A stretch of 64,000 nucleotides of DNA from Alphaproteobacteria bacterium casp-alpha6. Its GTDB lineage: Bacteria; Pseudomonadota; Alphaproteobacteria; Rhodobacterales; Rhodobacteraceae. A program made the position numbers and the translations under genes. This document shows positions 1 to 64,000 of the stretch, one piece after another. The stretch lies in contig LFER01000025.1 of NCBI GenBank assembly GCA_001510135.1, positions 1-64,000 on the forward strand. The letters are read 5' to 3'. Each line of letters begins with the position of its first letter. Position 1 is the stretch's first letter. The notes below the pieces were generated by a model. That model made no database searches. It was not told the origin of the DNA and saw only the letters and a list, made by a program, of their open reading frames with translations.

Positions 1-146
1 CAAAGGTTTTCATTTTAACACATCCAAGACGGCGAATTCAGAAGATGATCTCAATTTTCAATCCTCAAAACATCTTGGTCTCGGTGTTTAATCGCTAAGT
101 TCCAAAGTAAACTTTTTAGTGATGAATTGGTGCCCTCACCGGCGGG

Positions 147-167
147 AAAAAACTGGCACAAGCCAGT
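147..167 (-). terminator. Intrinsic terminator, minus strand
   Basis: Read on the minus strand the sequence is ACTGGC-TTGT-GCCAGT followed by six T residues: a perfect 6-bp stem, a tetraloop and a U-tract. It would end transcripts coming from tRNA-Leu at 635-550 or from any small transcript that starts between 550 and 170. Confidence 0.65.
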
Positions 168-274
168 CAAAATTTTGGCCCGAAAGCCAAGCTTATCGCG
201 TTTAAAGCCCTTTCAAAAACCGCCAAACCAAGCGCGAAAGTAATTGAACATAACAAGGCGTTACCAGTATGCAT
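167..274 (-). CDS. Possible small ORF (35 aa), unrecognised
   Basis: A 35-codon minus-strand ORF starts with ATG at 274 and ends with TGA at 167-169. The stop overlaps the first base of the intrinsic terminator at 147-167. The predicted peptide is mostly hydrophobic (for example ITFALGLAVFERALNAISLA), so it could be a small membrane-associated peptide. There is no good Shine-Dalgarno sequence and I recognise no family. Support comes only from the tight placement of stop codon and terminator; an untranslated small RNA or a chance ORF explains the sequence equally well. Confidence 0.15.
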   Translation of the reverse strand: MHTGNALLCSITFALGLAVFERALNAISLAFGPKF

Positions 275-549
275 CGAACTTTGCAGCAGCCACTAAGGCT
301 CTCGTTTTAGCAGTTGTGTGACATTTTGTATTCTAACCCTACACTCTTCTTGGACACAGATAATGGTATCGCAGATCGACTGGCACATGTCCGCTGAAGT
401 AACAACAGACACCGCATTTATTTTATATGTGACTCTTTTGGTCGGCATATTGGCCAACATTCCAGCGAAGCCATAACGCATATCACTCAGATTAACTGAA
501 TTTTGTCAGATACTTGGAGGGTTGAAGCTCTTAATTCTGAACTTTTTAG

Positions 550-635
550 TGGTGCCCAAGGAGAGATTCGAACTCTCACGCCCGCGAAGGCGGGGGATTT
601 TGAATCCCCTGCGTCTACCATTCCGCCACTTGGGC
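550..635 (-). tRNA. tRNA-Leu (anticodon CAA)
   Basis: The reverse complement folds as a class II tRNA of 86 nt. The acceptor stem GCCCAAG pairs with CTTGGGC, the CCA end is encoded, and the anticodon stem GGGGA/TCCCC encloses the loop TTCAAAA with anticodon CAA. The variable arm pairs CCCGC with GCGGG, and the T arm has GAGAG-TTCGAAT-CTCTC. The long variable arm and anticodon identify it as leucine-accepting and reading UUG codons. Confidence 0.95.
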
Positions 636-751
636 CCATATCTGTTGCGATGTTCAAAGATGCTCACCACAACACAGCCTTTTCCCAGCTACCGAAGTTT
701 ATGTCAAAGGTAAAGCGGGATATTCGTATTTTCTCGCCAAATTTCAATTTT

Positions 752-1192
752 TCAACGTACTTGCGATGCAACCTGATTGAAGCGGCCCGAAGCAATATGC
801 TGCGCGCGGCTCACATCCCACGTGTAGGCATAAGTCGCGGCACGCAAAACCGAATTATCCTGTTCCATTCGCACATCAATTGGACGCAACAGAAACTCAT
901 AGGGCTCAGGATAACCTTCGCCGCAGGCTTCGTAGGCATCAAATTTTGTAAACATCGGCTCTGGCGTGTGAATACGGTAGATAATCCCGTAGACCCGATC
1001 CTCATCAAAAGCAGACGGAACAGCGCCCGGGTAAATATTTGTTCCAAATTGGTCAATCTCTTCGATCAGGTAAAGCCGTGCACGGATGAAGCCGGAACCC
1101 ACCTCATCTGCACTTTCGCGCAACAAACGCCCCATTGGATGTTCAGCAACGGATAAAAGTGTACCGTAAACAAACAGAAATTCTGGCCGCAT
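752..1192 (-). CDS. Gamma-glutamylcyclotransferase-like (AIG2/GGCT) protein
   Basis: The 146-residue protein begins MRPEFLFVYGTLL. The YGTLL turn near residues 9-13 is the substrate-binding signature of the gamma-glutamylcyclotransferase/AIG2 fold, and FDAYEACGE near residue 83 corresponds to the usual LDxYEG segment. Family members release 5-oxoproline from gamma-glutamyl compounds or act on other gamma-glutamyl amines. The exact substrate cannot be told from the sequence. It is a single-gene unit transcribed divergently from the VTT-domain gene at 1324 and running toward the tRNA-Leu. The ATG at 1192 is the first in frame. Confidence 0.8.
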   Translation of the reverse strand: MRPEFLFVYGTLLSVAEHPMGRLLRESADEVGSGFIRARLYLIEEIDQFGTNIYPGAVPSAFDEDRVYGIIYRIHTPEPMFTKFDAYEACGEGYPEPYEFLLRPIDVRMEQDNSVLRAATYAYTWDVSRAQHIASGRFNQVASQVR

Positions 1193-1323
1193 CAGACAGT
1201 CCTCACCTACACTATGATTCGGTCCGATCTTTTATCGGAATTGACGGATAATGGAATCAAAGAATTTCTGCGCCCTGTGAAGCCTGTAACGCAGCAAAGC
1301 CTGCTTGACCCTTCCAATGCGAC

Positions 1324-1938
1324 ATGATCAAAGGCGCAGAGGTGAGAGGTGCCAAACCAATGATACGCGCACTTTATGATTGGACTATTCGCTTGGCTGG
1401 GCATCCACGTGCCCTATGGGCGCTGGCCTTCATTTCATTTGTTGAAAGCTCTGTCTTTCCTATACCACCTGATGCTTTGCTAATTCCCATGATCATCGCG
1501 ACACCGCGCAAAGCATGGCTTTATGCCGGCGTGGCGACAATTTTTTCCGTCCTTGGCGGTCTTATGGGTTACGTCATTGGTGCCGCTGCATTTGAACAAT
1601 TGGGAAAACCGATATTGGACGCACTGGGCAAATCAGACTCCGTTCAAGAATTTGCAGTGCGCTTTCATGATGTTGGTTTCTGGACAGTCCTTATGGCCGG
1701 TGTCACGCCCTTTCCTTTCAAAGTGATCACGATCATGTCCGGTGCGACTGCGATGCCTCTTAGTGTGTTTTTACCCACTGCAATCATTGCACGCGCTCTG
1801 CGGTTCTTTGTGGTTGCAGCCCTTTTGCGGGTGTTTGGGGCTCGGATCAGGATCTTTATCGAAAGATATTTGGGATGGTTATTTCTCGCAGCAATCCTCA
1901 TATTAGTCGGAGGTTTCTTTATGGCGGGTTATTTATGA
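1324..1938 (+). CDS. YqaA/DedA-type VTT-domain membrane protein
   Basis: An integral membrane protein of about 190-204 residues with the VTT (SNARE-associated/DedA) fold. It shows the early FVESSVFPIPPD segment with its conserved Glu and PIPPD, then G-rich helices, a TPFPFKVITIMSGA re-entrant segment and two C-terminal membrane spans. Proteins of this family are linked to membrane homeostasis and lipid scrambling or transport. A second start, ATG at 1360 (MIRALYDW), gives a more typical N-terminus and is preceded by purine-rich sequence, so the first 12 codons may be untranslated. Its stop codon overlaps the start of the DsbB gene (ATGA at 1935-1938), showing translational coupling. Confidence 0.85.
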   Translation: MIKGAEVRGAKPMIRALYDWTIRLAGHPRALWALAFISFVESSVFPIPPDALLIPMIIATPRKAWLYAGVATIFSVLGGLMGYVIGAAAFEQLGKPILDALGKSDSVQEFAVRFHDVGFWTVLMAGVTPFPFKVITIMSGATAMPLSVFLPTAIIARALRFFVVAALLRVFGARIRIFIERYLGWLFLAAILILVGGFFMAGYL

Positions 1939-2399
1939 GTAGGAACAGAGCTGTACTGCTGGCCGGTTTGGGATCTCTCGGGCTTTTGATCGGGGCTTTG
2001 TTGTTTCAGTATGTGGGCGATATGGCACCGTGTAAAATGTGTTATTGGCAGCGTTATCCGCATGTTGGGGCCATTGTCATCGCAGGGATTATCTTGATTA
2101 CGGGCATTGGTGTTTTTGCTGTCTTGGGGCTCCTCTCTGCATTAATCACAGCGGGGATTGGCGGGTTTCACGCAGGTGTAGAGCAAGGATGGTGGGAAGG
2201 CCCGCAGAGCTGTACAAGCGCTTCGATTGACAACCTGAGTACGGAGGAGCTTTTGGCGCAGATCATGTCCGCACCAATGGTCAGATGCGATGAGATCCCA
2301 TGGCAAATGTTCGGCCTATCTATGGCGGGATGGAATATGGTGGTATCGATCTGCCTTGCTGTTCTCTGGACCATTGCCATAAAACAACAGCGGGCCTAA
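1935..2399 (+). CDS. dsbB: Disulfide bond formation protein, DsbB family
   Basis: DsbB is an inner-membrane quinone-linked oxidase that reoxidises periplasmic DsbA. The 154-residue product has four hydrophobic spans. The first redox pair is Cys33-Lys-Met-Cys36 in APCKMCYWQRYPH; the second periplasmic pair is Cys93 and Cys118 (PQSC, VRCDEIPW). Both pairs are needed for electron relay and both are present. The chosen ATG at 1935 sits in the ATGA overlap with the preceding VTT-domain gene; a longer reading from 1875 would lie wholly inside that gene and is unlikely. Confidence 0.92.
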   Translation: MSRNRAVLLAGLGSLGLLIGALLFQYVGDMAPCKMCYWQRYPHVGAIVIAGIILITGIGVFAVLGLLSALITAGIGGFHAGVEQGWWEGPQSCTSASIDNLSTEELLAQIMSAPMVRCDEIPWQMFGLSMAGWNMVVSICLAVLWTIAIKQQRA

Positions 2400-2425
2400 A
2401 AACGAACATCAAACAATGTACCAGC

Positions 2426-3763
2426 TCAGTTCAAATAATCCGACCTTTGCAAACCGTATTTTGCCATTTTTTCATTCAGAGTGCGGCGCGGCAAAAGAAG
2501 TTCGTCCATTACCTTTGTAATAGATCCTTTATGGCGGCGCATGGTATTGTCGATCAACATTTTTTCAAAGGCTTCAACATATTCTTTCAGCGGCTTTCCT
2601 TCCGTTGTGACCACGGATGTCACCTCGTTGGCATCACTCATCAAAAGCGAAGCAATTTTTCCCTGACCGCGCCGTGCCTGCAGAACTGCGCGCTCTGCGA
2701 GATTGGTAAGTTGGCGCACATTGCCTGGCCAAGGGGCCTGCATGAGTTGTGCTGCCTCTTGTGCAGATACAGTTGGTGGATCACATCCATAGTCTTCGGA
2801 AAAGGTCTCCGTTAGACGGTTGAACATGTCCAATATGTCATTGCCTCTCTGTCTCAACGGTGGGACCGTGATGCTCAGCGCAGTCAGACGATAGAACAAA
2901 TCTTGTCTGAGACAGTCTTTCAATATCTTGCCGGGCGCCTGTAAATTGCTGATTGCAATGATGCGCGTTTCTGGCGGATTGCCCTCTGAATTGATCGCGT
3001 TAAGCAAACGCGCCTGTACCGCTTCGGGCAAAGTTTCGATGTCTTCTAAGACGACAGTTCCGCCGCGTGCCTCTTCGAAGACAGGTAAAAAAGATTCCTC
3101 CGGCAAAACGGGACCAAACAGTCTGCGCATTAGCACCGGTTCATCCAAGGCGCCACAAGACAAGAGCACAAATTTCTTACCAGCCCGTGTACCCGCAGCG
3201 TGGAGCGCATGGGCAACCAAGGTTTTGCCGGTGCCCGTTTCTCCATCGATGAGCACATGACCGTCTGCCTGAGAAATATCAAGAATTTCTTCCCGCAAGC
3301 GCACCATAGCAGAGGATTTGCCGATCAGCTTTTTCATCAAAAGGCTTGCATCTGACAATTCACGACGCAGCGCGCGGTTGTCCAATGTCAGGCGGCGTGC
3401 ATTTGAGGCTTTCCGCGCCAAAGTGCTCATGCGTTCGGGATCAAAGGGTTTTTCCAGAAAATCAAAAGCCCCAATACGCATCGCTTCAACCGCCATAGGC
3501 ACATCCCCATGACCCGTAATAAGGATCACAGGCAGAGTGCTATCTTGGCCCATGAGCTTACGTAAAAACTGGATCCCATCCATTCCAGGCATTTTTATGT
3601 CACTGATCACGATTCCCGGAAAATCAACATCAATTGCCGCAAGGGCATCGGTTGCGCTCGCAAAGCTTTGGGTATCGTAACCGGAAAGCGCCAGCCATTG
3701 ACTTATAGACTGACGCATGTCGCGTTCGTCATCAACGATTGCAATTTTCATCGCCTGACTCAT
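2426..3763 (-). CDS. dctD: DctD-type response regulator lacking the GAFTGA loop
   Basis: A 445-residue response regulator paired with the DctB-like kinase just upstream. Residues about 5-120 form the receiver (acidic VDDERD, phosphoacceptor in ISDIKMPGMDG, Lys in EKPFDP). The AAA+ domain has an intact Walker A (GETGTGKT), but the Walker B region reads VVLEDIE where LFLDEI is usual, and the GAFTGA loop that contacts sigma-54 is absent: RLFG runs straight into PVLPEES. The arginine-finger region (RQDLFYRL, PPLRQR) is kept, and a C-terminal Fis-type helix-turn-helix (ITKVMDELLLPRRTLNEKM) is present. It probably regulates dicarboxylate or related transport by a sigma-54-independent route. Only 3 nt separate it from the kinase gene. 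Confidence 0.88.
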   Translation of the reverse strand: MSQAMKIAIVDDERDMRQSISQWLALSGYDTQSFASATDALAAIDVDFPGIVISDIKMPGMDGIQFLRKLMGQDSTLPVILITGHGDVPMAVEAMRIGAFDFLEKPFDPERMSTLARKASNARRLTLDNRALRRELSDASLLMKKLIGKSSAMVRLREEILDISQADGHVLIDGETGTGKTLVAHALHAAGTRAGKKFVLLSCGALDEPVLMRRLFGPVLPEESFLPVFEEARGGTVVLEDIETLPEAVQARLLNAINSEGNPPETRIIAISNLQAPGKILKDCLRQDLFYRLTALSITVPPLRQRGNDILDMFNRLTETFSEDYGCDPPTVSAQEAAQLMQAPWPGNVRQLTNLAERAVLQARRGQGKIASLLMSDANEVTSVVTTEGKPLKEYVEAFEKMLIDNTMRRHKGSITKVMDELLLPRRTLNEKMAKYGLQRSDYLN

Positions 3764-3766
3764 GGT

Positions 3767-5557
3767 CTATTCTGCTACCTCCATATGATCATAGTCTAAA
3801 GTGTTTTCTCTAAAAGCTGGCAACTGTACTTCGAACACAGCTCCCCCATCATCTGAATTTCTCGCCGTGAGACGCCCGCCGTGATCTTTTACAATCCCAC
3901 TGGAAATCGCCAAGCCGAGCCCAACTCCATCCCCGTCTTTTTTGGTTGTATGAAAAGGTTCAAACAACAGATCAAGCTCCTCAATACCAGATCCGTTATC
4001 ACGCACGCTAAGCGTCACTGTTTCACCACGGCTGAGCATAATTTCAATGACTGGGTCTGGAACCGTTTTCACAGCATCAACAGCATTACGTAAAAGGTTG
4101 ATTAACACCTGTTCAAGTCGCACACGATCCCCGATCACAACGACACTTTGTTCGCTGATGACCTTTTCGAGCCTGATATTTGAATGTTTGAGCTGAGGCT
4201 CCATCATAGACAATGATGATGAGAGCGCGGCGCTCATATCGACCGGAGAAAATGTTTCAGATCCCTTTCTCGCATAGGTCTTGAGCTGACGGGTGATCGC
4301 CCCCATCCGTTCAATCAGGTCATCGATGCGATGAAAAGCAGAAAGAGTTTCATCAGGGCGGTTCCTGCTTAACAAAAGCCCTGCCCCAGCCAAATACGTT
4401 TTCATTGCTGCAAGAGGTTGATTCAATTCATGACTGACCGCCGCAGCCATTTCACCCAAAGCTGCCAGCTTGGAACTTTGCTCAAGTGATTGTTCTGCCA
4501 CTTCGAGTGTTTTTTGAACCTTCTCGCGCTCTGCGATTTCACGTTGAAGTCTTTCATTCAAGCGCCGCAATTCGGCGGATTCATTTTCAAATATCTTAAG
4601 CCTGACTCGCGTACGCCTGTTTGCCAGATAGAAAATCATGGCAAGCATGAGGGTAAAGCCCATGACTTCCAGAGCGAGAATGCTGTTTACCTTCTCACGC
4701 ACACTGGAAAACGCGGTGAAGGAGACGATCTGCCAGCCGCGAAACGGCACCCGCCCCGCAATCCGCATGACTGCTTCGCCCTGAACATATGTGCTATCTC
4801 TGTAACCCGTCAGACCAGCAGTAAATTGTACCGCCTGCGACAGGGCTGTCTCTGCAGGTCTTTTGGCCAGGGCCTCCGTTTCGCTTACGCCACGCCAACG
4901 GGGATCCGTGGCGAGGATGATCTTACCTTCACTGTCGATCACCATGATCGAATCCGATATGCCGGCCCATGCGCGCTCAAATTTGTGTAAATCGACCTCA
5001 ACAGATACCACTCCGATAAAGCGGTTCTGAAACTCTATGCGCCGCGAATAATAAAAATCAACACCGCCCGTTTCTTGCGGCACGATGGTAAAAACTGTTT
5101 CATTCGAGCGCGTGGCCTCCACAAAGAACGCCTTTTCGCGATGCATACTGCCAAGGTTATTTCGGTCAGTAGAGGCGACTGTGCGCCCGTCTTTGTCCAA
5201 GAGCATCAAAGAGGCCGCCCCGATCTCATCGACAAAATCAATCAGCCTCTGTGTCGACGTGGAAAAGTCCTGCGAATGGAGCGCCCCTATTAATTCTTGA
5301 TCCCGTGCCAATAGTTTTGGCACAATCGAATTTCGCTGTAATTCACTTTTTAGATTCCCACTATACAGTGTTAGGCGCACTTCAAGTTTGTTGCGCATTG
5401 ACTCCGAAAACCGTTCTGTCAGCCAAGCATTACTGACCCAAAGCGTAACGATCGAAATGAGCAGAAAAATAAACAACACCACCGGCAAACGCCAAGGAAA
5501 GCTCCGCCCTTTGCGGAGACGTCCTTGTTTTAAAGTTTGCTCACCTGTGTCCGTCAT
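3767..5557 (-). CDS. dctB: DctB-type sensor histidine kinase
   Basis: A 596-residue membrane kinase. A first membrane span (about residues 24-44) is followed by a periplasmic double-Cache-like sensor of roughly 230 residues, a second span near 290-310, and a coiled coil rich in Glu/Arg. The HisKA helix ALGEMAAAVSHELNQPLAAMK carries the phosphoacceptor His. The ATPase domain has an N box (INLLRNAVDAV), G1 (DNGSGIE) and G2 (GVGLGLAIS). The architecture matches DctB, which senses C4-dicarboxylates. No dctPQM or dctA transporter lies in this window, so the ligand is inferred from domain layout only. Confidence 0.88.
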   Translation of the reverse strand: MTDTGEQTLKQGRLRKGRSFPWRLPVVLFIFLLISIVTLWVSNAWLTERFSESMRNKLEVRLTLYSGNLKSELQRNSIVPKLLARDQELIGALHSQDFSTSTQRLIDFVDEIGAASLMLLDKDGRTVASTDRNNLGSMHREKAFFVEATRSNETVFTIVPQETGGVDFYYSRRIEFQNRFIGVVSVEVDLHKFERAWAGISDSIMVIDSEGKIILATDPRWRGVSETEALAKRPAETALSQAVQFTAGLTGYRDSTYVQGEAVMRIAGRVPFRGWQIVSFTAFSSVREKVNSILALEVMGFTLMLAMIFYLANRRTRVRLKIFENESAELRRLNERLQREIAEREKVQKTLEVAEQSLEQSSKLAALGEMAAAVSHELNQPLAAMKTYLAGAGLLLSRNRPDETLSAFHRIDDLIERMGAITRQLKTYARKGSETFSPVDMSAALSSSLSMMEPQLKHSNIRLEKVISEQSVVVIGDRVRLEQVLINLLRNAVDAVKTVPDPVIEIMLSRGETVTLSVRDNGSGIEELDLLFEPFHTTKKDGDGVGLGLAISSGIVKDHGGRLTARNSDDGGAVFEVQLPAFRENTLDYDHMEVAE

Positions 5558-5590
5558 GTCGCCAACTGTTATCGCAAAATTTGCGATATG

Positions 5591-6259
5591 TCAGGCAGAG
5601 ACGAATTGTGTCACCAAACCAGCAAAAAATGGCTTACCATCTGGTGGCCCCATGAGATCGTCAATTGCGCGTTCTGGATGAGGCATCATCCCTAGAATGC
5701 GCCGGTTTTGCGACAGGACACCCGCAATATTATCGATAGCCCCATTGGGATTATCACGGTAGGTAAAGGCAATTCGGTCTTCTTGCCGCAAAGCGTGAAG
5801 CTCTTCCGCTGCCACCGTGTAATTGCCTTCATGATGGGCGATGGGAATGTCGATCTCTTGCTGAGGGCGGTATTTACAGGTGAAAGCACTGTCAGTGGTT
5901 GTCACCGATAAAGTGACCGTTTTACCAAGGAATTTGATTCCCGCATTTTGCATTAATGCACCAGGTAACAAGCCTGTTTCAGTTAAAATCTGAAATCCGT
6001 TGCAAATTCCCAAGACATATCCACCGTCCTTTGCGAATTTGACAAGGGAACGACAGATTGGTGAATTGGCTGCAATCGCGCCACAACGCAAATAATCGCC
6101 AAAAGAAAACCCGCCCGGAACCCCGATTACATCCAATCCAGAGGGCAGCGCTGTTTCTTTGTGCCAGATCATCTCAACCTGAGCACCCGCTTTTTTGAAG
6201 GCATCGGCGAGGTCGCGATCACAGTTTGAGCCAGGAAAAACGAGCACCCCTGCCTTCAT
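5591..6259 (-). CDS. purQ: FGAM synthase glutaminase subunit PurQ
   Basis: PurQ supplies ammonia from glutamine to PurL for the fourth step of purine synthesis. The 222-residue class I amidotransferase has the nucleophile in LGICNGFQ and the catalytic His/Glu pair in MMPHPERA. The N-terminus MKAGVLVFPGSNCDRD is typical of the short PurQ of the PurQ/PurS/PurL three-subunit enzyme. Its ATG overlaps the purS stop (ATGA), indicating coupled translation. PurL itself is not in the window. Confidence 0.96.
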   Translation of the reverse strand: MKAGVLVFPGSNCDRDLADAFKKAGAQVEMIWHKETALPSGLDVIGVPGGFSFGDYLRCGAIAANSPICRSLVKFAKDGGYVLGICNGFQILTETGLLPGALMQNAGIKFLGKTVTLSVTTTDSAFTCKYRPQQEIDIPIAHHEGNYTVAAEELHALRQEDRIAFTYRDNPNGAIDNIAGVLSQNRRILGMMPHPERAIDDLMGPPDGKPFFAGLVTQFVSA

Positions 6260-6498
6260 GTCAAAATCTCAACCGTGTAGCTTTCAATCACAGTATTGGC
6301 GAGCAGTTTTTCACACATCTCTTTGACTTTGTTTTGCGCCGTCTGAGCATCTGTATCACTCAGTTCAAGTTCTATCAATTTCCCCTGACGGACGGCCCCA
6401 ACCGTGTCATATCCCATCCCGTTCAAAGCATGGCTTACTGCTTCGCCCTGTGGGTCTAGAACGCCTTCCTTCAGTCGGACAATTACCTGTGCTTTCAT
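6256..6498 (-). CDS. purS: FGAM synthase subunit PurS
   Basis: An 80-residue protein of normal PurS length. It starts MKAQVIVRLKEGVLDPQG and contains the conserved ALNGMGYDTVGAVRQGKLIELEL. PurS is the small dimeric bridge between PurQ and PurL that lets ammonia pass between them. It lies between purC (16 nt upstream) and purQ (4-nt overlap) in a purC-purS-purQ operon. Confidence 0.96.
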   Translation of the reverse strand: MKAQVIVRLKEGVLDPQGEAVSHALNGMGYDTVGAVRQGKLIELELSDTDAQTAQNKVKEMCEKLLANTVIESYTVEILT

Positions 6499-6514
6499 TT
6501 TTTCCTCTAAGTAT

Positions 6515-7276
6515 TCAATTTATAAGCGTTGGCTTTTGCATTGAAGTCGCAGATTTAGGGATCACGCCCAATCGGCGCGCGACCTCGGTGTAGGCATTTG
6601 TCAAACTCCCCAAATCGTGCCGGAACACATCTTTGTCGAGCTTCTCACCTGTTTTTATATCCCACAACCTGCAGCTGTCAGGACTAATTTCATCTGCAAC
6701 AACAAGCCTGTGAAATTCCTCTTCGTAAATCCGGCCAATTTCAATTTTGAAGTCCACCAAGCGGATACCGACCCCCAACATCAGCCCTGACATAAAATCA
6801 TTTACCCGCAGCGCGAGAGCAAGAATATCATCCATATCCTGCTGGCTCGCCCATCCAAAAGCGGCGATATGTTCTTCTGTTACCAGAGGATCCCCAAGCG
6901 CATCGTCTTTGTAACAGTATTCCACAATCGGACGCGGCAAACGGGTCCCTTCAGCCACGCCTAATCGTTTCGCAAAACTCCCAGCAGAAAAATTCCGCAC
7001 AATCACCTCAAGTGGGATTATCTCACAATTACGGATCAATTGTTCCCGCATATTGATGCGCTTTATAAAGTGCGTCGGAACCCCAATTTCATTGAGACCA
7101 TTCATAAAAAATTCAGAAAGGCGGTTGTTCAGCACACCCTTACCTTCGATCACGTCTTTCTTTTCGGCATTGAAGGCGGTCGCATCGTCTTTGAAATATT
7201 GCACCAATGTTCCAGGTTCTGGGCCTTCGTAAAGGATTTTAGCCTTACCTTCGTAGATCTTTGTTCTGCGGGGCAT
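6515..7276 (-). CDS. purC: SAICAR synthetase PurC
   Basis: PurC ligates aspartate to CAIR using ATP. The 253-residue product has the N-terminal [12 protein letters not shown] nucleotide-binding strand, the [16 protein letters not shown] segment and [10 protein letters not shown], all standard for the family. It is the first gene of the purC-purS-purQ operon, and its promoter should lie in the 7277-7420 gap shared with the divergent homocysteine methyltransferase gene. Length and start ([13 protein letters not shown]) are normal. Confidence 0.96.
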
Positions 7277-7421
7277 TTATATGCTTTCGGGGATGAGTTA
7301 AAATTGCCAGATGTGGTCGTGTCATAGATGAAGGCAGCACCCGCTGCAAGCATTCAAAAGGAGAGAGTATAGGGGCGCTTAACGAATCCGTCAGGTATAT
7401 ACTTATGCTGCATTTCATTTA

Positions 7422-7465
7422 TTCATAATTCTCGCAAATTTCATAATCTTTGTGAAGATTATGAA
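7422..7465. promoter_or_regulatory. Three octamer half-sites spaced 18 bp; operator-like
   Basis: The octamer TTCATAAT occurs at 7422-7429 and 7440-7447, and its reverse complement ATTATGAA at 7458-7465, so the starts are exactly 18 bp apart each time. The last two form an 11-bp perfect inverted repeat (7440-7450 and 7455-7465) around TGTG. The array lies about 60 bp upstream of the homocysteine methyltransferase start and in the intergenic region with purC. Regular spacing near two helical turns suggests binding of a dimeric regulator in a row, but no regulator gene adjoins it. Confidence 0.45.
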
Positions 7466-7493
7466 TTTGTTTTGATTACAGCTTTGTGTCAGG

Positions 7494-7511
7494 GTTCTGT
7501 GTCCACAGAAC
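7494..7511 (+). promoter_or_regulatory. Hairpin in the leader of the homocysteine methyltransferase gene
   Basis: GTTCTGT and ACAGAAC form a perfect 7-bp stem around GTCC. It ends 14 nt before the ATG at 7526, so in the mRNA it would sit just upstream of the weak ribosome binding region (AAAGGC). It may affect translation. It does not match a SAM riboswitch class I can recognise. Confidence 0.3.
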
Positions 7512-7525
7512 AAAGGCAAAAATTC

Positions 7526-8542
7526 ATGACGTCAAAATTTTCAACGATGCTTCACGACCGCGCTTGGATTTTGGCGGATGGCGCCACAGGAACAAATCTT
7601 TTTGCCATGGGGCTTGAAGCTGGGGATGCGCCGGAGTTTTGGAATGAGACGCAGCCAGAAAAGATAGAGCAGCTTTACCGGCAATCCGTTGAGGCAGGAA
7701 GCGATCTTTTTCTTACGAATAGTTTCGGATCAAACGCCGCACGTTTGAAATTACACAACGCAGGTCATCGCGCCTATGAATTGTCCAAACTTGCCGCCGA
7801 ACTCGGACGCAATGTGGCTGATACGTTTGATCGTCCGGTAATTGTGGCGGGATCCGTGGGACCAACGGGAGAGATTTTTGAACCTGTTGGTGCGTTTTCA
7901 CATGCCGAAGCCGTTGAAATTTTTCACGAACAAGCCCAAGGATTGAAAGACGGTGGTGCGGATGTGTTGTGGCTGGAAACCATTTCATCGCGCGAAGAAT
8001 TCCTTGCTGCCGCGGAGGCCTTTGCAAAAGTGGAGCTGCCATGGTGTGGCACTATGAGCTTTGACACCGCCGGTCGCACGATGATGGGTCTAACCTCACA
8101 GGATATGGTGGATCTTGTGGAATCGCTTGACCATCCGCCTGCTGCTTTCGGGGCGAATTGCGGAACAGGCGCCTCCGACCTTTTGCGTACGGTGCAAGGA
8201 TTTGCAGCAAAAAACCCAGAGATTCCGCTGATTGCCAAAGGCAACGCCGGTATTCCCAAATATGTCGATGGACATATTCATTACGACGGCACACCGGATC
8301 TCATGGCCGATTATGCGGTGATGGCGCGCGATAGCGGGGCAAAAATTATTGGGGGATGTTGCGGGACGATGCCACAGCATCTGGAAAAAATGCGTAGAGC
8401 ACTGGAAAGCCGGGACAGAGGCGAAGCGCCGAGCTTGCAGGTGATCGAAGAAAAACTCGGGGCGTTTTCATCCTCTGATGATGGAACGAACCCTGCCAAC
8501 CAAGCACAGAAGCGCGCGCGCCGACGCAGACCGGCCGCCTGA
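7526..8542 (+). CDS. bmt: Homocysteine S-methyltransferase (Bmt type), probable split methionine synthase part
   Basis: A 338-residue zinc-dependent homocysteine methyltransferase. The N-terminal ILADGATGTNL and the zinc ligands in GANCGTG and GGCCGTMPQH are all present. Databases often call this form betaine-homocysteine methyltransferase. In Rhodobacterales, however, the domain is a separate polypeptide of methionine synthase, working with a stand-alone corrinoid protein, which is found here at 9889. The ATG at 7526 starts the conserved domain; an upstream in-frame TTG at 7472 would place codons over the leader hairpin and is less likely. The C-terminus ends in a basic tail (KRARRRRPAA). 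Confidence 0.88.
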   Translation: MTSKFSTMLHDRAWILADGATGTNLFAMGLEAGDAPEFWNETQPEKIEQLYRQSVEAGSDLFLTNSFGSNAARLKLHNAGHRAYELSKLAAELGRNVADTFDRPVIVAGSVGPTGEIFEPVGAFSHAEAVEIFHEQAQGLKDGGADVLWLETISSREEFLAAAEAFAKVELPWCGTMSFDTAGRTMMGLTSQDMVDLVESLDHPPAAFGANCGTGASDLLRTVQGFAAKNPEIPLIAKGNAGIPKYVDGHIHYDGTPDLMADYAVMARDSGAKIIGGCCGTMPQHLEKMRRALESRDRGEAPSLQVIEEKLGAFSSSDDGTNPANQAQKRARRRRPAA

Positions 8543-8576
8543 TCACAGGCAGCACTACAAGGCGGCAGCCATTAGA

Positions 8577-9662
8577 TCAAAAAAACTCCAATTGGCGCCC
8601 TTTGGGGGCCGGTGGACAAAAGAGATTAGTGCGCAACTTTTTGACCTTTTGAACAAGACCGAGACGTTTTATCGAAAGTTGAAACCTTCGCTCCATCATG
8701 TCAGCCAAAGCACCCTGCCCCCGCATCCGTTTGAACCATTCTGAAGAATAAAGCGCACCATTGTGCATATCGCGCAAATGGCCAAGAACACGATTTTTGC
8801 GATCTGGCGCATGGCGGTCCAGCCAATCCTGAAAGAGGTCAGAGACTTCTCTGGGCAAACGCAGCATGATCCAACTTGCACTTTCTGCGCCCGCGTCTTT
8901 ACCTGCCGCGAGGATCGCCTCCATCTCATGATCGCTCAAGCCGGGTATCAGGGGGGACGCCATGACGCGTACGGGAATCCCCGCCTCACTTAGACGTTTA
9001 ATCATCAACAAGCGTCTTTTGGGGCTTGGCGCGCGTGGCTCCAGTTTACGGGCCAAATCCGCGTCGAGCGTTGTCACGGAAATCCCAACACGAGTCAGAT
9101 CGTCCCTAGCCAAATCAGACAGGATATCAATATCCCGCTCCACCAATGACCCGCGCGTCACAATGGCAACAGGGTGTTTTAGTTTTTTGAAAACCTTCAA
9201 ACAACTTCTTGTTATTTCGTATTTTTTCTCAATCGGCTGATAGGGGTCAGTGTTTGTCCCCAGAGCAATGGTTTCCACTTTGTACTTGGGATGGCAGAGT
9301 TCTTTTTCCAAAAGCACCGCTGCTCCCTTTCGTGCAATCAACCTCGTTTCAAAATCAAGCCCCGCCGAAAGGCCCAAAAACGCATGTGACGGTCGCGCAA
9401 AGCAATAAATACAACCATGTTCACAGCCCCTGTACGGATTGATCGAACGATCAAATGGCAAATCAGGAGAGCGGTTATACGTAATGAATGAACGTGGACT
9501 TTCCTCTGAAATCTCTGTTTTCAATACTGGTTTGTCTTCAACTGGCGCGTGCCAACCATCGTCAAACGCCTCTACCCGTTGACTGTCAAATCGATTTGCG
9601 GGATTCGAAGCGCTTCCTCTACCACGAAGGCTATATTTGCGACGCTGGAAATCAAAAGTCAT
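8577..9662 (-). CDS. PA0069-family radical SAM protein
   Basis: A radical SAM enzyme of about 361 residues, related to spore photoproduct lyase-like proteins (PA0069/Rv2578c family). The cluster motif CEHGCIYC (CX3CX2C) follows the family signature NPYRGCEHGC. After it come the strand motifs ALGTNTDPYQPIEK and VTTLDADLARKLEPRAPSP. The reaction is unknown for the family. The ATG at 9662 (MTFDFQRRKYS) fits relatives better than the ATG at 9698. It is inserted in opposite orientation between the homocysteine methyltransferase and corrinoid protein genes. Confidence 0.88.
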   Translation of the reverse strand: MTFDFQRRKYSLRGRGSASNPANRFDSQRVEAFDDGWHAPVEDKPVLKTEISEESPRSFITYNRSPDLPFDRSINPYRGCEHGCIYCFARPSHAFLGLSAGLDFETRLIARKGAAVLLEKELCHPKYKVETIALGTNTDPYQPIEKKYEITRSCLKVFKKLKHPVAIVTRGSLVERDIDILSDLARDDLTRVGISVTTLDADLARKLEPRAPSPKRRLLMIKRLSEAGIPVRVMASPLIPGLSDHEMEAILAAGKDAGAESASWIMLRLPREVSDLFQDWLDRHAPDRKNRVLGHLRDMHNGALYSSEWFKRMRGQGALADMMERRFQLSIKRLGLVQKVKKLRTNLFCPPAPKGRQLEFF

Positions 9663-9769
9663 GCCCGATAAATTAGAACAAAATAAGAACATCGTCAAAT
9701 TAATTCATATCCGTGGTGAATTATTTTCATTGGTCATTTCCGAATTTAAAGGCTAGGTCGGCTTTAAAA

Positions 9770-9806
9770 CGCCGCATGTCGTAATTTGGAAAGTTTGTAT
9801 GCGGCG
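9770..9806 (+). repeat. Inverted repeat upstream of the corrinoid protein gene
   Basis: CGCCGCAT at 9770-9777 pairs with ATGCGGCG at 9799-9806, leaving a 21-nt A/T-rich loop. It lies 80-120 bp before the corrinoid protein start. It could be an operator or a structured leader. The conserved B12-box and core elements of a cobalamin riboswitch are not evident. Confidence 0.35.
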
Positions 9807-9888
9807 ATGTGTCCAAAGGACTTGTATAAGAGCGACAGCATTGGCCATCTTACTCCGATGGAGCAAGGGATCATAAAGGAAGATCAAA

Positions 9889-10590
9889 ATGTCAGATGAA
9901 GAAGACGAAATCATCCTCTCGGAACTGGACGACGACGAGTTGGTTCAACAGATGTTTGACGACCTTTATGACGGTCTCAAAGAAGAAATTGAAGAAGGCG
10001 TAAATATCCTTCTTGAGCGCAATTGGGAACCCTACGATATCCTGACCAAAGCGCTTGTGGGTGGTATGACGATAGTGGGACAAGATTTCCGCGACGGGAT
10101 CCTATTTGTACCCGAAGTTTTGCTGGCTGCGAATGCGATGAAGGGCGGCATGGCAATCCTGAAACCGCTGTTGGCAGAAACCGGCGCTCCGCGTGTGGGA
10201 AAAATGGTTATCGGAACGGTAAAGGGCGATATTCATGACATCGGCAAAAATCTTGTGTCGATGATGATGGAAGGTGCCGGTTTTGAAGTGGTGGACCTTG
10301 GCATCAATAACCCGGTGGAAAACTACCTTGAGGCTCTTGAAAACGAACAGCCCGATATTTTGGGCATGTCCGCGCTTTTGACGACGACCATGCCTTATAT
10401 GAAGGTCGTGATTGATACTCTGGTCGAACAAGGTCTTCGCGAAAACTACGTTGTTCTTGTGGGGGGCGCACCGCTTAACGAGGAATTTGGCCGCGCGATC
10501 GGAGCAGACGCCTATTGCCGCGATGCGGCGGTTGCCGTGGAGACTGCCAAAGAAATGATGGCACGCAAACACAACCAAATGAGCGCCTAA
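9889..10590 (+). CDS. Corrinoid (B12-binding) methyltransferase protein
   Basis: The 233-residue product has the two-part build of methyltransferase corrinoid subunits. A helical cap of about residues 15-95 is followed by a Rossmann-like B12-binding domain with the lower-ligand motif DIHDIGKNLV (D-x-H-x-x-G), in which His replaces the dimethylbenzimidazole of cobalamin. Methyl groups are carried as methylcobalamin to an acceptor such as homocysteine. A very acidic N-terminus (MSDEEDEIILSELDDDE) is typical of the Rhodobacterales form. A clear AAGGA precedes the ATG. It is followed at 48 nt by the DUF1638 gene. Confidence 0.93.
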   Translation: MSDEEDEIILSELDDDELVQQMFDDLYDGLKEEIEEGVNILLERNWEPYDILTKALVGGMTIVGQDFRDGILFVPEVLLAANAMKGGMAILKPLLAETGAPRVGKMVIGTVKGDIHDIGKNLVSMMMEGAGFEVVDLGINNPVENYLEALENEQPDILGMSALLTTTMPYMKVVIDTLVEQGLRENYVVLVGGAPLNEEFGRAIGADAYCRDAAVAVETAKEMMARKHNQMSA

Positions 10591-10637
10591 CAACCGCTTG
10601 GTCCAAGACGTCGATTTGGTTGGCGAAAAGGGTCGCT

Positions 10638-11270
10638 GTGTTAAACGATGATGAAACACTCACCCACGAAGGCTTGGCGCCTGTCCACCAGACAGGCGCG
10701 CTTTTGGTAATCGCCTGTGGGGCATTGGCGCGCGAAATCCTCGCGCTGGTCAAGCAAAATGGTTGGTCTCATATCGAATTGACCTGTCTGCCGGCGATTT
10801 TACATAATTCACCAGAAAAAATAACGAATGCCGTAATTGGTGCGGTTGAAAAATACCGTCCCTCCTATGACAGAATTTTTGTGGCCTATGCTGATTGTGG
10901 GACTGGCGGGACCCTGAAAGCGGCCTGTGACAAGCTTGGCGTCGAGATGATTCAAGGGCCTCATTGTTATTCATTTTACGAAGGCAACACTGCCTTTGAA
11001 AATCGCGAAGAATTTACGAGTTTTTACCTGACCGACTTTCTGGCGCGTCAGTTTGATGCGTTTGTATGGAAACCACTAGGGCTTGATCGACATCCTGAAT
11101 TGGTCGGCAGCTATTTTGGCAATTACGAAAAGCTTGTTTATCAATCCCAGACGACAGATCCATCTCTTTTGTCCAAAGCTAAGGAGTGTGCAGAGCGATT
11201 GGGATTGGCCTTTGAACACCGCCACACCGGATATGGTGATCTGGAAATGGAATTGAGACGTCAGACCTGA
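10638..11270 (+). CDS. DUF1638 protein, linked to corrinoid methyl transfer
   Basis: A protein of about 210 residues with the DUF1638 features ALLVIACGALAREILAL, VAYADCGTGG and QGPHCYSFYEG (conserved Cys and His that could bind metal). The GTG at 10638 is chosen because AAAAGGG lies just upstream and it starts after the corrinoid gene ends; reading from 10515 would overlap that gene by 76 bp. DUF1638 genes regularly neighbour corrinoid proteins, and a role in cobalamin-dependent methionine synthesis or reactivation is likely, but the biochemistry is not established. It overlaps sufE tail to tail by about 10 bp. Confidence 0.85.
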   Translation: MLNDDETLTHEGLAPVHQTGALLVIACGALAREILALVKQNGWSHIELTCLPAILHNSPEKITNAVIGAVEKYRPSYDRIFVAYADCGTGGTLKAACDKLGVEMIQGPHCYSFYEGNTAFENREEFTSFYLTDFLARQFDAFVWKPLGLDRHPELVGSYFGNYEKLVYQSQTTDPSLLSKAKECAERLGLAFEHRHTGYGDLEMELRRQT

Positions 11271-11671
11271 CCGGAGGCGATACTGCGGATACGCTCAATC
11301 ATGGCGCGCACCCCATTTGACCGCTGGGCAGATAGATGATCGTTCAATCCCAAGCGTGCTAATTCTGAATGCGCATCCACCTTCAGCACGTCCTGAACGC
11401 TGAGCCCATTAAAGAGTTTGCGTAAAACAGCAATAAGTCCGCGAACGATGATCGCATCACTGTCCCCTTCAAAGGAAAAAATATCATTTGATATATTTGG
11501 ATGAAGCCAGACCTGACTGGCGCAGCCATCCACCTTTGTCGCAGGCACTTTCAAAGCTTCCTCCAATGGAGCCATCAATTTTGCCTGCTCGATAATATAG
11601 CGATATCTGTCTTCCCATTCTTCAAGGAATTCAAAATCATCTACAATGTCTTCAAAATCTCGGGTCGCCAT
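11261..11671 (-). CDS. sufE: Cysteine desulfuration protein SufE
   Basis: SufE accepts sulfane sulfur from the cysteine desulfurase SufS and passes it to the Fe-S scaffold. The 136-residue protein has the sulfur-carrying Cys in KVDGCASQVW near residue 50, and the typical FxxLxxWEDRYRYIIE opening. The ATG at 11671 (MATRDFED) is preferred over a TTG one codon earlier. It is a single gene apart from the main suf cluster, convergent with the DUF1638 gene. Confidence 0.95.
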   Translation of the reverse strand: MATRDFEDIVDDFEFLEEWEDRYRYIIEQAKLMAPLEEALKVPATKVDGCASQVWLHPNISNDIFSFEGDSDAIIVRGLIAVLRKLFNGLSVQDVLKVDAHSELARLGLNDHLSAQRSNGVRAMIERIRSIASGQV

Positions 11672-11716
11672 CAATCAGACTTTCGGTTTATCGCTCGATA
11701 CAAGGCATATATTCAG

Positions 11717-12886
11717 TCATTTGTCCGTTTCAATTGGAAAACTGATCACCCGCTTTCCCTGTGTAGAAAGCCCAATTTTACCTTTGCATAATTTTTGCGC
11801 CTCTTCACCGAAAACTTCAAAGCGCCAACCCTTCATGACCGCAAGATCAAAATCACCCGAGGCCATGGCGTCCAAATCAGACGAAGACGCAATAAGTTTT
11901 GCAGCAACACCGGTTTTTTCTGACGTGGCCTTCAGAAGCACTCGCAACAGATCGGCAAGAGCCGAGTTCACATTTTGACGATCAGCGACCGGCGCAGGTT
12001 TGGGCACAGCATCTGATGGCAAATCGGCCGCAGCGGAAACAGCAGATAAAATCCCTGAGGCGATAACTCCTTTTCGTGCTTCACGCTGCAAGAGGCGGCT
12101 TTTCTGCAAATCATCAGGAGAACTTGGCCGGGTCGAAGCTAATTCGATGAGAGCATCATCTTTCAAGACACGGTTTCTGGGCACGTTTTGTGTTTGAGCA
12201 TAGTGCTCTCTAAACTCGGAGAGTGTTTTGACCGCCGCCAAGAATTTTGGCGAAGAAGAGCGCGTTTTGATCCTCTGCCAAGCATCTTGCGGCCTCAAGA
12301 TATAGGTTTCTGGGGCACTCAATGTTTGAAGTTCTTCCTCAAGCCAATGCGCACGACCGTTTTCCTTAAGCTTCTTTGACAAAAATTCGTAGATCTGGCG
12401 CAGATGCGTTACATCCGCCAGAGCGTAATTTTTTTGCGCATCGCTCAAAGGGCGGCGCGACCAATCCGTAAATCGGGATGATTTGTCCAAAGGCTTATGC
12501 GTGATCTTATTGACCAATGTTTCATAGCCAACCTGATCCCCAAAGCCGCAGACCATCGCCGCGACTTGAGTATCAAAAAGAGGTGTCGGAATCGCATCCG
12601 CTTCGAGACAGAAAATTTCCAGATCCTGCCGCGCAGCATGAAAGACCTTGACCACATTCTTATTGCGAAACAGATCATAAAGCGGCTTTAAGGATAAATC
12701 CTGTGCCAAAGGATCCACCAGTACAGCATTATCGTTTGTTTTACCCGGAAGTGCGAGCTGGATCAGGCAGAGTTTAGAATAATACGTCCGTTCCCTTAAG
12801 AATTCTGTATCTACGGTGACATAGGCACAATTAGAGGCCGAAGTGCAAAAATCTGAAAGGGTTTGAGTATCGGTTATCGTTTTCAT
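11717..12886 (-). CDS. rnd: Ribonuclease D
   Basis: A 389-residue 3'-5' exoribonuclease that trims tRNA and other stable RNA ends. All DEDDy residues can be seen: Asp and Glu in TVDTEFLRE, Asp in HAARQDLEIF, and the Tyr-x3-Asp pair in NYALADVTHL. A C-terminal HRDC region follows (residues about 205-280). Length and order are normal. Upstream on the same strand is purM-purN, separated by about 90 bp. Confidence 0.95.
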   Translation of the reverse strand: MKTITDTQTLSDFCTSASNCAYVTVDTEFLRERTYYSKLCLIQLALPGKTNDNAVLVDPLAQDLSLKPLYDLFRNKNVVKVFHAARQDLEIFCLEADAIPTPLFDTQVAAMVCGFGDQVGYETLVNKITHKPLDKSSRFTDWSRRPLSDAQKNYALADVTHLRQIYEFLSKKLKENGRAHWLEEELQTLSAPETYILRPQDAWQRIKTRSSSPKFLAAVKTLSEFREHYAQTQNVPRNRVLKDDALIELASTRPSSPDDLQKSRLLQREARKGVIASGILSAVSAAADLPSDAVPKPAPVADRQNVNSALADLLRVLLKATSEKTGVAAKLIASSSDLDAMASGDFDLAVMKGWRFEVFGEEAQKLCKGKIGLSTQGKRVISFPIETDK

Positions 12887-12977
12887 TCGGGGCTAATCTA
12901 TTCTTTGGGGCATTGGTGCATGTTACACCCCGGAACCAAAGCCTTACGCGAATTTTGAATAAATTAAAAGGGGCGAG

Positions 12978-13574
12978 TCATTCTGAAATGTAAAGTGGTT
13001 GACGTTCTCCTAACAAATAACGACGCAGAACCTGAGGATAGAGGCGATGTTCTAATTTCAGCACCCTGCTGCTCAGTGTTTGTGCCGTTTCATTCTCAGC
13101 GATCGTCAAGCGTGCTTGACCCAGCACAGGACCATCATCCAACTCTGGCGTCACCAAATGCACAGAACATCCTGCCTCACGATCTCCGGCATCAAGCGCA
13201 CGTTGGTGCGTGTTGAGACCTTTGAACTTTGGCAAGAGCGAGGGGTGAATATTTAACATCCTGCCAGACCATTGCTCAACGAAGGATGAGGATAAAATAC
13301 GCATAAACCCAGCCAAGCAGAGCACGTCCAAGTCAAAGTCCAGCAAAATATCTTGCAGCTCTTTTTCAAATGCGAGGCGATCCCCACCAAACGACCGGTG
13401 ATTAAGGCTTCGGGTGGCAATTTCCAGATCTTGGGCACGTTCTAAACCAAGTGCATCCGGAACATTTGACACAACGACAGCAGGGTTTCCGGGATGATCC
13501 TGTTGCATGGACTTGACCAGCTCAATCATGTTTGAGCCGCCCCCAGAAATAAGAATGCCAACGTTTTTCCTCAC
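12978..13574 (-). CDS. purN: GAR transformylase PurN
   Basis: PurN transfers a formyl group from 10-formyl-THF to glycinamide ribonucleotide. The 198-residue product has [11 protein letters not shown] at the N-terminus and the catalytic Asn/His/Asp set in NIHPSLLP and LDDGPVLGQ. The start is taken as the GTG at 13574, which forms a GTGA overlap with the purM stop; an ORF reading one codon longer would need TTG. It is in a purM-purN operon and draws on the one-carbon folate pool that sarcosine oxidase in this window can feed. Confidence 0.95.
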
Positions 13575-14617
13575 CAAAGGGCGCCTGAATAGTGCACATT
13601 GCCTGTATCTGTGACCGTTCCGAGCACCATGGCGGTTTCACCTTCTGACTTGAGCGCTGAAATGACGGCGTCTTTTTGATCTGGGTCTACAACGACAACC
13701 ATGCCGACGCCGCAATTGAAGGTTTTCAGCATTTCTTCCGGTGCAATTCTACCAGTTTGGGCAAGCCATTGAAACACGGGTGGCAAGCCCCAAGCATCAA
13801 GGTTTATGTCGATCCCCTGCCCTTCGTTAAGAACCCGTGGAATATTTTCGCTCAGACCACCTCCCGTGATATGTGCAAAGCCATGCACGCCACCGGCCCT
13901 AAGCGCCGCAAGGCAAGGCTTCACATAGAGGCGCGTGGGGGCCAGCAATGCATCCCCCAAGCGGCCTTCCCCAAAGGGTGACGCCGACGACCACTCTAGC
14001 CCAGAAAGTTCCACAATCTTACGTACCAGCGAATAGCCATTGGAATGCACCCCGTTGGAAGGCAGCCCCAAAAGGACATCGCCCACCGCAACTCCATTCG
14101 GAAGCCCTTGCCCACGTTCCATTGCACCCACGGCAAAGCCTGCAAGATCGAAATCGCCCTTTTCATACATTCCGGGCATTTCAGCGGTTTCACCCCCAAT
14201 CAACGCGCAACCCGATGCTTCACAGCCTCGCGCAATCCCTTCAATGATCCGGGCGGCCTGATCGACGTTCAGAAAACCTGTTGCAAAGTAATCCAGAAAA
14301 AATAATGGCTCCGCACCTTGGCAAATCAGATCGTTGACGCACATCGCAACAAGATCGATGCCGATCGTATCTACCTGCCCCGTATCTATCGCGATTCGCA
14401 GCTTTGTACCGACCCCGTCGGTCGCCGCCACAAGCACGGGATCCTGAAATCCGGCAGCCTTGAGGTCAAACAAGCCGCCAAATCCACCAAGCCCGGCGAC
14501 AACACCCGGCCGGTTTGTCGCTTTGGCTGCGGGTTTTATGCGTTCAACCAGTGCATTTCCAGCATCAATGTCCACACCCGCTGCCGCATATGACAATCCG
14601 TTCTTTTCACCCGCCAT
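13571..14617 (-). CDS. purM: AIR synthetase PurM
   Basis: PurM closes the imidazole ring of AIR with ATP. The product from ATG at 14617 ([21 protein letters not shown]) is 348 residues, the normal size. It shows [23 protein letters not shown] and [13 protein letters not shown], the family's nucleotide- and substrate-binding motifs. AAAGGG lies 7 nt before this ATG, which decides it over ATGs at 14683 and 14656. purN follows with a 4-nt overlap. Confidence 0.96.
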
Positions 14618-14723
14618 GAGCGCGCCCTTTGCTGTTTTTTTAGCGAAGTACCCCATAGATGTACGAACATCAACGTCAAACACTTGACCTCAATTTTTCT
14701 TGTGATAGCAGGGGTATCAGGTC

Positions 14724-14800
14724 GGGCCTGTAGCTCAATTGGTTAGAGCAGAGCGCTCATAACGCTTTGGTTGGGGGTTCGAGTCCCTCCGGGCCTACCA
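14724..14800 (+). tRNA. tRNA with CAU anticodon, probably tRNA-Ile2 (or elongator Met)
   Basis: A 77-nt cloverleaf with encoded CCA: acceptor GGGCCTG paired with a matching 3' strand, D arm GCTC-AATTGGTTA-GAGC, anticodon stem GAGCG/CGCTT around CTCATAA with anticodon CAT, and T arm GGGGG-TTCGAGT-CCCTC. CAU tRNAs are Met-initiator, Met-elongator or the lysidine-modified Ile2. The D arm and acceptor exclude the initiator. The sequence around the loop (CTCATAAC, then TTTGGTT) is nearer to Ile2, but the final choice needs a TilS-identity comparison. Confidence 0.9.
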
Positions 14801-14897
14801 CAATGCAAGACATCGCAAAATCTTTTATGCTTCAAGTATCGCTTTGCACGTGCGACTGGGTTCAAAAAAGTCGGCGGTAGACACTTGAAAATATAAG

Positions 14898-16487
14898 CTA
14901 CGGGAAAGACGCCAGAAGCGCTTGAGACAATGACGTTTTTATGACCGAGCTTGATCTTTCCTGCAGACTCCAGAAGGTGAGCGCAGATATGACACTCGGG
15001 CTCGGGCTGGCCGCAATGATAACGCTTCCCTCTTGTTGGGCGCGAAACGCCGCTCCATCCAGAAAGCGCCGCATAGCGCGCTCATTCCCATTGTCTTGAT
15101 CAAGATTTCTGTAAATGGTTTTGACCGGCACTGCTACGGATTTCGCCCTTTCCAGAGCGGGGTTCACACCAGAATCATAGATCACCAGCCCGTGACCTGA
15201 CAAGGCCAACCGGTCTACCAATGCAGTAGATATTTCGCGGGAGTTTTGTAAAGTCCCCGGTGTGCGTTCCAAAATCGTTGTGGCCTCAGAAACAGTTGAA
15301 ATCGCATTGTCGAGAATTTCTGTCACCTCGGTCGCATTTGATCCTTCAGGCAGATCTATCAAAAGTGCAACTTCAAAGCCCTCGTCCCGATAGTATCGCA
15401 TCAAGGCATTATGCACATCATTTTTAGCAGGAACCGCAATCGTGACAGTGAATGGCAAACTTCCTAAAATATCAGGGTCCAAGCGCATATTACCGTTATC
15501 TACAAGAACCACCGCCATCAAGGGTTGGTTTTCCGTCGGGACGGGCGGAACTGCAAAAGCATCTATCGCGGGTCCCACCGGAGCAATTTGGCTTTGTTCG
15601 TTCACCTCATCTGCAGGACCAGTCTCTGTAGCTTCGTCAAGAGCAAGCTCTTTGTCTTCCGCCACAGCGGACTCGTTGCCGTCTGCAAGACCAGCCTCTG
15701 TATCTTCGTCACGGCCAAGCTCTTTGTCTTCCGTCAGAGAAGGCGCGCTTTCTTCTGCAAGACCAAGCTCCTTGTCTTCTTCCTGAGCAGGATTTTGGAC
15801 ATTGTCCTCGGTTTGCTCTTTGAGATCCTCGGCGAGGTCCTCTATCAATGCGGTAGCCAAATCATTTTGATCCGCGTCTGTTGGGCTTTCTATTGGCGGA
15901 GTGAGAGGGCTTGTTTGCTCGACACTTGTCACGGGTAGATCTTCTTTAGAAAGCTCCGCGTTTTGAGAATGATCTTTGCCTTTAGAAGGAGACAATGCTT
16001 CGCCAACTTCATCATCTTTCAGTGACGGATCGGTCGTTGGCGCAGCCTCAGTCTCTGTCAAATCAGTCACAAGCTCCTCTAATGAATCCTTCTCAGGCTC
16101 CAAAGGGTCAACTGTTGTATTTTCCTGTCCCTCGACGGGGGTATCAGTCACCACAGAAAATTCTGAACCATTCTCTGTTTGATCCTCCAGCTCTGACAGA
16201 TCAGATAGTGTATTAGAAGTTTCGTTCGGCGTCGTGTCGTTGCTTTCGGCTGCCACATCATCGATGGGGGACACCGTTACGTCAGCGGTCTCGGGGGCGC
16301 TTTCTTGTTCTTTCCCCGCCACTTCGGCCACAACATCACTCACAATTTCCTGTTCTTCCGATGTTATGTCAGCTCTATCCATAACTTTCACGGGACCGTC
16401 GTAGCCCACGTATAAAGACGCAGACAAAACAATCAGCGCCCCTAAGAGGATGCCGGATATAAGCCCCGAGAAAAATTTGCGTGTCAC
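14898..16487 (-). CDS. Divergent polysaccharide deacetylase (YibQ-like) with long acidic linker
   Basis: A 529-residue exported or membrane-anchored protein. A single N-terminal span (LISGILLGALIVLSASLYVGY) is followed by some 300 residues of low-complexity, Glu/Asp/Ser/Thr-rich sequence with repeated EDKEL words. The C-terminal domain of about 210 residues (LMAVVLVDNGNMRLDP, FTVTIAVPA, GHGLVIYDSGVNP) belongs to the divergent polysaccharide deacetylase/YibQ group. Catalytic metal-binding residues of true deacetylases are not obvious, so a binding or envelope role is possible. The GTG at 16487, preceded by AAGGGA, is the start. It is divergent from trpG. Confidence 0.8.
   Translation of the reverse strand: MTRKFFSGLISGILLGALIVLSASLYVGYDGPVKVMDRADITSEEQEIVSDVVAEVAGKEQESAPETADVTVSPIDDVAAESNDTTPNETSNTLSDLSELEDQTENGSEFSVVTDTPVEGQENTTVDPLEPEKDSLEELVTDLTETEAAPTTDPSLKDDEVGEALSPSKGKDHSQNAELSKEDLPVTSVEQTSPLTPPIESPTDADQNDLATALIEDLAEDLKEQTEDNVQNPAQEEDKELGLAEESAPSLTEDKELGRDEDTEAGLADGNESAVAEDKELALDEATETGPADEVNEQSQIAPVGPAIDAFAVPPVPTENQPLMAVVLVDNGNMRLDPDILGSLPFTVTIAVPAKNDVHNALMRYYRDEGFEVALLIDLPEGSNATEVTEILDNAISTVSEATTILERTPGTLQNSREISTALVDRLALSGHGLVIYDSGVNPALERAKSVAVPVKTIYRNLDQDNGNERAMRRFLDGAAFRAQQEGSVIIAASPSPSVISALTFWSLQERSSSVIKTSLSQALLASFP
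15645..15780. repeat. Imperfect coding repeats (EDKEL words)
   Basis: The word aagctctttgtcttcc (or a one-base variant) occurs at 15645, 15717 and 15765, that is 72 and 48 bp apart, always in frame. It encodes EDKEL in the acidic linker of the YibQ-like protein. The copies with their flanks suggest growth of the linker by in-frame duplication. Confidence 0.6.
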
Positions 16488-16611
16488 TCAATTGTCCCTT
16501 CTTAGTCTTTTGTTTATAACTAAGATTGCCCGCATGGAAAGTACCCTTTCCTTATAGCGCGAGCGGTTGCAGTTGGGCTAGTGCGAAAGTCGATTAAATG
16601 GAAGAAATTCA

Positions 16612-17193
16612 ATGTTATTGCTGATCGATAATTATGACAGCTTCACCTATAACCTCGTGCATTATTTTGGCGAGATTGGGGAAGACGTGGTCGTAAAGCG
16701 AAATGATGAAATCACGCCTCAAGATGCATTTTCGATGAAACCGGATGGGATTGTGCTCTCCCCTGGCCCATGTGACCCAGATCAGGCGGGGATTTGTTTG
16801 GCTTTGATTGAAGCTGTGAAAGACACAAAAACTCCGCTTTTTGGTGTTTGTTTGGGGCATCAGTCAATTGGTCAGGCTTTTGGCGGCCGCGTGATACGCT
16901 GTCATGAAATCGTGCACGGGAAACTTGGTGAAATCCACCATCGTTATGAGGGCGTTTTTTCAGGTTTACCATCACCCTTTGCCGCAACACGATATCATTC
17001 TCTGATCGTCGAACGCGACAGCCTCCCCCCCGACTTGAGGGTTACCGCAGAATTGAGTGACGGCACCATTATGGGCCTGAAACACGCCGTCCTGCCTATT
17101 GAGGGTGTGCAGTTCCATCCAGAATCCATCGCGTCAGAACATGGGCATCAAATGCTTAAGAATTTTACCAAAACGTTGAAAGTAGCGGCATGA
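16612..17193 (+). CDS. trpG: Anthranilate synthase glutamine amidotransferase subunit TrpG
   Basis: TrpG hydrolyses glutamine to give ammonia to TrpE for anthranilate; in many bacteria it also serves aminodeoxychorismate synthesis. The 193-residue protein has the oxyanion strand [12 protein letters not shown], the nucleophile elbow [11 protein letters not shown] and the His/Glu pair in [12 protein letters not shown]. It opens a run trpG-trpD-trpC-moaC-moeA in which each start overlaps the previous stop by 4 nt. trpE is not in the window directly upstream. Confidence 0.96.
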
Positions 17194-18212
17194 GTGATGC
17201 ATTAAAACCCCTGATTTCCAAAGCTGCCGATATGCCGTTGAGCCGCGCTGAGGCAGAGGACGCTTTTGAAATCCTTTTTGAAGGTGCCGCTACCCCCGCC
17301 CAGATCGGAGGGTTTTTGATGGCGCTGCGCACCCGTGGGGAAACGGTCGATGAATTTGCTGCTGCTGCCTCTGTGATGCGGGCAAAATGCAACCGGGTAA
17401 ACGCTCCCAAAGGGGCCATGGATATTGTGGGGACCGGCGGTGATGGCAAAGGAACACTCAATATTTCAACGGCCTGCGCACTTGTTGTTGCAGGTGCTGG
17501 CGTTGTGGTCGCCAAACATGGCAATCGAAATTTGTCCTCCAAATCGGGCGCTGCGGATGCATTGGGTCAATTAGGCGTTGCCACTATGCTTAAGGCACCT
17601 CAGGTTGAAAGTGTCCTTAACGATGCTGGTATCTGTTTTATGATGGCGCCCATGCATCACCCTGCCATGGCCCATGTTGGACCGGTGCGCGCAGATCTTG
17701 GGTCGCGCACAATTTTTAACATACTTGGCCCACTTACTAATCCCGCAGGGGTAAAACGGCAGTTGACCGGCGCCTACAGTCGTAACCTGATCCGCCCAAT
17801 GGCAGAAACCCTTGGCGCCTTGGGGTCAGAAAAAGCTTGGTTGGTACATGGCGGCGATGGCACAGATGAACTTTCGATCGCTGGGATTAGTTGGGCTGTG
17901 ATGCTCAATGAAGACGGCAGTATAGAAGACAGAGAAATTCATCCAGAAGATTTTGGGCTGCCCGTCCATCCGTTTAACGATCTCTTAGGTGGTGCACCGG
18001 AGGAAAACGCCAAAGCACTTTTTGCGCTTCTTGAGGGGGCGCAATCAGCCTATCGCGACGCCGTGCTGCTCAATGCTGCTGCTGGCCTGATCGTCGCGGG
18101 TAAAACCGACGATAAATCAGAAGCCGTTGACATGGCGCGCGAAAGTATTGACACCGGGGCCGCAAAAGGAAAACTAGAAGCCCTCAAAAAACTCACAACG
18201 GGGCAGGCATGA
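17190..18212 (+). CDS. trpD: Anthranilate phosphoribosyltransferase TrpD
   Basis: TrpD transfers phosphoribose from PRPP to anthranilate. The 340-residue product has the PRPP-binding [13 protein letters not shown] loop, [17 protein letters not shown], and [10 protein letters not shown], all typical. It overlaps trpG and trpC by ATGA at both ends, so the three trp genes are translationally coupled. Confidence 0.96.
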
Positions 18213-19018
18213 GCGATACAATTCTTGATAAAATCAAAGCTTATAAGCTGGAAGAAATCGCAGCTGACAAAGCCAAGATCCCGCTGAGCAACCAAGAAGC
18301 TGCGGCTTATAATGCCACGCCGCCCAGACGGTTTTACGAAAATCTTTTAAATGCATCAAAAACCGGATACGGGCTGATTGCTGAAATCAAAAAAGCCTCG
18401 CCCTCAAAAGGGCTCATTCGGGCAGATTTTGACCCCGCAACCCACGCAAAAGATTACGAAGCAGGCGGGGCTACATGTTTATCTGTACTCACTGACACAC
18501 CAAGCTTCCAGGGTGCCAAAGAATTTCTGAGCGCTGCACGTGCAGCGACAGCTCTGCCTGCGTTACGTAAGGATTTCATGTATGACACCTATCAAGTCGC
18601 ACAAGCGCGCGCACTCGGGGCGGATTGCATACTCATCATCATGGCCTCCGTTTCGGACGCGCAGGCCGCAGAATTGGAGGACGCCGCGTTTTCTTGGAAC
18701 ATGGATGTTCTGATAGAGGTCCATGACGGCGAAGAACTGGAGCGCGCCTGTGACCTGAAATCCCCGATGATTGGAATAAATAACCGCAACCTTAAAACAT
18801 TTAAAACAACCTTGGAGACGACCAAAACGCTCAGCAGACAGGTTCCCGAAGGGCGCCTGATTGTCTCTGAGTCAGGGCTTAACACGCCGGCTGATCTGGC
18901 AGAAATGGCGGCCTATGGGGCCAGAACATTCTTGATCGGTGAAAGCCTGATGCGCCAGCCCGATCTGACACAAGCAACCCGCGATATCCTTGCAAATCCT
19001 GTCAGAGGAGACGGATGA
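18209..19018 (+). CDS. trpC: Indole-3-glycerol-phosphate synthase TrpC
   Basis: The 269-residue TIM-barrel enzyme closes the indole ring in tryptophan synthesis. It has the catalytic Glu-Lys segment [38 protein letters not shown] and [10 protein letters not shown]. It is monofunctional, with no fused TrpF. The end overlaps moaC by four bases. Confidence 0.96.
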
Positions 19019-19494
19019 TGGCAGAGCTCACTCATTTTGATGCCGCAGGCGCAGCCCATATGGTGGATGTCTCCGAAAAACCCCATACAAACCGCGTCGC
19101 AACTGCGGGTGCGTGGATTAAGATGACACAGCAAACGTTTGATATCATTTCCAAAGGTACTGCAAAAAAGGGGGATGTTCTGGGCGTTGCGAGACTTGCG
19201 GGGATTATGGGCGCAAAACGCACACCTGATCTTATCCCGCTTTGCCATCCTCTGGCAATTTCCAAAGTCACTCTAGAATTGACACCTGATCCAGGCCTTC
19301 CCGGAATTCAAATACGGGCGAGTGTTAAAACCACAGGACAAACAGGCGTGGAAATGGAAGCCCTGACGGCAGCCAGCATAGCGGCACTGACCGTCTTTGA
19401 CATGGTCAAAGCGGTAGATAAATCTATGGAAATTGGCGGTCTTCGGGTTCTTTTGAAGGACGGTGGAAAATCCGGCCGCTATGAAGCTTCATGA
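19015..19494 (+). CDS. moaC: Cyclic pyranopterin monophosphate synthase MoaC
   Basis: MoaC completes the first intermediate of molybdenum cofactor synthesis after MoaA. The 159-residue product has [29 protein letters not shown] and the catalytic Lys region [10 protein letters not shown]. Two adjacent ATGs (19015, 19018) are possible; the first overlaps the trpC stop. Coupling of trpC to moaC-moeA is the usual arrangement in Rhodobacterales. Confidence 0.96.
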
Positions 19495-20663
19495 TTTCCG
19501 TCAAAGAGGCCCAGGAGCATCTATTTAACCTTGCCACCCCCATGGGCACTGAAAGCGTTCCGCTGGAGCAGGCCAATGGTCGAGTGCTGGGCCATGACGT
19601 GATTGCTCAGCGGGATCAGCCCCCTTTTTCGAGTTCAGCAATGGATGGTTATGCCATTGCAAACGAAAGCGTCTCAGCTGGGGATATGTTTCATGTGATC
19701 GGAGAAGCCGCGGCTGGGCATCGATTTCAGGGATCGCTCTCAACGGGCCAAGCTGTGCGAATTTTTACAGGCGCGCCTGTGCCCGAAGGAACCACCCGTA
19801 TCCTCATTCAGGAAGATGTTGAACGTCTTGGTGACAAGATTGCCCTCTGTGAAGGTGCGGATTCAGCACTCTATATCAGGCCGTCAGGGGGTGATTTTAT
19901 GGCGGGCCACGTTGTCCACGCTGGCACAGTTTTACACCCCTCTCAGATCGCGCTACTGGCGGCGATGAATACACCCATGGTCGATGTCGTGAAAAAACCT
20001 GTGGTCGCGCTCATCTCGACGGGCGATGAGCTTGTCTTGCCAGGTGAGACGCCTCAAAGCGATCAAATCGTCGCGTCAAACGCCTATGGCCTCGCCGCCC
20101 TTCTGAAAGATAGTGGTGCCGAGACGCGGGTCCTGCCGATTGCAAGGGATACTTTGGCTTCGCTCAGGTCTGTTTTTGATTTGGCCAAGGATGCGGATTT
20201 GATCATCACGATTGGAGGAGCCTCTGTGGGCGATCATGACCTCGTGGCGGAAGCGAGCGCAAATATGGGTATGGAGCAGAGTTTTTACAAAGTGGCCATG
20301 CGGCCGGGAAAACCTCTTATGGCCGGCAGGTTCAACAACCACGCGATGGTTGGACTTCCTGGAAACCCTGTGTCTGCCATGGTCTGCGGACATGTCTTTC
20401 TCGTGCCCATGATCAAAAAGATGTTAGGGCTCTCACATGTTCTGCCGGAAACATTTGAAACCACGTTACTTAACGATATCCCTGAAAACGGCCCACGCAC
20501 CCATTATTGCCGCGCAATTTTAAGCCCAAAGGGTCTTTTCGTCGCAGAGCGGCAAGACAGCTCTTTGCTCACGATACTCGCAAGTGCAAACGCACTCGCC
20601 ATTCGCGAACCAAACGCGTCTTCTGCCAAGGCTGGGGAGCGGATAAAATACATCCCGCTCTGA
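19491..20663 (+). CDS. moeA: Molybdopterin molybdenumtransferase MoeA
   Basis: MoeA inserts molybdate into adenylylated molybdopterin. The 390-residue protein has [10 protein letters not shown] at the N-terminal active site, IRPSGGDFM, the MPT-binding STGDELV strand, [11 protein letters not shown] and [11 protein letters not shown]. It is the last gene of the coupled trpG-moeA run. The lexA promoter follows about 20 bp after its stop. Confidence 0.96.
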
Positions 20664-20680
20664 TTTGGCCTGTAAAAAAG

Positions 20681-20709
20681 TTGACACAAAACGAGAACAT
20701 CTATAGAAC
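20681..20709 (+). promoter_or_regulatory. lexA promoter with alphaproteobacterial SOS box
   Basis: A TTGACA -35 element lies at 20681-20686. The sequence GAAC-ATCTATA-GAAC at 20695-20709 is an exact GAAC-N7-GAAC match to the alphaproteobacterial LexA site. It covers the likely -10 region (about 20702-20709), so LexA would shut off its own promoter. The box starts 45 bp upstream of the lexA ATG, and a strong AAGGAGGTGAGC precedes that ATG. Confidence 0.9.
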
Positions 20710-20739
20710 AAAATAAAAAATGTTCTAAGGAGGTGAGCG

Positions 20740-21435
20740 ATGCTAACCCGTAAACAATTGGATTTGTTGGCATTTATCAACAAACGTATGCAGAAAGACG
20801 GCATTCCACCGTCTTTTGATGAAATGAAAGAGGCGCTGGATTTACGGTCAAAGTCAGGTATCCACCGTCTTATCACCGCATTAGAAGAACGCGGATTTAT
20901 CCGCCGCCTTGCCCATCGGGCCCGCGCGATTGAAGTGGTGAAACTGCCCGAAACTTTGGGTGGAGAGGCTACAGGCTTTACCCCACAGGTCATCATTGGT
21001 GGAAAACCGGACCCTCGCCCGCCGGCTGCAACCCCGATAGAGGCGATCCATGCGATGGAGCTTCCTGTCATGGGGCGGATCGCTGCCGGAGTGCCAATTG
21101 AAGCAATTTCGGAGGTTTCCCATAATGTCGCCGTGCCCGGGCAAATGTTGCGCGGCGGGGGCGAACATTACGCGCTCGAAGTGAAGGGCGACTCAATGAT
21201 GGAGGCCGGCATCAATGATGGGGATGTCGTTGTGATCCGCGAAACGCGCACTGCAACGAATGGCGACATTGTTGTTGCACTCGTAGAAGATAACGAAGCA
21301 ACCCTGAAGCGGTTTTTTCATCGTGGTGATGTGATCGCGCTAGAGGCTGCAAACCCAGCCTATGAAACAAGGGTCCTGCCTCAAGAAAAGGTCAAGGTGC
21401 AGGGCCGTCTTGTCGGGCTGATCCGGACCTACTGA
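20740..21435 (+). CDS. lexA: SOS repressor LexA
   Basis: The 231-residue LexA has an N-terminal winged helix ([16 protein letters not shown]), a linker of medium length, and a C-terminal peptidase. The self-cleavage Ala-Gly bond lies in GRIAAGVPI, the catalytic Ser in KGDSMMEAG and the Lys in EATLKRF. On DNA damage RecA filaments stimulate cleavage and SOS genes are released. An SOS box in its promoter shows autoregulation. It is convergent with comEC, and their 3' ends overlap by a few bases. Confidence 0.97.
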
Positions 21436-23467
21436 GAATTCTTGTATCGCCCCGATTTTCGGGGCGTCCAAAACCTCTTTATGGTTGGTGGTGTCGCATG
21501 TGCAATGCGGCTGATCCGCCCGTCCTCACCAAACCAAATCGCTGTCGCACCATGTGCGCTCAGGTAGGCTTTGTCAAAAATAATGCAATCTCCGGAAATC
21601 ACGTGGCGAAGTCGTGTAATGTGAATTTCCTCTTGTGTGCAGTACACTGGTCCACCGTGGGTTTTTTTGACCAATGGCGTTTCACAGTTATATTGCCTGA
21701 CTGCCACAATCCGAATGCCTCATCGCGGTTGAGAAGCAAGCCATCGTTTTGGCCCCAGACCTCGGCAATAAAACTTGCCCCCCTTTCTTTGCTTAACGCA
21801 CGTCCCTCTTTGGTCAGTATGCCCACTAGGGCTGCATCTTGGTCAATCAAAAGTGCGGGGCGTTGCGTTGTAGACCAACCTATCAAAACACAACAAATTC
21901 CTACCAAAGACACCCACTTAAACCTTCCACGCCAAACAAAAAGGACCAGAACAGAGAGGCTTAGTACTGGCAGGACCCATGGTTGAGGTGTCACAATTTC
22001 TGACGTGGCATTGGAGAAACCAGAAAAATAGAGCGCGACTTTTGCGATCCATTCCAATCCAAGGCGCACCCCAAAAAGCCCAAACGCCTCTAACCCGAAG
22101 GGCATAAGAACAAAGCTTAACACCGCACAGGGCATAACCAGTATCCCCATCAAAGGCACACTCAGCATATTTGCCGGAAGGCTGACATGGGAAAAGAGGT
22201 TGAAGTGATAGGCCGCATAAGGGGCTGTCGCAATCCCGGCCACAAAAGATGATAAAAAAACGCCCAAACCCCAATTGACCACCTTGCGCCTGCTTTGAAA
22301 TGCTGAGTCCTTCCACCATAGAAAAGCCACGACAAGCGCGGTGGTTGCTGCAAATGACATTTGAAAACCGGGGCTGAATAATGCTTCTGGACGCAACAGC
22401 AATAAAATGGCCGCTGCAAGAGCTACAGAACGGAGGCTGATGGCACGCCTGTCAAACAAAACTGCGACCAACATAACGGCCACCATTACAAAAGCACGCT
22501 GTGTCGATATGCTCCCCCCAGAAAGCCCAAGATAGACCGCAGCCGTACAAAGTGCGACAAAGGCCGCTATCTTTTTGGCATAAAGACGCGTAAAAAATAC
22601 AGGAAGGAGAAGGCAGATGGTACGCGCGGCCAGCAGAATCACAGAAACCAACAATCCCATATGCAAGCCGGATATTGCAAGGAGATGGGCAAGATTGGTG
22701 CGTCTGAGATCCTTTACCAAACTGGGCTGCAGCCCCGAACGATCTCCGGTCATAATGGCAGCTGCAAATCCCGCCACAGGCTGAGACAGCTCTGCTTCGA
22801 TCCGTGAAGACAGGGTTCCGCGCAATTTTGCAAACCAAAGCGGCAACGGCGTTATGTCAGAATTCTGAAGTTCTACGGCTTTTCGGGTATATCCGACACC
22901 ACCAAGCCCCTGAAAATAGGCGTGACGGCGGAAATCAAATCCGCCGGGTTCCGCAGGACTCTGAGGAGGTACCACCGATCCCTTGGTGAGGAGCTTATCG
23001 CCAATACTCGGTTCCCGTTCTGGGGGAGGACCATGCAGCGAAAGCCGGATACGCGCAGGCGTTCTCGGCTTTGAAATTTTGCCAAGCTGCACCTGATCCA
23101 GTGTGATGCGCAAGGCGCCTGATGCTGATCGATCAATACCGATCACACGTCCTTCAATTTCTCCATAATAGCGGTAGCCCAAGGTGGGAGCATGCACCAT
23201 ATGTGTGCGCAGCCCTGCAACAACAAATCGCGCAAAGATCAGTGCAACTGCCCAAATTATGCTTCTCACGACTGTATCAAAGAACAGCCCCACCGCCCAA
23301 AGTCCCATACCCAAAACAGCACAGAACGTTAAACTAAAGATCGACGGCTCAAAGGAGAGCGAAAAGAAAATACCTATCCCCGCCGCTATGAAAACAGGGA
23401 TCCAGTAAAACAACGCATCGCGTTGCAATAACATTTCTTGGGCAAATGACAGCCATATGCGAAGCAT
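21429..23467 (-). CDS. comEC: Competence protein ComEC/Rec2, C-terminal frame change
   Basis: ComEC forms the inner-membrane channel for DNA uptake. The N-terminal two thirds hold an OB-like DUF4131 region, then the Competence domain with multiple spans ([34 protein letters not shown]). The upstream frame ends at 21599 with an unnatural tail ([16 protein letters not shown]). The typical ComEC C-terminus ([25 protein letters not shown]) continues in the -1 frame to a TAG at 21429. The switch point is an A7 run at 21662-21668 (TCA AAA AAA), which has the form of a slippery heptamer. Either this is a frameshift mutation or error, or the full protein (about 679 residues) is made by slippage. It is divergent from gltX. 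Confidence 0.85.
21448..21466. terminator. Hairpin at the lexA/comEC junction
   Basis: CGCCCCGA and TCGGGGCG form a perfect 8-bp stem around TTT, 13 bp after the lexA stop. It could end lexA transcripts. The following T-tract is weak, and the hairpin lies inside the last codons of frame-corrected comEC. Confidence 0.5.
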
Positions 23468-23542
23468 GCTTGTCCTTACGGTTCTGCCCAGTTAGACAAG
23501 CGCCAACGTAAGGACGAACAGTTACCGAAAGGTTAATTTAAA

Positions 23543-24952
23543 ATGAGCGAGATTGTGACGCGCATTGCGCCCTCTCCGACGGGTTATATGCATATTGGAA
23601 CAGCACGCACTGCGCTTTTTAACTGGCTCTATGCCAGAGGACGTGGTGGAAAGTTCCTTTTGCGCATTGAAGACACGGATAAGGCCCGCTCTACGCCCGA
23701 AGCCACCGAAGCAATATTCAAGGGAATGCAATGGCTTGGCCTTGATTTTGATGGTGATCCCGTCCATCAAGGCCAAAGAGCCCAACGGCATGCAGAAGTC
23801 GCTCATGAATTACTGCATGCAGGTAAGGCCTATAAGTGTTTTGCTACGCAAGAAGAAATCGCCGCATTTCGCGAAACCGCACGCAACGAAGGCCATTCCA
23901 CCCTATTTCAAAGCCCTTGGCGGGATGTGGATGAGAAAGATCATCCTGACGCCCCTTTTGTGATCCGGATAAAATCCCCTCAAAGCGGGGAGACTGTTAT
24001 CAACGATCAGGTGCAGGGCAATGTCACTATCCGCAACGATCAGTTGGATGATATGATCCTGCTGCGCTCCGATGGGACACCTGTTTATATGCTGGCGGTT
24101 GTGGTCGATGATTTTGATATGGGCATCACCCATGTTATTCGCGGTGACGATCATCTGAACAATGCCGCGCGACAAATGCTGATTTACAACGCGATGAATT
24201 GGCCCCTGCCCGTTTATGCTCACGTCCCGCTGATTTTCGGAGAAGACGGAAAGAAACTGTCCAAACGCCATGGCGCCACAGGTGTCGAAGATTACCAAAA
24301 GATGGGATACCCCGCCTCTGGCATGAGAAACTATCTGGCCCGTCTGGGATGGAGCCATGGGGATGCTGAATTCTTCACTGATAAGGACGCGCAAAACTGG
24401 TTTGACCTCGGCGGCATTGGCAAATCGCCTGCGCGCTTTGATTTCAAAAAACTGCAAAACCTTTGCGGTCAGCATATCGCTTCCACAGAAGATGCTGCGC
24501 TGCTGCAAGACATTATCGAATTTTGTGAAATTTCAGAAATGCCATTTTCTAAAGAGGATTTGGAAACAAAACTGGCCCCCGCGCTCTACTGTGTAAAGGA
24601 CCGTGCAAAAACCTATCCGGAACTCTTTGATAAAGCGCACTTTTGCCTTACATCCCGTCCGATTTCAGCAGATGAAAAAGCCATCAAATCCCTAACGCCT
24701 GACGCAATCTTGATGTTCAAATCATTGACGCCGCAATTGCAAAATGCTAACTGGTCTCGAGAGACTTTGGAGTTAATTTGCACGAAAGTCACAGACGCCT
24801 TTGGCACCAATTTCGGCAAACTCGCGGGCCCGCTGAGGGCCGCACTGGCAGGAAGAACGGTGACGCCAAGCGTGTTTGACATGATGTTGGTTTTAGGCAA
24901 GGAAGAGACGGTCGCTCGGCTCATGGACGCACAACAGCGTGCAGGTGCATAG
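23543..24952 (+). CDS. gltX: Glutamate-tRNA ligase
   Basis: A 469-residue class I aminoacyl-tRNA synthetase charging tRNA-Glu (nondiscriminating forms also charge tRNA-Gln). It starts [28 protein letters not shown] with the HIGH-type motif MHIG, and has KLSKRHG as the KMSKS-type loop. The C-terminal anticodon-binding region is complete. The comEC-gltX-gltA order is common in Rhodobacterales. AAAGG lies about 12 nt before the ATG. Confidence 0.95.
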
Positions 24953-25037
24953 ACTTGGCTGTGATCAGGTTGAAATTGAAAAATATGCAAACGAGTTTTG
25001 GCCGCTAGCGCCATGCGAAAAGCAAAAAGGGAATATT

Positions 25038-26333
25038 ATGGCTGACGAAAAAAAAGTCGCAACATTAAGCCTTGATGGAAAGGAATATCATCTTCCTGTG
25101 CTCTCACCCACCGCAGGGCCGGATGTGGTGGACATTCGCAAACTCTATGCAGACGCGGGTGTTTTTACCTATGATCCGGGATTTACCTCAACAGCCAGCT
25201 GCGACAGCGAAATAACATATATCGACGGCAATAAAGGAGAACTTTTGCATCGCGGGTACCCGATCGATCAATTGGCTGAAAAATCTCATTACCTCGAAGT
25301 TTGCTATCTTTTACTTTACAAAGATCTTCCGACACCTGCTCAGCTTGAAGATTTCGAAAGTCGCGTCACAAATCATACAATGATCCACGAACAAATGATG
25401 TATCTGTTCCGTGGCTTCCGTCGCGATGCGCATCCGATGGCGATTATGACCGGTGTGGTTGGGGCTATGTCTGCGTTTTATCACGACAGTATCGACATAA
25501 ATGATCCTTGGCAGCGCGAAGTTGCTTCTATCCGTATGATTGCAAAAATGCCAACCATCGCCGCGCATGCCTATAAATACACAGTCGGCCAGCCCTTTGT
25601 CTATCCACGTAATGACCTTGATTACGCGTCAAATTTCCTGCGCATGTGTTTTGCCGTTCCGGCAGAGGATTATGAGGTAAATCCCATCCTCAGCCGTGCC
25701 ATGGACCGTATCTTCACACTGCACGCCGATCACGAACAAAACGCTTCCACCTCAACGGTGCGGCTTGCCTCAAGTTCAGGCGCAAATCCATTTGCCTGTA
25801 TCGCGGCGGGGATTGCCTGTCTTTGGGGACCGGCACATGGGGGCGCAAACCAAGCCTGCCTTGAAATGTTGCGCAAAATCGGCACCACCGACCGCATCCC
25901 CGAATTTATCGAACGGGCAAAGGATAAAAATGATCCCTTCCGTCTCATGGGATTTGGACACCGTGTTTACAAAAACATAGACCCGCGCGCGACGGTTTTG
26001 AAAAAATCTGCGGACGAAGTGCTCGACCTTTTGGGGATCGACAACAACCCGCTGCTCCAAGTCGCCAAAGAGCTTGAAACAATGGCGCTCAATGATCCCT
26101 ATTTCATTGAGAAAAAGCTGTTTCCCAACGTCGATTTCTATTCCGGTATTATCCTAGAGGCGATGGGCTTCCCCACCTCAATGTTCACGCCGATCTTTGC
26201 CGTGAGCCGCACCATCGGCTGGATTTCCCAATGGAAAGAAATGATCGCCGATCCGCAAATGAAAATCGGGCGCCCGCGCCAGCTTTACCTTGGATCCACC
26301 GCACGCGACTACGTGGACATCGAAGACCGCTAA
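25038..26333 (+). CDS. gltA: Type II citrate synthase
   Basis: Citrate synthase condenses oxaloacetate and acetyl-CoA at entry to the TCA cycle. The 431-residue product from ATG at 25038 ([10 protein letters not shown]) has the active-site residues in [25 protein letters not shown] and [19 protein letters not shown] directly before this ATG decides it over an in-frame start at 24939 inside gltX. The length is that of the hexameric, Gram-negative type. Confidence 0.96.
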
Positions 26334-26415
26334 GGCCTGCCGTCTAATCTCTTTGCACAATTTCCACCCCGTGCTAAGCTTTCCCTATTGATTAAAGCAA
26401 TATGGATGCGCGGGT

Positions 26416-27000
26416 ATGGGTGATGAACATACGTCAGACAAAAGACCATTCTATAGAAAATTGGAACAAGAACCAACTGTGGTCTGCTGGGATCAAAACC
26501 AACTCGCGTCAATGACGCTTCATGCACCAAACGATAACGATCCAGCCCATTTCAAAGAAACAGACGTCTTCATCGAAACCTTTTTTGACGAAATAATCCA
26601 CCAATACACGTCAGAGGTGCTGACGTCCCTGCCAGAACGCTATGAACATAAACGCATCCCCCTTAGGGTCCGTTGCGCTGAATTAAAGCTGCAACTCAAC
26701 AATTGTACGCTAAAGCGCGATACAGCGCTCACTCAAAACTTGGGTGAGGGCTATCAAGTCAGACAAACACGGACAAAACTGCGCAATATCGCCCAAAGTG
26801 AAAACCACCAAACTGAAAAAAGCCTAGAGGCAAGTGGGGGAATAAATGCTGGTAAGTTTTTTAACTTCGCTCTGTCTGGCTTGTTTAAACAAACAGATGC
26901 CAAAGAAAAAAGCCAAAACGCCAGCGAAGAAGTGTCTTTGGAAATCATAAACACCAACGGCCCCATGGTGATTGAACCCCAAGGCAAAAGCGGCTTTTGA
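26416..27000 (+). CDS. Uncharacterised protein, 5' piece of an interrupted LRR gene
   Basis: A 194-codon reading frame ending at TGA 26998-27000. I recognise no domain; it is hydrophilic with a Lys/Asn-rich C-terminal part and no signal peptide. After the stop the same frame stays open and protein-like (GSEAWGDPSSTFDDDALSG) up to a C8 run at 27093-27100, beyond which the reading continues in the next frame as the 3' piece. A TGG-to-TGA change would explain the stop. The most likely reading is that one gene of about 611 codons (26416-28252) was broken by a nonsense change and a one-base insertion. The start ATG at 26416 follows gltA by 82 bp. Confidence 0.55.
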   Translation: MGDEHTSDKRPFYRKLEQEPTVVCWDQNQLASMTLHAPNDNDPAHFKETDVFIETFFDEIIHQYTSEVLTSLPERYEHKRIPLRVRCAELKLQLNNCTLKRDTALTQNLGEGYQVRQTRTKLRNIAQSENHQTEKSLEASGGINAGKFFNFALSGLFKQTDAKEKSQNASEEVSLEIINTNGPMVIEPQGKSGF

Positions 27001-27079
27001 ATCGGATCTGAGGCATGGGGCGATCCCAGCTCAACTTTTGACGACGACGCGCTTTCAGGTGCATATCCCAAACTGAACA

Positions 27080-28252
27080 ATGAGCGTACGCGCCCCCCCC
27101 TTTTGTACCTTAATCCCAAACGATGGCGTCGACGAATACGGCTACACGGCAACGCTGCGGGTCAACTTCAACCACGTGCTCTGGAACAAAGCGACCCTCA
27201 GCAACAAAGGCAACCGAGAGCTCATGGAACAATTGGTGCAGATGCAATTGTCCAATGGGTATGAACGGGACGACCATTCGCAATACCTGATCCTACAAAC
27301 CGCTTCGTTACAGGTGTTTAAATCAAACCCAGAGGCCATCGCGCAAATAGAACACAAAGGGCAAAGCGCCTTGCCAAAGGGCTTAAGCGCGGATGTAGCA
27401 GTGGCATTTGATGGCGCACAGGATCTTAGCCTTCCGGCGCTGGCCACAATTGCGCAGCAATATACTCAGATCCAGCCCAAAAACATGCTTCTTGGTGTGG
27501 AACTTTCAAGCGCATTTTACAGAACAGAAGATATCAAAACCCTCAACCTTGACCCTGTCACGCATCAGGGGGCGACCTTGGTGAGAGGGCAAGAGATGAA
27601 GGAATATTCGCGTGATCCGGCGGGGTTTGAGGCGCGGCGCGCGTTTGAGGTGGCCTATCAACAGGATCTGGAAGATTGGAAAACCGGACCCTTTGACGGG
27701 GGAATATACAGCGATGGGATCACCTATAGCGCAGAGGACGCGCAAAAGGCGTTCGGCCAAGCGTTAGAGCATATAAAATCGACCTTTGACGGGGCAAAAC
27801 AAACGCTTGATCTTTCTGGAAACGTTGAAGAAAGATCGCCCCTCACCCACCTGCCCCGATCAATCGCCCATTGCACCGCGATCAGAGATTTGAATTTAAG
27901 CAACACAAAGATCACATCGCTTGAGCCGATCAAAAATATGGCGGGGATGCAGAACCTTGACCTCAGCAACACAATGATCACATCGCTTGAGCTGATCAAA
28001 AATATGGTGGGGATGGAGACCCTTTCCCTCAGCGGCACAAAGATCACATCGCTTGAACTGATCAAAAATATGGCGGGGATGCAGATCCTTGAACTCAGGG
28101 GCACAGAGATCGCTGATCTGGGCCCCATTGCCGATTTGATCCGCGGGGGGCTTGTCATGACTGGCGTGGATGACGACCGAATTTCCGCCATCAAGGCTGC
28201 CACAGGTGGTGATCCTTTGGCGGGGGACCCTTTGTCGCGCGATGAGGGATAG
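27080..28252 (+). CDS. Leucine-rich-repeat protein, 3' piece of an interrupted gene
   Basis: A 390-codon frame whose convincing protein sequence begins just after the C8 run (TLIPNDGVDEYGYTATLRV). The ATG at 27080 is probably not a real start, since the preceding codons belong to the other frame. Residues about 250-370 hold leucine-rich repeats: a lead-in LTHLPRSIAHCTAIRDLNLS, then three nearly identical 22-residue units (LSNTKITSLEPIKNMAGM type) and a fourth diverged unit. LRRs usually bind proteins. No signal peptide or membrane span is visible. It lies between the housekeeping genes gltA and der, convergent with der, and looks like a strain-specific insertion. Confidence 0.6.
   Translation: MSVRAPPFCTLIPNDGVDEYGYTATLRVNFNHVLWNKATLSNKGNRELMEQLVQMQLSNGYERDDHSQYLILQTASLQVFKSNPEAIAQIEHKGQSALPKGLSADVAVAFDGAQDLSLPALATIAQQYTQIQPKNMLLGVELSSAFYRTEDIKTLNLDPVTHQGATLVRGQEMKEYSRDPAGFEARRAFEVAYQQDLEDWKTGPFDGGIYSDGITYSAEDAQKAFGQALEHIKSTFDGAKQTLDLSGNVEERSPLTHLPRSIAHCTAIRDLNLSNTKITSLEPIKNMAGMQNLDLSNTMITSLELIKNMVGMETLSLSGTKITSLELIKNMAGMQILELRGTEIADLGPIADLIRGGLVMTGVDDDRISAIKAATGGDPLAGDPLSRDEG
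27896..28093 (+). repeat. Three tandem 66-bp repeats encoding LRR units
   Basis: Units at 27896-27961, 27962-28027 and 28028-28093 are nearly identical at the DNA level (shared cacaaagatcacatcgcttg and gatcaaaaatatggcgggga). Each codes for a 22-residue leucine-rich repeat. A fourth, diverged unit follows at 28094-28159. The high nucleotide identity points to recent duplication or gene conversion. Confidence 0.85.
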
Positions 28253-28265
28253 ATCAGCCCAGCGG

Positions 28266-29720
28266 TTAGAGGTGTTTTTTCAACTTTGAAGGCCCCGATT
28301 TTTTGCGTGCCTTATAGGGGTTTTTGTCGGCTTGGGATCGCATATGCAATCTGATCGGCGTACCCGGCATGTCAAAATCATCCCGTAACCCGTTGATAAG
28401 GTAACGAGAATAGCTTTCAGGAAGCTTTTCGGGATTGGAACACATCACCACAAATCCGGGGGGGCGTGTTTTGGCTTGCGTCATGTAGCGCAATTTGATG
28501 CGCCGCCCTGCAGGGGCTGGTGGCGGATGCGCTTCGAGCATACCAGTAAGCCAGCGATTAAGGCGTGCTGTGCTCACGCGACGGTTCCAGATCATATGGG
28601 CCCGCATGATGGCGTCATAGAGCCGGTCAAACCCGCGCCCCGTTTTGGCCGAGACCGTCACAAGCGGCGCGCCCCTGAGTTGGGGCAAAAGGCGTTCAAA
28701 CGCCTCTATCAGGCCTTTGAGCTTTTCTTGTTTGTGTTCTTCCACGTCCCATTTGTTGACCGCAACAATCACGGCACGCCCTTCGCGTTCGGCCAGATCG
28801 GCAATGCGCAAATCCTGTTGTTCAAAGGGAATGGCCGCATCCAGCAGCACCACCACGACTTCGGCAAATTTCACGGCCCGAAGCCCGTCACTGACCGAGA
28901 GTTTTTCAAGCTTTTCCTGCACTTTGGCCTTTTTGCGCATGCCCGCCGTGTCAAAGACGCGCATGGGCGTGCCGTTCCAGTTGATCTGCAATGAAATCGC
29001 GTCGCGGGTGATCCCCGCCTCTGGTCCAGTGAGCAACCGATCCTCTCCGAGGATTTTGTTGATCAGAGTGGATTTGCCGGCGTTGGGGCGTCCGACAACC
29101 GCCACCTGAAGCGGTTTTGCAGCCGTGGGGGCGCGATAGCTGTCTTCGTCTTCGCCCGCATCGGCGTCTTCTTCGCTGAGTTCAATTTCGACCTCCGCGG
29201 CCTCAAGAGCTGCGCGTTCGGAAAAGCCATCCGCCAGAGGCATCAAAAGAGACAGGAGATCGCCCATCCCTTCGCCATGTTCCGCAGACAGGCGCACAGG
29301 TTCGCCAAGCCCCAACCCCCAAGCTTCGATTGCCCCACCGTCCCCAGCGCGGCCTTCGGATTTATTGGCCACAAGGATCACATGTTCGGCGCGTTTGCGC
29401 AAAATACCGGCAAGCGTTTCATCCGTTGGCGTCACCCCGACGCGTGCATCGATCATAAAAAGGCAGATATCGGCCATATCCACTGCCCGCTCTGTCAATT
29501 TACGCATGCGCCCGGGCAGGCTTTCATCGGTGGCATCCTCAAGTCCCGCCGTGTCAATCACCGTAAAGCGCAAATCGCCAAGGCGCGCCTGCCCCTCACG
29601 CAAATCACGCGTAACGCCGGGCTGGTCATCCACAAGGGCCAGTTTTTTCCCGACAAGACGGTTGAATAAGGTGGATTTTCCAACATTCGGACGGCCCACA
29701 ATGGCAAGTGAAAAGGACAT
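28266..29720 (-). CDS. der: Ribosome assembly GTPase Der (EngA)
   Basis: Der has two tandem GTPase domains and acts in 50S subunit maturation. G1 motifs [11 protein letters not shown] (near residue 8) and [11 protein letters not shown] (near residue 208) are both present, with DTAG, NKSE/NKWD, and a C-terminal KH-like domain ending in a basic tail. It is 484 residues, normal. It lies downstream of bamB and the YfgM-like gene, the same order as yfgM-bamB-der in Escherichia coli. Confidence 0.97.
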
Positions 29721-29768
29721 ATTTGTGCTCCAAACGGATCAAGGCCGTAGCGTTACACCAGTTTTAAG

Positions 29769-31112
29769 TCAGCGAAAAGCGTGTAATTTGCCAGTTTTGG
29801 ACACCACATAAAGCGTTTCATCCGCCACAACCGGAATTGTTGTCGCACCCCCTGGAATGTCCAGTGTCTGCACGACATCGCCAGAAACAGGGTCGAAAGC
29901 CGTAAGGCCGCCATCGCTTGAGGCCACATAAAGTAAACCACCCGCGAGAATGGGTCCATGGTGCACGACCACTTCTTTGCTGCGCCGTCGATCTAATGTC
30001 AGGTATCCCGTCAGCTCTTTTATCCAAATGGTTTTGCCAGTGCGCGCATCCAAGCGGATCAGCTGTGACAGATCACTTATAATGAATACTGAACCGCCAG
30101 CAGGCCAGATCAGAGACTTGGCCCCGAATGGTGCAGACCAAAGCCGTTCTCCGCTGTCAAGATTGAGCGCCACAATGCGCCCTGTCGCGTTTGCCGCGAA
30201 TACGCGGCCATCTGCGATGACTGGTGTTGATCCAATGTCTTCGATCGTTGACAACGCCCGCCCCGCACGACCGCCAGCCAAAGTTGAGGTCCAAAGTACG
30301 AGACCGCCTTTTCGAAATGCGGCTTGCACCTCGCCAGAACCAAATCCAAAGATCACATATTTCTGCGAAACCGAAGGGCCGGTGGTGCCGGAGGCATTGT
30401 TCACGTCCGCAAGTCCGTCGATTTGCCAGCGCACACGGCCGTTCTTTGCATCCACAGCCCAGCTTGTCGCATCGCTGCTTACGAGATACACAATCCCATC
30501 GCGATAGGCAGGTTGGCTGTTTCCGGTTCCAAGTAAAGACTGCTGCCAAAGAGGTTCGCCGCTTGCGACATCCAGCGCCCAAAGTGTCCCATATCCTGTG
30601 GAAACAAATATTTTTCCGTCTCCGGCTGCCAAACCGCCCCCATCTGCCTGACCCGATCGTTCCGTTTTTGGGGTCAAGTCTTTGGACCAAACGATCGTGC
30701 CATTTGGCCCTGTGGCGCTCAGAACCATTTTACTATCCAGCGTGAAGATCAATCCGCCATAGACAATCGGATCCGCACTCAGACGGGTACGCGCCACATC
30801 TCCCGTTCCGATGTCAGCCGACCAGACCAAAGTCGGTTTTGCGGATAGAGCTGCGTTGGAGGTGCGCGTCTTAGCATTGGCATGTCCCTGTGGCCAACTT
30901 GAATTCATCTGGGCCTTGGGGGCATTAAAGGCACGGGATTGATTTGTGTTTTCCCGTGCATCTTGCTGATTTCCATCTTCGTAAATCGATGAGATAGCTT
31001 CGCGTTTACCCGGAAGGATAACCTCCGTATCATTACACGCGGATAGGCTGACCGACATCATCACTACGGCAACTAAAGTTCTCTTTAACGTCATCAAATC
31101 CGCACTCATCAT
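29769..31112 (-). CDS. bamB: Outer membrane assembly lipoprotein BamB
   Basis: A 447-residue lipoprotein with a signal peptide ending at LSAC (lipobox VSLSACNDT, lipidated Cys near residue 26). Its PQQ-like repeats (GKIFVSTGYGTLWALDVASGEPLWQ and later copies) build an eight-bladed beta-propeller. BamB supports BamA in folding outer membrane proteins. Adjacent ATGs at 31112 and 31109 are both usable. It is flanked by the YfgM-like gene upstream and der downstream, as is common. Confidence 0.92.
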   Translation of the reverse strand: MMSADLMTLKRTLVAVVMMSVSLSACNDTEVILPGKREAISSIYEDGNQQDARENTNQSRAFNAPKAQMNSSWPQGHANAKTRTSNAALSAKPTLVWSADIGTGDVARTRLSADPIVYGGLIFTLDSKMVLSATGPNGTIVWSKDLTPKTERSGQADGGGLAAGDGKIFVSTGYGTLWALDVASGEPLWQQSLLGTGNSQPAYRDGIVYLVSSDATSWAVDAKNGRVRWQIDGLADVNNASGTTGPSVSQKYVIFGFGSGEVQAAFRKGGLVLWTSTLAGGRAGRALSTIEDIGSTPVIADGRVFAANATGRIVALNLDSGERLWSAPFGAKSLIWPAGGSVFIISDLSQLIRLDARTGKTIWIKELTGYLTLDRRRSKEVVVHHGPILAGGLLYVASSDGGLTAFDPVSGDVVQTLDIPGGATTIPVVADETLYVVSKTGKLHAFR

Positions 31113-31157
31113 CGTTGTCCTGTTGCTCTGACTTTTCTCAAGAGCAACCCCGTCCCA

Positions 31158-31814
31158 TCACCCCTCTGGCGTTTCGGGGTTTTCACCAAGAATGATCATG
31201 AGTTGAGAAACACGTTGACGCAAGCTTTGCGATACATTTGCATCATTAAAAATCTCAGACAGGCGATTTATTGCCGCTTCTTTGCGACCTGCAGACAAAT
31301 CTATGAGTGCCAGCTGTTCTTTTGCATAAAGCGCATAAGCGCTCGCAGACCCAGCAATATCATTCAGCGCATCGATACGCGCGCTTTCATCAAATCCGCC
31401 GTCTTCGATCAAGAGTTTTTTAAAGGTAGCAAGCTCGACATAGGCGGAAGGAGCATCGCCGCTTTCCACTTGCTCTAATTTTTCAAAGCTCGACCCAAAC
31501 TCTTCGATACTCTGGTACTGGGCTGCCCCCAGAAGCGCAATGATCGCACGATTTGGTCCAACCGCTTCAATTTCATCCAGCGCCTGAATACGTGCATCCG
31601 GACTGTCTAGCGACATCGCTGAGATGATCGCATCACCTGTTTTCTGAGCATCGAAAGTGGCGGATGATATTTTATATTCCCGATATGCCGTTCCGCCGAC
31701 CAAGGCCAAAACAAGCAACACGGCAATCCAACCATATTTTCGCATTGTCGCATAAAGTTTGTCCCGCCGGACCTCTTCGCTGACTTCCTCGATAAAACTG
31801 TCTGTTTCGCTCAC
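31158..31814 (-). CDS. YfgM-like membrane-anchored TPR protein
   Basis: A 218-residue protein with a cytoplasmic N-terminus (VSEEVRRDKLYATMRKYG), one membrane span (WIAVLLVLALVGGTAYREY) and a periplasmic helical-repeat domain. Position upstream of bamB-der and this topology match YfgM/ancillary SecYEG translocon subunits that hand over substrates to periplasmic chaperones. The start is GTG at 31814, with GCGGGG upstream. Confidence 0.85.
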   Translation of the reverse strand: MSETDSFIEEVSEEVRRDKLYATMRKYGWIAVLLVLALVGGTAYREYKISSATFDAQKTGDAIISAMSLDSPDARIQALDEIEAVGPNRAIIALLGAAQYQSIEEFGSSFEKLEQVESGDAPSAYVELATFKKLLIEDGGFDESARIDALNDIAGSASAYALYAKEQLALIDLSAGRKEAAINRLSEIFNDANVSQSLRQRVSQLMIILGENPETPEG

Positions 31815-31983
31815 ACTATTGCCCCGCTTTTAATCACCTGCTTTCTTATCCTTTCTGGACGGGACTGCCAAGTCCGAAAGAAACTGGGCGACTTGCAGGT
31901 CAAAGAATATTTCTTTAATCTAAGATCAAAGAGATTGCGTATCAAACTTATCTCAAAATGTTCATAGCAAGAGACGAGACTTC

Positions 31984-33270
31984 ATGAGATTTTTGTCAAT
32001 AGGGACGGCCATCTTGGTCTTATCAGGTCTTTATGCATTGGTTTTTGAACGTGAGGCGGTGAGGGCTATTTCGCAGGGCGCACCGTTGTCGGTATTGTTT
32101 ACCGGATCAATTGTCGAAGCGTCTACAACGCCAGAAACCGACGAAGGTGCACAAACTCCTGCCCCAGAAGAAGCAACCTCGCAATCTGATGCCAATACGC
32201 CGATCAAGGTAAAGGCGATTAAGTCTTTGGCGCGCGAAGTTGACAGCGCCGTTGTTCTGCGCGGTCAAACAAAGGCGGCACGTCAAGTCGAAGTGCGCGC
32301 AGAAACCTCAGGGCAGGTCATTTCAGATCCCCTAAGAAAAGGCACCTTTGTGACGGAAGGGCAAACGCTGTGTCAGCTTGACGCTGGGATCCGAGACAGC
32401 AGCCTCTCTGACGCGGTTGCCCGGCTGGCGGAAGCAGAGGCGCGCGTTCCAGAAACCCAAGCCCGTCTTCATGAGGCCGAAAGCCGTCTCGAAGAGGCAC
32501 GTATCAATTTTAATGCTGCCAAAAAACTTGCAGAAGATGGCTATGCCAGCGAAACGCGCGTGGCAGCAACCGAAGCGGCTGTAAGCTCTGCAGAAGCAGG
32601 CGTTGCTTCAGCGATGGCGGGGTTCAAGGCAACACGGTCTGGCATCCAGTCGGCAGAAGCGGCAGTTGCAGCCGCCGAGAAAGAAATAGAGCGCCTTACA
32701 CTCAAAACGCCCTTTGAAGGGGTTTTGGAATCAGACACCGCAGAGCTCGGCAGCCTTCTTCAGCCCGGGGCCCTCTGCGCCACGGTCATCCAATTAGATC
32801 CAATTAAGGTCGTCGGTTTTGTTTCTGAAACGGAAATGTCCCGCGTCAAACTTGGAGCGCCAGCCCGTGCAAAGCTGTTGGCTGGGCAAAATGTGGAAGG
32901 TCGTGTGACGTTTGTGTCGCGATCAGCCGATAGCATGACCCGAACCTTTCGGGTCGACATCGAAGTGGACAACAAAGATCTGAGCATCAGCGACGGGCAG
33001 ACCGCTGATATTCTCATCGGAGCGGAAGGACAGGTTGCCCATCTGATCCCGCAATCGGCTCTCACATTGAATGATGCCGGAGACCTAGGCGTGCGCCTTG
33101 TGGATGAGAATTCCCGCGCGAAATTTGCGCCTGTGACCATTCTGCGGGATACCGCCGAGGGCGTATTGTTGACTGGTTTGGCAAACAAAGCCGATATTAT
33201 TGTGGTTGGACAGGAATATGTTGTTGACGGCGTGGCCGTCGACGCTGCTTATCAAAAGGTAACACCATGA
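31984..33270 (+). CDS. RND efflux periplasmic adaptor (membrane fusion protein)
   Basis: A 428-residue adaptor. An N-terminal anchor (residues about 1-20) is followed by a lipoyl half-motif (VEVRAETSGQV), a long alpha-helical hairpin rich in Ala/Glu (about residues 140-235), the second lipoyl half (LKTPFEGVL) and a beta-barrel domain. It bridges the inner-membrane pump at 33267 to an outer-membrane channel. Its stop overlaps the pump start (ATGA). No TolC-type gene is near. Substrate unknown. Confidence 0.93.
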   Translation: MRFLSIGTAILVLSGLYALVFEREAVRAISQGAPLSVLFTGSIVEASTTPETDEGAQTPAPEEATSQSDANTPIKVKAIKSLAREVDSAVVLRGQTKAARQVEVRAETSGQVISDPLRKGTFVTEGQTLCQLDAGIRDSSLSDAVARLAEAEARVPETQARLHEAESRLEEARINFNAAKKLAEDGYASETRVAATEAAVSSAEAGVASAMAGFKATRSGIQSAEAAVAAAEKEIERLTLKTPFEGVLESDTAELGSLLQPGALCATVIQLDPIKVVGFVSETEMSRVKLGAPARAKLLAGQNVEGRVTFVSRSADSMTRTFRVDIEVDNKDLSISDGQTADILIGAEGQVAHLIPQSALTLNDAGDLGVRLVDENSRAKFAPVTILRDTAEGVLLTGLANKADIIVVGQEYVVDGVAVDAAYQKVTP

Positions 33271-36200
33271 ACTCTGTTATCGATTGGGCCGCCAGTCGCG
33301 CCAGAATGGTGCTGGCGATGATCATACTGTCGCTGGCAGCCGGTACCTTTGCATATACCGGACTCCCCAAAGAAGGCGAGCCCGATATCGAAATCCCTGC
33401 AATTTTCATCTCAGTCGTGTTCCCAGGTATTTCCGCAGCTGACAGCGAAAAGCTCTTGGTCATGCCCATGGAAACGGAGCTTTCTAATCTGGATGGATTG
33501 AAAGTCATGAATGCCACGGCGGCAGAAAACTATGCGGGCGTGGCTGTAGAGTTTGAATTCGGGTGGGATAAGACCAAAACGCTCGCAGATGTGCGCGATG
33601 CAATGAATAAAGCAGAGTCAAAATTCCCTGAGGGGGCAGACAAATATACAATCAGTGAATTTAATTTTTCCAAGTTCCCCATCATCATTGTGAACCTCAC
33701 CGGGAATGTTCCAGAGCGCACGATGACGCGGATCGCTGAAGATCTCCAAGTGAAACTAGAAGGAATGGACGCCGTCCTTGAGGCCGTGATTGCGGGCAAT
33801 CGCAAAGAGATGGTCGAAGTTGCAATCGATCCATTGCGTCTCGAAGCCTATAATGTGACTGCCGGAGAATTGATTTCTGTCGTTCAAAACAACAATAAAC
33901 TGATTGCTGCTGGTGAGATTGAAAGCGCGCAAGGCGCATTTTCAATCAAAATCCCGTCAAGCTTTGATGAGGTGCGCGATATTTACGCCCTGCCCGTCAA
34001 AACCAATGGCGATCGGGTTATCACTTTGGGCGATCTCGCCAATATCCGTCTCACATTTGAAGACCGCGAGGGAACCGCACGCTTTAATGGGGAACCAACA
34101 GTGGCTCTGCAAGTGGTGAAGCGCAAAGGCTTCAACCTCATTCAGACAACTCAGGAAATCATCGCTCTAGTCGAGAGTGAACAGTTAAATTGGCCAGATG
34201 ATTTAAAGGCGGCCGTCCATATGGGCACCTCAAACGACCAATCAATTGTTGTGGACAGTATGGTCAGTCAGCTTGAGGGATCGGTTCTAACGGCAGTCGC
34301 GCTTGTCATGATGGTGGTGCTTGCCTCTTTGGGAACTCGCGCCGCACTGCTTGTCGGATTTTCAATTCCCTCCTCCTTTTTGCTGTGTTTCGTTCTTTTA
34401 GCACTTATGGGGATCACCATTTCCAATATTGTTATGTTTGGTCTGATACTTGCCGTCGGCATGTTGGTAGATGGCGCAATTGTGGTGGTGGAATATGCAG
34501 ATAAACGCATTCAAGAGGGTGAAGGCCCCATGCGAGCCTATGTCGAAGCAGCGAAGCGGATGTTTTGGCCCGTCGTCAGTTCGACCGCCACAACTCTTTG
34601 TGCCTTTATGCCCATGCTCTTTTGGCCCGGCGTTCCCGGGCAATTTATGGGAATGTTGCCACTGACACTCATTTTTGTTCTGTCGGCATCTTTGATCGTG
34701 GCGCTGATTTACTTGCCTGTTGTCGGAGGCGTTTCAGGGCGTATCAGCCGCGTCTTTTCTCAAGGTTCGAATGCACTTCGGGACCTGCTGCCTTGGTACG
34801 GTCGCGCTGCGCTGGTTCCACCTGTTTTGTTATGTCTTTTCGTGAGCGCAATGCAAATCGTAAACCCCGCCTACTTATTTGGGGAAGCCGCCAGAGATTG
34901 GGCAGGTACAGCCATGCTGATTGGTACGGCACTGTTTTTATTGTCAGCCTTTGCCGGTTCAACAGTTCTGGGGTCACTCAAAAGTGGCGAACGTGCGCGC
35001 ATTGTTCGGTCCGGACAACAGCGCACCAGATTTGGGTGGTTTATGAAACTGATTGTTGGCAATCCAATCATGCCGCTTGTCACGATTGCATTCGTTTTGT
35101 TCTTTGCAATGAGCGTGAATTCGTATTTCAGCGAAAACAACTATGGTGTTGAGTTTTTCGTTGAATCCGAACCTGAGCAAGCGATCGTTTATGTCAAAGC
35201 CCGCGGCAATCTGGCTCTGAATGAAAAAGACGCCATGGTACGAGAAGTTGAAGAAATCGTTCTTGCCCATCCGGGTATCAAAAGTGTCTTTGCCTTTGCG
35301 GGCGCTGGAGGCTTGAACTCCAATACTTCCGGTGCTGCGCCCCCAGAAGACACCATTGGCCAAATTCAGCTGGAAACCATTCCATGGGAAGAGCGCGCCA
35401 ATATTCCGGAACTTGACGGTAACGTTGTGATGGAAGAACTCAGAGAACAGTTTTCCACGCTTTATGGATTTGAAACTGAAATTCTGGAACTGGCCAGAGG
35501 CCCGGCTAGCAGCAAGCCGGTGCATTTGCGTCTGAGCGGAGACAACTTTGAAGAACTCATGCAGGCAACTGCCCACATGCGCACCGTCTTTGACAAGACC
35601 TATGGTCTGACTTTGATCGAAGACAATCGTCCGTTGCCGGGTATCGATTGGCAAATCGATGTGGATGTGGAAATTGCTGGGCGTTATGGGGCCGATGTGG
35701 CGACGGTGGGGGCCATGGTGCAGCTTGTCACGCGAGGTATATTGCTTGACACTATGCGCGTAGACAGCAGCGATGAAGAGATCGAAATTCGTGTCCGCCT
35801 TCCTGAAGAAGACCGTTTCCTGAGCACATTGGATACTCTGAAGGTCCGAACGCGGGATGGGCTTGTCCCGCTGTCAAATTTTGTCACCCGCAAACCAGTT
35901 GAAAAACTGGCCCAGATCCGGCGCATCGACCAAAAACGCGTATTTGACATCAAAGCGGGTGTTTTGCCGGATCTGACCCGCGTCATCACAACCGAAGACG
36001 GCACAGAAAAAGAAATTTTTGTCAACGCGAATGAACGCATTGAATATCTGACACGCTATCTCAAAGAGAACCCGCTGCCCAAGGGCGTCAATTGGGAATG
36101 GACAGGGGACCAACAGGACGAAGCTGAAAGCCAGTCATTTTTGATGATGGCCTTTCCTGCCGCTCTTGCTTTGATGTTCATCATTCTTCTGGCGCAATTT

Positions 36201-36857
36201 AACAGCCTTTATAACGCGGTGATCGTACTTGTGGCTGTTGTGTTTTCAACAATCGGGGTTCTGATCGGCATGCTTGTCATGCAACAACCGTTTTCAACGA
36301 TCATGACTGGAACAGGCGTGGTCGCTCTGGCGGGCATTGTGGTCAACAACAACATCGTTCTGATTGACACATATCAGGAGTTGGCTGCCAAAATGCCAAA
36401 AATAGAGGCGATTATACGAACCGCTGAACAACGCATACGGCCTGTTCTTCTGACGACCATCACCACGATGGCAGGGCTGGCCCCGATGATGTTTGGGCTA
36501 AGCCTTGACTTCTTTGCAGGGGGATATTCGATTGACAGCCCGACCTCGCTTTGGTGGAAACAACTGGCAACCGCCGTGGTGTTCGGCCTTGGCACAGCGA
36601 CGTTGCTCACGCTTGTTTTCACACCGGCCCTTTTGGCCTTTCGTGTTTGGCTCGTCACATATGCCATCTGGCTGGCCAAAGCCTTGGTCGTTCTTGGAGC
36701 ACCAAAGCAAGCCAAAATTGCACGGGATTGGGCATTGCGTAGATCCATGAAGCGGATCAAAACGCCCGAGATCATCTGGGATAATGTTCGCCAAATAGAA
36801 AGCGAGGGGCCTTATGACGCCCTTCCCGCACCCGATGACACACAGCCGGCTGAGTAA
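33267..36857 (+). CDS. RND-family efflux pump, inner-membrane subunit
   Basis: A 1196-residue proton-driven RND transporter. TM1 is at the N-terminus (MVLAMIILSLAAGTFAYTGLP), the proton-relay helix is VGMLVDGAIVVVEYADKR near residue 400, and the second half repeats the fold with MFIILLAQFNSLYNAVIVL and VALAGIVVNNNIVLIDTYQE. Two extra hydrophobic stretches (about residues 511-536 and 546-570) lie between TM6 and TM7, where standard pumps have only a short loop, so this pump may have 14 spans. It forms an operon with its adaptor. Substrate cannot be predicted. Confidence 0.93.
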   Translation: MNSVIDWAASRARMVLAMIILSLAAGTFAYTGLPKEGEPDIEIPAIFISVVFPGISAADSEKLLVMPMETELSNLDGLKVMNATAAENYAGVAVEFEFGWDKTKTLADVRDAMNKAESKFPEGADKYTISEFNFSKFPIIIVNLTGNVPERTMTRIAEDLQVKLEGMDAVLEAVIAGNRKEMVEVAIDPLRLEAYNVTAGELISVVQNNNKLIAAGEIESAQGAFSIKIPSSFDEVRDIYALPVKTNGDRVITLGDLANIRLTFEDREGTARFNGEPTVALQVVKRKGFNLIQTTQEIIALVESEQLNWPDDLKAAVHMGTSNDQSIVVDSMVSQLEGSVLTAVALVMMVVLASLGTRAALLVGFSIPSSFLLCFVLLALMGITISNIVMFGLILAVGMLVDGAIVVVEYADKRIQEGEGPMRAYVEAAKRMFWPVVSSTATTLCAFMPMLFWPGVPGQFMGMLPLTLIFVLSASLIVALIYLPVVGGVSGRISRVFSQGSNALRDLLPWYGRAALVPPVLLCLFVSAMQIVNPAYLFGEAARDWAGTAMLIGTALFLLSAFAGSTVLGSLKSGERARIVRSGQQRTRFGWFMKLIVGNPIMPLVTIAFVLFFAMSVNSYFSENNYGVEFFVESEPEQAIVYVKARGNLALNEKDAMVREVEEIVLAHPGIKSVFAFAGAGGLNSNTSGAAPPEDTIGQIQLETIPWEERANIPELDGNVVMEELREQFSTLYGFETEILELARGPASSKPVHLRLSGDNFEELMQATAHMRTVFDKTYGLTLIEDNRPLPGIDWQIDVDVEIAGRYGADVATVGAMVQLVTRGILLDTMRVDSSDEEIEIRVRLPEEDRFLSTLDTLKVRTRDGLVPLSNFVTRKPVEKLAQIRRIDQKRVFDIKAGVLPDLTRVITTEDGTEKEIFVNANERIEYLTRYLKENPLPKGVNWEWTGDQQDEAESQSFLMMAFPAALALMFIILLAQFNSLYNAVIVLVAVVFSTIGVLIGMLVMQQPFSTIMTGTGVVALAGIVVNNNIVLIDTYQELAAKMPKIEAIIRTAEQRIRPVLLTTITTMAGLAPMMFGLSLDFFAGGYSIDSPTSLWWKQLATAVVFGLGTATLLTLVFTPALLAFRVWLVTYAIWLAKALVVLGAPKQAKIARDWALRRSMKRIKTPEIIWDNVRQIESEGPYDALPAPDDTQPAE

Positions 36858-36914
36858 TCACCTACTGGTTTGAGACATTCCTGTCGTTGGAATTTTCGGG
36901 TCAGGCTGATAGCT

Positions 36915-38732
36915 TCAGGCTGCGTCTTCTGAACGCTGAAGTGACCACAAATCGCTGTAGCGCCCTTTGCGTTTCAAAAGCTCCGCATGGGTCCCAGTTT
37001 CCACCAAAAGACCATTTTCAAGGACCACGATTTTATCAGCATTGGACACAGTTGAAAGGCGATGCGCGATGATCATAACAGTGCGCCCCTCACCTGCCCG
37101 CTCAAGTGCATCTTGAATTTCATGTTCTGTCTCACTGTCAAGTGCACTTGTGGCTTCATCCAAGAGCAAAATGGGAGGATCTTTCAAAAGTGTGCGCGCA
37201 ATGCCAACGCGTTGTTTTTCCCCCCCTGACAGTTTGAGACCACGTTCCCCGACTAAGGACTCATATGCATCAGGAAGCGACATAATAAAATCGTGGATTT
37301 GGGCATCTTTTGCCGCCTGTATAACGTCGCCCCGTGTTGCGTTTTCCCGTCCATAGGCGATGTTGTAAAATATCGTATCGTTGAAAAGTACGGTATCTTG
37401 AGGCACAACTCCGATCGCTTGATGAAGACTTTCCTGCGTGATGTCTCGAATATCCTGACCGTCTATGCAGACAGCGCCATCTGTCACATCGTAAAACCGA
37501 AAAAGCAGGCGCCCGATCGTCGATTTTCCTGACCCTGAAGGTCCGACAATCGCAACAGTTTGCCCTGCCGGCACATCAATGCTGACATCATGCAGGATAG
37601 GGCGCTCTTTTTCATAGGAAAAGCGGACATTGCTCAATGTGACGCCTCCTCCTTTTACAGAAAGGGCGGGCGCGCCGGGTTTATCTGTCACTTCTGCCGG
37701 TTCTTCAAGCAAATCAAACATTTGGCGCATGTCAACCAAGGCTTGACGGATTTCTCGATAAACCGTGCCCAGAAAATTAAGTGGCATTGTGATCTGGATC
37801 ATATAGGCATTGACCAGAACAAAATCACCGACTGTCAATTCTCCTGATTGCACCCCGACCGCTGCCAACCACATTACGCCAACAAGCCCCAACGTGATCA
37901 GCACCGCCTGCCCAAAGTTCAAAAACGCAAGCGAATAGCTGGTTTTCAATGCTGCCGCTTCATAGCCTTCCATTGATTGGTCATAGCGTGCCGCTTCGCG
38001 TTTTTCCGCATTGAAATATTTCACCGTCTCAAAGTTCAGCAGACTGTCAATCGCCTTTTGATTGGCATCTGTGTCCTGTTCATTCATCTTGCGGCGCAGT
38101 TTCACACGCCATTCCGTAATCGCAAACGTGAACCATACATAGAATACGATTGTGATAAAAATAATTCCGACATATCGCCAGTCTTGAAGTTTCCAGAAAA
38201 TCGCGGCGCTGATAAACACAAGTTCGAGAATTAAAGGTCCCGTTGAAAACACCAGATAACGCAGAAGAAACTCCACGCCTTTCACACCACGCTCGATAAT
38301 GCGGCTCAATCCCCCTGTTTTTCGGGTAATGTGATAGCGCATCGAGAGTTTGTGAATATGTTCAAAGGTTTCCAGAGCAAGACGACGCAGTGCACGTTGT
38401 GCTACTTTTGCGAAAAGCGCGTCGCGCAATTGTTGAAACCCATTGGTGGCAATCCGTGCAATGCCATAGGCAATCGTTAGGCCCACCGCGCCAAGGACAA
38501 AGTCAGAAACCCCCGCCTCTGCCAAGTCATCAACGGCCCAAGCTTGCAAAATTGGCGCAAGAATTGCAATAAATTTTGAGCCCACCAAAGCCAGCATCGC
38601 CAGCACAACGCGCGCACGTAAATCGAAATCACCCGCCGGCCAGACAAAGGGTGCCACGCGTTTTGTCGTGTTCCACGCAGCCTGCTTTTCGCTTTTTTGC
38701 CCACTGTTTCCCGATTGTTTTTTATCGGACAT
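36915..38732 (-). CDS. Atm1/HMT1-type ABC exporter
   Basis: A half-size ABC exporter of 605 residues. The N-terminal membrane domain has six spans; the Atm1-like FNAEKREAARYDQSMEGYE segment follows the fourth. The nucleotide-binding domain has Walker A GPSGSGKSTI, signature LSGGEKQRVGIARTLL, Walker B ILLLDEATSALD and H-loop IAHRLSTV. Bacterial Atm1-like proteins export glutathione conjugates, persulfides or metal complexes. The ATG at 38732 (MSDKKQSGN) starts the family-like sequence; ten more codons upstream are unlikely. It is convergent with the RND pump gene. Confidence 0.9.
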   Translation of the reverse strand: MSDKKQSGNSGQKSEKQAAWNTTKRVAPFVWPAGDFDLRARVVLAMLALVGSKFIAILAPILQAWAVDDLAEAGVSDFVLGAVGLTIAYGIARIATNGFQQLRDALFAKVAQRALRRLALETFEHIHKLSMRYHITRKTGGLSRIIERGVKGVEFLLRYLVFSTGPLILELVFISAAIFWKLQDWRYVGIIFITIVFYVWFTFAITEWRVKLRRKMNEQDTDANQKAIDSLLNFETVKYFNAEKREAARYDQSMEGYEAAALKTSYSLAFLNFGQAVLITLGLVGVMWLAAVGVQSGELTVGDFVLVNAYMIQITMPLNFLGTVYREIRQALVDMRQMFDLLEEPAEVTDKPGAPALSVKGGGVTLSNVRFSYEKERPILHDVSIDVPAGQTVAIVGPSGSGKSTIGRLLFRFYDVTDGAVCIDGQDIRDITQESLHQAIGVVPQDTVLFNDTIFYNIAYGRENATRGDVIQAAKDAQIHDFIMSLPDAYESLVGERGLKLSGGEKQRVGIARTLLKDPPILLLDEATSALDSETEHEIQDALERAGEGRTVMIIAHRLSTVSNADKIVVLENGLLVETGTHAELLKRKGRYSDLWSLQRSEDAA

Positions 38733-38816
38733 AAATATTCTTACCCTCGCTCGAAAGCACAACGCACGCAGTGCCTGGACTAACTGCCATGTAAAGAGTT
38801 TTCCTCAGTCTTCAAG

Positions 38817-40586
38817 TCAGTCGTCAGGAAGAGAAAAGACCTGACCAGGATAAATGAGGTCTGGATTGCGGATTTTCTCTTTATTTTCCTCAAACACACG
38901 CACGTATAAAATCCCGCGACCATAGCGCTTGCGAGCGATCGCCCAGAGCGTGTTTCCAGGTTGCACCGTGACAACATTGATCCGAGCAGGCTCATCAACG
39001 CTTGTCATATACGCGGCAAGGTCTTGACGTCTTTCGCGTTTAAAAGGTGTCTCCAGACGCGAAACAACATTTCCAGTCTTGTCCAATTCGTCGACACGTA
39101 AGGTGTAAATTCCCGCATCGATTTCTGACAAGGCCGTGCTCCATTGACCAGTGGCATCCATGGCCGCTGTCGATATCGGCATATTGTTAAGGTAAATTCG
39201 TACAATTTGTGAAGGCTTGCCGCGACCGGTGAGTGATACCTCTCCTGTTTCATCATAGCTGATTGCATCGACGGACACATCCTGAGAGCTGTTTTGTTTG
39301 GAAGATTGAACGACCTTCACCCCGTCTTTGCCCGCTATAACCACCAGCGGCTCTTCAGTATTTTCTTCTTTTTCCGTCTCTTCGGCAGGCAAAGTCTGAA
39401 TTTCGGCTCCGTCCTCACTGACTTCAGCCTTGGCCACCGTTTCACTTTGTGCCGGCACAGTTTCGATCACAGCCGTTTCGGTTTCCGTTTCTTGCGTCGC
39501 AACTGTTGCAGGTTCCGTCACAACTGTTGAATTTTCGTCCGTGACTGTTTCTTCCGGCTCTTCGATGATCGGTTCAATTTTTGCGACCTGTTCCTCTTCA
39601 TTGGTTTTTTGAGGAAGCTTTTCTTCGGAAGAGGTCTGCTCCGCTGAAACCGCATCTTCTGACACGTCAGTTTTGGCGATTTCAACCGATTGAGTACTGG
39701 TCGCAGTGTCTGTTTCGGGTTCTGCAGTGCTAACACTCTGATTTGTTTCGGTGGCAACATCCACCTGCCCCACGGGGTCTGTTTGCGCTTCTGCGACGGA
39801 GTCCACTTCCACAGAAACATTTGCTTCACTCGCATTTTCTGTCAGCAGATCATCGTCTGTCTTGACCTCTTCAGATTGAGTTTCCGTCAAAGTTTCATTC
39901 GTCGCGGTCTCTAAAACCTTGTCCCCAAGAGTTTCTTCTTCAGTCTCGATATTTGGCTCTGATATCTGATCTTGTTCAATTGGGGTTTCTGCGTCATCAG
40001 CGATGGAAGGTTCTGCCTGTGCTATGACAGTTTCATCCGACGTAACACTCTCGGCACTTTGAGAGGCCGCAATGATGATCTCCTCTTCCGCATAGACCTC
40101 TTTGCCCCCAACGTCCACCAGAAGGGACAATACGCGAACATTTGTACTTACGCCAATGTCGAACAATGCCACAAAGTTTCCGCTTCCATCGGATTGCACT
40201 GTTTCAACCAAAACCTCATCAAGGAGAATTTTGATCGTTGTATCGGGATCACTACGCCCCGCCAGAACCACGGCGCCGTCAGCCTCAACACGAATAGTTT
40301 CCACCAAAGGTGGTTGTGGGCCTGGTGCAGGGGTGTCAACGTCTTCAGTTTCAGCAGAGGACGTTTCTTGAAGCTTGTCCTCAACAGCTTTCTCTATTGA
40401 AAGGGTCTGCTCAGCCTCAAGTGACTCAGCTTTTTTGGGCTCCGCTGGCACACTTTCTTCAGCAACTGTCGGCGCGTCTTTAGCCGTTTTATTTTGCTGA
40501 TAAAAAAAGGCCGCAATGATCGTCAGCGCCAACAATATAAGCGCAACGATGATCGCTGGATTCGATTGCTTGTGTTTACTGCTCAT
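38817..40586 (-). CDS. LysM-domain envelope protein with long acidic linker
   Basis: A protein of 589 residues. A single N-terminal span (PAIIVALILLALTIIAAFFYQ) is followed by an Ig-like domain (VEADGAVVLAGRSDPDTTIKIL), about 250 residues of Glu/Thr/Val-rich low-complexity linker, a second such domain (ISYDETGEVSLTGRGKPSQIVRI) and a C-terminal LysM domain (VTVQPGNTLWAIARKRYGRG) that binds peptidoglycan. It is thus likely tethered in the inner membrane and reaches the wall. The ATG at 40586 is chosen as it starts just before the basic anchor sequence. It is divergent from the LOG-family gene. Confidence 0.88.
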   Translation of the reverse strand: MSSKHKQSNPAIIVALILLALTIIAAFFYQQNKTAKDAPTVAEESVPAEPKKAESLEAEQTLSIEKAVEDKLQETSSAETEDVDTPAPGPQPPLVETIRVEADGAVVLAGRSDPDTTIKILLDEVLVETVQSDGSGNFVALFDIGVSTNVRVLSLLVDVGGKEVYAEEEIIIAASQSAESVTSDETVIAQAEPSIADDAETPIEQDQISEPNIETEEETLGDKVLETATNETLTETQSEEVKTDDDLLTENASEANVSVEVDSVAEAQTDPVGQVDVATETNQSVSTAEPETDTATSTQSVEIAKTDVSEDAVSAEQTSSEEKLPQKTNEEEQVAKIEPIIEEPEETVTDENSTVVTEPATVATQETETETAVIETVPAQSETVAKAEVSEDGAEIQTLPAEETEKEENTEEPLVVIAGKDGVKVVQSSKQNSSQDVSVDAISYDETGEVSLTGRGKPSQIVRIYLNNMPISTAAMDATGQWSTALSEIDAGIYTLRVDELDKTGNVVSRLETPFKRERRQDLAAYMTSVDEPARINVVTVQPGNTLWAIARKRYGRGILYVRVFEENKEKIRNPDLIYPGQVFSLPDD

Positions 40587-40685
40587 TTTATCCTTAGGCC
40601 CCCCAAGAGCCGTCATACGCATTGCTGCTGCGTAACATTGGAGCTACATAAGGTCAAAGGTCAAGTTATTAAAGAGGCGCAAAAG

Positions 40686-41237
40686 ATGCGGTCATTGTCA
40701 ATTTGTGTATTTTGCGGATCACGCAGCGGTCATAAGTCAGCCTATGAGAAAGCCGCCGAAGTTTTGGGAAAGGGATTGGCAGATCGAGACTGGCGTTTGG
40801 TTTACGGCGCAGGCGATGTCGGCATCATGGGGAGTGTTGCCCAGAGTGCCCAAAACAATGGTGCCAAAGCCCTTGGCGTCATCCCGACACATCTTATGCA
40901 AAGAGAAGTTGCAAAAACCGATTTATCAAACCTTGTGATTACCGAAAATATGCATGAACGCAAAAAAGTCATGTTCATGAATTCTGACGCCATTGTCCTC
41001 TTACCCGGTGGTGCGGGATCGCTTGACGAATTTTTTGAAGTCCTGACATGGGCGCAAATTGGACTGCATAAAAAACCGATCATCCTTGTAAATACAGAGC
41101 AGTATTGGACCCCGCTCGCCACTTTGATCGATCATGTCATTTCCGAAGGCTTTGCTGAAACCACATTAAAATCATATTTTGATATTGTAGACACAGCGGA
41201 AGATGCGCTGAACGTTATTCAAGCGCGTCTCGAATAA
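40686..41237 (+). CDS. LOG-family (TIGR00730) nucleotide phosphoribohydrolase
   Basis: A 183-residue Rossmann-type protein of the Lonely Guy family. It has CVFCGSRSG at the N-terminus, MHERKKVMF and the catalytic LPGGAGSLDEFFEV motif. Members release base from nucleoside 5'-monophosphates; in plants and some bacteria this activates cytokinins, in others AMP is cleaved. The ATG at 40686, with AAAGAGG upstream, is the conserved start; the longer reading from 40494 would run through the divergent LysM gene. Its 3' end overlaps the RarD-like gene by 19 bp. Confidence 0.92.
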   Translation: MRSLSICVFCGSRSGHKSAYEKAAEVLGKGLADRDWRLVYGAGDVGIMGSVAQSAQNNGAKALGVIPTHLMQREVAKTDLSNLVITENMHERKKVMFMNSDAIVLLPGGAGSLDEFFEVLTWAQIGLHKKPIILVNTEQYWTPLATLIDHVISEGFAETTLKSYFDIVDTAEDALNVIQARLE

Positions 41238-42103
41238 AGGCTCACCACGCTATAAAGCACCAAGGCGATCCAGATCATTGGAAAGGCGATGGCATGCCAC
41301 ATGGTGAGCGGTTCGACCAAGATCAGTGTTGCACAAATGAATTGGAGGCTTGGGTTGATATACTGCAAAATGCCCACTGTCGACAATTTGATCCGACGCG
41401 CAGCATAGGAAAATAAAATCAAGGGCGTTGCCGTCAGGGGACCTGAAAGCGTCAGTAAAAACGATGTCCACCCATCGCCGCCAAAATGCCCACCTATCCA
41501 GCCATGATAATAAGCCAAAATGCAAAGCGCGATGGGCGAAAGGAACAAAACTTCGACTGTCACCGCGACCGTAGGTCGGGTGGCGAGGCGTTTTTTGATA
41601 ACCCCATAAAAACTAAAACTTGTTGAAAGCGTCAGCGCAATCCAAGGCGGCACTCCGAGCCCAAATGTCAGCACGATAACCGCCAAGGCAGCTAAGCCCG
41701 CAGCCAACCATTGACCAATTGACAGGTTTTCTTTGAAAATCAAAAGCCCCCAAAAAACCGATACCAACGGCATCATGAAATATCCAAGGCTGGCTTCGGT
41801 CGCCTGTCCGGTTTGTACAGAGTGGATGAAAAAATACCAATTGATGGCAATCAGGAAAGAGGCGATAAAAATTGCCCTAGCCTCATTGAAACGAAAGACA
41901 GCCTGCCAGACCTCCGCCAGTCGGTTTTGATACATCAGAACCAGCGCAAAGAAGATAAAGGACCAAAGCGTGCGATGTGCCAAAAGCTCAAACGGCGGCA
42001 CATGCGTCAAAAGATTGTAATAAATCGGTGCAAGCCCCCAAATTGTGGCCGCAATGATAATTGCCAAAACGCCCTTTGTGCTGTCTTGCATCTTAAAGCC
42101 CAT
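41219..42103 (-). CDS. rarD: EamA/RarD-family transporter
   Basis: A 294-residue membrane protein with ten predicted spans in two EamA halves. The N-terminal segment ATIWGLAPIYYNLLTHVPPFELLAHR and the later FFIHSVQTGQATEASLGYFMMPL are characteristic of RarD (chloramphenicol-sensitive protein). Substrate is unknown. A second ATG at 42091 (MQDSTKG) could also be the start. It lies downstream of sodB on the same strand, with a terminator between them. Confidence 0.9.
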   Translation of the reverse strand: MGFKMQDSTKGVLAIIIAATIWGLAPIYYNLLTHVPPFELLAHRTLWSFIFFALVLMYQNRLAEVWQAVFRFNEARAIFIASFLIAINWYFFIHSVQTGQATEASLGYFMMPLVSVFWGLLIFKENLSIGQWLAAGLAALAVIVLTFGLGVPPWIALTLSTSFSFYGVIKKRLATRPTVAVTVEVLFLSPIALCILAYYHGWIGGHFGGDGWTSFLLTLSGPLTATPLILFSYAARRIKLSTVGILQYINPSLQFICATLILVEPLTMWHAIAFPMIWIALVLYSVVSLYSRRA

Positions 42104-42110
42104 TGAATTG

Positions 42111-42149
42111 GGAAAACAAAAGGCCTGTCAGGAAATCTCCCAACAGGCC
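42111..42149 (-). terminator. Intrinsic terminator after sodB
   Basis: On the minus strand, GGCCTGT and ACAGGCC form the base of a hairpin, followed by TTTTGTTTT. It lies 29 bp after the sodB stop and just before the rarD start, so rarD probably has its own promoter or depends on readthrough. Confidence 0.75.
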
Positions 42150-42177
42150 GCAGAAAATTGATATGCCACGCTCGCTG

Positions 42178-42777
42178 TTACATCCGGCTGGCAACGTTTT
42201 CCCAGTTTACAAGATTATCAAGGAAATTGGTCAAATAAGCTGGGCGTTTGTTGCGGAAATCGATGTAATAGGAATGTTCCCAAACATCACATCCCAAAAG
42301 CGCTGTTTGCCCAAAGCAAAGCGGGTTCACGCCGTTTTCGGTTTTGGTCACTTTGAGACCGCCATCGCTGTCTTTAACAAGCCAGCACCACCCTGAGCCA
42401 AACTGACCTGCGCCTGCAGCGGAAAACTGGGATTTAAACTCATCCACACTGCCGAAGCTGTCTTTGAGGGCTGCTTCAAGTTCAGAGGGCATTGCAGAAT
42501 TGCCGGGTCCCATCATTTCCCAGAATTGCATATGGTTCCAATGCTGGCTTGCATTGTTAAAGATCCCATTTTGCGCGACGGCTCCGGCGGCATAGGTGCC
42601 GGTGATGATATCTTCGAGCGATTTGCCTTCCCATTCGGTACCTGCAATCAACTTGTTGCCATTATCCACATAGGCTTTGTGGTGCAAATCGTGGTGATAT
42701 TCTAATGTTTCTTGTGACATCCCATGGGCGGCCATTGCGTCATGTGCATAAGGAAGATCAGGAAGTTCAAAAGCCAT
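42178..42777 (-). CDS. sodB: Superoxide dismutase, Fe/Mn family (SodB)
   Basis: A 199-residue cytoplasmic Fe-type superoxide dismutase. The metal ligands can be placed in LEYHHDLHHKAYVD, NHMQFWE and CDVWEHSYYIDF. The stretch GSGWCWLV carries Cys where Ala or Trp is usual. A strong AAGGAG precedes the ATG at 42777. Confidence 0.95.
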   Translation of the reverse strand: MAFELPDLPYAHDAMAAHGMSQETLEYHHDLHHKAYVDNGNKLIAGTEWEGKSLEDIITGTYAAGAVAQNGIFNNASQHWNHMQFWEMMGPGNSAMPSELEAALKDSFGSVDEFKSQFSAAGAGQFGSGWCWLVKDSDGGLKVTKTENGVNPLCFGQTALLGCDVWEHSYYIDFRNKRPAYLTNFLDNLVNWENVASRM

Positions 42778-42879
42778 GTGAGGACTCCTTCATCGGGTTA
42801 AAAATTCATTGGCCCTAAATGGGAGTTTTCACCCACCATCGTCAAGGCCAAACAGCCAACTTTGGGAAAAATCGCCTAA

Positions 42880-43434
42880 TTACGTCCAGAGATCAAGTTC
42901 GCTTCCCCGCGCGGCACAAACACAAAGCTGTTGATACATGTATTGCGCGACAGAACGGAAACAGATGATTTTCACCTCATCGTCAGCCGTCATCCAAAAC
43001 GCCGCAGCGATTTGTCCAAATCTGGTGCGGCGCATTTCACCGGTTCCAAAATGGCCCGGCGCCATATCGACTGGGGCAAGTTTTGCCACAACTTCACGTA
43101 CATTCGTGCCCTTAAGCGTAAAGACCGCACGCGCATCAGAAACATCCGAAACCAGCGCATGCTGTGATCCAAGCGATTTTTGAAAGTCCGCCTCAAGATT
43201 TGCAACATTTTCCTTCGGACATAATACCATAAGCTCATCGGGCGACATCCAAGCCACCTGCATATCTTTGGCATCCAAAATGCAGCGCTCTTTTGGCAGA
43301 GATTTTCCAACAGCCAAACCAAGACCTTTGGAATTGAGCGCCCCGCGCAAGGTGATCATCCCGATAGAGGCGTCTTTTGACACCGTGACATAACCATTAA
43401 AAGGGGGAAATGATGCAGTTTCCGTTTCAGACAT
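42880..43434 (-). CDS. soxG: Sarcosine oxidase gamma subunit SoxG
   Basis: The gamma subunit of heterotetrameric sarcosine oxidase, about 184 residues from ATG at 43434 (MSETETASFPPFNGY). It has the gamma-family segments LVSDVSDARAVFTLKG and GEMRRTRFGQIAAAFW and resembles a truncated T-protein domain. It overlaps the soxA end by 8 bp. It is last in the soxB-soxD-soxA-soxG operon, which oxidises sarcosine to glycine with transfer of the methyl carbon to THF. Confidence 0.92.
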   Translation of the reverse strand: MSETETASFPPFNGYVTVSKDASIGMITLRGALNSKGLGLAVGKSLPKERCILDAKDMQVAWMSPDELMVLCPKENVANLEADFQKSLGSQHALVSDVSDARAVFTLKGTNVREVVAKLAPVDMAPGHFGTGEMRRTRFGQIAAAFWMTADDEVKIICFRSVAQYMYQQLCVCAARGSELDLWT

Positions 43435-46426
43435 CTTGCTTGTCCCCCTCTTTGTCATAAAACACCTGATCAACGATTTTCGCAGTCACCTCTGTGCCAT
43501 CGGTTTTGGGGAAGACGATGACCTCCCCCATACGCTCCGGTCCGTTTTGGACCAACCCCATGGCAATGCCCCGCTTCAGCGTGGGGGAATAGTAGGTGGA
43601 GGTCACCCGACCAATGGTGTTTTTCTGACCATTGGCATTTTTGCCTTCGCCCACTGCATAGGCTCCGTCAGGTAGCACAGATCCGTCAGTCGTTTCCAAG
43701 CCGACAAGACGCCAGCGGTCGGGATCCACCATATGACTGCGCTCTTGGGCGCGTTTACCAAGAAAATCTTCCTTCTTTTTGGAAATCGCCCATTGCAGGC
43801 CAAGATCCTGCGGGATCACTGTCCCGTCCGTTTCATCCCCGATCATAATGAACCCTTTTTCGGCCCGCATGACGTGCAGCGCTTCTGTGCCATAGGGGGT
43901 CACACCAAATTCCTCTCCGGCTTCGAGAAGGGCGTTCCAAAATGCCAATCCCTGTCCCGCTAGCACCGCAATCTCGTAAGACAGCTCTCCCGAAAACGAA
44001 ATCCGATAGACGCGCGCGTCAAACCCGCCCAAAGTTCCGTCTTTCCATTCCATGAACGCCAGCGCTTCTTTGCTGACGTCCATACCACCGAGTTTTTCGA
44101 GCGCCCTGCGCGCATTTGGCCCCACAACTGCGACCTGCGCCAATTGTTCGGTGAGATTTACGACATAAACCTTCCAATCCCACCATTCCGTTTGAAGCCA
44201 TTCTTCCATATGCGCATGTATGCGGTCAGCCCCGCCTGAGGTAGTGTGACAGAGGAACGTATCCTCATCAATGCGCGCAACCACGCCATCATCCATCAGG
44301 AACCCGTTTTCGGAACACATCAACCCGTAGCGACATTTTCCTGGTTTCAACGTGCTCATCATATTGGTGTAAAGCATGTCAAGGAATTTGCCCGCATCCG
44401 GTCCTTTGACCACCAATTTGCCCAAAGTGGATGCATCCAAAAGACCCAGCGAAGAACGTGTCTGGTTTATTTCGCGCTCTACGGCCTGAGCGTGCGTTTC
44501 CCCACCGCGCGGATAGCAATAAGGCCGGCGCCAGTAGCCCACTGGCTCCATATACGCCCCTTTTGCCTCATGCCATTTATGCATTGGGGTCTGACGGATC
44601 GGTTGAAATACCTCGTCGCGGGAATGCCCTGCGATCGCACCCATAGAAATTGGCGTATAAGGGGGACGGAACGTGGTCGTTCCAACCGCGGGAATATCTG
44701 CATTCAATGCACCTGCCAAAGTGGCAAGCCCGTTGATATTTGACAATTTCCCCTGATCCGTTGCCATACCCAGCGTGGTGTAACGTTTGGCATGCTCCAC
44801 GCTTTCAAAGCCCTCTTGGGCCGCAAGTTGCAGGTCAGAAACTTTGACGTCGTTTTGAAAATCCAGCCATGCTTTGGACCGCAGCTTTATGCCAGCACCC
44901 GCCGGCATCATCCAGACCGCCTCGATCAATGCATCTTGGCGCGATGCGACACTCGGCAGCTCTGGCGGATTGGAAACCCCTGCAAGAGATGCGGTTTGAT
45001 CGCAGGCATCTTTAATCGCCGCATCCAAAGCCAAATGGCCGTTGGCCGCACCCACGACCGCAACAAATGTATTTCCATCATATCCAATAGGATAATTTTG
45101 CACATCCGGACGGAACATCACGTTTTCTGCATCCCAATAGAGTTTCCCACCACAATGAGACCACAGATGCACCACCGGAGACCAACCTCCTGACATAGCC
45201 ACACAGTCGCATGGGATTTCTTCCAAAGGTGCGCCTTCGCCAACCTGCGCGCATATTTGAACACCGGTCACACGTTTGCCGCCCAGAACCCTTGCAATGC
45301 CTTTGCCTGTTTCAACACGAATGCCCAAGGCGCGGGCTTTTTCACCAAGCTCACCGGCTCCACCCTGACGCGCATCAATGATCGCCGGCACGTCAAGTCC
45401 TGCATTTTTTACAGCAATTGCAGTAAGATAGGCGTCATCATTATTTGTGACGACGACGGTTCTGTCACCCAAGGACACACCATAGCCGATCAAATAATCC
45501 CGCAATGCTGAGGCCAAAACAACCCCTGGCTTGTCATTTTCAGCAAAGGACAAAGGACGTTCAATCGCACCCGTTGCGGTGATAATATGACCTACGCGGA
45601 TCCGCCACAGCCGGTGACGCGGACCTGCAGCATCAGGCACATGATCACTTAATCTTTCGTAACCTAACAGATAACCGTGGTCATAAATTCCTGCTCCCAT
45701 CATACGGGTGCGCAGGGTGACATTTGGTAAACTCTGCAAATGGGCGACCGTATCGTCCACAAACTTATCCACAGGCACGCCGTCGACCATTTCTTCATCA
45801 ATTTGCGCACGTCCGCCCCAATGTGCGGTTTGCTCCATCAAGAGAACACGTTTTCCAGAAGCGCCTGCTACGCGCGCCGCTTGCAATCCAGCGAGGCCGC
45901 CGCCGATAATTGCAATGTCATAGAACGCATAGAAATGTTCATATGTGCTGGAGTCTTTGGCGCTTGGCGCCTGACCCAATCCGGCGGACTGCCGAATAAA
46001 GGGTTCATAGACATGTTTCCATAGCGGACGGGGATGAATGAACATCTTGTAATAAAATCCCGCAGGCAGGAAACGCGAGAGTTTCGAATTGATGGCCCCG
46101 ATGTCAAACTCAAGGCTTGGCCAATGATTTTGTGATGTTGCCTGCAAACCTTCAAACAACTCGGTTGTGGTGGCGCGTTGATTGGGTTCAAACTTGCCCC
46201 CTTTGCCAAGGTTGACCAACGCGTTGGGCTCTTCGGCCCCACTGCTCACCACGCCACGCGGACGATGATATTTAAAAGACCGGCCCATCAACATCTGATC
46301 ATTGGCCAAAAGGGCAGATGCCAGCGTATCACCTTCGTAGCCTTTGAGACTTTTGCCGTTAAAAGTGAAGGAAATCGGTTTTGAGGTGTCAATCAGACGA
46401 CCACCCGAAGACAGACGTGTGCTCAT
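43427..46426 (-). CDS. soxA: Sarcosine oxidase alpha subunit SoxA
   Basis: The large subunit (999 residues). An N-terminal ferredoxin-like region with FTFNGKSLKGYEGDTLASALLAN is followed by a dinucleotide-binding domain (IIGGGLAGLQAARVAG), and a C-terminal aminomethyltransferase (T-protein-like) domain (from about residue 600; SLGLLDASTLGKLVVKGPDA) binding THF. The oxidised methyl of sarcosine passes through a tunnel to this domain to form 5,10-methylene-THF. GGAGG before the ATG at 46426, which also overlaps the soxD stop (ATGA), decides the start over a GTG/ATG further up. Confidence 0.95.
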   Translation of the reverse strand: MSTRLSSGGRLIDTSKPISFTFNGKSLKGYEGDTLASALLANDQMLMGRSFKYHRPRGVVSSGAEEPNALVNLGKGGKFEPNQRATTTELFEGLQATSQNHWPSLEFDIGAINSKLSRFLPAGFYYKMFIHPRPLWKHVYEPFIRQSAGLGQAPSAKDSSTYEHFYAFYDIAIIGGGLAGLQAARVAGASGKRVLLMEQTAHWGGRAQIDEEMVDGVPVDKFVDDTVAHLQSLPNVTLRTRMMGAGIYDHGYLLGYERLSDHVPDAAGPRHRLWRIRVGHIITATGAIERPLSFAENDKPGVVLASALRDYLIGYGVSLGDRTVVVTNNDDAYLTAIAVKNAGLDVPAIIDARQGGAGELGEKARALGIRVETGKGIARVLGGKRVTGVQICAQVGEGAPLEEIPCDCVAMSGGWSPVVHLWSHCGGKLYWDAENVMFRPDVQNYPIGYDGNTFVAVVGAANGHLALDAAIKDACDQTASLAGVSNPPELPSVASRQDALIEAVWMMPAGAGIKLRSKAWLDFQNDVKVSDLQLAAQEGFESVEHAKRYTTLGMATDQGKLSNINGLATLAGALNADIPAVGTTTFRPPYTPISMGAIAGHSRDEVFQPIRQTPMHKWHEAKGAYMEPVGYWRRPYCYPRGGETHAQAVEREINQTRSSLGLLDASTLGKLVVKGPDAGKFLDMLYTNMMSTLKPGKCRYGLMCSENGFLMDDGVVARIDEDTFLCHTTSGGADRIHAHMEEWLQTEWWDWKVYVVNLTEQLAQVAVVGPNARRALEKLGGMDVSKEALAFMEWKDGTLGGFDARVYRISFSGELSYEIAVLAGQGLAFWNALLEAGEEFGVTPYGTEALHVMRAEKGFIMIGDETDGTVIPQDLGLQWAISKKKEDFLGKRAQERSHMVDPDRWRLVGLETTDGSVLPDGAYAVGEGKNANGQKNTIGRVTSTYYSPTLKRGIAMGLVQNGPERMGEVIVFPKTDGTEVTAKIVDQVFYDKEGDKQDV

Positions 46427-46752
46427 GAAAAAGTCCTCCATGACCAACCGGGCCGTTTGGCTGTGATCTTGTCTTTGATCTCTTGAGGCGGCTCAAAGGT
46501 TTGAGCTTTGTAGGTGCCAAAGACCTCCAATGTCATGGTGCAGCGCGCCGCGTGAAACCATTTTCCGCAGCCATTGGAGTGTCGCCAGCGTTCAAAGTGC
46601 ACGCCTTTGGGGTTTTCACGCATAAAGAGGTAACCTTCAAAATCCTCATCTGACGCACCCGGACCAAAGCGTTTCAAATGCGCCTCACCGCCGGGACTGA
46701 GCTCCGTTTCATCGGCATGGATGCCACAGTAAGGACATTCAAATATTAACAT
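46423..46752 (-). CDS. soxD: Sarcosine oxidase delta subunit SoxD
   Basis: A 109-residue zinc-binding subunit. The zinc ligands are in FECPYCGIHADE, with further Cys/His in NGCGKWFHAARC. SoxD seals the complex between alpha and beta subunits. The ATG at 46752 is chosen because GAGG lies at the right distance; the ATG at 46758 is too close to it. It follows soxB by about 140 bp and overlaps soxA by 4 bp. Confidence 0.93.
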   Translation of the reverse strand: MLIFECPYCGIHADETELSPGGEAHLKRFGPGASDEDFEGYLFMRENPKGVHFERWRHSNGCGKWFHAARCTMTLEVFGTYKAQTFEPPQEIKDKITAKRPGWSWRTFS

Positions 46753-46891
46753 GAGCATACCTCACATGTTTCATAAAATACGCAAGCTTCGAAAATACCG
46801 TGACCCGCGACCAAGCATTCAAACGGATCCAGAGCGTTCTGCACTTTTTTAGAGGCGCTCTCAGCTTCAAAGGAAAGGTCGAACCCGTTCA

Positions 46892-48136
46892 TCAATGCGC
46901 CACCCCTGCTGCGACGCTTTCGTCGATGAATTTACCCTCTTTAAAGCGCCACATGGAAAATTCCTCGGTCAGCGGGGAATGTCCTTTGGCCATCAGCTCT
47001 GCCATGCCCCAACCGGATCCGGGAATGGCTTTGAAACCCCCTGTGCCCCAACCGCAATTGATAAAGCAATTTTCAAGCGGCGTTTGGGACAGGATGGGGG
47101 ACCGGTCCCCTGTCATATCGACGATACCGCCCCACCAACGCAGCATTTTCAACCGGCTGATAATTGGAAATGTTTCAACTAAGGCGCGCACGGTTTCCTC
47201 AACGTGATGGAAGGATCCGCGTTGGGTGTAATTGTTATATCCGTCAGCCCCACCGCCGATCACCATTTCGCCTTTGTCGGACTGGCTCATGTAACCATGG
47301 ACCGTATTGGCCATGACCACCACATCCATGCAGGGTTTGATCGGTTCTGACACCAGCGCCTGAAGCGCCACAGATTCGATGGGTAAACGGAACCCCGCCA
47401 TATCTGCAAGAACCCCAGAATGCCCTGCAACCACGATCCCCAGCTTGTCACATTCAATCGTGCCTTTGGTGGTTTCAACGCCGCTGACCTTGCCGTCTTT
47501 TTGGTGCACGGCGGTGACTTCGCATTTTTGGATGATATCCATACCCATGTCAGAACAGGCCCGCGCATATCCCCAAGCCACTGCATCATGGCGCGCCGTT
47601 CCCCCACGCGGTTGCCAAAGCGCACCCAACACCGGATAGCGCGGCCCGTCCAGATTGATGATGGGACACAATTCCTTAACACGCTTGGGTGCGATAAATT
47701 CCGTGGCAACACCCTGCAGCGCGTTGGCATGCGCCGTGCGCTGATACCCGCGAATTTCATGCTGCGTTTGAGCAAGCATCATAACACCGCGTGGACTGAA
47801 CATCACATTGTAATTCAAATCTTGACTGAGCGTTTCATAAAGCCCGCGTGCTTTTTCATAGATCGCTGCAGAAGGGTCTTGGAGATAGTTGGAGCGGATA
47901 ATCGTTGTATTGCGCCCCGTATTGCCCCCGCCAAGCCAACCTTTTTCGATGACGGCAACATTTTTGATCCCAAAGTTACGCCCAAGGTAATAGGCCGTGG
48001 CAAGCCCATGTCCCCCTGCCCCAACGATGATCACATCATATTTTTTCTTGGGCTCAGGATTGCGCCAGGCCCGTTCCCAGCCGGAGTGAAAGCGCAGGGC
48101 TTCACGCGCGACAGCGAAGGCAGAATAACGTTTCAT
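46892..48136 (-). CDS. soxB: Sarcosine oxidase beta subunit SoxB
   Basis: The catalytic flavin subunit (414 residues), a DAO-family oxidase. It has the FAD motif YDVIIVGAGGHGLATAYYLG near residue 39 and the EKGWLGGGNTGRNTTIIRSNY segment; the His that links FMN in heterotetrameric enzymes is in this class. It dehydrogenates sarcosine to the imine. It is the first gene of soxBDAG, with its promoter in the 48137-48311 gap facing ccmI. The ATG at 48136 (MKRYSAFAVAREAL) is the family start. Confidence 0.95.
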   Translation of the reverse strand: MKRYSAFAVAREALRFHSGWERAWRNPEPKKKYDVIIVGAGGHGLATAYYLGRNFGIKNVAVIEKGWLGGGNTGRNTTIIRSNYLQDPSAAIYEKARGLYETLSQDLNYNVMFSPRGVMMLAQTQHEIRGYQRTAHANALQGVATEFIAPKRVKELCPIINLDGPRYPVLGALWQPRGGTARHDAVAWGYARACSDMGMDIIQKCEVTAVHQKDGKVSGVETTKGTIECDKLGIVVAGHSGVLADMAGFRLPIESVALQALVSEPIKPCMDVVVMANTVHGYMSQSDKGEMVIGGGADGYNNYTQRGSFHHVEETVRALVETFPIISRLKMLRWWGGIVDMTGDRSPILSQTPLENCFINCGWGTGGFKAIPGSGWGMAELMAKGHSPLTEEFSMWRFKEGKFIDESVAAGVAH

Positions 48137-48311
48137 ACAGGCATCCACTCTAATTCGCACAGATGTGCGGCTTTTGACAAAATTTCCTGCGTTAATGACG
48201 GCTCACTGCGTCACAAGCAAAGCCAGAAGCGACATATGCGTCAAGATGTCTAGGGCCTCTTTTTAAATTGGCAAACTCCCGTTAGACATGGAGATCAAAT
48301 AAGGAGTTAAA

Positions 48312-49532
48312 ATGCTGTTTTGGGCGCTGGTCACTGCAATTACAATTTGCGTTGCTGCATTTTTAATAGCCGCCTTGCGCATTCCGGCCCCATCGCCTGA
48401 AGAACAAGATCAAGATCTGCAGTTTTACAAGGCACAACTCGACGAAGTGGAGCGCGATGTTGCGCGTGGCATATTGATGCCTCAGGAGGCACAACAACTG
48501 CATGCCGAGATTGCCCGCCGCCTTTTGAAGTCAGCAAAAATTCAAAATGTGGGTGCAGCAGAGGCGGGAAGAAAGCCTTGGGTTCCTGTTGCTGCGGTTT
48601 TGACAGCTTTTCTTCTCATAGGGGGGAGTGTGGCCTTATATGGAACGCTTGGCGCGCCGGGCTATGCTGATTTATCGCAATCAGATCGCATCACGAGGGC
48701 CAAAGAACGGTACGAAAATAGACCGTCGCTGGGCGCCTACATTGAGAGACTTCCGCCATTGGACAAGCCGGCCACAGACGCTGCCTATTTAGATGTTATT
48801 GAACAATTACGTCAGGCGGTGGCAGATCGGCCCGATGATCTTCAGGGGCAAATTTTTTTGGCCAAATTTGAAGCAAGCCTTCAGAATTTGATGGCTGCAA
48901 GCGTTGCTCAAGAAAACGTGGTTCGTCTGAAAGGCGCAGATGCCGGCGTCGATGATCATTTTGATCACGCCGAACTCTTGATTCTCGCGGGAAGGGGGTA
49001 TGTTTCGCCAGAAGCAGAAACCGCGCTTAAACGCGCTTTAGCGCTTCAAAATGATCACGCACTGTCGCGATATTACATGGGGTTACTATTGCTTCAAAAT
49101 GATCGCCCCGATCGCGCGTTTAAAGATTGGCAAAGACTCTTGGCTGAAGCAGAGCCGGACAGCCCTTGGCTCGAGCCCATCCGCGCTCAGATAGAAGATG
49201 TTGCTCTTGCTGCAGGGGTGACGGATTTCAAATTGCCCCCCCTGCCTGTAAAGCGCGGCCCGACTCAAGACGACATAGAGGCCGCAGGCAGGATGACGTC
49301 AGAGGAGCAGCAGGCAATGATCGAAGGCATGGTCGAAGGCTTGGCGGAGCGACTTAGCAGCGAAGGCGGCCCACCAGAGGATTGGACCAAATTGCTCCGT
49401 GCTCTGAGCGTATTAGGGCGCGAATTAGACGCCTTGGAGATTTATAAAGAAGCACAGGTGGTGTTTGCAGACCATCCGGATGCTTTGAAGACGATCGAAG
49501 AAACAGCACGGCTTTTGGGGATGGCAGAGTGA
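48312..49532 (+). CDS. ccmI: Cytochrome c biogenesis protein CcmI
   Basis: CcmI holds apocytochrome c for heme ligation. The 406-residue protein has an N-terminal span (MLFWALVTAITICVAAFLIAALR), a cytoplasmic leucine-zipper-like loop (DLQFYKAQLDEVERD), a second span (VAAVLTAFLLIGGSVALYG) and periplasmic TPR-like repeats. It has a GGAG site at the start. Other ccm genes are not nearby. Its end overlaps ruvX by 4 bases (GTGA). Confidence 0.92.
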   Translation: MLFWALVTAITICVAAFLIAALRIPAPSPEEQDQDLQFYKAQLDEVERDVARGILMPQEAQQLHAEIARRLLKSAKIQNVGAAEAGRKPWVPVAAVLTAFLLIGGSVALYGTLGAPGYADLSQSDRITRAKERYENRPSLGAYIERLPPLDKPATDAAYLDVIEQLRQAVADRPDDLQGQIFLAKFEASLQNLMAASVAQENVVRLKGADAGVDDHFDHAELLILAGRGYVSPEAETALKRALALQNDHALSRYYMGLLLLQNDRPDRAFKDWQRLLAEAEPDSPWLEPIRAQIEDVALAAGVTDFKLPPLPVKRGPTQDDIEAAGRMTSEEQQAMIEGMVEGLAERLSSEGGPPEDWTKLLRALSVLGRELDALEIYKEAQVVFADHPDALKTIEETARLLGMAE

Positions 49533-49993
49533 TTTTCGAAGATGTTCCAAGCTTTGCTGACGCGCTACCCGATTATGGCGCCATCGCCGGTCTTGATCTT
49601 GGCACAAAGACAATCGGCGTTGCGGTTTCTGATCATATGCGGTCTATCGCAACACCGCTTCAAACCATAAAACGTCAGAAATTCACGCAGGATGCAGATC
49701 ATCTTTTGTCGATCTGCGAGGGGCGTCAGCTTTGCGGTCTAATCTTGGGGCTGCCCCGCAATATGGATGGAAGCGAAGGCCCTAGGGCGCAATCCACCCG
49801 TGCTTTTGCGCGCAACCTTGCTCAGAAAATGGATCTCCCAATCTCCTTTTGGGACGAACGCCTATCGACCGTTGCCGCAGAAAAAGCGCTTTTGGAGGCG
49901 GATACGACTAGAAAACGTCGCTCTGAGGTCATAGATCACGTAGCGGCGTCCTATATTCTACAGGGCGCTTTGGATCGATTGAGGCATCTGTAG
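49529..49993 (+). CDS. ruvX: Holliday junction resolvase-like RuvX/YqgF
   Basis: A 154-residue RNase H-fold protein with the acidic residues in AGLDLGTKTIGVAVSD, LGLPRNMDGSEG, WDERLSTVAAEKALL and VIDHVAASYIL. YqgF-type proteins process the 16S rRNA 5' end and may act on junctions. It starts with GTG overlapping the ccmI stop and is followed at 3 bp by the DUF1289 gene. Confidence 0.93.
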   Translation: MIFEDVPSFADALPDYGAIAGLDLGTKTIGVAVSDHMRSIATPLQTIKRQKFTQDADHLLSICEGRQLCGLILGLPRNMDGSEGPRAQSTRAFARNLAQKMDLPISFWDERLSTVAAEKALLEADTTRKRRSEVIDHVAASYILQGALDRLRHL

Positions 49994-49996
49994 TAT

Positions 49997-50254
49997 ATGG
50001 AACACTCCGCACGTAAAGAGGCCGATCTGGTCTGGAAACGCGATGAAATTGACTCACCTTGTGTGAGCATCTGTGTCATGCATCCTTTAGAGCGTATATG
50101 CACTGGATGTCATCGAACCATCGACGAGATTACCCGCTGGTCAGTAATGAGTGCGGAAGAGCGGCAGAAAATCAGCAAGGACTTGCCGAATCGCACCCCC
50201 CTTCTGAGCAAACGGCGCGGCGGTCGCACGGCGCGGTTGCAAAATCGCAGCTGA
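49997..50254 (+). CDS. DUF1289 protein
   Basis: An 85-residue protein with the DUF1289 core DSPCVSICVMHPLERICTGC, in which Cys residues at about 22, 26, 35 and 38 may bind zinc or iron, then HRTIDEITRWSVMSAEERQ. Function is not known. It is coupled to ccmI-ruvX and ends at a 12-bp palindrome (50250-50261). Confidence 0.88.
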   Translation: MEHSARKEADLVWKRDEIDSPCVSICVMHPLERICTGCHRTIDEITRWSVMSAEERQKISKDLPNRTPLLSKRRGGRTARLQNRS

Positions 50255-50278
50255 CGTCAGCAGGTAGCCTTTCACAGA

Positions 50279-50593
50279 TCACCTTTGAGCAGGTGGGATG
50301 TCCTTTAATCGTAAAACCATACTTTCTATCTCTTCACGCGACCACCTTGTGTGTCGACGCGTGGTGCTGGCGGAATGATTTTTGAGGCCAAGAGAGAGCC
50401 CGCCGCGATAAGCCTCGTTGGGACGGACCGGACGCGGACATAGATTTCCACCACAAGTCGGGCAAACATTCTTTAGGTCATTATCCGCACAGTCTGCACA
50501 ATATGTGCATTCATATGAACAAATACGCGCCTCAGGACTTTGCGCGGGAAGGTCAACATCACAGAGTTCGCAATTGGGTCGCAATTCAAGCAT
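50279..50593 (-). CDS. DUF1272 zinc-ribbon-like protein
   Basis: A 104-residue protein with ten Cys in its first 60 residues (CELCDVDL, CSYECTYCADCAD, CPTCGGNLCPRP), typical of DUF1272, presumably binding two zinc ions. Function unknown. It lies 23 bp downstream of the 2OG-oxygenase-like gene on the same strand and may share its transcript. Confidence 0.88.
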   Translation of the reverse strand: MLELRPNCELCDVDLPAQSPEARICSYECTYCADCADNDLKNVCPTCGGNLCPRPVRPNEAYRGGLSLGLKNHSASTTRRHTRWSREEIESMVLRLKDIPPAQR

Positions 50594-50615
50594 CGTTAAT
50601 TTCCTTTCAAAAACA

Positions 50616-51386
50616 TCACGTCAAAAAGGGCCATTGAGACAAGTCCACTAATTCAGGGCGCAAATAGGCGATCATGCGCCCCTGCTCTGGCGCCACGGCA
50701 CCCTTAACCCATGGTGCCACGCCGTGCAGCGCCAATCTATGCAAGACATAGGCCTCCCCGGGGAGCGCATGAACCGTCACGCGTCTGCATGTCTCAAAGA
50801 CCTTCTTTCGCATCGCTTGGTAGATCTCAGTCACGTCAATTTTGTTCCATCCCTGCGGGTCATGACCTTCAAACGCCTTTTGAAAGGCCTCTGCCATGAT
50901 AATGTGAGAGCCTTCCCAAACGACCAAAGGGCTTGCCTCTGGGGACGTTTCATTCAAAGGAAGTCCCATAATATAGGCATGGGGTTCTTTGAGCATACGG
51001 CGGCGGTCTTTTCCTACAGGTAACAGCCCATCCACATGCGCCGCATCTCGGTTCAGACGATACCCGAAGGCTGCCTTATTCTCTCCTTCGCGCGGCTTGG
51101 GATAGCCCTCAAACATGACGGAAAGCTGTGCGGGGTGCAACGGCTTTGTGTCAACATTGGAAAGCCAGTCAATCACTGTGCCTTTAAGATCCACATCCCC
51201 GATCCGGCCCGTTGGATCGCTGGGTAAAGCATCAACGCCAACAAACCAAGTTCCCTCACATTGCAGCCATTTGGCGCGCATTTTGGGATCCTCAAGAACC
51301 GTCAGACCCTTTTTTTGGGCGACCTCAGACCAACGCGCCACACTGATATCATAATCAAATTTTTGCCATCCCCTTTGTTCAAACAT
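50616..51386 (-). CDS. Uncharacterised protein with phytanoyl-CoA dioxygenase-like motif
   Basis: A 256-residue protein from ATG at 51386 (MFEQRGWQKFDYD). I do not recognise a named family with certainty. It shows a possible iron facial triad, His-x-Asp in DAAHVDGLLP and a distal His in LHRLALHGVAPW, followed by Arg in GRMIAYLRPE, which is the order of 2-oxoglutarate-dependent oxygenases such as PhyH. A longer reading from 51491 is possible but lacks a ribosome binding site. A role in oxidising a small molecule is inference only. Confidence 0.65.
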   Translation of the reverse strand: MFEQRGWQKFDYDISVARWSEVAQKKGLTVLEDPKMRAKWLQCEGTWFVGVDALPSDPTGRIGDVDLKGTVIDWLSNVDTKPLHPAQLSVMFEGYPKPREGENKAAFGYRLNRDAAHVDGLLPVGKDRRRMLKEPHAYIMGLPLNETSPEASPLVVWEGSHIIMAEAFQKAFEGHDPQGWNKIDVTEIYQAMRKKVFETCRRVTVHALPGEAYVLHRLALHGVAPWVKGAVAPEQGRMIAYLRPELVDLSQWPFLT

Positions 51387-51624
51387 TTTCTCTTGGATCC
51401 CTACCAATTTCACTGTTCCAACCGATAAATGCATATGCACACAATCCGAAAAATTACTGTCGAAACTAAAACGTTTGAGGCGGCAATCCAATGCTTGTTT
51501 TTAAAATATCGATCCTGACCGTCCTGAAACGATTGGCCCCCTCAAATCCTGCAGACATTCTTGCCAACTGACAAAGAACCAGACAGGATACAAAATACCA
51601 TTCTACCACATAAGAGGCACAGAA

Positions 51625-51990
51625 ATGAAACCGGTGAACGCACAGGATCGACGGGTGGTCAATCTCAAAGATGCGGTTTTTACACCCTATGATCCTGAAG
51701 AAACAGGAGAGCTGGGAACATCTTACTTAAATCTCAATCCGGAAATGGATCAGGGAGTTGGGTTTTATATTTACCGCATGGCTCCCGGATCCCACTCTGC
51801 ACCGCACCGACATGGGGGGGCCGAAGAATTCTATGTCATTGAAGGGGAATTACGAGACCACGATGGCACGCTCTACAAAGCTGGCGATGTGGTTTGGCTT
51901 GCACCTGGCACAGTGCATAATTCCTATTCAGAAAATGGCTGTACAGTCGCCGTATTTTCGCAAGTACGAGAAGACAGCCCCGATGAGTGA
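51625..51990 (+). CDS. Cupin-domain protein
   Basis: A 121-residue single-domain cupin. The metal-binding first motif is APHRHGGAEEFYVIEGEL (two His, one Glu) and the second, GDVVWLAPGTVHNSY, supplies the last His. Such proteins may be isomerases, dioxygenases or ligand-binding regulators. It lies 284 bp upstream of the polyamine importer operon in the same direction; a terminator-like hairpin at 52078-52094 makes cotranscription uncertain. Confidence 0.85.
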   Translation: MKPVNAQDRRVVNLKDAVFTPYDPEETGELGTSYLNLNPEMDQGVGFYIYRMAPGSHSAPHRHGGAEEFYVIEGELRDHDGTLYKAGDVVWLAPGTVHNSYSENGCTVAVFSQVREDSPDE

Positions 51991-52030
51991 CGGCTCCAAA
52001 CAGTGCTTTAACCTCTTAAATTTGGGGGTG

Positions 52031-52055
52031 GCAAAATTTTTTGATCAAATTTTGC
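52031..52055. repeat. 25-bp inverted repeat upstream of the polyamine importer
   Basis: GCAAAATTT at 52031-52039 and AAATTTTGC at 52047-52055 are perfect complements around a 7-nt centre that contains GATC. The site lies between the cupin gene and the importer operon and has the look of an operator for a dimeric regulator. Its partner is unknown. Confidence 0.4.
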
Positions 52056-52077
52056 ACAACAGGCGAGCTTACAACTT

Positions 52078-52100
52078 GACGAAGGGCTTTCGTCCTGTTT
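52078..52100 (+). terminator. Possible terminator after the cupin gene
   Basis: GACGAA and TTCGTC form a 6-bp stem with a 5-nt loop, followed by CTGTTT. The U-tract is short, so efficiency may be low. It stands 88 bp after the cupin stop. Confidence 0.35.
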
Positions 52101-52274
52101 AGCCTCTAAGGAAAAGGAAATCATGCTCCTTCACCCGAAGGCTAAAAACTACGAATAGAGTGTTTGTCGCGATGTGCTAAAACAGGGAAAGTCCTGGATC
52201 AGATGCATTCGATATAAGAAAATTCTCAGAGGTCCATAAACCAGACGGGCCGCTAACAATAGGGAGAAACTACC

Positions 52275-53384
52275 ATGGGTTTTGTTCAATTCTCAAAACT
52301 GATGATCGGCACCACGCTGCTCACGGGCTTAATGGCCACGAGCTCAATGGCGCAGGATCGTGTGTTGAAAGTAACAAACTGGGCCGAATATATCGGCGAA
52401 GAAACGATTGCCAATTTCGAAGCAGAATACGGCATCAAGGTGATCTATGACACCTATGACAGCGTTGAATCAATCGATGCCAAATTGCTGGCAGGAAACA
52501 GTGGGTATGACGTGGTAAGCCATTCTGGAAGCCGTGTTGCCCGTCTTATTCAGGCAGGCATCTTAAGCCCGCTTGATGTGTCAAAGCTTGATAACTTCAA
52601 ACACATGGATCCGGCCATCATGGGCCAGATGAGCAAAGAATGGGATCCACAAAACAACCACTTCGTCCCTTACATGTGGGGGACCCACGGCGTAACCTAT
52701 AATAAGGAATTGGTCCTCGAAACCTATCCAGACGCGCCGATCGGGTCTATGGATATGATCTTTGATCCAAAACATATGGCCGAACTTGCAAAATGCGGCG
52801 TTGCATTTTTGGACTCTCCTGATGACATCGTGTCTATGGCGCTGGCGCACTTGGGTCTTAGCCCGGCCACCTCTAAACAGGCCGATTACGACGCGGCAGG
52901 TGAGATGCTGAGCAAGGTACGTCCATTCATCAAAACCTTTGACAATTATGCTTATCAAAGAATGCCGCAAAAAGAATTCTGCGTTGCCGTCACTTGGGGA
53001 CCAGATGGGCTTTTGGCGATGTCAGGCGCAGCAGAAGCTGACACGGGCGTTGTGCTTGATTTCTTCTTGCCAGCGGGCGAAGGCAAAGCAAACCTTTGGG
53101 TCGATGGGTGGGTTGTTCCATCAGATGCAAGCAATCAAGAGGACGCGCATCTTTTCCTCAACTATATGATGCGTCCAGACGTAGCGGCAGGCGACAGCAA
53201 CTACACATGGTATGCGACAGCCAATATTGATGCAAAACCGCTGATTGATGAGGAAGTCACATCTAGCCCTGCGGCTTTCCCGACCAGCGATCAGGTGGCC
53301 AAGATGTATACCAATGCGTCCTTGCCTCCCAAGGTGCAACGTATGCAGACCAGAACCTGGACAGACTTCAAAGCAGGCAACTGA
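52275..53384 (+). CDS. potF: Polyamine ABC transporter substrate-binding protein (PotF type)
   Basis: A 369-residue periplasmic binding protein with a signal peptide cut near SSMAQD (residue 26). The mature part opens VLKVTNWAEYIGEETIANFE, the PotD/PotF hallmark, and includes VVSHSGSRVARLIQAG and PYMWGTHGVTYNKE. It should bind putrescine, spermidine or a related amine. An intrinsic terminator (53401-53429) follows, so the binding protein is probably made in excess over the permease parts encoded by the next three genes. Confidence 0.93.
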   Translation: MGFVQFSKLMIGTTLLTGLMATSSMAQDRVLKVTNWAEYIGEETIANFEAEYGIKVIYDTYDSVESIDAKLLAGNSGYDVVSHSGSRVARLIQAGILSPLDVSKLDNFKHMDPAIMGQMSKEWDPQNNHFVPYMWGTHGVTYNKELVLETYPDAPIGSMDMIFDPKHMAELAKCGVAFLDSPDDIVSMALAHLGLSPATSKQADYDAAGEMLSKVRPFIKTFDNYAYQRMPQKEFCVAVTWGPDGLLAMSGAAEADTGVVLDFFLPAGEGKANLWVDGWVVPSDASNQEDAHLFLNYMMRPDVAAGDSNYTWYATANIDAKPLIDEEVTSSPAAFPTSDQVAKMYTNASLPPKVQRMQTRTWTDFKAGN

Positions 53385-53400
53385 TAAGAAGATTAAAGAG

Positions 53401-53429
53401 ATAGGGCCGGTACTTCGGCCCTATTTTTC
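53401..53429 (+). terminator. Intrinsic terminator between potF and potG
   Basis: ATAGGGCCG and CGGCCCTAT form a perfect 9-bp stem around GTACTT, followed by five T residues. It lies 17 bp after the potF stop, inside the operon, and probably reduces expression of the downstream transport genes. Confidence 0.9.
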
Positions 53430-53477
53430 TATCCTCCTTTAACGACGTCATGAGACCAAAAATTTAAGGGATGTATC

Positions 53478-54623
53478 ATGGTCAATCAGTCCAGTGTCCG
53501 GTCTTTGGTGAATAAACCCGCACTGAATACAGACAAACCGCTTCTTCAGATTCGAAACGTTACCAAAAAGTTTGGAGAGTTTGTCGCCGTTAACAATGTA
53601 GACTTGAATATCTATGCCGGTGAATTGTTCTGCTTACTCGGCGGGTCAGGATGCGGAAAATCAACGCTTTTGCGGATGCTTGCGGGGTTTGAAACACCAA
53701 GTTCTGGACAAATTTTGATAGATGGCAAAGATATGTCCGGCGTACCGCCTTATCAACGCCCGACCAATATGATGTTCCAGAATTACGCGCTTTTCCCACA
53801 TATGAGTGTGGAAAGAAATATTGCCTTTGGACTAGAGCAAGACGGAATACATAAAAGTGAGATTAAGGACCGCACGCACAATATGCTTCGTCTGGTCGAG
53901 CTCCAAGGCTATGAAAAGCGCCGCCCAAACCAGCTTTCCGGCGGTCAAAGACAGCGCGTGGCGCTCGCCAGAGCGCTGGTGAAGGAACCAAAGCTCCTCC
54001 TCTTGGACGAACCACTTGGCGCGCTGGACAAAAAACTTCGTGAACATACTCAGTTTGAACTCATGAACATTCAGGAAAAGGTCGGTGTGACATTTGTCGT
54101 GGTCACCCATGATCAAGAAGAGGCAATGGTTCTGGCCACCCGTATCGCGGTGATGGACAAAGGCCAGTTTATCCAAATTGGATCCCCTACTGAAATTTAT
54201 GAATATCCGGAAAACCGTTTTGTTGCGAATTTCATCGGCTCTGCAAATATTTTCGAAGGTACCATCCTTGAAAACAACAATAACTCATTGAAAATCGCCA
54301 CAGAGCTGGGTGAAATTACGCTCGAGCAATCGAGTGCTTTGGGCGTGGGAGCTTCAGTTTTTCTTGGTGTGCGACCGGAAAAAATCTCAATCAGCAAGGA
54401 TCCTTCAGCCTCAACAGATGGATATACAACCAGTGGTGTGGTTGAGGATATCGGTTATCTTGGCAACACATCCCGCTATAAAATTCGCCTTGATCAGGGA
54501 ACACTGGTGGATGTGACGGCACAAAACCATTTACGTCCACAAAACCGCACCCATGCCTTTAGTTGGGAAGAAAAGGTCACGTTACGCTGGGATGCCTCTA
54601 ATATTATGTTGTTAAAAAAATGA
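53478..54623 (+). CDS. potG: Polyamine ABC transporter ATPase (PotG/PotA type)
   Basis: A 381-residue ATPase with Walker A GGSGCGKSTLLRML, signature LSGGQRQRVALARAL, Walker B LLLLDEPLGALD and a C-terminal TOBE-like regulatory domain (FLGVRPEKISI). It powers uptake of polyamines with the permeases at 54620 and 55575. Its stop overlaps the first permease start (ATGA). Confidence 0.94.
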   Translation: MVNQSSVRSLVNKPALNTDKPLLQIRNVTKKFGEFVAVNNVDLNIYAGELFCLLGGSGCGKSTLLRMLAGFETPSSGQILIDGKDMSGVPPYQRPTNMMFQNYALFPHMSVERNIAFGLEQDGIHKSEIKDRTHNMLRLVELQGYEKRRPNQLSGGQRQRVALARALVKEPKLLLLDEPLGALDKKLREHTQFELMNIQEKVGVTFVVVTHDQEEAMVLATRIAVMDKGQFIQIGSPTEIYEYPENRFVANFIGSANIFEGTILENNNNSLKIATELGEITLEQSSALGVGASVFLGVRPEKISISKDPSASTDGYTTSGVVEDIGYLGNTSRYKIRLDQGTLVDVTAQNHLRPQNRTHAFSWEEKVTLRWDASNIMLLKK

Positions 54624-55573
54624 GCGACAGCGCCCTTTCTCCAGAGATGCCATCAAAAGCTGCAGGCAACTTATCCCTGCTGGACAGGCTTCAGGAACGA
54701 TGGAAAACCATTGTGATTATTGTTCCGTTTGTCTGGCTTTTGGTGTTCTTTTTGGCGCCATTTTTCATTGTCACCAAGATCAGTCTGGCAGAATTGGCGA
54801 TTTCAAGCCCGCCGTTCACCGCGATGATCGAATGGGCGGATGGGACAATCGTCACAATCCGGCTGGTTTTTGACAATTTCATCTACATCTTTGAAGACCC
54901 GCTTTATGCGAAAACTTATATTAATTCGATCAAGATCGCCTCTGTGTCCACGGTGCTTTCGCTTTTGATTGGATATCCTATTGCTTATGGGATTGTGCGC
55001 TCTGCGCAGGTAACCAAACAACTTTTGTTGTTTGCGATTATCTTACCGTTTTGGACATCATTTCTTTTGCGCGTATATGCGTGGATGGGGCTGCTGGCAG
55101 ATCAAGGAACGATCAACAACCTCCTGATTTCTATGGGGATAATCGAAACCCCGATCCGAATGCTCTATACGGAATTTGCGGTCTATGTCGGGATTGTCTA
55201 TACCTACCTGCCTTTTATGATTTTGCCACTTTATGCCAATATGGAAAAACTGGACGCCACCCTGAACGAAGCTGCGGCGGATCTTGGCTCGGGTCCGGTC
55301 AATACATTCTTTAAGATCACACTGCCCCTCACGATGCCGGGCGTGATCGCGGGGTCACTTCTGGTGTTTATTCCTGCAACAGGCGAATATGTGATCCCCG
55401 ATCTTCTGGGGGGAGGCAATGTTCAGATGATCGGACGACAATTGTACAATGAATTTGCCCGCAATGTGGATTGGCCCGTGGCTGCAGCCGTTGCGATTGT
55501 CTTGCTCTTAATACTGGTTTTGCCAATGGCGATTTATCAATATTACCAAGGCAAAGCGGCGGAGGGTTCGTGA
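54620..55573 (+). CDS. potH: Polyamine ABC transporter permease (PotH type)
   Basis: A 317-residue permease with about six spans. The EAA loop that touches the ATPase is LNEAAADLGSGPVNTFFKITLPLTMPG, and the N-terminal PFVWLLVFFLAPFFIVTKIS is typical of PotB/PotH. It follows potG with a 4-bp overlap and precedes potI by 1 bp. Confidence 0.93.
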   Translation: MSDSALSPEMPSKAAGNLSLLDRLQERWKTIVIIVPFVWLLVFFLAPFFIVTKISLAELAISSPPFTAMIEWADGTIVTIRLVFDNFIYIFEDPLYAKTYINSIKIASVSTVLSLLIGYPIAYGIVRSAQVTKQLLLFAIILPFWTSFLLRVYAWMGLLADQGTINNLLISMGIIETPIRMLYTEFAVYVGIVYTYLPFMILPLYANMEKLDATLNEAAADLGSGPVNTFFKITLPLTMPGVIAGSLLVFIPATGEYVIPDLLGGGNVQMIGRQLYNEFARNVDWPVAAAVAIVLLLILVLPMAIYQYYQGKAAEGS

Positions 55574-55574
55574 C

Positions 55575-56417
55575 ATGAATCAGGGTCGTTCGACATTCCT
55601 CACAGTTATGCTCTACATCGGGCTTACCTTTCTTTACGTGCCCATGATCCTCTTGGTCATCTATTCTTTCAACTATTCCAAATTGGTGCCCGTCTGGGGG
55701 GGATGGTCAACGCGCTGGTACAAGGTTCTTTTTGAGTCCCCCGAAGTATGGGAAGCCGTTCGCCTCAGCCTGCAGATCGCATTGGTGAACGCGACCGTTG
55801 CCACAATGCTGGGCACGTTTGCCGGTCTCGCGATGGTACGATTTGGCCGGTTTCGCGGGCGAACCCTTTTTGGTGGGATGCTGGTCGCCCCGCTTGTCAT
55901 GCCCGAAGTCATCACAGGCCTTTCGCTGCTGGTGTTCTTTATCTCTCTCAAAGAGCTTTTCGGCTGGCCGGCGGAACGCGGATTTACCACGATCACCATC
56001 GCCCATATCACCTTTTCTCTGGCCTATGTGGCGGTGATTATTCAGGCGCGTCTGACCGGGATCGGCGAAACGCTTGAAGAAGCTGCAGCCGATTTGGGCG
56101 CAAAACCGTTCAAAGTGATGACCTCCATCACCCTGCCCCGATTGGCGCCCGGAATGCTGTCCGGCTGGCTTTTGGCCTTTACGCTGTCGTTGGACGATCT
56201 GGTGATCGCAAGCTTTGTTACAGGACCCGGGGCAAACACATTGCCGATCTTGATCTTTTCTCGCATTCGCCTCGGGCTTCGCCCCGATATCAACGCATTG
56301 GCCACCATCATCATTCTCTTTGTGGCCGTGCTTGTGGCGATTGCCGCCTATATCATGTTCCGCCAACACAAGCGGGAACTCTTGGATCAACAGATGGCAT
56401 TGTCAGGTGGCGATTAA
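55575..56417 (+). CDS. potI: Polyamine ABC transporter permease (PotI type)
   Basis: A 280-residue permease with six spans and the EAA loop LEEAAADLGAKPFKVMTSITLP. The segment LSLDDLVIASFVTGPG is characteristic of PotC/PotI. It is the last gene of the importer and is convergent with the aminotransferase gene. Confidence 0.93.
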   Translation: MNQGRSTFLTVMLYIGLTFLYVPMILLVIYSFNYSKLVPVWGGWSTRWYKVLFESPEVWEAVRLSLQIALVNATVATMLGTFAGLAMVRFGRFRGRTLFGGMLVAPLVMPEVITGLSLLVFFISLKELFGWPAERGFTTITIAHITFSLAYVAVIIQARLTGIGETLEEAAADLGAKPFKVMTSITLPRLAPGMLSGWLLAFTLSLDDLVIASFVTGPGANTLPILIFSRIRLGLRPDINALATIIILFVAVLVAIAAYIMFRQHKRELLDQQMALSGGD

Positions 56418-56510
56418 AGCATAATAAATGGATCGCGATATACCTGAAATCTGTGGACCGTCCAATTTTGATGATCGCTACGGTTTTCTAACGGCATTTT
56501 TCAATTTGGT

Positions 56511-57887
56511 TTAAAATACCGCTGCCACCTCTTTCAGCGCCTCTTCCAAAATATCAAACATTGCGTCAATTTCGGTTCGTGTGATGATTAATGGCGGGGA
56601 AAAGACGGCCATGTTGATCAAGGGGCGCACCAGAAGCCCGCGTTTTTCGCAGGCCGCATCCAGCAAAGCCCCCAGCTTGCGTTCCTCTTCCAATGTCGCG
56701 CCGTCTGAATCGGGCGTGCCTTCGATACAGCCCAACAATCCCATGCCGCGCACATTTCCAACACCGGAAAAATCGGCCAAAGCCTGAAGACGTGTTTGGA
56801 AATAAGGGGAAATGTCACGCACATGCTCCAGAATATGTTCCTGTTCGATGATCTCAATATTTTTGAGAGCCGCAGCACAACACACCGGATGGGCAGAATA
56901 TGTATATCCTGCAGAAAACAGTGCCGCATCGTTTGCATTCACCATACGTTCCATCACACGATCTGACACAATACAGGCACCAAGCGGTAAGTAGCCCGAA
57001 GTCATCCCCTTGGCACAGGTGATGATGTCAGGTTCGATGCCAAAAACATCTTGAGAGGCAAACCAATGGCCAAGCCGACCAAAGGCTGTAACCACCTCAT
57101 CAGAAATATATAGGATGTCGTGCTTTCGGCAGATTTCAAATGTGCGCTGATGATAGCCCTTTGGCGGAACGATCACGCCCCCAGAACACAAAATGGGTTC
57201 GGCGATAAATCCCCCGATATTCTCGGCCCCAATGTCGGCAATTGCCTTTTCAAGATCACTGACTTTGGCATCACACCAATCCTGCACGCTCATTCCTTCG
57301 GGACGCCGGTAGGGATTCACATCGGGCAGGAAATGCACCAAGCGTTTTTCAATATCAAAACGCGATTTATCCCGTTCTTTCCCAGTCACGGAAGCGGCAA
57401 GGTAAGTAGAGCCGTGATATCCTTTTTCACGCGCCAGAATGATTTTTTTATCCGGATGACCGAGCCGATTGTTCATAAAATGCACGGTCCGAAGCGCCGT
57501 ATCCACTGCTGTGGACCCGCCGGTTGTGAAAAACACGTTATTGAGATCGCCAGGCGCCATATCGGCAATTTTCTTAGCCAAAACAGCAGAAGGTTCGGTT
57601 GTATTGGTCCAAGGGGACGAATAAGGCAGTTTCATCACCTGTTGCGCAATCGCCTCAGCCATTTCAGGGCGGCCATATCCGATTTGCACGCACCACATGC
57701 CGCCTGGACCATCGATAAACCGCTTACCGGTTTCGTCCCAAAGGTAAATCCCCTTACCCTTGTTCACCAGCATATAATCTGATCCTTCAACATCATCCAT
57801 CGAAGCCCACGGATGGAACTGATGCGTCCGATCCCAATCAAGGATGGTTTCGGGCGACGGGGTATTTTTAAGCTGCGCAGTTTTCAT
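56511..57887 (-). CDS. Class III aminotransferase, probably polyamine/putrescine-pyruvate type
   Basis: A 458-residue PLP enzyme of class III. The cofactor Lys lies in ITCAKGMTSGYLPLGA, with GGSTAVDTALR binding the phosphate and LYISDEVVTAFGRLGHW supplying the PLP Asp. Length and motifs resemble the putrescine- or taurine-pyruvate and omega-amino acid transaminases. Its place beside the polyamine importer suggests that imported diamines are deaminated here, but the substrate is inference. It is 53 bp downstream of the Rieske oxygenase gene on the same strand and might be cotranscribed with it. Confidence 0.88.
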   Translation of the reverse strand: MKTAQLKNTPSPETILDWDRTHQFHPWASMDDVEGSDYMLVNKGKGIYLWDETGKRFIDGPGGMWCVQIGYGRPEMAEAIAQQVMKLPYSSPWTNTTEPSAVLAKKIADMAPGDLNNVFFTTGGSTAVDTALRTVHFMNNRLGHPDKKIILAREKGYHGSTYLAASVTGKERDKSRFDIEKRLVHFLPDVNPYRRPEGMSVQDWCDAKVSDLEKAIADIGAENIGGFIAEPILCSGGVIVPPKGYHQRTFEICRKHDILYISDEVVTAFGRLGHWFASQDVFGIEPDIITCAKGMTSGYLPLGACIVSDRVMERMVNANDAALFSAGYTYSAHPVCCAAALKNIEIIEQEHILEHVRDISPYFQTRLQALADFSGVGNVRGMGLLGCIEGTPDSDGATLEEERKLGALLDAACEKRGLLVRPLINMAVFSPPLIITRTEIDAMFDILEEALKEVAAVF

Positions 57888-57940
57888 GCTGATAAGTCCA
57901 GTTTTGATTGATTTTTTTGTACGGCATCAGAGGTGCCCCG

Positions 57941-59167
57941 TTACCAAAGTGCCGCCTTTGCAAGATAGCCGTCGTAAAATGCCCGAATTCCCGATTCCAT
58001 ATGCGACAAGGGTCCGGCGATGTAATGGAAGGAATTAACCCCTTCTTGGTTCAGACGAATAATACGTTCATCATCCTGAGACGTAACATCCCACAACCAT
58101 GTCAGATCCTGCAGGTCATAATCTTTACCCGCCTCAGCATCCCCACGCACGAACCAGATCACCTCTATGTCTGTTTCCTGCACGGAACGGGGGATAAAGC
58201 GGTATCCCACCACGTGATCCGAATACACCAGAAAATTGTTCAGAATGCCGATTTGCAAATCTGTTGTGCCACCATCAAATCCCTTTAAATTTCCAAGCAA
58301 AGGTGCCAGCGGTTCGCCGGATTTGCTGCCCGTCAGGTACCCTTCGAACAGAGGATATCGACGGTGGTAAAAATCCATATCCGTCTTTCCTTCTGCGTCC
58401 GAACTTACCGAAACCTCATCTGTGCTCAGCCCTACAGCGCGAGACCTATCTTTCATGGCCTCTGTCAGTTCGGTGCGCAGGTATTCCGGATCCTTTATAC
58501 TGTGAGAGCGCGCATAGTCCTTGTGCGACGGCGCGCAGTGATAGCATTCCATATAATTTTCCACTGCCAGCTTCCAATTTGCGGGCACAGGGTAGGATGC
58601 AGAATGTGCGATTTTCAAATTATTGAAATCAAATGGCGCTACAAGCGGTGCGAGCTTTTCAAGCCCAGCCTCAATATCAGGCGGTGATTTCGCCGTACAG
58701 GCAAAGATCATGCCCTCAAAGATACGCACATGGGCTTTGAGTAGGGAATATTCGGTTGGATCAAAACCCTCACCCATTTCACGCGCAACCCGCAAGTCTC
58801 CGTTGAGCTCATAGGTCCAGGCGTGATACGGGCACGCAAAGACGCGCCGGTTGCCGCGTTGTTCCATACACACTCTGGACCCACGATGACGGCAAACATT
58901 GAGAAATACACCAATTTCGCCTTGCTTATCCCGCGCGATAATCAAGGACTCTGTGCCATAATCAAACAAAAAGAAGTCGCCCGTATTCGGCACCTGACTA
59001 ACGTGACCGACCCAAATCCAGCTGGAATTCCAATAGTGGCGAATATCGTTGTTATAAATCACCTCAGAGGTATAAAAATCTCTCTCCAAGGACATGCCGT
59101 CGACATATTCTTTCAGCAGTCGCGCCATTGGCTTTTCGCCATTATCAAATATTTGCCTCTGGTTCAT
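57941..59167 (-). CDS. Rieske aromatic-ring-hydroxylase-type oxygenase, amine demethylase
   Basis: A 408-residue Rieske oxygenase alpha subunit. The [2Fe-2S] ligands are Cys92-x-His94 and Cys112-x2-His115 (CRHRG, CPYHAW). The mononuclear iron site is in ENYMECYHCAPSHKDY with a C-terminal Asp. It resembles GbcA and Stc2, which remove a methyl group from glycine betaine or stachydrine, and is adjacent to a TMADH-family demethylase. A quaternary ammonium compound is therefore the likely substrate. GGAGGGAT before the ATG at 59167 supports the start. Only 3 bp separate it from the upstream demethylase gene. Confidence 0.88.
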   Translation of the reverse strand: MNQRQIFDNGEKPMARLLKEYVDGMSLERDFYTSEVIYNNDIRHYWNSSWIWVGHVSQVPNTGDFFLFDYGTESLIIARDKQGEIGVFLNVCRHRGSRVCMEQRGNRRVFACPYHAWTYELNGDLRVAREMGEGFDPTEYSLLKAHVRIFEGMIFACTAKSPPDIEAGLEKLAPLVAPFDFNNLKIAHSASYPVPANWKLAVENYMECYHCAPSHKDYARSHSIKDPEYLRTELTEAMKDRSRAVGLSTDEVSVSSDAEGKTDMDFYHRRYPLFEGYLTGSKSGEPLAPLLGNLKGFDGGTTDLQIGILNNFLVYSDHVVGYRFIPRSVQETDIEVIWFVRGDAEAGKDYDLQDLTWLWDVTSQDDERIIRLNQEGVNSFHYIAGPLSHMESGIRAFYDGYLAKAALW

Positions 59168-59170
59168 TGT

Positions 59171-61237
59171 CTATCCCTCCAATGAAATAATTTCGCGCTC
59201 AAAAAGAGCCTGCTCCGCACGTTTTGGATCCTCTCCAAGGTTTCGCGCAGCAAGATGCCCGCTGTAAACGGCATCAGCAATCAACCCTGGACTTGCCGCA
59301 TCACCGATAATTTCGAGGGTTTTGACATCCAGATCACCGCTCTCACGCCGTTGTTTCAAGGCCTCAAAGAGTGTCGTTTCACGTCTGCGTTCGCTCACCA
59401 TAAGAACGCTGCCAATCTCAAGCGTTTTGCCCTTTCCGCTATAGACGCAGGTCAGATGCGCCCTTCCGTTTTCAACCCGCGCCAGCGTCTTTCCAACCTG
59501 AAGGTCTACGTTCATAGATAGCAAAGATGCTTGGATACGTTCCTGTTCCAGAGTATTGTCGCACCAAGGAGACACTACGCTTGCTGGTGTCGCCAAAACC
59601 ACATGTGCGCCAGTCTCCGCCAAATGGTGGGCCAGAACACCGCCAAGGTAAATCTGATCATCATCAAAAATGAAAACAGGGCCCGTGGGGACTTCGACAC
59701 CAGAGATAATATCTTCGGGCGTAAAGACCTGAACGGAGCCATCAAAGGGGATCACTTTGCGATGACTGCGGCCTACCCCGTCGCGTCGCCACTTGGCACC
59801 CGTTGCAAGAAAAATATGGCCTATGCCAAGTTCTGCCACATCATCGGCGTCCAAAGAACTTTGTAGAAAAATTTGCGCATTTGCGCGACGTTGAAGGTCA
59901 TAGATGCGATGGTCTGCGACCCGTTTCCATGCTGCAAGTCCGCTTAGCGATGCCTCCCCCGCAACCCGTCCGCCAAGCTGGTCTGAAGCTTCAGCCAATG
60001 TTACCTCATAGCCGCGTTTGGCCAATTGTGACGCGCACTCCAATCCTGCAGGCCCGCCTCCGATCACCAAGACTGGCTCCAATGCATGGGCGGGGGCAAT
60101 CTTTTCAGGATGCCAGCCGCGACGCCATTCTTCGCCCTGTGTCGGGTTTTGCGTGCAGCGGATCGGTACCCCGAGGTTGTCGCTTGACACACAGATATTA
60201 CAACCGATGCATTCGCGAATGTCTTCGATCCGCCCACTTTTGATTTTCTCCGGCAGAAACGGGTCGGCGATCGAAGGGCGCGCTGCCCCGATAAAATCAA
60301 CAATTCCGCGTTTCACCAAAGACACCATATGATCTGGAGAGGTAAAGCGACCCACCGCAACCACGGGCTTGCTGGTCACCTGTTTTACAAATTCGATATA
60401 TTTGGTTTGATAACCTTCGTTCGGTTCAAACCGGCTGGTCGCAGAATCATTGGACCAGTCAGAGATATTAACGTCCCAAAGGTCAGGCAATTCCGCCAAA
60501 AGCTCAACCACCCCACGACCCTCTTCATGGGCCTGCATGCCATCCGCACCCTTCAGTTCGTCCACGGCAAAGCGAAACGCGACGGCGCATGTGTCACCAA
60601 CTTCTTCTTTGGTCTCCTCAAGCAGCTCTCGAATAAGGCGGGTACGGTTTTCCAGACTGCCACCGTATTCATCACTGCGATCATTCATCTGTGGTAAAAG
60701 GAAATGATGCGGGATCGTCATGTGATGACCCGCATAAACATACACAATGTCAAATCCCGCCTCTTTTGCCCGACGTGCCGCCATCCTGTGCCAACGACGA
60801 AATTCTTTAATGTCGGACTTATCCATCGCGCGGGCTTGACGGGGTTGGATCATATCAATGCTGATGTCAGAGGGCGCAATTGAGGGCGCACGTGTTAATT
60901 TATTGGAGGCATGGTTGCCATTATGCGCCAATTCAATCGCTGCCAGGGACCCATGTTTGTGAACCGCCTCTGTCATGAGTCTGAGCGCGGGAATATCACG
61001 CGCATCCCACAACCGTCCCTCAGCGTAGGGCGACAGATCAGAAGAGGGATGAATTTCCGTTTCCTGAGTCGATATTACACCCCACCCGCCTTCTGCCTTT
61101 ATCCCGCGCATGGCCGCCTCTGCCCTTGGCCGCACATGCCCCATTCCAGAACAATGAGGCACTTGATAAAAGCGGTTCGGCGCGGTGACCGGTCCTAACG
61201 TTATGGGTTCAAACAAAATTTTATATGGATCACGCAT
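59171..61237 (-). CDS. TMADH-family NAD(H)/FMN/FAD oxidoreductase, probable N-demethylase (DgcA/StcD-like)
   Basis: A 688-residue protein like trimethylamine dehydrogenase. Residues 1-340 form the FMN barrel; Cys29 in FYQVPHCSGMG matches the Cys that links FMN in TMADH. Four Cys (ECIGCNICV and later IRCTQNP) bind a [4Fe-4S] cluster, and the C-terminal half holds an ADP/FAD domain (VLVIGGGPAGLECASQLAKRG). Related enzymes demethylate dimethylglycine or N-methylproline. ATG at 61237 is preferred over 61267 because the latter lies inside the operator palindrome. It is the first gene of a unit with the Rieske oxygenase and is divergent from a TetR gene. Confidence 0.88.
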   Translation of the reverse strand: MRDPYKILFEPITLGPVTAPNRFYQVPHCSGMGHVRPRAEAAMRGIKAEGGWGVISTQETEIHPSSDLSPYAEGRLWDARDIPALRLMTEAVHKHGSLAAIELAHNGNHASNKLTRAPSIAPSDISIDMIQPRQARAMDKSDIKEFRRWHRMAARRAKEAGFDIVYVYAGHHMTIPHHFLLPQMNDRSDEYGGSLENRTRLIRELLEETKEEVGDTCAVAFRFAVDELKGADGMQAHEEGRGVVELLAELPDLWDVNISDWSNDSATSRFEPNEGYQTKYIEFVKQVTSKPVVAVGRFTSPDHMVSLVKRGIVDFIGAARPSIADPFLPEKIKSGRIEDIRECIGCNICVSSDNLGVPIRCTQNPTQGEEWRRGWHPEKIAPAHALEPVLVIGGGPAGLECASQLAKRGYEVTLAEASDQLGGRVAGEASLSGLAAWKRVADHRIYDLQRRANAQIFLQSSLDADDVAELGIGHIFLATGAKWRRDGVGRSHRKVIPFDGSVQVFTPEDIISGVEVPTGPVFIFDDDQIYLGGVLAHHLAETGAHVVLATPASVVSPWCDNTLEQERIQASLLSMNVDLQVGKTLARVENGRAHLTCVYSGKGKTLEIGSVLMVSERRRETTLFEALKQRRESGDLDVKTLEIIGDAASPGLIADAVYSGHLAARNLGEDPKRAEQALFEREIISLEG

Positions 61238-61250
61238 TGAAAACTCAAAA

Positions 61251-61268
61251 AATGGACGATTGTCCATT
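61251..61268. promoter_or_regulatory. Palindromic operator between demethylase and TetR genes
   Basis: AATGGAC-GATT-GTCCATT is a perfect 7-bp inverted repeat. A further half-site ATGGAC lies at 61272-61277. It sits 13 bp upstream of the demethylase ATG at 61237 and 52 bp from the TetR start, the usual place for a TetR-type repressor to control both genes. Confidence 0.65.
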
Positions 61269-61319
61269 TATATGGACTTTTACAGTAGCCGCTGTCAAGA
61301 TAGATAAGGCAAAGATCAC

Positions 61320-62024
61320 ATGACCCGTGGCGGAGCGGAAATGGACGTACATGCGCATGACGACAAATTGCAGTCTTCTTCGGACGCACAGATATTGCGG
61401 GCTGCAAAGGTTAAAAATCATCGTGCGTTGATCGAGGCCACCTTAAAAACACTTGCCGAATTGGGCTACGCAAACGCCAGCGTCAGCGAAATAATTAAAC
61501 GTGCCGGTCTGTCTCGTGGAATGATCCACCTACATTTTGGTAGTAAGAATAAATTGGTGAGCGAAGCGGCAAAACATGCCAGCGAACGCTATCATGCATT
61601 TCTTGAACACTGCTTGGAACGCGCTGGACCCAGAGCACAAGACCAACTGGAAGCGATCGTAAAGCATGACCTCAGCGAAGACGTTCTAAACGCGACATCC
61701 GTGCGCGTCTGGTACGAATTGCGCGGGGCGATATATTTTCAGAAGGAATTGGCAAGTTTCAGCGATACGAGGGACGAACGCTTGCGCTGTATCTTATTTC
61801 GCCTCTTCAAAGACCTTTCACTTCGTTACGGCGATGAGGATACCGCAAAAGAAAAGGCAGAGGACGTCACCTTTGCCTTTCTCGCCTTAATGGAAGGCAT
61901 GTGGAACGATTACTTGCTACACCAAGGCAGCTTTCAGCGCGCCAAAGCAAAGCGATCGGTATTTCGCATCCTAAAAACGCTGTTTCCCGATCATTTTGAT
62001 TTGGAAGGGGCAAAACCCGCATAA
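61320..62024 (+). CDS. TetR-family regulator (BetI-like)
   Basis: A 234-residue (227 from the second ATG at 61341) regulator. The N-terminal helix-turn-helix has ALIEATLKTLAELGYANASVSEIIKRAGLSRGMIHLHF, split here: ALIEATLKTLAELGYA then SVSEIIKRAGLS and RGMIHLHFGSKNKL. The ligand domain resembles BetI. Divergent to the amine demethylase gene with a palindrome between, it probably represses that operon until a methylated amine binds. It is convergent with the CoxG-like gene, 11 bp away. Confidence 0.9.
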   Translation: MTRGGAEMDVHAHDDKLQSSSDAQILRAAKVKNHRALIEATLKTLAELGYANASVSEIIKRAGLSRGMIHLHFGSKNKLVSEAAKHASERYHAFLEHCLERAGPRAQDQLEAIVKHDLSEDVLNATSVRVWYELRGAIYFQKELASFSDTRDERLRCILFRLFKDLSLRYGDEDTAKEKAEDVTFAFLALMEGMWNDYLLHQGSFQRAKAKRSVFRILKTLFPDHFDLEGAKPA

Positions 62025-62035
62025 CCGCAATGCGG

Positions 62036-62482
62036 TTAAGTATTCTGGTCGACGATCTCAGCAAATTTGGAAAAGAAACTTCCAGCTAGTTTTTTGGCGG
62101 TGCCCATGACCAACCGGCTTCCCAGTTGTGCAATTTTACCACCAATCTCTGCTTTGGCAGTATAACGCAGTATGGTTTGGTCTCCGTCTTCTTCAAGCGT
62201 CACATCTGCCCCGCCTTTGGCGTGACCTGCCGCGCCGCCGCTGCCCTTACCTTGAAGAGAATAACTGTCTGGCGCACCGTCTGTATTCAATTCAACCTGA
62301 CCGGAAAACCGTGCTTTGACAGGCCCAATTTTGAGCACCACTTTGGCTTCAAGTTCAGTTTCAGAATGTTTGATCAATTCTTCACAACCAGGTATGCACT
62401 GCTGCAAAATTTCCGGATCGTTCAGTGCGGCATAGACGCGCTCTTTGGGGGCATTGATAGTGATTTCGTCGCTAAGTTCCAT
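62036..62482 (-). CDS. CoxG-like SRPBCC-family protein
   Basis: A 148-residue protein of the CO dehydrogenase subunit G (CoxG) type. It starts MELSDEITINAPKERVYAALNDPEILQQCIPGCEEL and has the glycine-rich SYSLQGKGSGGAAGHAKGGADV loop. In CO oxidisers CoxG recruits the enzyme to the membrane, but no coxMSL genes are present here. In this context it may help bind a hydrophobic substrate or tie an oxidoreductase to the membrane. It is last in a run of four genes reading from the window end. Confidence 0.86.
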   Translation of the reverse strand: MELSDEITINAPKERVYAALNDPEILQQCIPGCEELIKHSETELEAKVVLKIGPVKARFSGQVELNTDGAPDSYSLQGKGSGGAAGHAKGGADVTLEEDGDQTILRYTAKAEIGGKIAQLGSRLVMGTAKKLAGSFFSKFAEIVDQNT

Positions 62483-62538
62483 GGTCTCTCCCTCGCATCG
62501 AACAGAAGACTTAAAAGAAATGATTGGAATGGCTATGC

Positions 62539-63141
62539 TCAGACACCCGCAGGATTGTCAACATCGCGCCCCATTGCCAATAAGTCGGAGTATCTGTCCC
62601 CGATGCGGTGATGCGGACGTCCCCCCGTGGCTGCGCCAAGCGCAACGACGAGCTCATTTTCCGCCGGCGCATCATAAATGGAAAACTGAACCGTCAAATA
62701 ATGCGACCGACGTCCGGTATCATGTTTGTCCATCAAGGGAATTTGGATCTGCGTATTGGCAGGACCGCGGGTATTTGTGAAGCCAAGGTAGCTTTTGGCG
62801 CCAACCGCTTCACGGTAGAAATTTCCGTATTGGAGCGTGTGGATCAAAGCAGAGGCATGTTCCCATTCGCAGTTTGCCCCAGCAATGCAGGCTTTGCCAT
62901 AGGCTTCTATCGCCTCACCAGAGCCCGCAAGAGCAATCAATCGGTCCGTCAATAATTTACCAAGAACCGGAGCCATGCGGGTAATTTCAGGAGAAAGATC
63001 TTCCACGAATCCCCGTCCAGCCCAAGGATTGGCCACCACTGCCGCCACACCAATAATGCGCAAAGGGGGCTGTGCCTCTTTCTCACCCTCGCGATAAATA
63101 TCTTCATCAAAAGTGACCACTTTTCGCAGTTCTGTTAACAT
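62539..63141 (-). CDS. Amino acid synthesis family protein (DUF1185)
   Basis: A 200-residue protein of the DUF1185 'amino acid synthesis' family: RKVVTFDEDIYREG, VAAVVANPWAGRGFVEDLSPEI and GKACIAGANCEWEHASALIH are typical. Its activity has not been defined. The ATG at 63141 is preferred because AGGAGAGG precedes it; an earlier ATG at 63180 is too close to its purines. Genes of this family often stand with flavin-dependent oxygenase genes, as here. Confidence 0.85.
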   Translation of the reverse strand: MLTELRKVVTFDEDIYREGEKEAQPPLRIIGVAAVVANPWAGRGFVEDLSPEITRMAPVLGKLLTDRLIALAGSGEAIEAYGKACIAGANCEWEHASALIHTLQYGNFYREAVGAKSYLGFTNTRGPANTQIQIPLMDKHDTGRRSHYLTVQFSIYDAPAENELVVALGAATGGRPHHRIGDRYSDLLAMGRDVDNPAGV

Positions 63142-63182
63142 GGAACCTCTCCTGTTTTTGCAGAATTCAACATCTGTCATTC

Positions 63183-63716
63183 CTATTTACCGGCAAAAAA
63201 CGCAGGTTTAGTTTTTTCATCTTTTTGCCCAATTTCCCCGTCTTTGCTTGTATCAAGCGTGACATACTGACCGCGAAAATAACTAAGCGGTGTTCCATCC
63301 CGATAATCAAAATCTTTTACTTTCCCAAGCAATATGGCGTGATCGCCTGCATCAATTTGGCGTTCCGTTTCACAAACAAATCGTGCCAAAGAACCGCTGA
63401 GCAATGGGACATTTTCCCTGCCATGCTCCCAAGGTACATGGTCAAATTTGTCCATCGCCTGTGAGGCGAAAACACGCGACACATCACGTTGTGATTGCTC
63501 AAGTACATTGACGGAAAAAAAAGGAGCTTCTTTGAAGACACCAAGGCTAAAAGCCGAATTTGAGATGCAAACCAATAAGAGCGGTGGATCAAGCGAGACC
63601 GAAGAAAACGAATTGGCGGTAAATCCGCGCGGCGTCCCATCCGCCTCACATGTGGCAATTACGGTCACACCGGTTGTAAAACTACCAAATGCATTTCGAA
63701 GTTCTCGGGTATCCAA
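63183..63716 (-). CDS. Flavin reductase (HpaC/RutF-like)
   Basis: A 177-residue FMN-binding split-barrel protein with FGSFTTGVTVIATCEADGT, GFTANSFSSVSLDPPLLLVCIS and SVNVLEQSQRDVSRVFA. It should supply reduced FMN to a monooxygenase, which must lie beyond the window. The start is TTG at 63716 with GAAAGG upstream. It lies 20 bp after the hydrolase gene. Confidence 0.9.
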   Translation of the reverse strand: MDTRELRNAFGSFTTGVTVIATCEADGTPRGFTANSFSSVSLDPPLLLVCISNSAFSLGVFKEAPFFSVNVLEQSQRDVSRVFASQAMDKFDHVPWEHGRENVPLLSGSLARFVCETERQIDAGDHAILLGKVKDFDYRDGTPLSYFRGQYVTLDTSKDGEIGQKDEKTKPAFFAGK

Positions 63717-63736
63717 CAGGCTTACCTTTCTTTTCC

Positions 63737-64000
63737 TTACAAAGCGCTGCGCGCCAAAAAATCGAGCATGGGCTGATTTACGGCCTCTGGGTCTTCCATC
63801 AATGCCATGTGACGCAAACCGGTGAGGATGACAAGCTCTGAACCTTCAATTTCCTCTGCAATCGCTTTGGACATTTCAGGACCATTCCCGTAATCCTGAT
63901 CTGCCGTTAGAACCATAGTCGGACATGTGATTGGCGGATCAGGTGCAATGATTTCTTCGAGACCCGTGGCCAAAACCCGATAATTCCTGTGGTAAACCGA
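63737..64000 (-). CDS. Alpha/beta hydrolase, C-terminal part (runs off the window)
   Basis: The last 87 codons of an alpha/beta-fold hydrolase; the frame is open to the window edge. The segment CPTMVLTADQDYGNGPEMSKAI has the usual Asp of the catalytic triad region, and LRHMALMEDPEAVNQPMLDFL carries the His (in most relatives within GHMxxLExP). An internal TTG at 63973 is not a real start. It heads, as far as seen, the hydrolase - flavin reductase - DUF1185 - CoxG operon. Confidence 0.85.
   Translation of the reverse strand, partial: SVYHRNYRVLATGLEEIIAPDPPITCPTMVLTADQDYGNGPEMSKAIAEEIEGSELVILTGLRHMALMEDPEAVNQPMLDFLARSAL

Follow-up and report, generated by a model that had tools for sequence, protein, structure and literature searches.

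In Rhodobacter capsulatus, receipt of RcGTA is reported to be aided by ComEC, ComF and ComM at the stage of DNA entry and by DprA and RecA at that of integration, and comEC, comF and dprA are named among the families that co-evolve with gene transfer agent (GTA) genes in 293 GTA-containing genomes (PMC10883770). Loss of GTAs in roseobacters is already known, since Planktomarina temperata is described as having no complete GTAs (PMC10675870). Among papers on the GTA with loss of comEC or dprA and on comEC frameshift pseudogenes, judged by their titles and abstract openings, we found no description of such joint loss. The comEC gene described here resembles the singleton frameshifted genes and hypothetical pseudogenes treated in the GeneTack account (PMC3711429) in having a single, unconserved frame change near its 3' end that is supported by homology, and differs from the hypothetical pseudogenes presented there in that its relatives show later stages of loss at the same locus. 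With dnaX-type −1 programmed frameshifts it shares the A_AAA_AAA register and a continuation in the −1 frame; it differs from them in that no stimulators were seen at the site and in its lack of conservation.

The window (the whole 64,000-nucleotide stretch that was analysed) carries comEC on the minus strand as a zero-frame ORF of 622 aa (23467–21599). DUF4131 (PF13567) spans aa 47–197 of this ORF (57.7 bits against a cut-off of 31.6) and the Competence domain (PF03772) aa 239–515 (211.2 bits against 23). The NCBIfam subfamily domain TIGR00360 was likewise above its cut-off (100.8 versus 36.5), and the ComEC_Rec2 equivalog TIGR00361 below it (149.5 bits versus 190.05), so that the name ComEC rests on Pfam, alignment and locus, and not on the equivalog. 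The gene lies between gltX (23543–24952, plus strand), from which it diverges, and lexA (20740–21435, plus strand, with orthologues in relatives), with which it converges; this is the family-wide arrangement, a gltX match being present at 106 and a lexA match at 102 of 109 family loci. In domains, conserved tail residues and gltX–comEC–lexA order the window gene is like other comEC genes of Rhodobacteraceae, and its two frames joined would give a protein of similar length (679 aa, compared with at least 675 aa in 104 family ORFs); it differs from them in being out of frame past aa 602.

The frame changes at an A7 run (21662–21668, minus strand), where the sense strand reads ...TGG TCA AAA AAA CCC ACG..., the A_AAA_AAA heptamer and register being as given in the preliminary description. 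Past the run, the zero frame continues for exactly 20 residues (21599–21661) to a TGA at 21601–21599, and these residues, earlier described as about 20 and unnatural in look, gave no BLAST match at E 10. The −1 frame (21429–21661) instead runs for 77 residues, including an RFWTP segment, to a stop at 21429, and overlaps lexA tail to tail by 7 bases. For comparison we aligned the family comEC genes, 104 of the 109 loci having yielded closed ORFs of more than 600 aa; the other five (L022, L027, L029, L073, L083) were left out beforehand because they ran off a contig end or their best frame did not exceed 571 aa, and L083 and L027 may be broken comEC genes too. All 104 closed ORFs run on for 65–111 residues beyond the window's break point, with tail columns C610, C628 and G640 (numbered on the read-through protein) conserved in 104/104 and R665 and W667 in 103/104. 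The window's −1 frame retains all five of these residues and, past residue 602, agrees at 10 of the 13 columns with at least 75% conservation. By BLAST the displaced tail showed only weak similarity (best E 0.043), and it gave no Pfam or NCBIfam family above cut-off. The frame change is therefore confirmed as real in the assembled sequence. The alignment shows that homology continues in the −1 frame, which carries the genuine C-terminus, in agreement with the earlier view of a ComEC-like end lying next to lexA. The A7 run in itself is not rare, the window containing 20 homopolymers of at least 7 bases, with seven A7 or longer runs on the strand of comEC.

We then compared the locus across the genus, for which seven genomes with completeness of 55–96% were available, the window's included. 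By profile search, PF03772 and DprA (PF02481) were present in the window genome and in none of its six congeners, as against 27/30 and 30/30, respectively, in 30 other family genomes (25/30 for PF13547). Three of the six congeners hold the stretch from the last lexA codon to gltX on a single contig, where it is reduced to 448 bp (G001), 581 bp (G003) and 421 bp (G006). G001 keeps both ends of comEC, as an N-terminal remnant spread over two frames (DNA 73% identical over 209 bp) and a weak C-terminal match (E 0.012), and G003 keeps an N-terminal remnant containing stops; no comEC remnant was detected in the 421-bp interval of G006. In G004 and G005 the comEC locus runs into a contig edge; G002 gave neither a lexA nor a gltX match. 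At the G004 locus (L136, contig C70) a 21-residue LexA-like match at 3183–3245 lies 43 bp from gltX in an unexpected orientation at the contig end, and is possibly an assembly artefact.

A LexA plus GltX tree of 63 genomes, which lacks support for 33 of its 60 inner branches and has long branches leading to G111, G020, G146, G121, G023 and G127, places the window genome in a clade of eight (SH-aLRT 99) made up of the six placed genus members, G177 and G167. Within this clade six genomes lack comEC or carry it broken and none has it intact, the remaining two being G004 and G005 with their contig-edge loci. In G177, comEC is spread over several frames, being broken at several places, and DprA has an inner stop; in G167, lexA and gltX lie only 165 bp apart. 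Other broken comEC genes break elsewhere than in the window, near aa 465 in G119, between aa 44–66 and 203–214 in G151 and near the N-terminus in G009.

Because close relatives have lost comEC piece by piece, the frame change is more readily seen as ordinary gene decay than as a concealed coding device, and we consider it probable that the window's comEC is a young pseudogene, arisen by a one-base contraction of the poly-A run and tolerated in a lineage that no longer keeps DNA uptake. The contraction, most simply a slipped-strand deletion during replication, would have shifted the reading frame of the final ~77 codons, so that the most the cell could produce would be a presumably inactive ComEC without the conserved C-terminal tail and the two invariant cysteines in it. 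Such a break would be tolerated if the lineage no longer maintains DNA uptake, as suggested by the loss of comEC and dprA in relatives and by the lack of GTA markers in the genus (GTA_TIM, PF13547, and PF09931 each found in 0/7 genomes). Against decay stand the incompleteness of the congener genomes (55–96%) and the window's dprA, which looks intact as a 380-aa ORF; yet, with the tail so well preserved and DprA intact-looking, the break, if real in the organism, would be very young. Indeed, as the tail keeps its five most conserved residues and nothing else in the gene is broken, comEC must have been intact until very recently or may be so still.

The last possibility corresponds to an assembly or consensus error in which the run of a gene intact in the organism came out one A too short. 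Homopolymers are the commonest site of dropped-base assembly errors, the break falls in one, the displaced tail is well conserved and the window genome is a draft (2.98 Mb, 68 contigs, 86% complete). Nonetheless, each of 57 congener ORFs, which together cover 34,987 nucleotides of the window, aligned in one frame throughout, with no second frame change among the window genes so covered, and 10 of the window's 20 homopolymers of 7 or more bases fall within these matches. In-frame stops in the window frame occurred in 20 of the 57 matches; in 12 of these all stops lay within the first 31 positions, as expected of stop-to-stop ORF leaders, and of the other eight most overlap, in full or in part, a longer match on the opposite strand. 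Since the congener-covered genes each match in one frame, no general assembly problem is seen; a single isolated error, which would by chance have hit the very gene eroded in relatives, is unlikely.

Of the three readings offered in the preliminary description (loss of one A with impaired competence, a homopolymer error, or both forms made by slippage), loss of function is the best supported, given the erosion or deletion of comEC elsewhere in the clade; of the hallmarks of slippage that we tested, the heptamer alone was present. Productive slippage, at A_AAA_AAA as the ribosome translates or along the A-run as RNA polymerase transcribes, would yield some full-length ComEC, and both the correct slippery register and the conserved −1 tail fit it. 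However, the A-run at the aligned place is no longer than five in 103 of the 104 family ORFs, and the sole A7 in the family (L064, Rhodobacteraceae MAG NORP153) is read straight in frame; by the refuting condition named in the preliminary description, this counts against slippage in the family. Moreover, for three segments at and beyond the site RNA folding was no better than for shuffled sequences (z 0.14, −0.22 and 1.06) and no Shine–Dalgarno-like stretch was apparent by eye in the 30 bases upstream of A7, so that we regard productive slippage as very unlikely, although some at a low level may occur. Poly-A runs of at least 7 are described as able to act as switches (PMC3711429), and a run reversibly lengthening and shortening could turn ComEC on and off within a population, consistent with conservation of the displaced tail; but for a run this short and unconserved, in a lineage whose relatives carry irreversible comEC deletions, phase variation seems most improbable. 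That the 622-aa form is itself functional, its tail dispensable, would accord with Pfam domains that stop at aa 515, well before the break at aa 602, and with a lost tail lying outside every Pfam and NCBIfam family, yet is scarcely credible when every closed family ORF extends past the break, near-invariant positions included.

Two further comparisons were tried and set aside. Relaxed selection on comEC before the break was considered, as the window ComEC is changed at 16 of 166 conserved columns, the most of 79 compared; GltX too stands out (14 of 227 columns, rank 2 of 78), as does LexA (rank 7 of 77), so that some of the excess, if not all of it, belongs to the lineage as a whole. A congener comEC could not serve as a close outgroup, since only G005 has an open N-terminus, which is contig-cut and 42% identical to the window's, compared with a median of 40% for other genera.

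We also surveyed 150 family genomes: 149 that pass a completeness threshold of 95%, and the window's, which reaches 86%. GTA_TIM was missing in 21 of these (G181 being counted among the 21 by exclusion) and PF03772 in nine; comEC was absent in 8 of the 21 genomes without GTA_TIM and in 1 of the 129 with it (Fisher p 3.2e-7, shared ancestry ignored). Eleven further genomes (G071, G083, G096, G113, G123, G147, G149, G150, G153, G162, G177) matched GTA_TIM only weakly (E 1e-36 to 1e-46), through either a GTA remnant or some other element whose tail protein is related. PF09931, searched in 43 genomes (the seven of the genus, 20 others without GTA_TIM, the 11 with weak matches and five with the GTA), was found in all five GTA-positive comparison genomes (G015, G080, G099, G155, G163); it was missing in 10 of the 11 weak-GTA_TIM genomes and weak (E 1e-5) in G096, and these 11 were therefore reclassified as GTA-less. 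With this classification, comEC was absent in 8/32 GTA-less and 1/118 other genomes (p 1.5e-5, shared ancestry ignored), and absent or broken in 13/32 versus 4/118 (p 2.6e-7, shared ancestry ignored). The contig-cut cases G095, G131, G153, G162 and G165 are scored as not broken in these main counts; in a variant that leaves them out together with the window's clade, comEC was absent or broken in 10/26 versus 4/116 (p 5.0e-6, shared ancestry ignored).

A tight link between GTA and comEC is countered by the 19 of 32 GTA-less genomes that were not scored as broken in or lacking comEC, three of them contig-cut, and comEC is broken or absent despite the GTA in G009, G119, G132 and G163. A tree-based pair test of comEC against GTA gave only two usable pairs on supported branches and so had no power, the tree having scored comEC of G009 as intact despite its N-terminal frame break. 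The breaks in G009, G119 and G132, all with GTA_TIM, consist of an N-terminal frame change, two frames and an inner TAG respectively. In G135 (3.5 Mb in one contig), which is without GTA_TIM, comEC is interrupted by three internal TGA codons and dprA by one.

None of the nine comEC-less genomes had a DprA of the usual score: five had none, and four (G020, G035, G087, G127) only a lower-scoring one, with best matches of 191–197 bits and 299–341 aa, the types being distinguished by score and length alone. Among the 141 other genomes, DprA was missing only in G184 and limited to a match below cut-off in G165. G184 (4.0 Mb, two contigs) has both GTA_TIM and comEC and gave no PF02481 match. G020, G032, G035, G087, G127, G134 and G136 encode a shorter DprA-like protein (~300–350 aa, score below 200 bits), either as the sole copy or beside another DprA.

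Based on this co-occurrence, GTA loss would relax selection on comEC, GTA-borne DNA no longer arriving. We tentatively propose, as a possibility short of an even case, that Rhodobacteraceae keep ComEC and DprA mainly to receive GTA DNA and that after GTA loss the uptake genes decay stepwise, this clade having been caught in mid-process. As part of this tentative proposal, and no more firmly held, the decay could have passed from a one-base break (the window) through multi-frame ruins (G177) and remnants of the ends (G001, G003) to clean removal (G006, G167). A broken comEC alone is ordinary; graded loss of the gene at one fixed locus, together with loss of dprA and absence of the GTA, amounts to a natural experiment on what the uptake genes are for, addressing whether they serve GTA receipt or transformation with free DNA. 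Co-loss in GTA-less genomes would thereby complement the co-evolution reported as inferred within GTA-containing genomes (PMC10883770).
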